Part shown: positions 1 to 34,725 of the stretch, in pieces | Numbering within the stretch: position 1 is the first letter of the stretch | How the letters are laid out: each line of letters starts with the position of its first letter | Source: a virus | Strand: one strand, 5' to 3' | Length of the DNA: 34,725 nt | Virus record (IMG/VR): IMGVR_UViG_3300007734_000611 | Coordinates: 1 to 34,725 of that record | Program-made: the position numbers and the translations under genes | The notes under the pieces: generated by a model | Seen by the model: the letters and a program-made list of their open reading frames with translations, nothing else | Told to the model about the DNA's origin: nothing | The model's database searches: none

Positions 1-127
1 TATGATTAATTCTTGTGGTGTTGGTTGGGGTGGAAGTGGTGCAATAAATTGACCATCTACATAAGTCCAACCAGGGCTAGCAACATCGCTTTGCACAGCA
101 ATAATTGGATTTTCAAATCCAGGCGGA
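1..127. repeat. Terminal direct repeat, left copy (assembly overlap of a circular genome)
   Basis: Bases 1-127 are identical to 34599-34725 over their whole length. The length of exactly 127 matches a common maximum k-mer of short-read assemblers, and a coding frame runs through the join without interruption. I therefore read it as the overlap left when a circular or circularly permuted molecule was opened, not as a biological terminal repeat. The unit genome is 34,598 bp. Confidence 0.93.
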
Positions 128-201
128 GGATTGCTTGGTTGTGTTTCATATTCAATAACATTGATTACATTAATGCCATCTATGATTGCGTATCTATTCA
201 T
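1..201 (-). CDS. Tail fibre assembly chaperone-like protein, 5' part (gene crosses the circular join)
   Basis: The gene starts with ATG at 201-199 and stays open to base 1. It continues at base 34598 and stops at 34395, which gives a 134-residue protein in total. The first residues read MNRYAIIDGINVINVIEY and include a proline-rich stretch (NPPPGFENP). The rest (YVDGQFIAPLPPQPTP, later NSTDWSAIPDV and NQAEFVAYRSTIRNYA) resembles small tail-fibre assembly or tail chaperone proteins encoded just downstream of fibre genes. It follows tail fibre 1 by 7 bp, as expected for a fibre and its chaperone. The SD is weak (GAGAA). The family match is from recall and the exact Pfam family is not certain. 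Confidence 0.8.
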   Translation of the reverse strand, partial: MNRYAIIDGINVINVIEYETQPSNPPPGFENPIIAVQSDVASPGWTYVDGQFIAPLPPQPTPQELII

Positions 202-208
202 AATGTTC

Positions 209-2620
209 TCAAAAATAAGCATAAATAATAATTACGCCAGAAGCGCCTGCGCCACCAGCATAACTATCGGTTGCACCAGCAGCACCAGCAGTACCGCCAG
301 CACCAACAGCATAAGAATAAGACGAAGAAGGAGATGTAATTAATTTTCTACAATATCCACCAGCGCCTCCACCTGTACCAGCATAAGCGGTAGTATTTTG
401 TGCGCCACCGCCTCCACCTGAACCATAAGCAGCACCAGCACTACCAGTAGAACCTCCAGGCGGAGCACCTCTACCTCCACCGCCAAAATATGAAGCGCCA
501 CCTTCTCCACCAGCAGTATATGAAGCCCCAGATGTTGTATATGCTTGATAAGAACCAGCAGTACCACCTCCAGTAATGTTTACATCACCACCACTAGCTG
601 CTCCACCGCTACCGCCACCAGTACTATTATTTCCACCGCCACCAGTACCGCCATTACAAGTTAAAAATGATGAACCAAAAGTAGTTGTTCCACCAGTACC
701 CCCTGTTGCACCATTAGAACTAGCAGAACCACCAGCACCGCCACCAACCATTTCTACAAATAAATATTTAGCACTCGATGGTGTTGTATATGTTCCTGAA
801 CTGCTTGTGTAAACAGTAACTTGAGGCGCGGCAATACTTATTGCAGCCCAAGTCGGTGCGCCAGAAGTAGTGGCTGTTAAAACTTGACCTGTTGTTCCTG
901 CTGCTGTAGCTACAGGTGCGCCACCAGCGCCACCACCATAAACAACCCCATATTGAGTTAAAGCACCAGAAGTTGCCCAAGCACTAGAACTTGAAAAATA
1001 AGGTATACCACCAGATGTACCAGCTACAGTTAAAGCTAATGTGCCAGCAGTAGTAATAGGTGAACCAGATACAGAAATTAAGCCTCCTGTAAATGTTTGA
1101 GCTACAGAAGTAACTGTTCCTAAACCAGCAGCAGTTGCCCATGTATAACCTGTGCCGTTGTATTGCAAATAAGTGCTTGAAATTGTAGGCGCAGCAATAA
1201 ATGAAGTTGCCCCAGCACCAGTTTGATAAGGTATTTGTAAATTTGTTCCAGAAGCAATATTTGTAGCTGTGGTAGCAGTTGCAGCATTTCCTGAAATTGC
1301 TGTTGTTCCTAAAGCAGTAGAAATTTGTTCCCCAGTTGCCGTTGTTAAAGCCCCTGTAGTAGTCGTGCTATAAACAAGTCCAGATGTATTTGCGCTTGTT
1401 CCTGCTGAATAATCTGTTCCAGCAGTTGCAGCAGAAATAGCCGTTCCATTACCTTTTAATACACCAGTTACGCTTGTAGTTAAAGTAATTGCAGGGGTAG
1501 TTGTAGCTGTAGCTACAGTACCAGCAAATCCATTAGCAGAAACAACCGAAGCTGAAGTAACTGTTCCGCTACCTTTACCATTAAAAGTATTCCAATCGGT
1601 GCTAGTCAGGTAACCATTAGTTGTTGTATTGGCAGCAGCCATACTAATTGCTGGAGTTGCACCACCACTAGAAACTACTGGCGCTGTGCCTGTAACGCTA
1701 GTTACTGTGCCTACGCTAATTGACCCACCTAAACTTGTGCTTGTGCCATTAATAGTAATTGCTGAATTAGTTAAACCAGAATTAGGAATATTGGTAAAAG
1801 TATTGGTAGAGCCTGAAATTGACTTATTGGTCAAAGTATCTGTTGTTGCTTTGCCGACCAAGGTATCTGTAGCATCAGGTAAAGTCAAAGTCCTATCTAC
1901 AGTTTGACTTGTTGAAAGCATAGTTCTAGTGCTAGTAGTACCTTCATTAGGGTTAAACATAAGCCGTTTAGTGCTGTCTACTCCACCCTGGACATTGATG
2001 TAACCACTAGCGCCTTTGGGGGCTAAATGAATACCAATGCTTGCATCTGTGCCTGTTGCTGATATATGGACAGGATTACCAGTTGCAGCGTTTTCTATAG
2101 TTACTTGATTAACTGCGCTTGCAATAGCTGAAAACTTTAATTCAGCGTTTCCATTGGCATCGTTAATTTGGGCTATTACTGGGGTCACAATAGTAGGACT
2201 GCCACTTAATACTACATTTGTAGTGCCTGTAGAAGTTGTTACACCTGTACCCCCATTGGCTACAGGTAAAGCAGTACCAGAATAAGTAATGGCTAAAGTT
2301 CCGCTTGTAGTAATTGGGCTGCCAGCTATAGAAAAAACAGAAGGAACTGTTGCTGCAACAGAAGTAACCGTACCCAATGGATTTGTAGCCCAACTTGTAT
2401 TTGTACCGTCAGTTGTTAGATATTTACCACTAGCCGAAGTCTGACTAGGGGCTAAAGCGTTAAAAGCATCATTAGCCGTAGCTTGTCCTGTACCGCCATT
2501 AGCTACTGGGACAGTACCAACTAAAGTATGGTTTGCGTTCCAATCACTAGGGCGTACTAATGATGTATCTGCATCATCAGGTATTGTGCTGACTTTACTG
2601 TGGGTTACTGTAATAGCCAT
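209..2620 (-). CDS. Tail fibre protein 1 with beta-repeat shaft and glycine-rich C-terminal domain
   Basis: An 803-residue protein. The N-terminus (MAITVTHSKVSTIPDDADTS) is followed by a long Gly/Ser/Thr/Ala-rich shaft with recurring GTVTSV and VANGGTG units, typical of trimeric phage fibre shafts. The last ~200 residues (about 600-803) switch to a domain dominated by GGGG and GGAGG runs with aromatic and polar interruptions. This recalls the glycine-rich (polyglycine-type) receptor-binding tips of some phage adhesins, so host recognition is the likely role. Its ATG overlaps the portal stop as TAATG, so it is translationally coupled. A second fibre with a similar C-terminus lies at 19618-20805. 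A fibre gene between portal and capsid genes is an unusual position. Confidence 0.88.
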   Translation of the reverse strand: MAITVTHSKVSTIPDDADTSLVRPSDWNANHTLVGTVPVANGGTGQATANDAFNALAPSQTSASGKYLTTDGTNTSWATNPLGTVTSVAATVPSVFSIAGSPITTSGTLAITYSGTALPVANGGTGVTTSTGTTNVVLSGSPTIVTPVIAQINDANGNAELKFSAIASAVNQVTIENAATGNPVHISATGTDASIGIHLAPKGASGYINVQGGVDSTKRLMFNPNEGTTSTRTMLSTSQTVDRTLTLPDATDTLVGKATTDTLTNKSISGSTNTFTNIPNSGLTNSAITINGTSTSLGGSISVGTVTSVTGTAPVVSSGGATPAISMAAANTTTNGYLTSTDWNTFNGKGSGTVTSASVVSANGFAGTVATATTTPAITLTTSVTGVLKGNGTAISAATAGTDYSAGTSANTSGLVYSTTTTGALTTATGEQISTALGTTAISGNAATATTATNIASGTNLQIPYQTGAGATSFIAAPTISSTYLQYNGTGYTWATAAGLGTVTSVAQTFTGGLISVSGSPITTAGTLALTVAGTSGGIPYFSSSSAWATSGALTQYGVVYGGGAGGAPVATAAGTTGQVLTATTSGAPTWAAISIAAPQVTVYTSSSGTYTTPSSAKYLFVEMVGGGAGGSASSNGATGGTGGTTTFGSSFLTCNGGTGGGGNNSTGGGSGGAASGGDVNITGGGTAGSYQAYTTSGASYTAGGEGGASYFGGGGRGAPPGGSTGSAGAAYGSGGGGGAQNTTAYAGTGGGAGGYCRKLITSPSSSYSYAVGAGGTAGAAGATDSYAGGAGASGVIIIYAYF

Positions 2621-4899
2621 TAATGTACACCTACAATTTTACCGTTTTCATCTCTTAATACCCGTTTTGGTTGGCTTAATTTATCCATTAAAGCCGCTAA
2701 TAACTGGGTCATTTGTTGATTGCTTTGGTGCATATTCTCAATTACTGGTTGCAATGGATGATTTTTCATATTTGAATATCCTAATTGGTCTTGCAAAATA
2801 TTTGCCATGTGAACATTGTCTTGGTACGCTGTTTCACCCGTATCTAAGCCTGAAGATATGCGAGTAGTTTCAATTTTGCCAGCATTTTCAATATAAGCTA
2901 ATAATAAGTCTTTATTGGTTGTAGCTTCAATCTTCATCTGTTCTAACTGTGCTTCCATCTCTCTATCAGCAGCATTTCTTTGTGCCTCAAGTTGAAATTT
3001 CAATTGGTTTTCTTGAGCTTGGTACTCTTGTTTAGCTTTTTCTAACTCATTCTGAGCTTGCATTTTCTGCATATCTAATTGAGCAGCCATTTGAATCTGT
3101 TGAGTCTTAGCTTGGCTTTCCATCTGGGCTTTTTGCATCTCTGGGCTAGGTGGTTTAGGTTGGCCCTCGGCTTGTTTAGCTTGTTCTCTAAACTTATCAG
3201 CCGTTTCGTCAATAATGCCTTCCATCTGTTTACCAGCTTTAAACGCAGTCACACCAAACTTGAGCATTTCCATGAGTAATGGGGTAAGTTCAGGTGCGGC
3301 CTGACCCACAGGTAAGGCAGTTTGTACAAATGAAGATACAGCCGATAAAAAAGCCACCCTGTCTTGCTTTTCTTGCTGCTCATCCTGATAAATCATGGAG
3401 TCAGAAGTAACCTCAACTCTGAAGTTCTTGCTGGCTTCGTCTTTTAACAGTTGAATAGCTTGTGGGATGTATTGCTTATCTGCATCAGATAGCTGCATTG
3501 CGCCACTAATCTTGACAATGGTTTCATCCGTGTAATGGTTGCAAATAATCTGTGACTTAATTCTTAATAGTTCGGTAGCAAAGTCCACTACATTGTGCTG
3601 CATAGTCTTTAAGCGACCTTGAGCGTTATTAGACTTAATAATCTGTGCGCCAAGGGTTTCGTTAGGGTCTGTTTGTCCACGCTGAATATCAGCAATGCCC
3701 ATGATTTCGTAGATTTGACCCTTAACTTGCTCCATTGCCTGATAAGCAGCCACTAAAGCAGTAGCAAATGGGGTAATGTCTACTAAATCTAATGCGCCTT
3801 TCATGCCCTGTTTTTCAGCAAATGCCATCCAATTTTTAACAGGAATTAAAGTGTTGTTTTCGCCTTCAGAGAACAAGCGGCTTAACTCGCTTGAGCTAGC
3901 ATCGTATACACCACGCACTTTAAGGGCGTTAATCAATCCATCAATACGGTCACATAAGACATCAAGCTCTCTGGCTTGGTCTTGGTACATCGTAAAGTCA
4001 GGGATTGGGTCAAGGCCATCGGTTGTGATAGTTGAATAAAGGGGTTTAGGGCAGGGCCAGAAGTTTTCTAATTGAAGTGGGTCATCTCGCTCATCAAGGA
4101 TTTTGCCCATTGACTTAGAAATCCATAAAACTTTGCCTGTTTCTTTATCCCAGATTTCATAGACTACAGCTTGTGATGAACCTTCGCCCATCTTTTCGTT
4201 GTATGTCTTAGAAGAATCGGGCTTAGTATCTAATGGGATACGGTAGCCTAAATCTTCACCAAAGCGCTCTACTAATGCAGGGCGATTCATATAAACTTTA
4301 CGCCATACTGCGGTTACTTCTTCCCAAGTTCTAGCAACAGTATGACCAAAATCACGCCAATGCACATAGTCAACTGGAGAACACTCGTACTCAATACGCT
4401 CTGGGGCTTCTGCTGCTTCTGCGCCAGGCGTTTCTGATTCATCCGTATCCTCTGTAATCTGGTAACCATCGTCAGGTTCTCCCTCGGCTTCAAAGTGTGG
4501 CTCGTACCGTACCCATGCTGTGCCTCTGCCGCCTAATAACCTGTCTAATACTGAGTTAGACATAGCGGACTTATAGTCGCTGTAATGCTCTAATTCAAAC
4601 TCTAAAGCTCGCTCAAGCATCATTGAGGCAACACGACCTATTGGGTCATTGTCCCTAAATCTACGGCTTACATCGGGGCGTGGCAATCTAGCAAAGATAG
4701 CTGGGGTAATAACCTGAACATTAGACCAAAGGATATTAAAGCGAGCATTGGGGTTGTTTTGATAACGGGAGTCATCTCTATAGCGCTTAACAATTTTAGT
4801 AGCTCTACCTTCCCAATTCTTAAATGTCCGTTCATAGGACATTATGCGGTTGTACCAATCCTCGTAAGAGTGAGCTACTTCGCCTTTAAGTTCTGCCAT
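2620..4899 (-). CDS. Portal protein (P22-like class)
   Basis: A 759-residue protein, the length expected for large podovirus portals. The N-terminal part (YRDDSRYQNNPNARFNILWS, then IFARLPRPDVSRRF) and the central region (GGRGTAWVRYEPHF) look like portals of P22-like podophages. The C-terminal third, roughly residues 580-690, is a Gln/Lys/Glu/Ala-rich coiled coil, and the end is charged. The portal forms the dodecameric DNA channel and binds terminase. I choose the ATG at 4899 because it overlaps the terL stop as TAATG and has a good SD (GGGAGA). A TTG start at 4938 in the same frame would add 13 residues and overlap terL by 40 bp. The family call is by recognition. Confidence 0.88.
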   Translation of the reverse strand: MAELKGEVAHSYEDWYNRIMSYERTFKNWEGRATKIVKRYRDDSRYQNNPNARFNILWSNVQVITPAIFARLPRPDVSRRFRDNDPIGRVASMMLERALEFELEHYSDYKSAMSNSVLDRLLGGRGTAWVRYEPHFEAEGEPDDGYQITEDTDESETPGAEAAEAPERIEYECSPVDYVHWRDFGHTVARTWEEVTAVWRKVYMNRPALVERFGEDLGYRIPLDTKPDSSKTYNEKMGEGSSQAVVYEIWDKETGKVLWISKSMGKILDERDDPLQLENFWPCPKPLYSTITTDGLDPIPDFTMYQDQARELDVLCDRIDGLINALKVRGVYDASSSELSRLFSEGENNTLIPVKNWMAFAEKQGMKGALDLVDITPFATALVAAYQAMEQVKGQIYEIMGIADIQRGQTDPNETLGAQIIKSNNAQGRLKTMQHNVVDFATELLRIKSQIICNHYTDETIVKISGAMQLSDADKQYIPQAIQLLKDEASKNFRVEVTSDSMIYQDEQQEKQDRVAFLSAVSSFVQTALPVGQAAPELTPLLMEMLKFGVTAFKAGKQMEGIIDETADKFREQAKQAEGQPKPPSPEMQKAQMESQAKTQQIQMAAQLDMQKMQAQNELEKAKQEYQAQENQLKFQLEAQRNAADREMEAQLEQMKIEATTNKDLLLAYIENAGKIETTRISSGLDTGETAYQDNVHMANILQDQLGYSNMKNHPLQPVIENMHQSNQQMTQLLAALMDKLSQPKRVLRDENGKIVGVH

Positions 4900-6236
4900 T
4901 AAATTCTCCCACCTGTAGTCCTTTGTTTCTGTTTCCAAAGGTCATTGAGGCTAACATCTGTTTGACCGACAAATAAGCCTTTAATCGAGTCATCTTTCGA
5001 GGCAACTTTTTCTTCTTCCCGCCAGGCAATACTTAAATATCTAAACGCATCGGCAGAGTGTGATGTCCAATCGTGTCTGGGTTTATCCCTAAACACTTTC
5101 TTATCTTCGTCATACTCTCGCTGGTATTGCCTTAAACACTCTATGCCATCCATGCACTTTTCACCATCAAACCAAGCTCTTTGTAACGCCATGCGACTTG
5201 CTTGTATTCCGTCTTGAAGTGACAAATTTGGCACAATTTTCATAGATTCTAATGGAATTTTAGCAGAAAGTTGCTCAATTATCGACTTTCCACCAGAACT
5301 TAATGTTTTGGCTCTTGCGTCATGAGGCAGCCAATGAGTTCCATATTGGTACTTTTTAGATTGAATGAGTCCTGTATAAAATGGGATTGATTGCCCATTA
5401 CTTGAGTGATGTTCTAGGACTCGTATCTCTCCATGTATCACTTGATACCACCAGATACTAGTGCTATCTGTAAAGCCTAAGTCCCAAGCTGTATTTACTT
5501 TGTACATACTGTCGTACTTAACCTCGGTAATTCTGCCTTGGTCAGTCAGTAAGCGCATCTCTTTACCGTAGTAAGCGCCAACAATAGCGCTTTCAAAGTC
5601 ACATTCAAATTCTTGTAGGTACTGGTCTTGGGTCATTGACTTAGCTGCATCTGCTAGCTCTGATTCAGCGATTAAGCCAGTAACACTAGCCCTTAGGGTC
5701 TTTACATACCAATCGTCTTTGTTTATGGCTGCGCTATATAACTCCCAGAATCCATTGTGGCCCTTAGGAGTACCAATAAAGACTGCCCAACCTAGTCTGT
5801 CTGAGAGTAACGGCCTAATAATCTCGCCCCATATCCTCGGGCGCATATCAGCGTATTCATCGAGAACGATACCGTCAAGGTACAAACCACGCAAGGCATC
5901 AGGATTATCAGCACCAAAGAGTCTAATCCTTGCTCCGTTAACGAGTTCGACCCATAGTTCAGATTGATTAGCCTTTGCAAGGACTGGTTGAGAGTATTTC
6001 TGTAGATAGTCCCAAGCAATGTTTTTGGCTTGACTGTAATAGGGTGCGACATAGGCGTATCTGCCATCTTCTTTACCTTCGGAGATTGCTCGGTAGATTA
6101 GGTCTAGGATACATCCTAGTGTCTTTCCGCAGCGTCTATGAGCTACTATAACAGCCCAACGCTCAGTTCTATCGTGGAAATCCTCAAATACTGTTCTAGG
6201 ACAGTAGTCTAATTCGACTTCTAGGACTTCTTCCAA
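4899..6236 (-). CDS. terL: Terminase large subunit (ATPase and nuclease)
   Basis: A 445-residue DNA-packaging motor subunit. Walker A is AHRRCGKT at residues 32-39, Walker B is GIVLDE at 122-127, and a coupling motif IGTPKG lies at 154-159. The C-terminal RNase H-like nuclease shows acidic residues at D252 (AWDLGFTDSTS), D305 (PHDA) and D396 (HSADAFRYL). It cuts concatemers and pumps DNA through the portal. No ATG lies upstream of Walker A in this frame. The likely start is TTG at 6236-6234; the only earlier option is an ATT eight codons upstream of it, after an in-frame TGA. It overlaps terS by 16 bp and the portal by one base. Confidence 0.93.
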   Translation of the reverse strand: MEEVLEVELDYCPRTVFEDFHDRTERWAVIVAHRRCGKTLGCILDLIYRAISEGKEDGRYAYVAPYYSQAKNIAWDYLQKYSQPVLAKANQSELWVELVNGARIRLFGADNPDALRGLYLDGIVLDEYADMRPRIWGEIIRPLLSDRLGWAVFIGTPKGHNGFWELYSAAINKDDWYVKTLRASVTGLIAESELADAAKSMTQDQYLQEFECDFESAIVGAYYGKEMRLLTDQGRITEVKYDSMYKVNTAWDLGFTDSTSIWWYQVIHGEIRVLEHHSSNGQSIPFYTGLIQSKKYQYGTHWLPHDARAKTLSSGGKSIIEQLSAKIPLESMKIVPNLSLQDGIQASRMALQRAWFDGEKCMDGIECLRQYQREYDEDKKVFRDKPRHDWTSHSADAFRYLSIAWREEEKVASKDDSIKGLFVGQTDVSLNDLWKQKQRTTGGRI

Positions 6237-6487
6237 CTTACTATCATCTTTAATGGTGCGGTTTCATCACTAGCAAGAGTCGTAGGCAATACCTTACCAA
6301 TTAGACTTAGGAAAGCATTAGGGTTCTCTTGGGCTTGTAAGGCTAAATAAGACTCACCACCAGCCGTATCTAAGGCGTTGAGTATCATCTGTCTAAGAGT
6401 AGCGTTACCCTTGTCTAGCGCCCCTTTAGGTCTACCAGCGCCTATTCTAGCGCCACCTTTTGAATTTTTTGATTGTTTTTCAGTCAT
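6221..6487 (-). CDS. Terminase small subunit-like DNA-binding protein
   Basis: An 88-residue protein directly upstream of terL and overlapping it by 16 bp. The N-terminus has the basic GGARIGAGRPKGALDKGN signature (an AT-hook-like GRPKG) that is common in small proteins preceding large terminase genes in podophages. The middle is predicted helical (ATLRQMILNALDTAGG), ending with AFLSLIGKVLPTTLA. By position and motif it should recognise the packaging site and recruit TerL. Start ATG 6487-6485 has a GAGAA element seven bases upstream. The assignment rests mainly on gene order and the N-terminal motif, since small terminases vary greatly in sequence. Confidence 0.75.
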   Translation of the reverse strand: MTEKQSKNSKGGARIGAGRPKGALDKGNATLRQMILNALDTAGGESYLALQAQENPNAFLSLIGKVLPTTLASDETAPLKMIVSWKKS

Positions 6488-6532
6488 ATATTCTCAAGTA
6501 ATTGATATATAAGGCTTTTATTCTACACCAGT

Positions 6533-6763
6533 TTATCCAACAATGTCCACATCATGTAATTTGTTTAATGCTTTGGATAATGCTTCTTTACGCTTGAGTC
6601 TTTGGTTAATTCTTTTATTGATTATGTCTGAGTCGCTATTTACATTTAGCTCTGTAGGCGCTTTCTTTTGCTGGCGTTTAGTCTGCTGCTTTTCAAAGGT
6701 AGACTCTTTATGCGTTCTAAGCATAGCATCTTCAGCGTTATATGTGTGTGTCATATGTTTCAT
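6533..6763 (-). CDS. Small charged helical protein, function unknown
   Basis: A 76-residue protein rich in Lys, Arg and Gln (HKESTFEKQQTKRQQKKAPTE, then INKRINQRLKRKEALSKAL), probably helical and possibly nucleic-acid-binding. I do not recognise a family. It overlaps the 3' end of the upstream glycosyltransferase gene by 26 bp and has a good SD (AAGGA, six bases before ATG 6763-6761). A 45-bp gap separates it from terS. Its place immediately before the terminase genes is compatible with a packaging or late-regulatory role, but the sequence does not show one. Confidence 0.65.
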   Translation of the reverse strand: MKHMTHTYNAEDAMLRTHKESTFEKQQTKRQQKKAPTELNVNSDSDIINKRINQRLKRKEALSKALNKLHDVDIVG

Positions 6764-7418
6764 TGAAATCCTTTGTCATTTGTTTTATTTTAACAAGTAA
6801 TTGATTTCCTTGTGACTGTAACCAGTCGTTATATTGGGCTACTTGACCATCAAAATTAGTATATGAGGTTTTGTAGGTTTCATCGGGGGCAATTCCTGTG
6901 GTTTCGGGGGTCATATGGGTGCTTTTAATGTCGGCTTTAATCCAGTTATGACAAGTCTTACCTACTAATTCCCACCAATCATCTCCACAGATATGCCAGG
7001 TGCAAGGAGGCATAATAAATCCACAGGCTCTAATTAAATCTCCACCATATATAGGAATACCAGACATACGCCATTCATCTTTGTTTAAAGTGTCATTGGT
7101 ACTAACCATATTCCATTGAGTTAGCAGATTTAGCAGTTTTTTATCCCATTCGTTGTCTTGGGGGACTTGGTCATCACAGATGATTCCATACCATTTTTCT
7201 AGGGGGAATTTTTTAAATCCTAAGTTTAAAGCAGCTACAAGGCCTATATTGTTTTCAAGAACCTCTACAGTCCATGTGGGTGGATATTCAATTCCATCAT
7301 ACATTTCTGCATTGCCTTGGATAAATACATAGATAAATGCAGTTGCATTGGTATCTTTATAGACTTGAATTAAGTTTTTAAGTCTTTCTGGGCGCTTAAA
7401 GGTAGGAACAATAAACAT
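6738..7418 (-). CDS. Glycosyltransferase-like protein (GT-A fold)
   Basis: A 226-residue protein starting MFIVPTFKRPERLKNLIQVY, the first strand and helix of a family 2-like nucleotide-sugar transferase. A strand-end ENNIGLVAALNLGFKKF is followed by IICDDQVP at residues 79-86. The DD pair is in the place of the metal- and nucleotide-binding DXD motif. The C-terminal half contains Trp- and His-rich segments (CTWHICGDDWW), as in acceptor domains. The start overlaps the stop of the preceding GT2 gene as TAATG, so the two are translated together. Substrate and acceptor cannot be read from the sequence; candidates are host surface glycan or virion protein. Confidence 0.8.
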   Translation of the reverse strand: MFIVPTFKRPERLKNLIQVYKDTNATAFIYVFIQGNAEMYDGIEYPPTWTVEVLENNIGLVAALNLGFKKFPLEKWYGIICDDQVPQDNEWDKKLLNLLTQWNMVSTNDTLNKDEWRMSGIPIYGGDLIRACGFIMPPCTWHICGDDWWELVGKTCHNWIKADIKSTHMTPETTGIAPDETYKTSYTNFDGQVAQYNDWLQSQGNQLLVKIKQMTKDFNETYDTHI

Positions 7419-7972
7419 TATTTGTCTATTACATAAGGTATGTGCATTACTTGATAATTGGCTTTTATGCGTTTAGATGGGTATTTAGACAGTTGTTGGA
7501 TAAAGTCCCAGTCGTGTCCATAGCCATCTTTCCATCTTACATCAAGGTCTTTCTTGTGCGCGATTGCTGAAGTTCCTATATGTCCGTTTTCATGCCAAAC
7601 TTTTCTAGACTGACCATCTACATAGTCATCCCAATAAACCCAGTCTGTGTCTGTATTCTGAATAATTGACTTTATATGGTCTTGGCCCATTACATCATCT
7701 GCATCTAAATAAGCTATGTAATCGTATAAAGCTAGTTTTATACCTATGTTTCTTGTTTTCCCGCCAAAATGCGGTTGTTTGTCTATCAACTTCACTACCA
7801 CAGGGTAATTAGATGCTATTTCTACTGTTTTAGGGCATCCATCGGCTACAACTATCAACTCACCTATCTTTTGGGCTAAAAAACTATCTATAGCTCGTTT
7901 TAGCTTTTTTTCTCTGTTGCTTGCAGCATTAGGGTAATCACCTAGATAACTAGGCATTACTATGCTTATCAC
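7418..7972 (-). CDS. Family 2 glycosyltransferase
   Basis: A 184-residue GT-A protein. The N-terminus MISIVMPSYL is the classic first beta strand, VADGC (42-46) marks the second, GGKTRNIGIKLA (70-81) is the nucleotide-binding helix region, and YLDADDV (88-94) holds the DXD metal-binding motif. At 184 residues it is shorter than most bacterial GT2 enzymes, so it may be a catalytic core only or work with the neighbouring 226-residue GT. The start is GTG at 7972-7970, overlapping the TGA of the upstream 58-residue gene (GTGA). Modification of host LPS or of a virion component is a reasonable inference for phage GT2 enzymes. Confidence 0.86.
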   Translation of the reverse strand: MISIVMPSYLGDYPNAASNREKKLKRAIDSFLAQKIGELIVVADGCPKTVEIASNYPVVVKLIDKQPHFGGKTRNIGIKLALYDYIAYLDADDVMGQDHIKSIIQNTDTDWVYWDDYVDGQSRKVWHENGHIGTSAIAHKKDLDVRWKDGYGHDWDFIQQLSKYPSKRIKANYQVMHIPYVIDK

Positions 7973-8145
7973 TTCATGTATTTTTCGTAAGCGGCTTCTA
8001 ATTTAGCTTTACGCTTGCCTTTAACATGACTGCGTTCTTCGCTTAAAGCGATTGCCAATGCTTGTTTTTTTGACTTTCCTGCGGCAACTTCAGTCTTATA
8101 GTTTTTTCCTACCGATTGGGCGCTGCCCGATTTGTCCATTGGCAT
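7969..8145 (-). CDS. Small basic protein (58 residues), function unknown
   Basis: Found by hand translation. ATG at 8145-8143 opens a 58-residue frame that begins MPMDKSGSAQSVGKNYKTEV, continues with AAGKSKKQALAIALSEE, and ends with a Lys/Ala-rich helix. The pattern of KKQALAIAL within a short basic phage protein recalls DUF6496-like proteins, whose role is unknown. It lies five bases after the preceding stop and its TGA overlaps the GTG of the GT2 gene, so it sits in the coupled chain and leaves no other use for this 180-bp stretch. A second ATG six bases downstream could also start it. The SD is weak. Confidence 0.72.
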   Translation of the reverse strand: MPMDKSGSAQSVGKNYKTEVAAGKSKKQALAIALSEERSHVKGKRKAKLEAAYEKYMK

Positions 8146-8150
8146 ATAGT

Positions 8151-8510
8151 CTATTTCAAGTATTTAAGTTTATAAATGGTGGTATCAATCAATTCTGCTA
8201 TGTTTGCCAGAATATTGACTAAAGCCTGTTCGTTGGGTAAATCGGTTTGTGCTTCTTCTACAAACTTTTTTAGGGATTCAATGTATTTCAGCGCATCTTT
8301 AGGCTGATGATAAACACTTGGAAAGGACTTGATTTGCTCGTAACAGCCCATATATGTTTCTACATAGGAGTCTACTAAATCGACTATATCTTCGTAATAA
8401 TTACCTAAAGCCTTATGCTGGCTGTATGAATTGGTAGACCAATGGAAAAAATGGGTATTTGTCGCTGAGTGCAACAAAGTGGCAGCAAATAGGGCAACGG
8501 ATTCAGTCAT
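8151..8510 (-). CDS. DUF5856-like helical protein (ferritin-like appearance)
   Basis: A 119-residue, almost all-helical protein. The N-terminal helix (FAATLLHSATNTHFFHWSTNSYSQHKAL) has several His residues, and it is followed by YYEDIVDLVDSYVETYMG and a C-terminal TIYKLKYL. This pattern matches my memory of DUF5856 proteins of tailed phages, which have a four-helix, Dps/ferritin-like layout but no established function. A start-stop overlap of eight bases (ATGACTGA) couples it to the nuclease upstream, and AAAGGA gives a good SD. Metal binding by the N-terminal His cluster is speculation. Confidence 0.72.
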   Translation of the reverse strand: MTESVALFAATLLHSATNTHFFHWSTNSYSQHKALGNYYEDIVDLVDSYVETYMGCYEQIKSFPSVYHQPKDALKYIESLKKFVEEAQTDLPNEQALVNILANIAELIDTTIYKLKYLK

Positions 8511-8796
8511 AATTTAGTCCTTTCATACATTTTACCAATCTTTCGGCAGCTTCGGGGGAATCTATCCTAGAAACTGTGCCTCCCCGCCAGTTATACATAA
8601 ATAATTCTTGAGCAGGGGTAAATTTAGCGTTTCCTACCTTTACCTCAACTAAAGCACATTTAGAATTAACTCCTATTAACAGGTCTGGGCATCCCATTCC
8701 TACCCTAGATAAATCTAAAACGCTTGCTCCAAATCTTTTAAATGTTTGCATTATTTCTGCATGGTTGGCATCGGTGCGCTTTTTATAATGGGTCAT
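8503..8796 (-). CDS. Small PD-(D/E)XK nuclease (VRR-NUC-like)
   Basis: A 97-residue single-domain nuclease. GMGCPDLLIG at residues 33-42 supplies the catalytic aspartate (D38), and ALVEVKVG at 48-55 supplies E51 and K53, the (D/E)XK signature. FTPAQELFMYNW follows, as in VRR-NUC-type proteins. Such phage proteins are thought to cut branched DNA or Holliday-like structures. It is joined by ATGA to the SprT-like gene upstream and by an eight-base overlap to the gene downstream, inside a run of DNA-metabolism genes. Only the nuclease fold is clear; the substrate is inferred from the family. Confidence 0.85.
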   Translation of the reverse strand: MTHYKKRTDANHAEIMQTFKRFGASVLDLSRVGMGCPDLLIGVNSKCALVEVKVGNAKFTPAQELFMYNWRGGTVSRIDSPEAAERLVKCMKGLNYD

Positions 8797-9143
8797 AGTT
8801 CAAGGGGGTCAAAACCTAATTCTGTAGCGACTAAAGCGGCTCTGCGTCTAAAGGTTGCATCGTGCTTAGACCAGGCGGTTTCGGATTGATGCCGACTTGC
8901 ATGTATCATTTCATGGGCTACAGTTCTAATAACGGTGTCAAGATGCCCACATTTAGCCATTGAAACGCTTAAAGTGTGCGCCCAATCCTCGCCATCGTCA
9001 TAACAATAAGTCCCCATTGCGTCTGTGTCCCAATCTACTACAAAGTTAATTTCCTCTGGTAAAGGCAAATTCCACTTAGTAAATGGCTCACAATTACATA
9101 AAGTTACATATATCGAAGTAAGGATTTTGGGCGTTAATTTCAT
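8793..9143 (-). CDS. SprT-like zinc metallopeptidase
   Basis: A 116-residue protein with the zincin motif VAHEMIHASRH. HEMIH is at residues 77-81 and a likely third zinc ligand is H94 in KHDATF. This is the arrangement of SprT/Spartan-type proteases, which in cells degrade DNA-crosslinked proteins. The C-terminal zinc-ribbon found in bacterial SprT is missing, so only the catalytic core is kept. It is flanked by ATGA overlaps with the metallophosphoesterase upstream and the VRR-NUC-like nuclease downstream, which supports a DNA-linked job such as clearing proteins from DNA ends. No signal peptide is seen. Confidence 0.85.
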   Translation of the reverse strand: MKLTPKILTSIYVTLCNCEPFTKWNLPLPEEINFVVDWDTDAMGTYCYDDGEDWAHTLSVSMAKCGHLDTVIRTVAHEMIHASRHQSETAWSKHDATFRRRAALVATELGFDPLEL

Positions 9144-10123
9144 ACTTGATTAATACATCCTCTAAACTCAAACTCTCCGTTCTCTTCATCACTAACCATA
9201 ACCATTTCTGGCATTAACATTCTGCCTTGGTCAAATGAAAGTAATACAAATCCTGAACGCCAGTCTTTAGGTGAATCTTCGCAATATTCAAAACTTGAAG
9301 ACATTGGGTCAGCTAGACATCCAGTTTGAATCCCCCAAAACGTTCCTTGAAAATTTGAGATTGGTTGGCAAGCAAGCACGTGCGTATGCCCAGTAATAAT
9401 GTTTGTGTTTCCAGCCGCCAACAAATTTGAATAACCTGCCGTGCGGCCACCTTTATAACGGTGTTTTACTACGGTATCTTCACCAATCCAAAAGCTCCAA
9501 CAAGTTTCCCATTCGGGGAAATGGTATTTAAGGCTAAAACCGTCAACACCGCTATATTCAGGGACTTTGTTAACCAACCATGCTTCATAACGCATATCGT
9601 GGTTACCCAGTGTCCATATGAGTCTACAGCCAGCTGGTTTATGTTTAAATATTTCATCAAGATGATAACGACAAGCCTTTAATTCGTCTAATACGGTTGG
9701 TTTTTGGTCGTAATTAATAGATGGAAAACGGCTAAGAACTTGCCCGTCAAACGCATCGCCATTACAAATAATGACTTGAGGCTTAAATTCCTTAATCATT
9801 ATTAATAATGCTTTAAACGCTGTGGTGGTGGTATCGGTAAAGTGGGCATCACTAAAAACTATGACCCTTTTTACTTTATCAACATCTATGCCTCGCCTAA
9901 CATTATGGGGAGTTTGTTCTATTTTTTTAATTTTGACCTTTTTTTCTTCTCGTTGAGAATTAAAGGTAGGTAATTCAATCTTATGGCGCAATTCAATGGA
10001 TTGCCGTCTTGCAATCATAGACCTAGCATTTAAACCAAAATGTTTACCAACAAGAGTTGGACTACCTAATTCTTTCCAAACTTGAATAAATTCTTTATCA
10101 CTAATATTTGATTTAAATGGCAT
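9140..10123 (-). CDS. Calcineurin-like metallophosphoesterase with N-terminal helix-turn-helix-like region
   Basis: A 327-residue protein. Residues 83-250 carry the full metallophosphoesterase set: SDAH (91-94), GDAFDG (122-127), GNHD (173-176) and GHTH (245-248), which bind two metal ions. The first ~50 residues (DKEFIQVWKELGSPTLVGKHF, then LNARSMIARRQSIE) look like a helix-turn-helix, so it may be directed to DNA. Phosphodiesterase or nuclease activity is likely; the substrate is unknown. The start ATG at 10123 is preceded by AGGG, and the stop overlaps the SprT-like gene as ATGA. Confidence 0.88.
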   Translation of the reverse strand: MPFKSNISDKEFIQVWKELGSPTLVGKHFGLNARSMIARRQSIELRHKIELPTFNSQREEKKVKIKKIEQTPHNVRRGIDVDKVKRVIVFSDAHFTDTTTTAFKALLIMIKEFKPQVIICNGDAFDGQVLSRFPSINYDQKPTVLDELKACRYHLDEIFKHKPAGCRLIWTLGNHDMRYEAWLVNKVPEYSGVDGFSLKYHFPEWETCWSFWIGEDTVVKHRYKGGRTAGYSNLLAAGNTNIITGHTHVLACQPISNFQGTFWGIQTGCLADPMSSSFEYCEDSPKDWRSGFVLLSFDQGRMLMPEMVMVSDEENGEFEFRGCINQV

Positions 10124-10137
10124 AAAAGCCCTATAAG

Positions 10138-10425
10138 TTAACCTACACTAATAAATCCTTGTTCAAAAAGTTGACCAATGGTACTACGGTGTGCAGCCTC
10201 CCACACCTCAACCCTTTGGGCCTTGTCAAACGATTTGCCCTGGTCAATATTCGCATGACAACGATAACAGAGAGAGGCAATTCGATAATCTGCAGCTTTA
10301 AGTCCTCTACCTTTGCCGTCACGAAGCTGATTACTGTGCGCTGCAACAACTGTCCCATCTTCCATTCCGCATAATTGGCAAGGTAATTGTCTGGCTAATT
10401 CTAATAGTTTTTTATTACGATACAT
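10138..10425 (-). CDS. HNH-type recombination nuclease (YbcO/DUF1364-like)
   Basis: A 95-residue protein beginning MYRNKKLLELARQLPCQLC. CQLCGMEDGTVVAAHSNQ and later SLCYRCHANIDQG give four Cys plus His in the pattern of YbcO/DUF1364 proteins, small HNH-fold, metal-dependent DNases of lambdoid phages, often near recombination genes. I choose ATG 10425-10423 because it overlaps the preceding stop by only 11 bp. An upstream ATG at 10485 would add 20 residues but overlap the nuclease gene by 71 bp. It is the third nuclease-like gene of this cluster. Family recognition is from the residue pattern. Confidence 0.82.
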   Translation of the reverse strand: MYRNKKLLELARQLPCQLCGMEDGTVVAAHSNQLRDGKGRGLKAADYRIASLCYRCHANIDQGKSFDKAQRVEVWEAAHRSTIGQLFEQGFISVG

Positions 10426-10780
10426 TAGCCCACTTATACCATTCCGAGTAATACTCTTTAAACGAATTAAATCCGTTTCCAACATGGATACACCTTCCTT
10501 GTGGCTGCACTAAATAAAATTTATCAATAACAGTCTGTTTATCAGTATTTCCTATAATAATCAATACGATAAAGTTAGGTAAACCAGCTAGAGATTGTAA
10601 TAGTATCTTTTGTCCAGCGCTAACGGTTTCTTTAGGTCTTTTCCATTCCATAACCAAAAAACGCCCTTTTCGCTCACATATACCGTCTACATTTGAGGGT
10701 ACAAAGTTAGGGTTATCTAATATAAGACCCTTAAATTCACCATAATCGGTATGGGAAGGGTTTGAACGCATAAGTTTCAT
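10415..10780 (-). CDS. Small PD-(D/E)XK nuclease-like protein
   Basis: A 121-residue protein. The segment SNVDGICERKGRFLVMEWKR (residues 29-48) has the layout of a PD-(D/E)XK active site with D32, E45 and K47, followed by AGQKILLQSLAGLPNFIVLIII, the typical helix and strand after the motif. Restriction-endonuclease-like resolvases or phage nucleases with this core are common. The ATG at 10780 has no clear SD; an in-frame ATG nine bases downstream is an alternative. The stop overlaps the YbcO-like gene. The substrate is unknown. Confidence 0.75.
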   Translation of the reverse strand: MKLMRSNPSHTDYGEFKGLILDNPNFVPSNVDGICERKGRFLVMEWKRPKETVSAGQKILLQSLAGLPNFIVLIIIGNTDKQTVIDKFYLVQPQGRCIHVGNGFNSFKEYYSEWYKWANVS

Positions 10781-10782
10781 GT

Positions 10783-10947
10783 TTAATTTGTTTTTACGGC
10801 TTCATTATTTATAGCAAAAGACTGACATATTTTTAAAGCAATTCCAATTTGGTCGGCATGAGCATAAGACACAAAGGCATGACCAGCTTGCACAGCATAA
10901 TTAGCAACTGTAGCTGGCGTTATTGGAAGTCCATGATAATGTATCAT
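10783..10947 (-). CDS. 54-residue truncated relic of a larger phage protein (TGT/DpdA-like family suspected)
   Basis: Found by hand translation. ATG at 10947-10945 overlaps the preceding TGA (ATGA) and the frame reads MIHYHGLPITPATVAN, then AGHAFVSYAHADQIG and KICQSFAINNEAVKTN before TAA. It resembles the first ~50 residues of a larger phage family (about 200-250 residues) that I recall as continuing with a DNGAF motif and belonging near tRNA-guanine transglycosylase/DpdA proteins. Here the matching position reads NNEAV and the protein stops nine residues later, so the catalytic part is gone. The frame is coupled and may still be translated. The family link is from memory. Confidence 0.6.
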   Translation of the reverse strand: MIHYHGLPITPATVANYAVQAGHAFVSYAHADQIGIALKICQSFAINNEAVKTN

Positions 10948-11126
10948 TTCTCTTGTGCCTTTCTTAATATTGCTTTAGCAAATTCAATCACCAATCTGTA
11001 TTCAGAATAATGAAACATATCTGCCGCCATTTTTAATATTTCCTCATCTGTTAGTTCTTTTAGTTGGCTAGAATTAAACTCATGGTTTACTTTGTGCTTT
11101 TTAATTGATTTAATAATTGTGTTCAT
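10944..11126 (-). CDS. Small helical protein (60 residues), function unknown
   Basis: A 60-residue charged protein (MNTIIKSIKKHKVNHEFNSS, then LTDEEILKMAADMFHYSEYR) with no family I recognise. It is probably helical and soluble. Both ends are ATGA overlaps, with the 51-residue gene upstream and the 54-residue relic downstream, which is the main reason to accept it as a gene. Its place is between the methyltransferase block and the nuclease block of the early leftward operon. Confidence 0.62.
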   Translation of the reverse strand: MNTIIKSIKKHKVNHEFNSSQLKELTDEEILKMAADMFHYSEYRLVIEFAKAILRKAQEK

Positions 11127-11278
11127 AATGTAGCTATTTTGTCTTCTAATTCTTGGGCTACATCAGTTAAAGAACAAGCTAATTCATGGGCTTTATTAAA
11201 TTTTCTAGCTAATAAAGCGTCTAATAATTCTTTTTCTAAATTTTTAATTCTTAATAATGCGTCAGCCCAATCGTTCAT
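11123..11278 (-). CDS. 51-residue coiled-coil protein, function unknown
   Basis: Found by hand translation. ATG at 11278-11276 opens MNDWADALLRIKNLEKELLD and ends AQELEDKIATL with TGA. Heptad-like Leu/Ile spacing and many charged residues indicate an amphipathic helix or coiled coil. The start overlaps the stop of the 109-residue gene (ATGA), and the stop overlaps the next ATG (ATGA), which strongly supports translation. No enzymatic motif is seen. Confidence 0.7.
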   Translation of the reverse strand: MNDWADALLRIKNLEKELLDALLARKFNKAHELACSLTDVAQELEDKIATL

Positions 11279-11604
11279 CGTGTCATTTTCTCCAAGTTAC
11301 GGTTGCTTGCTTGTTCGGTTCGCCAAGCATCAAACTCCATTTGGGCTACAGTCATAGTCCATTTAAGCCGTTCTACATTTCTGGTGGCTAATCCAATAGC
11401 TTTGCAATGGTCTTGATATTCTTGGCTTGCGCTTGCATCACGCTCTTGAGCACCTAAACTTGATGCCCCAGACTCAATCATTTTAATTGCTTTAAGACTG
11501 CTCTTAAACGCATCTAACTCGGCTAATTGCCCCTTAGCAACTGAATAAGCATCTTTGTTGTCGTTAATTGTTTGAATTGCATCGTGTGGGTCAAAGTCGT
11601 TCAT
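11275..11604 (-). CDS. Conserved-looking phage protein, function unknown
   Basis: A 109-residue, helical, Ala/Glu/Gln-rich protein (SLGAQERDASASQEYQDHCK; LKWTMTVAQMEFDAWRTEQ). Proteins with a similar C-terminal pattern, W-x-hydrophobic repeats ending in a WRT.Q segment, occur near recombination and replication genes in other phages, but I know no function. The start ATG follows the TAA of the longer methyltransferase frame directly, and lies inside the last codons of the alternative methyltransferase frame (14-bp overlap), so either methyltransferase product would be coupled to it. Confidence 0.68.
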   Translation of the reverse strand: MNDFDPHDAIQTINDNKDAYSVAKGQLAELDAFKSSLKAIKMIESGASSLGAQERDASASQEYQDHCKAIGLATRNVERLKWTMTVAQMEFDAWRTEQASNRNLEKMTR

Positions 11605-12205
11605 TTAATAACTCCCAAGCTGTTGCTGCACATAAAGGGACTTGTCCATTTCCAATGGCTTTAAGTCTGTCCACCGTATCGGCCACCCCATTAACCACTC
11701 TACAAACATTGGGTTCGGTCGACCAGTTTTTTTTGTTATATCTCTCAAGGCTTGATTTAATGGATATTGTGCTGGTTGACCTGATGGCCTTATTGGTTTC
11801 CAATTTGCCATTGTTCCCCTTATTGCATCGCTTGCTCCTGGTGTCGACCATTGTTCCATTCGTTTTTTTAACGCTTTGCGACTGTTGCTGCCCCCGTCTA
11901 TTCCCGTTGTTGGAGTGTGAAAAAAATTCACATTGTTGGGTATTCTTTCCGACAATCCAAATTCGTTCTCTAAGATGGTTTGCGCCAACATCGGCTGCCG
12001 AAAGCACTCCCCATTCCGCATCGAACCCCATTTGAGCCAAATCTCCAAGGACAACTCCAAGTCCTCTAGAAGTGAGCATTGGGCTGTTTTCCACAAAGCA
12101 GTATTTGGGTCGTACTTCGCCAATAATTCTTGCCATGTGTTTCCACATTGAACTTCGGCTTCCAGTAATTCCCCCCCCCTTCCTGCTGCTGAGATGTCCT
12201 GGCAT
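11591..12205 (-). CDS. C5 methyltransferase catalytic C-terminal half in the other frame (frameshifted at the poly-C run)
   Basis: This open frame is shifted by one base from the N-terminal half and becomes continuous with it if the nine-base run at 12171-12179 has ten bases. It carries motif VI FVENSPML (38-45), a motif VIII-like NHLRERIWIVG (77-86) and motif IX/X-like RLKAIGNGQVPLCAATAW near the end. These are the parts missing from the 275-residue frame; the joined protein would be about 280 residues, a normal size for a small phage C5 enzyme. Its apparent ATG at 12205 is probably not used. Options are a sequencing or assembly error in the run, transcriptional or translational slippage, or a phase-variable gene. 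Its stop overlaps the next gene by 14 bp. Confidence 0.68.
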   Translation of the reverse strand: MPGHLSSRKGGGITGSRSSMWKHMARIIGEVRPKYCFVENSPMLTSRGLGVVLGDLAQMGFDAEWGVLSAADVGANHLRERIWIVGKNTQQCEFFSHSNNGNRRGQQQSQSVKKTNGTMVDTRSKRCNKGNNGKLETNKAIRSTSTISIKSSLERYNKKNWSTEPNVCRVVNGVADTVDRLKAIGNGQVPLCAATAWELLNERL

Positions 12206-12432
12206 GGAAATCCGCCAGATACAACATCAACAATTCCTTGCCATGGTTTTCCGTCAAAGGTTTGAACATCATCCCAAATCGGGAAAGGCGGGAGTATTTT
12301 GTCATTTTGTCTGGCGACAAGTACGCTAGCTGGGTAGGGTTCCCATTCGACTGCACAGACTGTTCTCCATCCAAGGAGATGTCCCCCAAGTATTCCTCCA
12401 CCAGCGCCTGCGAAAAGAGCCAACTCATTCAC
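11605..12432 (-). CDS. C5 cytosine DNA methyltransferase, N-terminal catalytic half with alternative C-terminus
   Basis: A 275-residue frame from GTG 12432-12430, which overlaps the upstream TGA (GTGA). It has motif I LFAGAGG (6-12) for SAM binding, an acidic motif II residue E29, a DD pair at 54-55, and motif IV GGFPCQDIS (73-81) with the catalytic Cys of cytosine-C5 methyltransferases. After nine G on the coding strand (residues 85-88) the frame loses the expected ENV/ENS motif. It reads instead SLLEDLELSLEIW, WGSMRNGECF and NPMFVEWLMGWPIRWTDLKP, a C-terminus I also recall from other phage methyltransferases. The catalytic C-terminus lies in the overlapping frame (separate entry). The function of this product alone is doubtful. 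Confidence 0.8.
   Translation of the reverse strand: MNELALFAGAGGGILGGHLLGWRTVCAVEWEPYPASVLVARQNDKILPPFPIWDDVQTFDGKPWQGIVDVVSGGFPCQDISAAGRGGELLEAEVQCGNTWQELLAKYDPNTALWKTAQCSLLEDLELSLEIWLKWGSMRNGECFRQPMLAQTILENEFGLSERIPNNVNFFHTPTTGIDGGSNSRKALKKRMEQWSTPGASDAIRGTMANWKPIRPSGQPAQYPLNQALRDITKKTGRPNPMFVEWLMGWPIRWTDLKPLEMDKSLYVQQQLGSY
12171..12179. repeat. Poly-C run of nine (poly-G in the methyltransferase message)
   Basis: Nine consecutive C on the + strand lie exactly at the junction between the two methyltransferase frames, in a genome that is otherwise AT-rich and where I noticed no longer G or C run. Ten bases would join motifs I-IV to motifs VI-X in one frame. Runs of this kind are prone to replication slippage and also to sequencing error. 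Confidence 0.9.
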
Positions 12433-12572
12433 TTAGCCGCCAATCCAAGGCCAACATTGCCTATAAAATAACCAATAAATGCTAGTCCTAAACCAACATT
12501 ACCTTTATTAAATAAGTCGATTGCTACGATTAAATAGACAATTCCGACTGTCCAGATGAGCCATTGAGCCAT
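12429..12572 (-). CDS. 47-residue inner-membrane protein with two predicted helices
   Basis: Found by hand translation. ATG at 12572-12570 with a strong SD (GGGG five bases upstream) opens MAQWLIWTVGIVYLIVAIDL, then FNKGNVGLGLAFIGYFIGNV and ends GLGLAAK. Two hydrophobic segments (about 4-20 and 26-44) are separated by a short polar FNKGN turn. The stop overlaps the GTG start of the methyltransferase (GTGA), and the start lies 43 bp inside the preceding frame. Its role is unknown; small early membrane proteins of phages often affect host envelope functions or superinfection. Confidence 0.72.
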   Translation of the reverse strand: MAQWLIWTVGIVYLIVAIDLFNKGNVGLGLAFIGYFIGNVGLGLAAK

Positions 12573-12727
12573 ATTCCCCATTCCCCCTTATTTCCTAGTA
12601 ACCATTGTTCTTTGTAATCTATTAATTGCTGTTCAGGTAATTTATGTTTAACAATGTATAAACGCCACCAATTTAGCCCTTTTTTGTGTCGTAAACTACA
12701 CAGAAATCGAACTCCGCACCGATGCAA
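12530..12727 (-). CDS. Small protein with CGVRFLCSLR motif, function unknown
   Basis: A 65-residue frame (HRCGVRFLCSLRHKKGLNWW, later HKLPEQQLIDYKEQWLLGNKGEWG) with a compact, conserved-looking pattern of Trp, Cys and basic residues. It overlaps the replication-associated gene. The start at TTG 12727-12725 (32-bp overlap) is preferred over ATG 12790 (95-bp overlap, which would add 21 residues of poor character). No family is recognised with confidence. It may belong to the group of short proteins encoded after phage replication genes. Confidence 0.6.
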   Translation of the reverse strand: MHRCGVRFLCSLRHKKGLNWWRLYIVKHKLPEQQLIDYKEQWLLGNKGEWGIWLNGSSGQSELSI

Positions 12728-13067
12728 GTCTACTTCTATATTGCTGCATTGATTCGCCTGGTCGTGGGTTAAGTCCAATTTTTTTACCATGTTCCATAGT
12801 AAGAGAATCGCTACTATACCAAGGAAGTTTAGGTCTTTCAGACTTAACTGTTAGGTCTATTTCATCCTCAAAACGCTCCTGATTGAGCCAGCTTGAGGGA
12901 TGGCTTATAAACTCTATATCGGTTTCTTTTTGCTTCCAGTATTGAATATGGTTAGGCAAAGCCTTTAACGCTTCCATTTGTTGTTTACTGGTAAGTTTAA
13001 GCCAAGCCGTTCTTGCCATTTTTTTACCCACTTTGCGAGGATATTGCTCCCAAAAATCATCAAACAT
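12696..13067 (-). CDS. Replication-associated protein (helicase-loader/primosome-like C-terminal type)
   Basis: A 123-residue protein. FDDFWEQYPRKVGKKMARTAW at the N-terminus, followed by ALPNHIQYWKQK and FISHPSSWLNQERFEDE, matches a module common at the C-terminus of phage replication-initiation or helicase-loader proteins (FW..YP.K..K..A...W, then F.PHP..WLN..RWEDE). Here it stands alone, without the usual winged-helix N-terminus. With no phage DNA polymerase present, it may recruit the host replisome; that is inference. SD GGAAG; start overlaps the preceding stop by eight bases. Confidence 0.72.
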   Translation of the reverse strand: MFDDFWEQYPRKVGKKMARTAWLKLTSKQQMEALKALPNHIQYWKQKETDIEFISHPSSWLNQERFEDEIDLTVKSERPKLPWYSSDSLTMEHGKKIGLNPRPGESMQQYRSRLASVRSSISV

Positions 13068-13290
13068 TTGCTTCCGCTATTTTTTTATCAACCAAAGTAA
13101 CCATTAAGTTAGCAATATAAAGGGCTTGACCTTCTCCATTAGTCGTTACATTAACTCCATTACCTTTAGCAATAATCGTAACCGTAGCAATAGTTTCGCC
13201 CTCTGCTTCAATTCTGTCCTCAGTAGTAAAAGTGGTCATTTTTTCCTCAATTATTTTGTCGCTTCCTACATTAGTAGTATAAGTTATCAT
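13060..13290 (-). CDS. Small Thr/Val-rich protein, function unknown
   Basis: A 76-residue protein (MITYTTNVGSDKIIEEKMTT ... TVTIIAKGNGVNVTTNGEGQ) whose alternating hydrophobic and Thr residues suggest beta strands, then a C-terminal helix. The chosen ATG (13290-13288) overlaps the lipoprotein stop as ATGA and has AAGGA seven bases upstream. A second ATG at 13239 has an even better SD (GAGGA) and would give 59 residues, so two products are possible. No family is recognised. Confidence 0.6.
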   Translation of the reverse strand: MITYTTNVGSDKIIEEKMTTFTTEDRIEAEGETIATVTIIAKGNGVNVTTNGEGQALYIANLMVTLVDKKIAEANV

Positions 13291-13433
13291 CCGCAAGTCC
13301 TTATCCAGTTATCCCCTGACTTCTGCATTACACAACCGTCAATCATTTCGTTTTGTTTGTATTCTTTAACGGTTACTTCTGATTTCTGGCAACCAAATAA
13401 CATTAAACAAAGTACGATTAAAAGTGCGTTCAT
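13287..13433 (-). CDS. Small lipoprotein (48 residues)
   Basis: Found by hand translation. ATG 13433-13431 gives MNALLIVLCLMLFGCQKSEV: a short hydrophobic signal ending in the lipobox LFGC, then a polar tail with two more Cys (DGCVMQ and RTCG) that could form a disulphide in the periplasm. Signal peptidase II would cut before Cys15, and the next residue is Gln, so outer-membrane sorting is possible. The start overlaps the preceding stop as TAATG and the stop overlaps the next ATG. It is not next to Rz, so it is not a spanin; superinfection exclusion or an envelope effect is a guess. Confidence 0.78.
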   Translation of the reverse strand: MNALLIVLCLMLFGCQKSEVTVKEYKQNEMIDGCVMQKSGDNWIRTCG

Positions 13434-13747
13434 TACCAGCCTTTAGGCGATTGTGGTTGCATTGGTGATGGTGGAATATAAACATTTGTGTTTATAGGCG
13501 AAACTAAAGGCGCTTCTATAGTTCCCTGATAATTTCCAGTTGCACCGTAGTAGTTTGTTTGATTACCGCTTGATTGCGCCATGCCCTGATATTGACCTTG
13601 TGGGCCGTAATAAGCTGCGGTATTGCCTGTTGATTGGACATTGCCCAGATATTGACCCTGTGGGCCAAAGATAGCTTGAGCGTAACTAAAGTTACAGACT
13701 AAGTATCCAACAATCATGCCTGCTGTAAAGTTTGCTAGTTGTTTCAT
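13433..13747 (-). CDS. Secreted protein with GPQGQYxG repeats
   Basis: A 104-residue protein. Residues 1-25 form a signal peptide (MKQLANFTAGMIVGYLVCNF, cleavage near SYAQA). The mature part holds three ~20-residue repeats built on YGPQGQYQG and related YGATGNYQG, followed by a proline-rich end (YIPPSPMQPQSP). Similar Gly/Tyr/Gln repeat proteins are found as exported proteins of unknown role in bacteria and phages. It is the first gene after a predicted promoter with an operator-like site, has a strong SD (GGGG), and is coupled by TAATG to the lipoprotein gene. Early export suggests envelope modification. Confidence 0.78.
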   Translation of the reverse strand: MKQLANFTAGMIVGYLVCNFSYAQAIFGPQGQYLGNVQSTGNTAAYYGPQGQYQGMAQSSGNQTNYYGATGNYQGTIEAPLVSPINTNVYIPPSPMQPQSPKGW

Positions 13748-13776
13748 TTGATTCCCCTTGGTTAAATTACAAGGGT

Positions 13777-13805
13777 AGTATGGTTAACTTATGTTAATAG
13801 GTCAA
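13777..13805 (-). promoter_or_regulatory. Predicted sigma70 promoter for the secreted-protein operon
   Basis: On the minus strand TTGACC (13805-13800), 17 bases, then CATACT (13782-13777). The -35 matches five of six consensus bases and the -10 four of six. Transcription would begin near 13770, giving a leader of about 22 nt before ATG 13747. An inverted repeat sits in the spacer. Confidence 0.6.
13784..13797. promoter_or_regulatory. Operator-like site O3 (TTAACTTATGTTAA)
   Basis: A 14-bp imperfect palindrome with perfect TTAAC/GTTAA arms, located between the -35 and -10 of the promoter at 13777-13805. It differs from the site at 15199-15212 only in three central bases, and closely resembles sites at 15146-15159 and 17139-17152. 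A protein bound here would block the promoter. Confidence 0.5.
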
Positions 13806-13808
13806 CAT

Positions 13809-13997
13809 TTATTTTATAGGTGTTTTCCCTATGTGTTGTAAATTTACAATTTCTGTACGCCACCAAACTTCACTTGCAATGTATGACTTTAAGTCTTGCC
13901 GTTTCGTGTAGTAGTAGGTTTCAGTTAAATTGTGGTTATTCCAACCACTTAGTCCTGTAGGCAGGGGTGTAATTTCTAATTCCATTAAATCATTCAT
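13809..13997 (-). CDS. Small protein rich in Tyr and Trp, function unknown
   Basis: A 62-residue protein (MNDLMELEITPLPTGLSGWN ... TYYYTKRQDLKSYIASEVWW) that I do not recognise. ATG 13997-13995 is preferred because GGAG lies eight bases upstream. The frame stays open to a GTG at 14087 (92 residues), which has no good SD and would run into the structured region. The gene ends just upstream of the predicted promoter at 13777-13805, so it may belong to the transcript that starts at the regulator gene. Confidence 0.55.
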   Translation of the reverse strand: MNDLMELEITPLPTGLSGWNNHNLTETYYYTKRQDLKSYIASEVWWRTEIVNLQHIGKTPIK

Positions 13998-14096
13998 ATC
14001 TCTTTCTCCATAGAACGACCAACCATCATTGATGGGTTTTATGCAAGTGATGTATGCCGTTTCAAGGCTGTCCAAGTCGGCTTGCACCGATTACTT

Positions 14097-14144
14097 GAGG
14101 GTTTTGCAGGTGTCGACCCTCGCTCCAGTTCATTCACTAACTGG
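14097..14144. other. Two small hairpins downstream of the interleaved repeat element
   Basis: Perfect six-base arms GAGGGT/ACCCTC (14097-14102 with 14116-14121) and CCAGTT/AACTGG (14125-14130 with 14139-14144) follow one another within 50 bases. Together with the element at 14205-14332 they make most of the 350-bp stretch 13998-14348 look like structured RNA and not coding sequence. No T-tract follows either hairpin. Confidence 0.5.
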
Positions 14145-14204
14145 CCTCAACCCCATCTAACCTATTTCGCTGGTTTTTTGCGACACGGTAACCCGAATAT
14201 AACG

Positions 14205-14332
14205 CCAGACCAAAAGAAAAAGCTCCATTCAACTGGGCTGGGGTCTGGAAAGATGACAGAGTAGCTAAACTAGGTAGTCAATCCAGCCCATGTGAATAGA
14301 GCCTTATTGCTATCTGTCGAGTTTTCCAGACC
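14205..14332 (-). ncRNA. Structured element of interleaved inverted repeats (pseudoknot or attenuator)
   Basis: Two long inverted repeats are interleaved in the order A-B-A'-B' on the minus (transcribed) strand. A pairs 14309-14332 with 14242-14265 (24-base arms, ten-base perfect outer stem GGTCTGGAAA, then GACAGA and TAGC blocks). B pairs 14283-14302 with 14222-14241 (20-base arms, 17 matches, perfect TGGGCTGG core). B' follows A' with no gap and is followed at once by a U-tract (TTTTTCTTTT, 14221-14212), so B would make an intrinsic terminator. A further GGTCTGG at 14211-14205 can compete for the A' strand. It lies between two leftward genes. I know no named RNA family with this layout. Confidence 0.65.
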
Positions 14333-14348
14333 TGACAGCATTATTTTA

Positions 14349-14900
14349 CTACAAATATTTGTCCATGTTGTATTCCCCATGAAATCCAAAGCTGGGAATG
14401 TTTGTGGCTTCCCGTTCATAACTAAATTCCCTAGCTAATTCCTCTGGGGCAAAGCGTACGCCATTGCGTACAAGATAGTCCCTATTAATATGGCATATAA
14501 GGTCATCTTCATTGCGGTCTTTATAAACAAATTCATCTTTGTGGGTTAAATCCAACAATTTTTTGCTTCTTAGGGAAAACCCTCCGTTACCAACCCTAAA
14601 GCCTTCAGGATGCCAAGGCCATACCGCCCCAATGTAGTCATAGTTTAAGAATCGTGGATTCCAAGCGCTTTTGTTAATAATCCAGCCATCCCATTGCATC
14701 AGTAAAACAAAGTCAGTTTTGATGTATTTATGCAACTCATAGATAACAAACTTGGAATACTCTTGTTTGCTAGAAATATTGGCATCTATAAAAACCTCAT
14801 CCCCAAAGGTAATTTGGCGTTTACAGCGTTCCATCGCTTTTTTAGCCAGAATTGGCTGGGCAGAGTCTATCGCGCAAAGGGTGACATTTTCTAAGAACAT
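14349..14900 (-). CDS. DUF5672-like glycosyltransferase
   Basis: A 183-residue protein. LLMQWDGWIIN (66-76) holds a QWDG motif in the DXD place, YIGAVWPW (89-96) and VGNGGFSLRSKKLL (103-116) form the donor/acceptor pocket, and EDDLIC (131-136) plus FGFHG (171-175) follow. This order is the one I know from DUF5672 domain proteins, a GT-A group common in bacterial glycan clusters and phages. It overlaps the regulator gene by ten bases, so it is expressed early and may sit under autoregulation. Modification of host surface sugar early in infection is plausible but not shown. Confidence 0.82.
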   Translation of the reverse strand: MFLENVTLCAIDSAQPILAKKAMERCKRQITFGDEVFIDANISSKQEYSKFVIYELHKYIKTDFVLLMQWDGWIINKSAWNPRFLNYDYIGAVWPWHPEGFRVGNGGFSLRSKKLLDLTHKDEFVYKDRNEDDLICHINRDYLVRNGVRFAPEELAREFSYEREATNIPSFGFHGEYNMDKYL

Positions 14901-15145
14901 AGGTTTGGCTTTGGTAATAGTTCAGGCCATACTAAATGCCAGGTGGTCGGAAAAAGGTCTTGGCGGGTTACAAGTTTATGGCTAACGACTTCTAACCTAG
15001 CTGCCAACTCCATCATCTTTCCATGTGGGATTCCATGCGTTTTCCATTTTGCGACTGCGGCTGGGGCAACGCCTACCATTCGAGCTACTTTGCAAGTACC
15101 ACCAAGAAGCTCAATCATGGCGGGTTCTGTTATCTTTATGTTCAT
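14891..15145 (-). CDS. YdaS/Cro-like transcriptional regulator
   Basis: An 84-residue protein. Residues 8-50 (PAMIELLGGTCKVARMVGVA, then PAAVAKWKTHGIPHGKMMEL) form a five-helix HTH of the Cro/YdaS class, with the recognition helix around VAPAAVAKWK. The tail TRQDLFPTTWHLVWPELL matches the RxDLFP..W signature of YdaS/Cro-type proteins. It is transcribed away from the rightward operon across the operator-bearing gap, as expected for the early switch protein of the phage. The predicted promoter places the transcript start at or within two bases of the ATG, so the message may be leaderless. Confidence 0.85.
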   Translation of the reverse strand: MNIKITEPAMIELLGGTCKVARMVGVAPAAVAKWKTHGIPHGKMMELAARLEVVSHKLVTRQDLFPTTWHLVWPELLPKPNLCS

Positions 15146-15159
15146 TTAACTTATCTTAT
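15146..15159. promoter_or_regulatory. Operator-like site O1 (TTAACTTATCTTAT)
   Basis: Differs from site O3 in two of 14 positions and lies directly before the regulator ATG, covering the -10 and predicted start of the leftward promoter. Binding here would give autorepression of the regulator. Confidence 0.42.
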
Positions 15160-15181
15160 CAAAAAAACAACATTTAATCAA
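15153..15181 (-). promoter_or_regulatory. Predicted leftward promoter of the regulator gene
   Basis: On the minus strand TTGATT (15181-15176), a 17-base spacer containing a T-run, and TAAGAT (15158-15153). Each box matches four of six consensus bases. Only seven bases separate the -10 from the ATG, so initiation would fall at about 15145-15147. Confidence 0.5.
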
Positions 15182-15185
15182 ATAG

Positions 15186-15215
15186 TTGACATTTTGTATT
15201 AACTTGGATTAATAT
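15186..15215 (+). promoter_or_regulatory. Predicted rightward early promoter
   Basis: Perfect -35 TTGACA at 15186-15191, with TAATAT at 15210-15215 after an 18-base spacer (four of six matches). ATTAAT with a 16-base spacer is an alternative -10. It would drive the recombination operon beginning at 15257 with a leader of about 35 nt. Confidence 0.62.
15197..15214. promoter_or_regulatory. Operator-like palindrome O2 (TATTAA / TTAATA arms)
   Basis: An 18-bp perfect inverted repeat with a six-base centre (CTTGGA). Its 14-bp core TTAACTTGGATTAA shares 11 of 14 bases with O3. It covers the spacer and -10 of the rightward promoter, so a bound regulator would shut that promoter. Confidence 0.55.
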
Positions 15216-15222
15216 TGAAATG

Positions 15223-15236
15223 TAGCAATTTTGCTA
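15223..15236. repeat. Palindrome TAGCAA-TT-TTGCTA in the rightward leader
   Basis: Perfect six-base arms with a two-base centre, just downstream of the predicted rightward transcription start. It is unlike the TTAACTT operator family and could be a site for a second DNA-binding protein. The two-base loop makes a stable RNA hairpin unlikely. Confidence 0.4.
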
Positions 15237-15240
15237 TGTA

Positions 15241-15257
15241 TTTAAGGGGAACTTAAA
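15241..15257 (+). promoter_or_regulatory. Ribosome binding site inside a small hairpin
   Basis: TTTAAG (15241-15246) can pair with CTTAAA (15252-15257), leaving the Shine-Dalgarno bases GGGAA in a five-base loop; the last paired base is the A of the start codon. An AT-only stem with one G-C pair would be weak, so any effect on initiation would be modest. The gene at 17189 has a similar AAGGGGAAAC site without the stem. Confidence 0.4.
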
Positions 15258-15463
15258 TGGATGAATTACACCAAGTAATGCTTGAACATGAAGAATTTTT
15301 AGAGGAAGCTCTAGAAGCTATGGAGTGTGGATGGCCCACCCAAGAACAAGTTGATTGTATTCGCGCAGCTTGTGGCAAACCTGTTGAGCGTAAAAACCCA
15401 GTTTTGACTGCGATTTTTAATGACTACGCTAAGATATTTGGAGGCAAAAATGTCGCAATCTGA
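15257..15463 (+). CDS. First gene of the rightward operon, acidic protein of unknown function
   Basis: A 68-residue acidic protein (MDELHQVMLEHEEFLEEALE, then AMECGWPTQEQVDCIRAACG) that is mainly helical. Two Cys occur in the middle. No family is recognised. It starts 42 bp after the rightward -10 and has the SD AAGGGG. Being first in the early operon it may act on the host or on regulation. Its end overlaps the annealing protein gene by 14 bp. Confidence 0.72.
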   Translation: MDELHQVMLEHEEFLEEALEAMECGWPTQEQVDCIRAACGKPVERKNPVLTAIFNDYAKIFGGKNVAI

Positions 15464-15878
15464 AAGCATTAAAGAATTAGCAACTGCGCTGTCTAAAGTT
15501 CAAGGTCAACTAACATTTGCTAAGAAAGACTCCGCTAACCCATTTTTTAAGTCTACTTACGCTGACCTAGAGTCGGTATGGGATTCTTGCCGAGAGGCTT
15601 TGGCTAAGAATGGTCTAGCCGTAATACAAATGCCTGGCAATTTCTTTGAAGGGCGTATGTGGCTAATTACCAGACTTGTGCATAGCTCTGGCGAATGGAT
15701 TGAACAAGAAATGAGCGTTCCTGTAACTAAACCTGATGCACAAGGCGCTGGGTCTGCGTTAACTTATATGCGTAGATACGCTTTAGCCGCTTTTGTAGGC
15801 ATTGTGCAAGCAGATGACGATGGCAATGCAGCAGTTCAGCCAAAACCAATTAAACCCGCTTTAGTGAAGGAAATGTAA
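15450..15878 (+). CDS. ERF-family single-strand annealing protein
   Basis: A 142-residue protein. LATALSKVQGQLTFAKKDSA followed by NPFFKSTYADLESVWDSCRE, then GSALTYMRRYALAAFVGIVQ, is the ERF signature; these proteins bind ssDNA and anneal strands for phage recombination and genome circularisation. It is shorter than typical ERF proteins and ends soon after the core. I choose ATG 15450 because GGAGG lies just upstream; an ATG at 15420 would add ten residues. It is followed by an SSB-like protein and a RecB/Cas4-like exonuclease, giving a complete annealing pathway. Confidence 0.9.
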   Translation: MSQSESIKELATALSKVQGQLTFAKKDSANPFFKSTYADLESVWDSCREALAKNGLAVIQMPGNFFEGRMWLITRLVHSSGEWIEQEMSVPVTKPDAQGAGSALTYMRRYALAAFVGIVQADDDGNAAVQPKPIKPALVKEM

Positions 15879-16120
15879 TGGCTTTTATTATGAAAGAAGG
15901 CTCATTTAGCCTGTTTAAAAACAACCGTAAAACTACTGATAAACACCCAGATTACACAGGGTCAGTAATGATTAACGGTAAAGAGCGTTGGTTAAGTGCT
16001 TGGGTTAAAGAGGGCGTTAAAGGTAAGTTTTTCTCAGGTTCTATTGGTGACATTAAACAACCCGTAGGCTTTAAGCCTAAAGGGGAAGATGAAATTCAAG
16101 ACGATTCTGTACCATTTTAG
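15878..16120 (+). CDS. Single-stranded DNA-binding-like protein
   Basis: An 80-residue protein (FSLFKNNRKTTDKHPDYTGS, VMINGKERWLSAWVKEGVKG) with an acidic end EDEIQDDSVPF. The tail copies the DDxxPF tip by which bacterial and phage SSBs bind partner proteins, and the body looks like a small beta-barrel with Trp and Phe suited to stack on bases. The start overlaps the ERF stop as TAATG, which fits a partnership with the annealing protein. The OB fold itself is inferred. Confidence 0.75.
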   Translation: MAFIMKEGSFSLFKNNRKTTDKHPDYTGSVMINGKERWLSAWVKEGVKGKFFSGSIGDIKQPVGFKPKGEDEIQDDSVPF

Positions 16121-16129
16121 GAGTTAAAA

Positions 16130-16321
16130 ATGATAGGCTCGATTAAAGATGTAATAGAAAATAAAGCAGTTCGCCATACAGACGAATTTGGAGTTGATGA
16201 GGAAAGAAGTTTAATTACCTTTGAGGCTAATGATTTTCAAGACATCCTTAATCTTGCTATTGAAGTAGGATTTAATCGAGGCAAAATAAGGGGAATTTTA
16301 GATGACGGGGAATCAGAGTAA
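16130..16321 (+). CDS. Small acidic protein, function unknown
   Basis: A 63-residue protein (MIGSIKDVIENKAVRHTDEF; LITFEANDFQDILNLAIEVG) with no recognised domain. It has an SD GGAG eight bases before the ATG and overlaps the exonuclease gene by 20 bp, so it is likely to be translated with the recombination genes. Confidence 0.65.
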   Translation: MIGSIKDVIENKAVRHTDEFGVDEERSLITFEANDFQDILNLAIEVGFNRGKIRGILDDGESE

Positions 16322-17045
16322 AGAATCGGGCCATTGGTACTGTGCAGTAACGGGGCAACCCAGATATACAACCATTGGTAAAAATGGCAAAGAACGCAAT
16401 ACAACGCTGCGGGATGCCAAAACAGATAACTTAGTACCATCGGTATCCACTATAAATGGTCTTTTGGCTAAAAATGGTCTTAATACATGGCTACAAACTG
16501 AGGTTTTAAAAGCTACGCTGGCTAATCCTAGAATAGCTGGCGAAGATGAAAAAGACTACATTAGCCGAGTTTTAGATTTGTCTAAAACTAAAAGCAGGGA
16601 AGCTGCCGACAGAGGTACTTATATTCATGCCATCGTGCAGTCATATTTTGAACAAGATTTTTTACCAGAATGGCCCGTTTATGTTCACCGAGTCCATGAA
16701 GCGCTAGATGCCCATTTTGGCAAGCTAGATTGGGTCGCTGAGAGGTCTTTTGCTAGTTCTGAGGGGTATGGTGGCAAATGCGACCTTTTTTCCAATGGGG
16801 TCGTTATAGACATTAAGACTACGGAAAAATCCCCTGGTGAACTAACACCCTATTACGAGAATACACTACAGCTTGCAGCCTATAGGGAAGGTTTAATGCC
16901 AGGCGCTCGTTGTGCTAATGTTTACATTAATGCCGATACCCATGAGGTTGCAATTGCTGAACATAGCGAACAAGACCTAAAAGACGGATATGAAGCATTT
17001 TTAAGTTTATTAAGGGTATACAAGCTCAAAAATAAACTACAATAA
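16302..17045 (+). CDS. RecB/Cas4-like exonuclease
   Basis: A 247-residue PD-(D/E)XK exonuclease. LVPSVSTING (44-53) begins the fold, RGTYIHAIV (104-112) has the motif-I His, GGKCDLFSNGVVIDIKTT (157-174) gives D161, D170 and K172, and NTLQLAAYREG (187-197) is the QxxxY motif typical of RecB/Cas4/AddB-type nucleases. It would resect dsDNA ends to give the single strands used by the ERF protein. The start ATG 16302 is preceded by AAGGGG. There is no sign of the Cys cluster of iron-sulphur Cas4 proteins. Confidence 0.88.
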   Translation: MTGNQSKESGHWYCAVTGQPRYTTIGKNGKERNTTLRDAKTDNLVPSVSTINGLLAKNGLNTWLQTEVLKATLANPRIAGEDEKDYISRVLDLSKTKSREAADRGTYIHAIVQSYFEQDFLPEWPVYVHRVHEALDAHFGKLDWVAERSFASSEGYGGKCDLFSNGVVIDIKTTEKSPGELTPYYENTLQLAAYREGLMPGARCANVYINADTHEVAIAEHSEQDLKDGYEAFLSLLRVYKLKNKLQ

Positions 17046-17049
17046 TTAC

Positions 17050-17105
17050 GGGGCGGTGTGATTTTATTTCCCCTTTAAAATCTCTTTCAATGAAGATGCC
17101 GCCCC
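17050..17105 (+). other. GC-clamped RNA-like element in the rightward operon
   Basis: The 143-bp gap between the exonuclease and the 17189 gene holds a perfect seven-base inverted repeat GGGGCGG/CCGCCCC (17050-17056 with 17099-17105). Inside it lies an ATTTTA/TAAAAT stem (17061-17066 with 17076-17081) and a weaker ATCT/AGAT pairing, so a three-way junction is possible. Two further small stems (TAGGG/CCCTA and GACT/AGTC) follow before 17189. GC runs like these stand out in this AT-rich DNA. No T-tract follows, so it is not a simple terminator. Confidence 0.45.
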
Positions 17106-17138
17106 ACCTGTATAAATAACCATTAGGGTAAGTCCCTA

Positions 17139-17152
17139 TTAACTATTATTAA
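17139..17152. promoter_or_regulatory. Operator-like site O4 (TTAACTATTATTAA)
   Basis: Shares TATTAACT...ATTAA with site O2 and lies 36 bp before the next ATG. No convincing -35/-10 pair accompanies it, so it is the weakest of the four sites and could be chance in AT-rich DNA. Confidence 0.3.
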
Positions 17153-17188
17153 ACATAGGACTAATCTGTAGTCTTTAAGGGGAAACAA

Positions 17189-17452
17189 ATGGAAACAACA
17201 TTGCAACGCAAATCAAGAATTAATGGGGATGATTTAGCCGCAAATAGTCAGTTTAATCACGCAAAAGATTTTTTTGCTGGTTTGGCAACTTATGAAATTA
17301 CACCGTCATTTGGCACATCATTTTCTGTAACTCAAATAACGCCTAGAGGTCAGGTATCTGGCTGGGCTAAAGATTATGATGCTGCTTTGGCTATGGTAGA
17401 AGAATGGAAAACTGCAACGCTTTGCAATGGCTATAGAAATTTATGGCAATAA
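17189..17452 (+). CDS. Small protein, function unknown
   Basis: An 87-residue protein (METTLQRKSRINGDDLAANS; FFAGLATYEITPSFGTSFSV; GWAKDYDAALAMVEEWKTAT), mixed helix and strand, with no family recognised. The SD AAGGGGAAAC is strong. It opens a second block of the rightward operon after the structured gap and overlaps the next gene by ten bases. Confidence 0.68.
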   Translation: METTLQRKSRINGDDLAANSQFNHAKDFFAGLATYEITPSFGTSFSVTQITPRGQVSGWAKDYDAALAMVEEWKTATLCNGYRNLWQ

Positions 17453-17676
17453 ATAAAATGTATGTGGGCAAAGCCCCATGCGATGATTGTAGTTTGTTTG
17501 AAAAGTGCAAAAAAGAAAAATTAGCTTGTAAACAATTTTTTAGATTTGTTTTTTATGGGGAGTTTTTTGCAGATGCACCAAGAAACCCTAACCATGATTT
17601 ATTTATTAAAATATTTAATGATAAAGATAGGTCGGACATTAGGGCTTTATTTCGTAAACTAAGGGGAGAAACATGA
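17443..17676 (+). CDS. Small Cys-rich, probably zinc-binding protein
   Basis: A 77-residue protein with APCDDCSLFEKCKKEKLACK: four Cys spaced C-x2-C-x5-C-x6-C (residues 13-29), a pattern found in small phage and prophage proteins that likely bind zinc. The rest is basic and aromatic (FFRFVFYGEFF; DIRALFRKLRG). It could be a regulator or an anti-host factor. Start ATG 17443 overlaps the preceding stop; an ATG at 17458 is also possible. Confidence 0.68.
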   Translation: MAINKMYVGKAPCDDCSLFEKCKKEKLACKQFFRFVFYGEFFADAPRNPNHDLFIKIFNDKDRSDIRALFRKLRGET

Positions 17677-17762
17677 AAGAAATATTACTAGGCGGCATTA
17701 TGGGTTTTGTTATTGTGTTAGTTGTAGCCACAGCTTTTTATATTAGATGGGGGCATTTCTAA
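17673..17762 (+). CDS. 29-residue single-span membrane peptide
   Basis: Found by hand translation. ATG 17673 with SD AAGGGGAG opens MKEILLGGIMGFVIVLVVAT followed by AFYIRWGHF and TAA. One hydrophobic helix with a basic inner end is predicted. The start overlaps the preceding TGA (ATGA) and the stop overlaps the next ATG (TAATG), so it fills exactly the space between two genes, strong support for a real gene despite its size. Function unknown; it may act on the host membrane. Confidence 0.7.
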   Translation: MKEILLGGIMGFVIVLVVATAFYIRWGHF

Positions 17763-17965
17763 TGAAAGCATTTCCTACAAAAAATGAAAATTTACCAAAT
17801 GAATCACAAGGCATGGATTTGCGGGATTATTTTGCTGCTCATGCTATGCAAGTATTGTTAAAAAGAAAATTTGATAAAAATTCAAATGAGGCATTTCAAA
17901 TAGAAATGTTAACAATAGATGCTTATGAAATAGCTGGCGAAATGATGAGGGCTAGAAATGACTAA
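17762..17965 (+). CDS. Small conserved-type phage protein (GMDLRDYFAAHAM)
   Basis: A 67-residue protein. GMDLRDYFAAHAMQVLLKRK and the end AYEIAGEMMRARND match a pattern I know from many short phage and prophage proteins of unknown function (a G-M-x-L-R-D-Y-F-A box followed by a helix). ATG 17762 is chosen because it overlaps the stop of the membrane peptide; an earlier ATG-like start at 17747 would lie inside that gene. Confidence 0.72.
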   Translation: MKAFPTKNENLPNESQGMDLRDYFAAHAMQVLLKRKFDKNSNEAFQIEMLTIDAYEIAGEMMRARND

Positions 17966-18251
17966 AAACGACAAAAAACTATTGGGTCAAATGATTGAAG
18001 CTGGGCGCTTTAGTTGGGATATTTACGAGGTACTTTGTGAGCAAAATGCCCTTAAATCTAAGGCTTTAATTAAGTCAATGGGCAATAAATGGGTTTGCCA
18101 TAAAGACAATCAGGTAAAACGCTTAGAAATTCCTGTAGACCTTTTAAATGCCCATCGTGGTTCAAGGATTTTGAATCATTTTCAAAGCAGCAAATTTAAC
18201 ATCCTCAACTCGTCTGAGCCAGCCTTTACCAAAAGTAGCAAAGGTGGGTAA
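17958..18251 (+). CDS. Last gene of the rightward operon, with a probable run-on C-terminus
   Basis: A 97-residue protein. The first ~72 residues (MTKNDKKLLGQMIEAGRFSW, then VCHKDNQVKRLEIPVDLLNA and HRGSRIL) look like a compact small phage protein. The last ~25 residues (HFQSSKFNILNSSEPAFTKS) are read from the complement of the endolysin gene and have no protein-like character. The natural stop near 18172 seems to have been lost, producing a 90-bp convergent overlap. Function unknown. An eight-base overlap (ATGACTAA-type) joins it to the gene before. Confidence 0.65.
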   Translation: MTKNDKKLLGQMIEAGRFSWDIYEVLCEQNALKSKALIKSMGNKWVCHKDNQVKRLEIPVDLLNAHRGSRILNHFQSSKFNILNSSEPAFTKSSKGG

Positions 18252-18680
18252 AGACTCATAAAAGCTAACTTTACGATTACTAAACCCCTCGATAACATCT
18301 TGGGGTTTTTTTTGGTCTATAAGCTGAATTGTGCGTGGACCTATTTGACCGTCAGGAACGCACCCTAGGCTTTCTTGTAAGAGTTTGACTGCTCTGCCTA
18401 CGCCCATGTTTACGGCAGCATCAAAGACCGCATAATCGACTCCCAAAGGAAGTTGTGGCCCATAACAGGCTGTCCAATATTTAGCTTTATAAAGGGGAGC
18501 TACTTGGTCTTTAGTTAAAGCCTTCATTTCTTTTTCTGAGGACTCTCTGCCAACCCATGCTTCCCAAGTCTTTTGAGTAACTCCAAGGTTAGTCCTGCCG
18601 CCTGGGTCTTTTGGGTTATTAACATACCCACCTTCAGACTTTAACAATAAAACCAAGCAATTTTCAAAATTATTTTGCAT
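18162..18680 (-). CDS. Endolysin, GH108-type muramidase
   Basis: A 172-residue lysozyme. LLLKSEGGYVNNPKDPGGRT (11-30) is the GH108 signature with catalytic Glu16, followed by NLGVTQKTWEAW and YKAKYWTACYG. The C-terminal half (DAAVNMGVGRAVKLLQESLG; PDGQIGPRTIQLI) is the PG-binding_3 region usual in this family. It cuts the glycan backbone of peptidoglycan at the end of infection. No signal peptide is seen, so it needs a holin. ATG 18680 overlaps the Rz stop by 11 bases; a TTG four codons upstream is a less likely start. A rightward terminator lies antisense within the gene. Confidence 0.92.
   Translation of the reverse strand: MQNNFENCLVLLLKSEGGYVNNPKDPGGRTNLGVTQKTWEAWVGRESSEKEMKALTKDQVAPLYKAKYWTACYGPQLPLGVDYAVFDAAVNMGVGRAVKLLQESLGCVPDGQIGPRTIQLIDQKKPQDVIEGFSNRKVSFYESLPTFATFGKGWLRRVEDVKFAALKMIQNP
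18282..18313 (+). terminator. Rightward intrinsic terminator inside the endolysin gene (antisense)
   Basis: AAACCCC (18282-18288) pairs with GGGGTTT (18302-18308) around a 13-base loop and runs into eight T (18306-18313). It is oriented to end transcripts of the rightward operon, 31 bp after its last stop codon. The same bases encode endolysin residues, so the terminator has been fitted to a coding sequence. Confidence 0.8.
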
Positions 18681-19083
18681 TAAAAATGCCAATTTGCTCT
18701 GATAACCAACCCTGCAAAGATACTAATTGCTGAGTTGTCATTGCACATTTTTCAATAAATTTAGGGTCGGTGGGGGTGCCATCAGTTGCGTTGGGGGTAG
18801 CGGAAATTGTGCCTGTTTGATTGGTACTGGAGAGGCGCATCCCACCATAAGTACGCTTAATAAGGGCAATACGATTTTCATAGTCATTTTTTACCTTTTC
18901 ATTAACGAGGGTTGCTTCTTTTGCTTTGGCTTTAATTACAAATTCTTGTTCTTTAGCGGCTAGCTCTACTTTAGATACATAAGCATCATATTTAGCGGAT
19001 TCGTATTTGCCGTATCCAAGACCAGCTACAGCAAGCACAGCACAGGCAGCATAAATATAAATTGAAATGGGTAGAGGGAACAT
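18670..19083 (-). CDS. Rz: i-spanin (Rz-like)
   Basis: A 137-residue protein with an N-terminal membrane helix (residues 5-24, IYIYAACAVLAVAGLGYG), a long Lys/Glu/Ala coiled coil (SKVELAAKEQEFVIKAKAKE), and a periplasmic end (CAMTTQQLVSLQGWLSEQ). This is the build of inner-membrane spanins, which fuse inner and outer membranes at lysis together with Rz1. A complete Rz1 frame is embedded in the +1 frame (18738-18887). Gene order holin, Rz/Rz1, endolysin is a recognisable lysis cassette. Confidence 0.88.
   Translation of the reverse strand: MFPLPISIYIYAACAVLAVAGLGYGKYESAKYDAYVSKVELAAKEQEFVIKAKAKEATLVNEKVKNDYENRIALIKRTYGGMRLSSTNQTGTISATPNATDGTPTDPKFIEKCAMTTQQLVSLQGWLSEQIGIFNAK
18738..18887 (-). 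CDS. Rz1: o-spanin lipoprotein (Rz1), fully embedded in Rz
   Basis: Found by hand translation in the +1 frame of Rz. ATG 18887-18885, SD AAGG at six bases, then MTMKIVLPLLSVLMVGCASP with lipobox MVGC, and a short proline-rich mature part (VPIKQAQFPLPPTQLMAPPP) ending before TGA. Total 49 residues. A signal for lipidation, small size, high Pro content and nesting inside Rz are the defining features of Rz1 outer-membrane spanins. A second ATG two codons later may be used instead. Confidence 0.88.
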   Translation of the reverse strand: MTMKIVLPLLSVLMVGCASPVPIKQAQFPLPPTQLMAPPPTLNLLKNVQ

Positions 19084-19084
19084 A

Positions 19085-19279
19085 TTAGTCCAATGGTAGG
19101 GTTGTAAGAAACCTTAAAATAGCAACAATAATGCCGATACAAATAAGCAAAATTCCGTAATAACGAGGGTCAATAATATTTTGCACATACATAAAATTAT
19201 CATAAACTACGCCTAGAACGGCTACGCCAAAGGCAAACCACATAGTTCTTGAGTGCATTGGGCGTTTTGCCCGCCTCAT
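19085..19279 (-). CDS. Holin-like membrane protein
   Basis: A 64-residue protein with a basic N-terminus (MRRAKRPMHSRT) and two hydrophobic helices (about 13-30 and 38-58) separated by YVQNIIDPRYYG. The end LRFLTTLPLD resembles class II-type holins I know from phages of Proteobacteria, where PRYYG..L..VG...LR..TT.P is a recurring pattern. It lies directly before the spanin and endolysin genes. It would form the membrane lesion that releases the endolysin. Confidence 0.78.
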   Translation of the reverse strand: MRRAKRPMHSRTMWFAFGVAVLGVVYDNFMYVQNIIDPRYYGILLICIGIIVAILRFLTTLPLD

Positions 19280-19467
19280 TTTACAATATGACCGTTACCG
19301 CCTAGCCAAACTAAAACGCTAACAACAATAATTCCAACCGCCCAAAATAGTCTTTTAACAACTGTTTCACCTACCGATGTATAAAGGTTTTTAACTACTC
19401 TTTCGGTGACTTTTTCAACTAAATCTTCTAATTGCTCATCAGTAAGTTCAAGGCGGTTATCAGACAT
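19276..19467 (-). CDS. Second lysis-cassette membrane protein (holin or antiholin candidate)
   Basis: A 63-residue protein: a charged helical N-terminus (MSDNRLELTDEQLEDLVEKV, TERVVKNLYTSVGETVVKRL) and one C-terminal membrane helix (FWAVGIIVVSVLVWLGGNGH). Such a protein often precedes the holin gene in phage lysis cassettes. The stop overlaps the holin start as ATGA. ATG 19467 is chosen; a TTG at 19512 would run into the preceding gene. Whether it is an antiholin or assists the holin cannot be told from sequence. Confidence 0.72.
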   Translation of the reverse strand: MSDNRLELTDEQLEDLVEKVTERVVKNLYTSVGETVVKRLFWAVGIIVVSVLVWLGGNGHIVK

Positions 19468-19468
19468 A

Positions 19469-19615
19469 TTACGCTCGTTTTTTAATAATTTTTTTAGCCG
19501 TTTTTTTAGCAACTTTTTTTACGGGTATTGAAGTAAAAGCAGGAAAATCCCATAATTTTATTTTGGGCATATAACCTAATTTATCGAACAACCAATTTAT
19601 TTGAAATTTAAACAT
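19469..19615 (-). CDS. 48-residue lysine-rich protein
   Basis: Found by hand translation. ATG 19615-19613, two bases after the tail-fibre stop, opens MFKFQINWLFDKLGYMPKIK followed by LWDFPAF and a C-terminus of Lys/Ala (PVKKVAKKTAKKIIKKRA). Short proteins with a W-hydrophobic-DKLGY start and a poly-Lys end are familiar between fibre and lysis genes in other phages, with no known role. The stop lies one base before the next ATG (TAATATG). Confidence 0.68.
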   Translation of the reverse strand: MFKFQINWLFDKLGYMPKIKLWDFPAFTSIPVKKVAKKTAKKIIKKRA

Positions 19616-19617
19616 AA

Positions 19618-20805
19618 TTAAGCCGTATAAGTTCCTGAACCAGTATATTTAAGAATGGTGTTTGCACCGCTAGTAGTTACTGTTGGGCTGCCTGTTTTAA
19701 CGCCTGAATAAGAAGCGGTTGCCATAGACAAATAAATTACTCCTGAACCGCCGTTTGCACCTCCACCAGAACCAGAAAATCCACCTCCACCAGAACCAGT
19801 ATTTACCGTTCCTGCTGTTGGATTTGTAGAATTTGTACCACCATTTCCACCACCGTTTGCACCTGCGCCACCACTTCCAGCACTATCGCCACCACCACCA
19901 CCACCTCCAGCTAAAAATTGAGAAGTGCCTGTAATAAGGGTTTCTGTACCAGCACCGCCAGCGCCACCAGAACCACCACCACCGTTTGCACCTACAGCGC
20001 TAGAACCACCACCACCACCCCAACCAGTTCCAACTGTACTTGTGCCTCCTGCGTAACCATTTGCTGAAGCGCCTCCACTACCTAAATTACTACCGCCACC
20101 GCCTCCAGTTGCATCAACAACGCCAACAATTAAACTTGAACTACCATTAGTGCTGCCAGCACCGCCAGCGCCAATAGTAATTGTAAATGTATTGGCAGGA
20201 ATAGCAGTTAATGTGCTTGCAACAAATTTACCAGCACCTCCACCACCACCATAACCACCATTTCCACCACCGCCACCGCCCCCTACAGCAAGGTAGGTAA
20301 TAGTGTAAGAACCTTCATTAACGGTTACAAACTTTTGCCAATTACCCGCAATATAACCTTCATAAAACCCACCAGCATCAGTGTTATAGCGCATTAATCC
20401 ACCAATAGGACTAGCAGTTCTAAGCGATGTATTTCCTACTGGAAGATAAATTTCATTAGTTTTATCACTAAGGTCAAAATCTACATTAGAAATAGCTCCA
20501 CCTGTAATAGCTACTAAATCAGCATCTTGATAAGCCATTGTGCCTAAAGCGGCTATAAGTTCATCTACATAATATTTGGTAGCACCGTCTTGTGCGCTTG
20601 TAGGGTCAGCAAGGTTAATAATACGGTTTGTACCCATATTAAGGTTGCCAGAAGCGGTTGTTTGACCATCTGCTGCAAGAGAACCCGTCAATGCGTTAGC
20701 AATGTCTGTAAGTGTGTTATTTGCCCATGTAGAAGAAATAGTAGTACCTGTGACTACTGGATTTCCTACGGGAAGGGAGTAAGTACCTGAACCATTGCGT
20801 GACAT
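19618..20805 (-). CDS. Tail fibre protein 2 with glycine-rich C-terminal domain
   Basis: A 395-residue protein. The N-terminus (MSRNGSGTYSLPVGNPVVTG ... ISSTWANNTLTDIANAL, then MGTNRIINLADPTSAQDGAT) is a form I recognise from phage tail fibres that attach to the tail hub. A short spacer (LPVGNTSLRTASPIGGLMRY) leads to ~230 residues dominated by GGGG, GGAGG and GGSG runs, ending in SGVIYLSMATASYSG. The glycine-rich end parallels that of tail fibre 1, which suggests a shared adhesin-tip design. SD GGAG; it follows the ejection protein by three bases. Confidence 0.85.
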   Translation of the reverse strand: MSRNGSGTYSLPVGNPVVTGTTISSTWANNTLTDIANALTGSLAADGQTTASGNLNMGTNRIINLADPTSAQDGATKYYVDELIAALGTMAYQDADLVAITGGAISNVDFDLSDKTNEIYLPVGNTSLRTASPIGGLMRYNTDAGGFYEGYIAGNWQKFVTVNEGSYTITYLAVGGGGGGGNGGYGGGGGAGKFVASTLTAIPANTFTITIGAGGAGSTNGSSSLIVGVVDATGGGGGSNLGSGGASANGYAGGTSTVGTGWGGGGGSSAVGANGGGGSGGAGGAGTETLITGTSQFLAGGGGGGGDSAGSGGAGANGGGNGGTNSTNPTAGTVNTGSGGGGFSGSGGGANGGSGVIYLSMATASYSGVKTGSPTVTTSGANTILKYTGSGTYTA

Positions 20806-20808
20806 TAT

Positions 20809-22452
20809 TTAATCTCCTTGTTGATTTGTTGCTGTACCCAACATTTGAGTCATTAACAAACGAGCCATACGCTGTTGTTCAGGAGTCATTCTTTGTTGGT
20901 TAATAACTTCGGGCGCAGCACCAGACCGCATCATTGCGGCTAATTTATTTACGCTTGCTTTACGAATTTGAGTTGCGGCAGCCCTTGAACCTAAAGCACC
21001 AGCAGCTAAAGTAGTTCCTACTATTGGATTAGCGGCAGTTACTAATAATGGGGTAATAGCTCCTACTGTGCTTGTTGGGGCAAATTTACCAAAGAAACGC
21101 AATACATTTTGAACATTACTTCCTTCTGCTGCATCCCGAATAGCTTGCTGTTCAGGCGCAGTAAATAAACGCATTTTTCTTTCACTTTTAGCCAGTTGGC
21201 GTAATTGTTGAGATAGTGAATTTTCAATGCCAGACATACTAAATTTACTTTTGTCTAACTGAGCATTAGCTAACATATCGTCAAATACTTCAGCTTTACT
21301 CATTTTGCTGTAAGTATCTCTAGCTTGTTTCCATGCAGTTAAACCTTCTTTAGAACCACCAACAATAGATGTTTCAGGAATAGTAGCAACATAATTATCA
21401 AATTCAGTTTTTAAAATGCTGCCTAAACGCTTTTCTTGTTCATCTGTGCTTTTTTGTGCGCCTTGAATAAATTTTCTTAAAGTGCTTAATTCAGCAAAAT
21501 CTTTAGGAGTTTTAGATTGAAGTTGTTTTAAAGCAACAGCAACTTTAGGATAAAGGTCTGGGTCATAGCCTTCTTGGCGTAAATCATTGCCAATAGTTTT
21601 CATTGTTGAAGTAAATTCTTTGGTGTTAAGTTCTACACCAGATTGTTTAGCTTGAGTAAACAAACGCTTAGATTCATCAGCAAGTTCTTGAGCGCTTGGA
21701 GCATTAGCAAATTTAGTGCCAATGTTAAGTCCAAGGGCTTTATTTGCCATGCTTAAACCTTTGCCAGCAACAGGAATAGCTCCACCAATAGCAGCATCAA
21801 CAATAGCTTTTCTAAGTTGTTCAGCATATAAATCGCCACCAGTTTTACCTGTTTCTTCTGGAGTTAATGCACCGCTTGTAGCGCCAAAAGTAAGTCCTTG
21901 AGCAATATTGCTACCTAAACTAGCGCCAGCAGGTAACGCATTAGCTTTAGCAAAGCTGGGAATCATGCCAATACCTTTAGCCATGCCAACGCCAGGCAAT
22001 ACAGCGCCACCAATGCGACCACCTATATAAGCCTCTGGGTTAGCTTCTTCGTAAGGTTTTGCTTGTTGCGCTAAATTTTGAGCAAATTCGCTAGTTCCTA
22101 GGTTTCCACCAGTAGCTAATTGAGCAGCGCCCACCACAGGGTCAATAAACGATTTAGTAGCGCCAGCTAATACAGATTCTAAGGGTCTAGGTTCTGGTTG
22201 AATATTAGTTCTATTAGTAATGCGAGGTCTACCCATTGCAGCGCCACCGCCCGTACTTTGCCATACGGGGTTTTCAGGTGGCAACATAGCAGGTTGAACA
22301 ACTGGTGCGCTAGGTTGAGAAACGCTTACAGAAGCTTGTGGGCTTTTGTATAGCTCTTGAGCTTTAGCAATAACATCAGCTTGAGAAGCACCTTCTGGGC
22401 CTTCAATAACAATGGTATTGCCGTCAGGGGATTGAACTGTATATTGAGCCAT
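20809..22452 (-). CDS. Putative internal virion/ejection protein
   Basis: A 547-residue protein. The N-terminus MAQYTVQSPDGNTIVIEGPE followed by GASQADVIAKAQELY is a small domain often seen at the start of large phage virion proteins. Residues ~105-250 are Gly/Ala-rich with hydrophobic stretches (IGGRIGGAVLPGVGMAKGIG), then long helices (KLFTQ-type, SKTPKDFAELSTLRKFIQGA) and a hydrophobic segment near 460-495. It sits between a muramidase-bearing virion protein and tail fibre 2, the place of the ejection proteins that form a trans-envelope channel in podoviruses. TAATG couples it to the gene before. Confidence 0.68.
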   Translation of the reverse strand: MAQYTVQSPDGNTIVIEGPEGASQADVIAKAQELYKSPQASVSVSQPSAPVVQPAMLPPENPVWQSTGGGAAMGRPRITNRTNIQPEPRPLESVLAGATKSFIDPVVGAAQLATGGNLGTSEFAQNLAQQAKPYEEANPEAYIGGRIGGAVLPGVGMAKGIGMIPSFAKANALPAGASLGSNIAQGLTFGATSGALTPEETGKTGGDLYAEQLRKAIVDAAIGGAIPVAGKGLSMANKALGLNIGTKFANAPSAQELADESKRLFTQAKQSGVELNTKEFTSTMKTIGNDLRQEGYDPDLYPKVAVALKQLQSKTPKDFAELSTLRKFIQGAQKSTDEQEKRLGSILKTEFDNYVATIPETSIVGGSKEGLTAWKQARDTYSKMSKAEVFDDMLANAQLDKSKFSMSGIENSLSQQLRQLAKSERKMRLFTAPEQQAIRDAAEGSNVQNVLRFFGKFAPTSTVGAITPLLVTAANPIVGTTLAAGALGSRAAATQIRKASVNKLAAMMRSGAAPEVINQQRMTPEQQRMARLLMTQMLGTATNQQGD

Positions 22453-24086
22453 TATCTACTTGGGGTAACTGAAATAACAGACCATTGACCAGGCGTTTCG
22501 TTTGGCAAACCAGACCTTTTACGCACATTTTCAATGCCTTGTTTAAGGTTATCTTGAAATTCTCTAGCAGCTTTAATAAATTCTTTTTCAGATGTAGATA
22601 AAGACATTCGATTAAGGGCGGCAGTCGCTTTAGCGCCTTCAATTTCAGTAATTTGACCAGCACCTTTAAGGCTTTCAAACGCTTGTAAAAAACCTTGTCC
22701 TTCAAGTTGTTTAAATCTTGCTTTAAAGTCTGATACATCTGTGCCAGGTATAAATCCAGCAGCGCCAAATCCACTTCCAATACCAGAAGCACCTACAGCA
22801 CCAGAAAAACCAGCGTGAGGCTTTTCTTTTCCATAAACAATGTTGCCTTTAGAATCAACCGTAGCGCTTCCAATCATGGCATCAATATTCTGAGCAGCGT
22901 TGTTCATAAATTGCATTGCAGCAGGCGCTTTTTCAGCATATTCAGCTTGGCGCTTACCTTTGTCAATATCAATTTGTTGTTGAACTTTGGCAGATGCTAC
23001 TGGTTGGCTAGATTGACCATCTTGACCAAGCACTTGTAAACGATTCATCCAGCTAGGCAAATATTTAGCTTGTTCTGGGTCATTTTGAACAATTTTTGTA
23101 TAATCTACTGCTCTTTGTTGCAACATTCTTGCTGGGTCACCATTGGTTTGTGCCAATAATTGTTTAGCATAAGCTGGGCCTTGATTAACTGCCGCATCAA
23201 ACGCAATTTCAGCCGTTTTAGCAGGTAAATTATCAGCACCAATAGCATCCCAATAACGGGTTTTATACAACGATACAGCCTGTTCTTTAGTAAGTTTAGA
23301 TACATCAATATCTGGGTTAAATTTCTGATTAATACCAAAATTAGCAGGTGCGCCAGATTTACCATCTTTAGCTACATAACCGCCTTCAAAACTTAACACT
23401 TTATTAACTGAGCTACCAAAGTTTGCAGGGGCATTATTAGCTGGGCTTGTTGCTGGTAAATAACCTTCAAAACGAGCTTTAGCAGTATCAAGGTCTGGGC
23501 TAACTGAACCAGCCCTAAAAGTTGCTTCTGGGGTTGGGCTATTTAAGTTAACAAATCCAGTTATTTTATTGCCGTCAACAGTTCTTTCTGATTTTTCCCA
23601 TTTAGGTTCTTTAAACAACTGTTTAGCAATTTCTGAACCCAAAGCATTTGCTCTAGTTCCTTGTGAGCCAAGTAAACGAGCCATAGCTGCTTGAGGATTT
23701 GGTGCAGTTGCGGGAATTTCAGGAATAGCAGCTTGAACAGGAATATTTCCACCAGTTTGTGTTGGGCCTTGTTGAATTAACTCAGGAACGCCAGCTTGTG
23801 CTGGAGCGCCTTGGAATAATTTCATACCTTGGGTAATATCACCCATTTCTTGTTCACGAATTTTTTTAGCTAATGCAATTTGTTCTGTGTCGGCTGTTTC
23901 ACCTATTCTGTTGCCAATATAGGATTGAGCTAAATTACCAAGAAATTGCCAAGGACTAGCACCAACATAAATATTGCCAATCATTTGTCCTTGAGGTGTT
24001 TCCATGCCTCTTTTTAAAAGCATTTGACCTAATGCTTTTTGGCGCTCTAAACCGAGCATTTCTGGGTTTGTGTAATCAGTAGCCAT
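22452..24086 (-). CDS. Virion-associated muramidase (GH108 domain), ejection protein
   Basis: A 544-residue protein with a GH108 lysozyme domain at about 225-352: KVLSFEGGYVAKDGKSGAPA with probable catalytic Glu234, then FGINQKF and LYKTRYWDAIGADN. The N-terminal 200 residues are helical and polar, the C-terminal 190 Gln/Ala/Gly-rich and helical. It likely travels with the DNA and opens the peptidoglycan during entry, in contrast to the endolysin at 18162. The spacing before the GAPANFGINQ segment differs from the endolysin's DPGGRTNLGVT. ATG 24086 lies just after the preceding stop; GTG 24095 is an alternative. Confidence 0.82.
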   Translation of the reverse strand: MATDYTNPEMLGLERQKALGQMLLKRGMETPQGQMIGNIYVGASPWQFLGNLAQSYIGNRIGETADTEQIALAKKIREQEMGDITQGMKLFQGAPAQAGVPELIQQGPTQTGGNIPVQAAIPEIPATAPNPQAAMARLLGSQGTRANALGSEIAKQLFKEPKWEKSERTVDGNKITGFVNLNSPTPEATFRAGSVSPDLDTAKARFEGYLPATSPANNAPANFGSSVNKVLSFEGGYVAKDGKSGAPANFGINQKFNPDIDVSKLTKEQAVSLYKTRYWDAIGADNLPAKTAEIAFDAAVNQGPAYAKQLLAQTNGDPARMLQQRAVDYTKIVQNDPEQAKYLPSWMNRLQVLGQDGQSSQPVASAKVQQQIDIDKGKRQAEYAEKAPAAMQFMNNAAQNIDAMIGSATVDSKGNIVYGKEKPHAGFSGAVGASGIGSGFGAAGFIPGTDVSDFKARFKQLEGQGFLQAFESLKGAGQITEIEGAKATAALNRMSLSTSEKEFIKAAREFQDNLKQGIENVRKRSGLPNETPGQWSVISVTPSR

Positions 24087-24087
24087 A

Positions 24088-25428
24088 TCAAGCACCTAAC
24101 AAAGAATAATCAACCATCTTATAGCCATCGTCTAATGTGATAACGGCATAAGGAATGACTTTTTCTACTTCTTGAGCCATTACGCCTCTAAATCTTCCAT
24201 GACCTGCTGTGTCTTTGTATTCTGGTTTGTATTCAAAATCATATACATTTAAGCCATTTGCCATATATCCAATTAACTCAATGTTTTCTTTCATGCGAAT
24301 ATCTGAAAACATTTTTGTAAATGTGCCAGTAGGTGACATTAATGAAGCGCCACCAAGGGTAAACAATCCGCTTAACAAAGCATTATTTTGAGCATTTTGA
24401 GCATTAGCATTTGCTTGATTACTTTGTTGTGTAAGACCCATTGCGGATAAATAATCTGTACCGCCTGTTGCTTGTTGATTGTATGGGGTTACATATTGAT
24501 TTGGTGCTGCAATACCTTTAAGTAATGAACCAACTTGCGCTGGGGCCATATATTTAGCCAAAGCTTGAGTAAATGCTTGATTTTGTGCGCCCATTCCAAG
24601 TTGTTGGTTAGCTAATTGTTGTTGATATGCAAGGTCATTGGCTGACATATTTTGGGCATTAACTCGTAAAGGCTGAGTAAATGATTGCTCTTGACCCGTA
24701 AGATTAAGTCCAATTTGACCCGCTTGCTGCCCAAATACTTGTTGATTTGCACGCAATCCTGTGTCCATGCCGCCAACTACTGCGCTAGTCCTAGCATCGT
24801 TTTCTTTTTGACTTTGTAAAGTCATTGCTGTTTCATAAGCTTTAGTGCCTGGCACAATACCTTGATTAGCAAGTTGAGCGCTTAAAGATTGTCTATCGCG
24901 TTCTATTGCTGGCTGTAAACGAGCCATAATTCCTTGTTCGTAACTTTGCCCTGGGTTAATTCCAAAAGTAGGCAATTTAGATTGGTTTATTTGAGTATTT
25001 ACATTGTATTGAGGCAATGACTGTAATTGCGTAGCAGGGTTAAATTGTTGCTGATTTAAGCGTGAACCAAAATAATTCATACTGGGCATATCGCCTACGC
25101 TATTAAAAGTAGGGGAAGTTAATGGATTGTTGTAGGTATTTGCCATTACTCCAAAATTGCCACCTATTGCACTTTGTAATCCACTTGGTAAAGTTTGATT
25201 AGCAGTCCATACGGGATTACCTTGAGCGTCGGTAGTTTGAGAATAACTTAAATTGCCATATGGAGTATTTTGATTAACTCGATTAGCATTAGTCGCATTT
25301 TGAGCATTGGCTAAATTTGCAGCCGCAGTATCTTGAGCCGCTTGAGAATAGTTTGGCGTAGAAACCGTTTGAGGTTTGCCAAAAATACTTTGTGTAATAC
25401 CGCCTAAAATTCCTCCACCGCCACCCAT
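24088..25428 (-). CDS. Virion protein with C-terminal S74-type intramolecular chaperone domain
   Basis: A 446-residue protein. After a Gly-rich start (MGGGGGILGGITQSIFGKPQ) come ~330 residues very rich in Gln, Asn and Ala (SLSAQLANQGIVPGTKAYET, later QSNQANANAQNAQNN), and then SDIRMKENIELIG, YDFEYKPEY and FRGVMAQEVEKVIPYAV (about 375-446), the peptidase S74 chaperone fold that trimerises fibre-type proteins and normally cleaves itself off after Ser. Its place among ejection genes suggests a tail or internal virion part. SD AAGGAG lies within the end of the GNAT gene. Confidence 0.82.
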   Translation of the reverse strand: MGGGGGILGGITQSIFGKPQTVSTPNYSQAAQDTAAANLANAQNATNANRVNQNTPYGNLSYSQTTDAQGNPVWTANQTLPSGLQSAIGGNFGVMANTYNNPLTSPTFNSVGDMPSMNYFGSRLNQQQFNPATQLQSLPQYNVNTQINQSKLPTFGINPGQSYEQGIMARLQPAIERDRQSLSAQLANQGIVPGTKAYETAMTLQSQKENDARTSAVVGGMDTGLRANQQVFGQQAGQIGLNLTGQEQSFTQPLRVNAQNMSANDLAYQQQLANQQLGMGAQNQAFTQALAKYMAPAQVGSLLKGIAAPNQYVTPYNQQATGGTDYLSAMGLTQQSNQANANAQNAQNNALLSGLFTLGGASLMSPTGTFTKMFSDIRMKENIELIGYMANGLNVYDFEYKPEYKDTAGHGRFRGVMAQEVEKVIPYAVITLDDGYKMVDYSLLGA

Positions 25429-25429
25429 A

Positions 25430-25861
25430 TCATGCTCCTTTTAAGGGCGCATTAATGTCGAGCCATCGACAATTCTCACGCCTCATTGCTAATATAACTA
25501 AATCCCCATCTTCATGGGCATCTTCGATATACGCTTTGTCAACAAAACCAAGGTGTCGGTCTAACTTTAGGGCTTCTTCATTCGTAGAAGCCACAGTTGC
25601 TAGTATAACCTTAACCCCTAGTTTATTAAAGGGATAATCAAAAGCTGCCCACAATAAGTCTTTACTAATCCAATTTTCACCAATTGAACCAACATGCATT
25701 TGGCACGATTTAGCCATAAACCCACAATACCCTATTACTGCTATCAAATTACCGTCTTTTTCTTGTCCAATACAAGTAGCATTTTCTGGGAGTTTTTCGT
25801 TAATTATTCGACCCAACCAAGCCCTTAAATAATCTTGATTATCAGTAACAACAACCCTCAA
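25430..25861 (-). CDS. GNAT-family acetyltransferase-like protein
   Basis: A 143-residue protein. ATCIGQEKDGNLIAVIGYCG, followed by WAAFDYPFNKLGVKVILATV and NEEALKLDRHLGFVDKAYIE, follows the beta-alpha order of GNAT acetyltransferases, with LDRHLGF at the usual C-terminal acetyl-CoA motif. Similar genes lie among structural genes of other podophages; the target is unknown. I choose TTG 25861-25859, which overlaps the preceding TGA as TTGA and has a strong SD (GGGGG, six to seven bases). A TTG at 25903 would add 14 residues and overlap by 46 bp. Confidence 0.78.
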   Translation of the reverse strand: MRVVVTDNQDYLRAWLGRIINEKLPENATCIGQEKDGNLIAVIGYCGFMAKSCQMHVGSIGENWISKDLLWAAFDYPFNKLGVKVILATVASTNEEALKLDRHLGFVDKAYIEDAHEDGDLVILAMRRENCRWLDINAPLKGA

Positions 25862-28317
25862 AGAATACCCCCACGCTCCATTACATAATCTGTTGATGCC
25901 CAATGAACATCAATTCCTTGGGAAGCTATTTTCATAACTACCCCACCTGAATACCCAATACCTGTAACGCCTTGCCAAGACTTAGTAATACTAAGCGCAC
26001 CACCCCATTGAGAAGTGTCCCAAATAGCGTTATCCCATGAACCAATAGCGGCATTTTGAGCATTAAATGACACACTTCCAAGGTCATTTTGAGTGGCAAA
26101 ATCCACATTAATACCAGCTAAAACGCTAGGAACGCCATTATCTGTCTGAAAAATAGGGCGAATCATTGTAAAACGCTTGAGTTGCCCTCTGGCATCAAAA
26201 TACGAATAAGCTTGTTGAGCTTCGGCATTAATATTATTGCCATCGTCTGAATAAGCGCTCCAAAAATGGCCTACATATCCAGTTCCACCAAAATACATTT
26301 GGTCATTAGATAATTCCCAACATTGGGCGTTTAAATTACTAAAACTTGCCCAAGACTTAGAAATAGTATTCATTACAAATTGTTGTATGCCTGAATTAAT
26401 AGGCACATTAATAATTAACATATTTTGACTGGCGTAATAAGCTATTTGCCACCCAAAGTTAATAGAATAAAGGGTTGCAGCCTGAGAAATAGCGTAATAA
26501 ATCTTGTCCGTTAAGTTTACCCGTGGGTCTAATCGGCTAGATTGAAGGGCTGAAGCTAAAGGAACTAAACCATCTTGGGTTAAAAGCAATAAATCGCCAG
26601 ACCATTTAAAAAAGCATCTACGGTTAAATATATATCCTAATTGCCATACGCCTTTTAATGCCCAGGTTGCAGCATCATTAGGGTCTGTACCGTTATAAAC
26701 AATAACTTCGCCCATATTGGTAACAAAAACTGCATAGTCATCTGCGCCTTGACCAGCATCTAAAGTCCATGTACCCATTGCTTGAATGTAGCCACCATTA
26801 CGAGCAATACCACCAAAATCTAATGGTAAAGCTTCGCCAGCAATAGAATTGACGGGTAAATACCATACCCGCATACTGTTTTCTTCGGTAAAATACAGGC
26901 GATTTTTAAATAAATTGACATTAACAAATTTGTTAGAATTTATGCCGCTAATAACAAAATTAACGCTATATATTCCTTGGTAAGTTGCATAAGTTCCCGC
27001 AGTTGTAGCGTTAGAAACTGGAATAGATGCCATTATGTAACTAAATGTAGTAGTTCCAGTAACAACAATGTAATAACTTCCGTTATATTGGCTAGGAATA
27101 GCACCAGAAATAGTGACTACAGCACCCGTAGTTAATCCATGCGCTGTTGGGGTTGTTAAATTAGCTACAATGCCCGTCTTAATAATTGTAGACATGGTTT
27201 GAACCGCGACTACATAAGAGCCTAAAGTTGTTGGAATAACAACTGGCGTAGTTGCCATGACATAAGTAAATGTTGTTGTATTTAATACAGTAACAATAAA
27301 AGTGCCATTAAAATCACTAGGGGTAAACCCTGATACCGTAATTTGATTGCCTGTAATAAGCCCATGAGCCGTACTGGTAATAATTGAAGCTAAAGTGTCA
27401 GAATATCCAGCAGCAGAAATAGTAGCCGTGGCAAGGCTATAAGTACCTACAGTAGTTGCATTTGTGGCAGGTGCAGATGCCATTACATAGGTAAAAGAAG
27501 TAGCATCTACTTTAGTAATGTAAAAAGTACCGTTATATTCTGATGGTGTACATCCAATTACTGTAATTGTGTTGCCCGTAAAAAGATTATGGGCAGATGC
27601 CGTAGTAACAGTAGCGCCATTTCCTGTGCTTGTAATAGAAGTAATTGAAAAAGCCGTACCATTATTTGTAGAATTGGTCGCTGGCGTAGTGGCCATTACA
27701 TAAGTAAATTGAGTAGCATTTAATACGGTAATTTTAAAAGTACCGTTATAAGCATTAGGCAATACGCCTGATATTGTGATGGAATTACCCGTTATTAAAC
27801 CATGAGCTACATTAGTAGTGGCTGTGGCTAAAGTTCCCACATGGGTAATTGTATTTATTTGTTGTGCTGTTCCTGTTGGCGCTATATTTGTCCATTTTGT
27901 GCCATCATAAAATGTTGTAGCATCTTGACCATTACAAGCAACTAAAAAATGACCTCCAGCCGTTGTAATTTGAACGGTCTGCATTTTGTCTAAAGAAATG
28001 GTATGAACTGCTGCAGCCGTAGTACCCGATACATCCCAAATGCTAGTGCCAGCAGCAGCAAAAAGGTCTTGAGTCCCCGTACCCGCGTAATTCATTAAAG
28101 TATTAACAGGTAAAGCATTATTTAGCCCGTCAACAATACCCGTACAGGCCTTTGTATAACCTAGTCTTAATTGAACATCGGTAGGCGTAGGGTAAAGATT
28201 ATTAAGAACTACCGCATCTAATGGCGGCATTTCAGCAATAGAATCCCTAGCGTTCCAACCCCCAATAGGGCTAGAAACCGAGGCTGTTACTGCGGTACGA
28301 CCTTGAGGTTGTGCCAT
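25858..28317 (-). CDS. Head-closure/tail hub protein (stopper-like) with four inserted tandem repeats
   Basis: An 819-residue protein. The N-terminus (SPIGGWNARDSIAEMPPLDA, VVLNNLYPTPTDVQLRLGY) and the C-terminal half (FKNRLYFTEENSMRVWYLPV; YAVFVTNMGEVIVYNGTDP) look like the beta-propeller head-closure proteins of P22-like podophages (the gp10 role). Between residues ~155 and ~446 are four ~72-residue repeats built on AHGLITGNSITISG, YNGTF and FTYVMA. They probably form projecting beta-sandwich domains. Placed between the adaptor and the ejection proteins, it likely closes the portal channel. Confidence 0.75.
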   Translation of the reverse strand: MAQPQGRTAVTASVSSPIGGWNARDSIAEMPPLDAVVLNNLYPTPTDVQLRLGYTKACTGIVDGLNNALPVNTLMNYAGTGTQDLFAAAGTSIWDVSGTTAAAVHTISLDKMQTVQITTAGGHFLVACNGQDATTFYDGTKWTNIAPTGTAQQINTITHVGTLATATTNVAHGLITGNSITISGVLPNAYNGTFKITVLNATQFTYVMATTPATNSTNNGTAFSITSITSTGNGATVTTASAHNLFTGNTITVIGCTPSEYNGTFYITKVDATSFTYVMASAPATNATTVGTYSLATATISAAGYSDTLASIITSTAHGLITGNQITVSGFTPSDFNGTFIVTVLNTTTFTYVMATTPVVIPTTLGSYVVAVQTMSTIIKTGIVANLTTPTAHGLTTGAVVTISGAIPSQYNGSYYIVVTGTTTFSYIMASIPVSNATTAGTYATYQGIYSVNFVISGINSNKFVNVNLFKNRLYFTEENSMRVWYLPVNSIAGEALPLDFGGIARNGGYIQAMGTWTLDAGQGADDYAVFVTNMGEVIVYNGTDPNDAATWALKGVWQLGYIFNRRCFFKWSGDLLLLTQDGLVPLASALQSSRLDPRVNLTDKIYYAISQAATLYSINFGWQIAYYASQNMLIINVPINSGIQQFVMNTISKSWASFSNLNAQCWELSNDQMYFGGTGYVGHFWSAYSDDGNNINAEAQQAYSYFDARGQLKRFTMIRPIFQTDNGVPSVLAGINVDFATQNDLGSVSFNAQNAAIGSWDNAIWDTSQWGGALSITKSWQGVTGIGYSGGVVMKIASQGIDVHWASTDYVMERGGIL
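26980..27855 (-). repeat. Four tandem coding repeats of about 215 bp in the head-closure gene
   Basis: Residues ~155-225, 226-296, 297-371 and 372-446 each contain AHGL or AHNL, TGN/TGA, a hydrophobic-ISG strand, YNGT/FNGT/YNGS and FTYVMA or FSYIMA. The units have diverged clearly in sequence, so they are an old duplication kept by selection. Confidence 0.82.
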
Positions 28318-28319
28318 GA

Positions 28320-29222
28320 TTAAGAACCATAACCAGTATCAGGAATATTGGCGTAACCAATAAGCACTTTGCTTGGGTATGGAGCAAATGATAGGTTAGC
28401 AGAGCCTTTATCGTTAGCTTTAACAACATTTAGATAGCGTACATAATCTTGCATTAATGATGTGGTATCAAAAGATTTAACTTGAAAATACTTTAGCTTA
28501 GTAAAAAGCACCATTAAACGGTCATCAAATACTGTTGTATCAGCATCTTGAGTAAAACTGTTTTTTACTTGTCCTGTAGACGATTCTGCCCAACCTTTAG
28601 AACGATACTCAAAACTTAAATATTCCTGAGTATTCATTAAAGGCCATATTTGGAATTTGCCACCTAAAATACGCCATCTAGCCCTTGGGCCAGTTGAGAT
28701 ATAACCAGACTTTAGCCATTGCCATTGCTGTGCATCTTCAGGGCCTAACATTTCCCAATGCTTAGTTTTGTCCCATTGAGTACGGTCTGTAATGGTTTCA
28801 AAGTCGGCAGGCATATCATAGATAGTCTGAGCAAAGAGAATATCTCCACTACCACTACCCGTCATCTTTTGACTTAGGGTAACAGTAGTGGGATTATCCA
28901 ATGTAACTACATATGAGCTTTGCGGCACATTGTAGCCAGATACACTATATTGGTCGGTTAAACCATTGCTTTGCGCTAGATTAGTTAAAATATAAGAACC
29001 TTCTGTAGTGGTAGCTGTAGTGCTAATAGATTGCGTATAAAAACCATATTCTTTAGACAATGCTTGCCAGTCGTATTCTTTAACTAAATCATACCCAGCG
29101 CCATTCATCAAAGCCAAGATTTGTTGCGTATCTTGAGATGGATTGCCAGCAACATAGGAAGGAACTGCAAGATTTAGTTCTGCGGTGACTTGTTGCACCA
29201 ACTGGAGCATTGTTTGGGACAT
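28320..29222 (-). CDS. Head-tail adaptor-like protein
   Basis: A 300-residue protein. LQLVQQVTAELNLAVPSYVA with TQQILALMNGAGYDLVKEYD at the N-terminus, then FETITDRTQWD, FQIWPLMNTQEYLSFEYRSK and a C-terminal helix (YFQVKSFDTTSLMQDYVRYL). This arrangement, an N-terminal helical bundle gripping the portal and a beta part below, is found in head-completion adaptors of podophages (the P22 gp4 role). Its neighbours are a structural unknown and the head-closure protein. Recognition is from overall pattern and gene order. Confidence 0.7.
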   Translation of the reverse strand: MSQTMLQLVQQVTAELNLAVPSYVAGNPSQDTQQILALMNGAGYDLVKEYDWQALSKEYGFYTQSISTTATTTEGSYILTNLAQSNGLTDQYSVSGYNVPQSSYVVTLDNPTTVTLSQKMTGSGSGDILFAQTIYDMPADFETITDRTQWDKTKHWEMLGPEDAQQWQWLKSGYISTGPRARWRILGGKFQIWPLMNTQEYLSFEYRSKGWAESSTGQVKNSFTQDADTTVFDDRLMVLFTKLKYFQVKSFDTTSLMQDYVRYLNVVKANDKGSANLSFAPYPSKVLIGYANIPDTGYGS

Positions 29223-29223
29223 A

Positions 29224-29841
29224 TTAGGCCTCTACTACTTTCGGTTTGCGTGTTTTTGGTTTCGCAACAGCCGCAAGTATATTAGCCATTTGAACCTGCA
29301 TTTCGGCTATTTTCGCATCTGTGTCTGCTTTAATTTTAGCATTTTCTTCTCTTAATGCTTGCAATTCTTCTTCCCTTTTGGCTATATCTGCCGAATCAGC
29401 AGCTAAATTAAGGTAGGCTTTAGCCTTTTGCCTAAAATTATGGGGGGACATTCCAGCAACCATACCAATTCTTTGAAGTTGTTGGTCAGAACAATGAGCA
29501 ACTGCTTCTACGGTATAGAACTTCAATCCTCTAAGTTCATCAGCTTGGCTACGGGTTACTTGAGGCCATTGCTCAATAGGAGTGCCGCTAAACCCTTCTT
29601 GATTTCCAACCTTGTTTTGATAGTTAGCCCATTGAATAGGGAAACGGGTTTTATGGCTTTCTGCTGCATAAGTGTCAATTTCACTTAAAGAATCGCCAGG
29701 TACTAAGATTCTTACAAAATCAAATTCTTTAAAAATCGGTCTACCTGCGGCAATAGATTCTGCCTCTTGGTTTACAGACCGTTTATAGAATTGGACTGCT
29801 AATCGTGAATCTGCATTGGTGTTATCGGACTCGATGCCCAT
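29224..29841 (-). CDS. Probable structural protein with C-terminal coiled coil
   Basis: A 205-residue protein (YKRSVNQEAESIAAGRPIFK, FDFVRILVPGDSLSEIDTYA; later RFPIQWANYQNKVGNQEGFS). The last 60 residues form a Glu/Ala/Lys coiled coil (KREEELQALREENAKIKADT) with a basic tail (KPKTRKPKVVEA). I have seen the first part, with its GRP.F...D.VRI..PGD pattern, in small podophages next to the capsid gene, without a function. It is the first gene after the terminator at 29876-29909 and has a strong SD (AGGAG). Confidence 0.68.
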   Translation of the reverse strand: MGIESDNTNADSRLAVQFYKRSVNQEAESIAAGRPIFKEFDFVRILVPGDSLSEIDTYAAESHKTRFPIQWANYQNKVGNQEGFSGTPIEQWPQVTRSQADELRGLKFYTVEAVAHCSDQQLQRIGMVAGMSPHNFRQKAKAYLNLAADSADIAKREEELQALREENAKIKADTDAKIAEMQVQMANILAAVAKPKTRKPKVVEA

Positions 29842-29875
29842 GAATATCTCCTAAAGTGGTTTAGGTACAACGGTT

Positions 29876-29909
29876 AAAAGAAAAAGGGCTACCCTTTTGA
29901 GATAGCCCC
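29876..29909 (-). terminator. Leftward intrinsic terminator after the capsid genes
   Basis: On the minus strand GGGCTATC (29908-29901) pairs with GGTAGCCC (29893-29886) around a seven-base loop, followed by TTTTTCTTTT (29885-29876). The other strand also has a T5 after the stem (29911-29915), so it may act in both directions. It would limit read-through from capsid genes into connector genes and so raise capsid over connector expression. Confidence 0.88.
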
Positions 29910-29931
29910 GTTTTTACAACATCTTCAATTT

Positions 29932-30216
29932 TTAGACTGAAGCCTTACCAAACCAACCATAGTCACCAGAAGCCATTGCTACCAATGGGCCTGAATATGT
30001 GCCTGCGGATGGGGTTGCGATAAATGTCGATGCGTTAACTGAACAAGTGGTTAATGAAGCTGCAATATCAGCACCAGCTTGAGCGAAAACATAACGAAAT
30101 CCGTTTGAAGCAAAAACTTCAGCACCTAAAGGGCCAAATGAAGGCAGGTTAGGACTGACAACGGTTTGAGGATTATTCAAATCGATACCAGACAGGGGGG
30201 TAATTGTATATGCCAT
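29932..30216 (-). CDS. Small capsid-associated protein (decoration candidate)
   Basis: A 94-residue protein (MAYTITPLSGIDLNNPQTVV; FGPLGAEVFASNGFRYVFAQ; FIATPSAGTYSGPLVAMASG). It is beta-rich, Ala/Gly/Ser/Thr-rich, and encoded 23 bp after the major capsid gene and before a terminator, with an SD (AAAGGA) like that of the capsid gene. High co-expression with the capsid fits a decoration or capsid-cement protein. No family is named with confidence. Confidence 0.62.
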   Translation of the reverse strand: MAYTITPLSGIDLNNPQTVVSPNLPSFGPLGAEVFASNGFRYVFAQAGADIAASLTTCSVNASTFIATPSAGTYSGPLVAMASGDYGWFGKASV

Positions 30217-30239
30217 GATTTATTTTCCTTTTCTATGGA

Positions 30240-31220
30240 TTAAGAGCCAGTTAACAAACCTTGGAGGAACGAGTTACTTGTTGTCAAGTTACCTGCCCAG
30301 CCATAGAGTTTAACAATTGCATCTTGGTTAATTGATTGACGCTCGCCACCGATAGGAACGAAATTACGCTCTTTATGTGGACGGAAAGATATGTAGTTGG
30401 TATTCAACATATACATATAAGTCGCTGTTTCTTGTGCGCCATAACCGCCACCCAAGACCACATCAGCAGAAGTACCACCACCGTAGAACTTGAGTGAAGC
30501 AAAACCAGCAGCACCCGATTCTTCAGCAGCAATACGCTGGATAGCTTGCAATGCGCCTACATAGTAGGTGTATAGCGTGTTACCAGCAACGATTAAGTCA
30601 GCCTTGTCTGTGCCACGAATCTGCTTAATTGAAGCAGCAGTCATAGCAGCAAGAATGGTAGTAGCCGAGGTTGCACCTGTGGTTACTTGATTCTGCCAGA
30701 AAGTCCAGTTGGCACGATTAATACCACCGTAAGTACCAGTAGTAGGAGTAGCCGAAACCGCAGCACCCAAACCATCTAAGTTCTTACCGCCATTACCTGT
30801 ACCGTCACCATATAAGTCACCAGAAATACGGTTTAACAAACGAGCTTCAGAAACTTGCATACGACCATCTAACAGGTCAATGATTGCTTCTTTCGAGCTA
30901 TTTTGTAACATTTCTAAACCACTCATTGTTACGCTATCAGCGTACTGAGCAATTTTGTATTGAGCAGCCGAAATAGGGCTGTCTGGAGAAATGTTTAACA
31001 CTTCATATCCGCTATACGAGTTAGCGTTATTGGTGCTTGGGTCGTTATACATAATTTCTTCAAGGATTACATTACCGCCTGAAAATGGGCGAATGTTACC
31101 TTTGCTGTTTAGGCGCTGAAGAATTGCGTTGTTTTGTGTTAAGTTATCTGCCAATTCACCGCTACGAGATTGAATCGTGGTAGCGATAATATCGGTGATA
31201 GCACTATTAGCAAATGCCAT
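30240..31220 (-). CDS. Major capsid protein
   Basis: A 326-residue protein following the scaffold gene. Typical parts are the N-terminal arm (FANSAITDIIATTIQSRSGE), an E-loop-like segment (NIRPFSGGNVILEEIMYNDP), the spine helix (SGLEMLQNSSKEAIIDLLDG), the Gly-rich turn (LYGDGTGNGGKNLDGLGAAV), and a C-terminal strand region (MYMLNTNYISFRPHKERNFV). This is the HK97-fold family used by many podophages of Proteobacteria. SD AAAGGA. Size and position after scaffold make the call firm. Confidence 0.88.
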   Translation of the reverse strand: MAFANSAITDIIATTIQSRSGELADNLTQNNAILQRLNSKGNIRPFSGGNVILEEIMYNDPSTNNANSYSGYEVLNISPDSPISAAQYKIAQYADSVTMSGLEMLQNSSKEAIIDLLDGRMQVSEARLLNRISGDLYGDGTGNGGKNLDGLGAAVSATPTTGTYGGINRANWTFWQNQVTTGATSATTILAAMTAASIKQIRGTDKADLIVAGNTLYTYYVGALQAIQRIAAEESGAAGFASLKFYGGGTSADVVLGGGYGAQETATYMYMLNTNYISFRPHKERNFVPIGGERQSINQDAIVKLYGWAGNLTTSNSFLQGLLTGS

Positions 31221-31256
31221 GATATTTTCCTTTAAAAACGGCCAAAATTAGCCTGA

Positions 31257-32303
31257 TTAAACCCGACCCCCATTATTAGCTTCCATTTGTTCCGCTAATA
31301 TTGAGCGCCTATCCTTTTTATCTCCTGAAGTAGCTACTCCATTAGGTGTAACGGAGCGAGGACTAACCGCAGCAGCCTTAGCTTTAGCTACTTGAGATGC
31401 TTTTGAAACTTGTTTTTGCGCTTGAGTAAGGAGTCGTTCTTGCTCAATCGACCAAACATCATCGTTCATTCGCACCGCTTTGGCATAAGCCGTTTCTAGG
31501 TCTTGGGCAAAACCAGACTCAAGTAATTGAGCCATTTGCTCCCTAACCGCTTCAAAATGTGGAAACTTCTCCACATTACTACTAACCTTTGAGATTTCAG
31601 CCTGTAAACGGGCATCTTCCTCTTGTTGAAACTTACCCTTAATTGTGCTGACTTCATTATTCATATACTGAAGTTGTTGCATCAACTGCTGGGTATACGG
31701 GTCTTGTTGTTGTTGAACAATCTCACCGCTACTATTTAATTGTATACCATAATCTTGTGCAAGTCGTTGAAACATCTCAATCTTTTGATTTTGCGGTGCA
31801 GTAGATAACACCATGTGCGCTCTACCAAGATTATTAATCCATGCGGCAGGGCTAATTCCTTGTTTTTGTAGTTCAGGAACAAATGGAGCTATGGCTTCTT
31901 CATATCCTCTGGCCCTGTCAGCTTCTTGTTTATAAGTGGATACGCCTTTTTTATATTCCGACTCTCTTTGATTAGAATATTCTGCTAATTTGCGACCTTC
32001 TTCCGCAGTTAATTGCTGTCCTGTGGTGATTTTGTCCCAAATTGGGAGATACTCTTTTTTCCAAGTGCTGGGGCGAGGTAATGCATCCTTTGGCGCATCC
32101 GTATTCTCATCGTTATATTCCGCAGACTCCTGGGCAGGTTCTTCTTGCACGACTTCATTATCAACTTCCGCTTTAGCGGATTCTTTGGAAATGTTGTCCT
32201 CAACCACTTCAATAGTCTTTTCGTCAGGTACATCTAAAGTTCCTTCTTCTGATTGTTCAAGGGCGTTTTCTAACATATCCCGTCTGCTTAATTCGTCTGC
32301 CAT
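31257..32303 (-). CDS. Capsid scaffolding protein
   Basis: A 348-residue protein, strongly acidic at the N-terminus (DELSRRDMLENALEQSEEGT, then many Glu/Asp to ~70), helical and Gln-rich in the middle (DPYTQQLMQQLQYMNNEVST), and basic at the C-terminus (KKDRRSILAEQMEANNGGRV), the usual build of phage scaffolds. The PSTWKKEYLPIWDKITT segment near residue 80 recurs in scaffolds of this type. It is directly upstream of the major capsid gene with a strong SD (AGGAG). Confidence 0.84.
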   Translation of the reverse strand: MADELSRRDMLENALEQSEEGTLDVPDEKTIEVVEDNISKESAKAEVDNEVVQEEPAQESAEYNDENTDAPKDALPRPSTWKKEYLPIWDKITTGQQLTAEEGRKLAEYSNQRESEYKKGVSTYKQEADRARGYEEAIAPFVPELQKQGISPAAWINNLGRAHMVLSTAPQNQKIEMFQRLAQDYGIQLNSSGEIVQQQQDPYTQQLMQQLQYMNNEVSTIKGKFQQEEDARLQAEISKVSSNVEKFPHFEAVREQMAQLLESGFAQDLETAYAKAVRMNDDVWSIEQERLLTQAQKQVSKASQVAKAKAAAVSPRSVTPNGVATSGDKKDRRSILAEQMEANNGGRV

Positions 32304-32312
32304 GTGATTCTC

Positions 32313-32687
32313 CTATTTGTATTGAAGTTTTGCGTATGCTAGTTCAGCAATTTGCTGTTTTCTTGCCTCTTTTGATTTGGTACTCATGTCTACAGTTTTG
32401 TGGGCCGTAGGCACATCATTTCCAAGCTCAATCATTCCATGTTGCTTTAAATGGCTTCTATGGTGGCTACGGCTTTTAATCCAAGTGCCGTCTACCATTG
32501 ATACATAACCCCCAATATCAGGCATAACCATGTGGGTTAGCTGTTTAGGTTGGGTTTGTTTTTCAATCCATGACTTTTTAGCTTCTTTTAAGCCAAGGGT
32601 AGGAGTCCAAATCTCCATAAAATATTCCTCATCGGACAATTTTTGGACATGACTGCTTTCACTCCAGCCGCATTTAGGGCAAATCAT
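32313..32687 (-). CDS. Small protein with CPKCG motif and HHRSHLKQHG box, function unknown
   Basis: A 124-residue protein beginning MICPKCGWSESSH, a single zinc-knuckle half (no second CxxC is seen). The middle has MPDIGGYVSMVDGTWIKSRS followed by HHRSHLKQHGMIELGND, a box I know from proteins encoded beside scaffold or capsid genes in podophages; its function is not known. SD AAGGAG is strong, and the start overlaps the GT9-like stop as TAATG. Confidence 0.7.
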   Translation of the reverse strand: MICPKCGWSESSHVQKLSDEEYFMEIWTPTLGLKEAKKSWIEKQTQPKQLTHMVMPDIGGYVSMVDGTWIKSRSHHRSHLKQHGMIELGNDVPTAHKTVDMSTKSKEARKQQIAELAYAKLQYK

Positions 32688-33595
32688 TACATTCTCCTTA
32701 TTAAATCGGGTATTTGGTCGTATTCTTCAGGTCTTAAAGCAACTACAGAGTCATACCAACGCCCATTTTTCCAACGCCAGCATACAAATTCTTCTTTGGG
32801 CAGTAAAACAATGGTCTTTATACCTAAAGCGCCTGCTAAGTGAGCAGTTCCAGTATCAACAGTTACTATGCCTTTACAGGCTTTCATGTGCTGGGCCGTA
32901 GTATTCCAATCAAGCTGCCAACCGTCATTGGGCAAAGGTAAGAAATTCCCATTGCCTTCAGGGTTAAAGCTATAACAATCATCTCCAACTAGTTCTGTTA
33001 GCTGATGTGGGTGAACTGACTTGATATAGTGCAGATTGCCCTTAGAAGCGCCCCAGTTGACCCCAATCTTTTTAGGTATATTGGTAGCCACCACATCAAA
33101 ATAACCCTCTGAAGCCACGATTTTGGTTTTTGTTACAGGAAATAAGTTTTTAACATAGGGCATTGCCAAAGAAATGTAATAAGGTAGCGAAATGTTCCCT
33201 ATCCAATAATCTGAGCCTAAAACATCATCGCCTTCAATACCATTAGTTAGGACATCGACACATTCCATTTGCCCAATTAACCTAAGAACCGATTGATGGG
33301 CCAAGAATGTAACCTTTTTTGCGCCTAAAGCTTTAAGCGCTGGTAAGAATCTAGCGTATTGGAATATATCCCCAAAGCCTTGCTCGGCTTGGACTACGAT
33401 AGATTTACCTAGTAAGGACTCGCCCCGCCAAGGGGATACACCTCTAGGCTTTTGAGCATAAGCATCAATAAGATTACCCTGAATTTCAGGATGCCAACGG
33501 TATTCAAATAAACGAAAACCAGCTTCATAACGCCCTGCGTGTAGGTGTTCGTAAGCTAATTTGTATTCTTGATGTGGGTTTACAGTAGTAATAAT
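32687..33595 (-). CDS. GT9/heptosyltransferase-like glycosyltransferase with TPR-like N-terminus, non-canonical start
   Basis: The frame is open from 33604 down to TAA at 32687. It reads NPHQEYKLAYEHLHAGRYEA and FRLFEYRWHPEI (a TPR-like unit), SIVVQAEQGFGDIFQYARFL (the donor-side motif of TPR-linked glycosyltransferases), and VTVDTGTAHLAGALGIKTIV followed by WRW and WYDSVVALRP (the GT9 C-terminal site). The first ATG/GTG/TTG in frame is a TTG at 33304, which would delete the first ~100 residues including the EQGFGD motif. I place the start tentatively at ATT 33595-33593, overlapping the upstream gene by 16 bp. A recoding event is another option. Confidence 0.75.
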   Translation of the reverse strand: MITTVNPHQEYKLAYEHLHAGRYEAGFRLFEYRWHPEIQGNLIDAYAQKPRGVSPWRGESLLGKSIVVQAEQGFGDIFQYARFLPALKALGAKKVTFLAHQSVLRLIGQMECVDVLTNGIEGDDVLGSDYWIGNISLPYYISLAMPYVKNLFPVTKTKIVASEGYFDVVATNIPKKIGVNWGASKGNLHYIKSVHPHQLTELVGDDCYSFNPEGNGNFLPLPNDGWQLDWNTTAQHMKACKGIVTVDTGTAHLAGALGIKTIVLLPKEEFVCWRWKNGRWYDSVVALRPEEYDQIPDLIRRM

Positions 33596-34047
33596 AGTGC
33601 CTGTTCATCGTCTAGTTCAGCTTGGCGCTTTGCTTCTAAAACCGCTAATTCTTCTTCCAATTTCTGTTTAGCTTGTCTTATAAGCACCGCATCAAACAAA
33701 TCTTGTTTTTGTCGTTCAAGATTAGCGATGAGAGCATCATATTTGGTTACTTCTGACGGTATATCTTCGCTAACCTGTTGTTTGGATTCTACTTTATTTT
33801 TCTTAAGTCTAAGGGCTTTTGCCTCAAGGTCTACTAAATCCCGAATAGTTTGTTTGCGGGATTCTTGTTCATTCTTAAAAGCTAATAGGCGATTTTCTTC
33901 AGCTTTTCTACGCTTTTTTTCTAAATTTTTATAGTGCTTCCATTCTTCTTTAGTCCACCCATCACCACCTGTAAAAGCGGGAGTTGGTGTTATGTCTATT
34001 TGAAATGCGTTGTTTTGAAACGCATTAGATTGGAAAGCTGTAATCAT
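33580..34047 (-). CDS. Probable virion protein with AFQxNAFQ start and coiled coil
   Basis: A 155-residue protein. MITAFQSNAFQNNAFQIDI contains three AFQ repeats, a start I know from proteins in structural gene blocks of small aquatic phages. Residues ~30-140 are a charged coiled coil (KNLEKKRRKAEENRLLAFKN; LIRQAKQKLEEELAVLEAKR), and the end is DDEQALLLLL. The role is not established; a capsid-linked or assembly protein is plausible. It overlaps the GT9-like frame by about 16 bp. Confidence 0.7.
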   Translation of the reverse strand: MITAFQSNAFQNNAFQIDITPTPAFTGGDGWTKEEWKHYKNLEKKRRKAEENRLLAFKNEQESRKQTIRDLVDLEAKALRLKKNKVESKQQVSEDIPSEVTKYDALIANLERQKQDLFDAVLIRQAKQKLEEELAVLEAKRQAELDDEQALLLLL

Positions 34048-34048
34048 T

Positions 34049-34393
34049 TTAAGGTGCTACATTTTCCCAAAGATAGGTACTTGTGTTTAACACCCAATCA
34101 CCTTCAGTTGTTGGTTTTGGAGCATAAAACACGCCTACAACGCCATCAATAACTACTGACTCATCTAGCGTATAACCAATACCAGCATAGTTAGCACGAA
34201 GTGGTGTGCCACCGTCAGGTGTCATTGGTTCGGCAGGAGGGCTAGGTGCGTAATGCACATTACCGTATGTGTTGTAGTCTGTTTGTACCCAATAACCAGC
34301 CTGAGTGTCAACAAACTCTTGGTCTGCACGAATAACATCAATTACTTCTTTTTTTGATGGTTCGCTTGTTGCTACACATTTTGCAAAATACAT
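34049..34393 (-). CDS. Small phage protein with NYAGIGYT box, function unknown
   Basis: A 114-residue protein (MYFAKCVATSEPSKKEVIDV; later LRANYAGIGYTLDESV, and WVLNTSTYLWE at the C-terminus). The sequence MYFA, a VI.ADQEF segment, the NYAGIGYTYD-type box and a W-L-W end form a pattern I know from many marine and freshwater phages, always in structural regions and never with a known function. ATG 34393 has SD GGAG at eight bases and follows the chaperone stop by one base; a TTG at 34414 is less likely. Confidence 0.72.
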   Translation of the reverse strand: MYFAKCVATSEPSKKEVIDVIRADQEFVDTQAGYWVQTDYNTYGNVHYAPSPPAEPMTPDGGTPLRANYAGIGYTLDESVVIDGVVGVFYAPKPTTEGDWVLNTSTYLWENVAP

Positions 34394-34394
34394 A

Positions 34395-34725
34395 TTAATT
34401 ACTCCATTGTTCAACAGGTGGTGTAGGCCAAATTGGGTTGGCTACAGGGTTTACAGCATAGTTACGAATTGTGCTTCTATAAGCTACAAATTCAGCTTGA
34501 TTAACTAAATAAGGGTTTGATTTTAATGGGTCGCCCACATCAGGAATGGCAGACCAATCTGTACTATTCAATATTCCAGTTGCAATATCTTTGCATCTTA
34601 TGATTAATTCTTGTGGTGTTGGTTGGGGTGGAAGTGGTGCAATAAATTGACCATCTACATAAGTCCAACCAGGGCTAGCAACATCGCTTTGCACAGCAAT
34701 AATTGGATTTTCAAATCCAGGCGGA
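34395..34725 (-). CDS. Tail fibre assembly chaperone-like protein, 3' part (start lies at 201 across the join)
   Basis: This is the continuation of the gene that starts at 201. Bases 34599-34725 duplicate 1-127, so in this linear window the 5' end is cut off. The unique part begins at 34598. Residues here include YVDGQFIAPLPPQPTPQELI, RCKDIATGILNSTDWSAIPD and NQAEFVAYRSTIRNYAVNPV, ending VEQWSN. A GTG at 34694 could be mistaken for the start but lies inside the continuous 134-residue frame. Confidence 0.8.
   Translation of the reverse strand, partial: PPGFENPIIAVQSDVASPGWTYVDGQFIAPLPPQPTPQELIIRCKDIATGILNSTDWSAIPDVGDPLKSNPYLVNQAEFVAYRSTIRNYAVNPVANPIWPTPPVEQWSN
34599..34725. repeat. Terminal direct repeat, right copy
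   Basis: Identical to bases 1-127. It should be trimmed when the genome is treated as circular; keeping it creates a false truncated copy of the chaperone gene at each end. Confidence 0.93.

Follow-up and report, generated by a model that had tools for sequence, protein, structure and literature searches.

An intrinsic terminator is a stable stem followed immediately by a U-rich tract. In pseudoknotted riboswitches and attenuators of the fluoride, preQ1, and ZTP type, a pseudoknot lies beside a terminator near the promoter, and the aptamer and the terminator arm have bases in common. The C4 RNA (RF01695) and the P4 CI RNA are small phage RNAs with complementary segments, encoded near immunity or replication genes. 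Betaproteobacteria-1 (RF02932) is an orphan RNA, and a 2017 survey reportedly describes such orphan motifs. The put RNA of phage HK022 is ∼70 nt long, consists of two adjacent stem-loops, and suppresses downstream terminators (PMC9378689).

The locus examined here lies on the minus strand of a 34,725-nucleotide viral sequence (IMG/VR record IMGVR_UViG_3300007734_000611, positions 1 to 34,725; "the window") and resembles each of these systems in part. Two interleaved helices, A and B, and then a U-tract occupy positions 14340 to 14212. Stem B directly precedes the U-tract, as in an intrinsic terminator, but it encloses a large "loop" containing further helices, and A', the 3' part of this loop, pairs outside the stem and so forms a pseudoknot that is kept groupwide. 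As in the riboswitches, the pseudoknot adjoins a terminator near a promoter; in contrast to them, A and B share no base, there is no ligand-like conserved core across sequence types, and another RNA rather than a metabolic gene lies behind the element. The put RNA is likewise an early-region phage RNA that acts in cis on terminators near early promoters, whereas our element is an interleaved pseudoknot and put has no terminator of its own (PMC9378689). Membership in the put group was rejected, since the fold differs and the element ends in its own terminator. The complementarity lies within one RNA, unlike that of the C4 and P4 CI RNAs, and the C4 model matched neither the window nor five related records at E ≤ 10. 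Betaproteobacteria-1 and EGFOA (RF02955) share the locus, filling or resembling the filler of the slot directly downstream; they correspond to that second RNA (module 2) and not to the pseudoknot-terminator (module 1), and neither model matches the window.

At the gathering score, no Rfam 15 family matched anywhere over the window, module 1 included. The sole Rfam match at E ≤ 5, a plant miRNA model (19 bits), was taken as spurious. Module 1 also had no Rfam matches in related loci, a tRNA/tmRNA search found none, and no name for the element was found in the freely accessible literature. Module 1 represents a real RNA class that is apparently undescribed and that no Rfam family covers.

From position 14348 on the minus strand, the order is TAAAAT, hairpin E, strand A, E', strand B, linker, A', B', and UUUUUCUUUU. 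The features of the locus are as follows.

14343 to 14348, minus strand: −10 promoter hexamer TAAAAT, with a predicted start ∼7 nt downstream
14334 to 14340, minus strand: 5' arm of hairpin E, TGCTGTC, a covarying 5' hairpin around strand A
14323 to 14332, minus strand: 5' strand of helix A, GGTCTGGAAA, in the loop of E; the equivalent helix of relatives covaries
14308 to 14318, minus strand: 3' arm of hairpin E (E'), GACAGATAGCA, whose GACAGA part alternatively pairs with 14260 to 14255
14283 to 14303, minus strand: 5' strand of helix B, GGCTCTATTCACATGGGCTGG
14255 to 14260, minus strand: helix A extension TCTGTC, pairing with GACAGA at 14318 to 14313 in window-type relatives only
14242 to 14251, minus strand: 3' strand of helix A (A'), TTTCCAGACC, abutting B'
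14222 to 14241, minus strand: 3' strand of helix B (B'), CCAGCCCAGTTGAATGGAGC, the 3' half of the terminator stem
14212 to 14221, minus strand: U-tract of the intrinsic terminator, UUUUUCUUUU, with U runs at 14221 to 14217 and 14215 to 14212
14008 to 14206, minus strand: second structured RNA (module 2; alignment A3, 8 relatives)
14086 to 14081 with 14047 to 14042, minus strand: module 2 pseudoknot, hairpin-loop TGCAAG with CTTGCA
13816 to 13838, minus strand: conserved box CAACACATAGGGAAAACACCTAT, which ends the RNA locus in most relatives
13777 to 13805, minus strand: distinct promoter-like site of the next gene, containing palindrome TTAACTTATGTTAA at 13784 to 13797

This anatomy is near certain. 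All four arms lie on the minus strand at the coordinates of the original prediction, which had given stems of 24 and 20 bases. Helix A proved to have 16 pairs rather than 24, a 10-bp core plus a 6-bp extension across an internal loop (∼−23 kcal/mol), and helix B is made up of a 10-bp and an 8-bp block, 18 pairs in all (−31 kcal/mol). B, followed at once by UUUUUCUUUU, has the form of an intrinsic-terminator stem, as had been proposed. A' abuts B' without a gap, and in the window type the foot of A' is a further possible partner for E'. A spare GGTCTGG at 14211 to 14205, thought to offer A' another partner, is not conserved (relatives have GGGTTGG or GTGCTGG), and the start of a 23-codon ORF across the arms is not conserved among relatives of the same type; both look incidental.

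Next, the arrangement was compared with chance. A descriptor requiring A ahead of B, A' directly adjoining B', and a U-tract after B' was scanned over both strands of the window, and the sole site found was this element, with a score of 69. The top score in 200 dinucleotide-preserving shuffles, also scanned on both strands, was 58, and none reached 60, which agrees with the initial judgment that such stems are very unlikely by chance. The nested fold by itself gave a z score of −3.5. A standard repeat finder detected neither helix, owing to mismatches.

Relatives were gathered through the upstream DUF5672 protein (Pfam PF18922), which was used to fetch the corresponding gaps from viral contigs. 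The sequence after the DUF5672 gene is very different between contigs, yet at least 26 share the A-B-A'-B'-U layout. With boundary-motif and element-pattern searches, the set grew to 64 or more distinct relatives that keep the layout, drawn from contigs of freshwater phages, mostly fragments, and the sub-family of the largest sequence type ("type a") comprises more than 100 sequences. Many relatives have no DUF5672 gene and carry the unit directly after a cro-like gene; in the window, the DUF5672 gene is inserted between the two. One complete deposited genome carries the unit, that of podovirus ctn9Y15 (MW202674.1; L085), in unrelated sequence, with helices A (TTGGCGGA/TCCGCCAA) and B (GGCCGTTTTAGCGTGTATCTTG/CAAGATGCACACTAAAGCGGCT) and a TATAAT. 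Four tiny "hypothetical proteins" (UOF80261 to UOF80264) are annotated antisense across its RNA locus (2729 to 3225) and are probably not genes. A 44-kb contig (IMGVR_UViG_3300047557_000594; L227 and L232) apparently has two copies of the element at different loci. A blastn search of the element against deposited phages gave no match; a direct pattern, GGTCTGGAAANNNNNACAGA, had 47 matches in viral contigs, none with the element around the match; and the element was absent from the whole genomes of terminase relatives (HTVC010P, Rhodoferax phage P26218, Venkman, and three Manatee Spring genomes). Given the lake and pond origin and the link to Betaproteobacteria-1, the hosts are likely to be Burkholderiales.

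Covariance analysis of these related phages found compensated changes in both crossing helices. Across an alignment of 102 relatives, standard pairs filled 98.2% of pair cells, 17 of 35 pairs had changed on both sides, and 357 cells had done so; 0 of 500 shuffles matched this, and slid controls reached at most 59%. Pairing held in 98.4% of helix A cells, where both sides had changed in 6 of 7 pairs, and in 98.7% of helix B cells (10 of 23). In 19 type-a relatives, 96.1% of P0+A+B cells were paired, with 0 of 500 shuffles equaling this and slid controls at 58% or less. For hairpin D, which lies between the B 5' strand and A' in many relatives, 97.0% of cells were paired and both sides had changed in 9 of 13 pairs. 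For segment C, located 5' of B, the partner in most type-a sequences is the D loop; the evidence per sequence is weaker for this pairing (p from 0.001 to 0.5). Hairpin E was supported across types by permutation (p = 0.0005; 56 relatives) and also by comparison of the window with its own close relatives L054, L108, and L200; the arms are UGCUGUC/GACAGaUAGCA in the window, ACGGUG/CACCGU in L054, GCGAUGUC/GACAUCGU in L108, and AGUCUUGUC/GGCAAGUCU in L200.

Further comparisons concerned the arms themselves. When arms were swapped between relatives (a set not chosen with the descriptor), complementarity dropped strongly for both A and B. L094 and L142, each 123 nt long, differ at six bases, which make up exactly three compensated pairs. 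Between relatives, 44% of the positions in A' differ, compared with 20% in the first 11 nt of B'. MAFFT applied to window-type relatives alone (alignment A4) misplaced a diverged pair, and covariation within the window type therefore rests on strand-by-strand comparison and the swap tests. Sequence and covariation together show helices A, B, D, and E, the terminator shape, the −10 hexamer, and module 2. The crossing order A-B-A'-B', with compensated changes in both helices, supports the H-type pseudoknot that had been suggested. Covariation shows that each helix is kept, and A and B may be present in one molecule at the same time; since they share no base, a pseudoknot is possible as the end state.

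The ends of the unit were examined in the relatives. In 53 of 57 relatives, strand A is preceded by a −10 hexamer matching at 5 or more of 6 positions, compared with 1.3 of 57 control windows; the most common spacing is 11 nt, and a run of at least five U residues follows B' in gene-anchored relatives. On the basis of this conserved −10 and the U run, the unit is predicted to extend from promoter to terminator over ∼125 nt, and the predicted transcription start falls inside hairpin E or immediately 5' of it. Only 1 of 107 units had a −10-like hexamer immediately past the U-tract. In type-a relatives, the E 5' arm can pair either with E' or with sequence past the U-tract (GCAGA with UCUGC); a 3' UCCG always occurs with a 5' GCGG (GCGGA with UCCGC), hence no A-C mismatch. 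In L097/L109 and L117, the order is cro-like gene, unit, and then a gene that starts 18 to 19 nt after the beginning of the U-tract; in these and in L137, expression of the downstream gene would require read-through. The gene behind the L097 unit encodes, by eye, a DUF1376-like replication protein. All four (L097, L109, L117, and L137) carry an additional hairpin separating A' from B', with the gene ≤20 nt after an 8-U tract, and they may be a separate kind. With module 2 lacking its own promoter and a gene start ≤20 nt past the U-tract in these few distant relatives, at least partial read-through of the terminator is likely. The promoterless module 2, together with 5' ends that pair beyond the U-tract, suggests that read-through happens and matters.

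Module 2 is itself structured. In alignment A3 (n = 8), its four helices were paired in 100% of cells, both sides had changed in 9 of 19 pairs, and 0 of 500 shuffles equaled this; its pseudoknot appears elsewhere as TTCTAG/CTAGAA, AACTAG/CTAGTT, and GTCAAG/CTTGAC. Different relatives hold different RNAs in this slot, and module 1 and module 2 types combine freely. The occupant is often Betaproteobacteria-1, with matches of 86 to 112 bits (threshold, 49.4) in L055, L063, L116, L202, L208, L220, L227, L237, L254, L259, L266, and L295; module 2 of the window did not match RF02932 at the gathering score. An EGFOA-like RNA, below threshold, is also among the occupants of the slot, and RF02955 matched neither the window nor other records.

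Our best explanation, to which we assign a probability of about 50%, is that the locus specifies a ∼125-nt promoter-to-terminator RNA in which a pseudoknot is joined to a terminator that is leaky or regulated and that gates the downstream RNA or gene. We infer the transcript, its ends, its regulated read-through, and its function from the sequence comparisons above. Transcription would begin from a promoter belonging to the unit, immediately after the cro-like gene (in the window, after the inserted DUF5672 gene), and the RNA would fold in order of emergence. Hairpin E would form first and show strand A in its loop; the B 5' strand and, in many relatives, hairpin D would come next; A' would then pair with A, and last B' with the B 5' strand. 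The product would be an interleaved pseudoknot of ∼125 nt whose second helix is the intrinsic terminator, so that most transcripts would stop at the U-tract, while leaky or regulated termination would allow read-through into module 2, or into the next gene in a few distant relatives. The pseudoknot would set the speed or firmness with which the terminator stem closes and would stabilize the released RNA. Nested folding of the growing chain, in which pseudoknots were not modeled, gave E, then A at ∼100 nt, and then B once B' was out. This explanation has its own difficulties: transcription of module 2 could originate in the upstream operon instead of continuing from this promoter, no good −35 was recognized for the window copy, and the relatives with a gene just past the U-tract may, as noted, be of a separate kind.

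Other explanations were weighed against this one. A single sequence could mislead, but the hypothesis of chance inverted repeats lacking function is already refuted by the compensated changes in the 102 relatives, with the 200 shuffles also against it, and we give it essentially no weight. A serious rival is that the RNA is purely a trans-acting sRNA, or the RNA part of an RNP, with the pseudoknot as its mature fold, B as its own terminator, and read-through without function. Its own promoter and terminator around one compact unit would suit such an RNA, as would the 5'-terminal hairpin and 3' terminator typical of stable sRNAs, the terminator between cro and the unit in L085, and the independent shuffling of module 1 and module 2 types. 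However, there is no conserved single-stranded seed, little is kept across types outside the paired arms, and the only complements of the E loop in the window are A' and one 9-base match (minus strand, near 17413). In addition, the type-a 5' arm that pairs past the terminator and the promoterless module 2 make read-through seem part of the design, and we regard the sRNA explanation, taken whole, as unlikely, if still substantial.

The original prediction had also offered competition, with A as an antiterminator that excludes terminator B. In nested folding, the A form is the best structure before B' is made and the optimum then switches to B, and A could kinetically delay closure of B; competition would produce this switch too, which counts against the pseudoknot explanation. 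A classical antiterminator overlaps the terminator arm, whereas here A and B have no nucleotide in common, A' abuts B', and both helices are kept in the same sequences in essentially every one of more than 100 relatives. Pairings that do compete lie elsewhere, at hairpin E, with the alternative partners of its 5' arm and of E' given above. We consider this attenuator improbable. Still less probable, and in our estimate very much so, is an immunity or incompatibility RNA in the style of P4 CI or P1 C4, in which the loop-borne A of one RNA would pair with A' of another nascent copy and set heteroimmune groups. The display of A in a loop, complementary to a site just before the terminator, would suit it, as would the position beside cro and before replication genes and an A that is much more variable between relatives than B and nearly always compensated. 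Yet A and A' lie in one molecule and self-pairing explains their covariation, the C4 model found no match, and lysogeny is doubtful given that neither an integrase nor a CI-type repressor was noticed in the window.

Thus, freshwater phages carry a well-supported structured RNA, with ∼100 aligned relatives of one sub-family and several sequence types, and its predicted promoter-to-terminator unit is open to direct in vitro testing. The orphan RNA Betaproteobacteria-1 gains a genomic context, at least 12 loci directly behind the element in phage DNA. A wider proposal is possible, although we hold it only tentatively and with more doubt than belief: a previously undescribed "pseudoknot-terminator" class, between cro and the replication region, would gate exchangeable cassettes of a second noncoding RNA (including Betaproteobacteria-1) by controlled read-through, and the compensated, hypervariable A may set specificity in co-infection. 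If true, phages would have a new means of controlling RNA output, one that joins a pseudoknot to an intrinsic terminator and places an exchangeable RNA cassette downstream.

Several minor features surround the RNA locus. The conserved DNA box CAACACNTAGGGNAAANNCCTA (13816 to 13838, minus strand, in the window) precedes promoters in many contigs of freshwater phages, including at sites apart from the RNA locus and in tandem (L093, L115, and L150). Similar palindromes, TTAACTTATGTTAA (13784 to 13797) and TTAACTTGGATTAA (15199 to 15212), lie in two promoter regions of the window, and the corresponding position in relatives holds TTAAG-CTTAA; these are possible operators of the cro-like protein. 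An ORF of ∼62 aa (13809 to 13997, minus strand) is present in the window and in L054 (61% identical) and absent from most relatives. Its likely start is the ATG at 13997, with GGAG upstream, and a longer version would start at a GTG at 14087, inside module 2.
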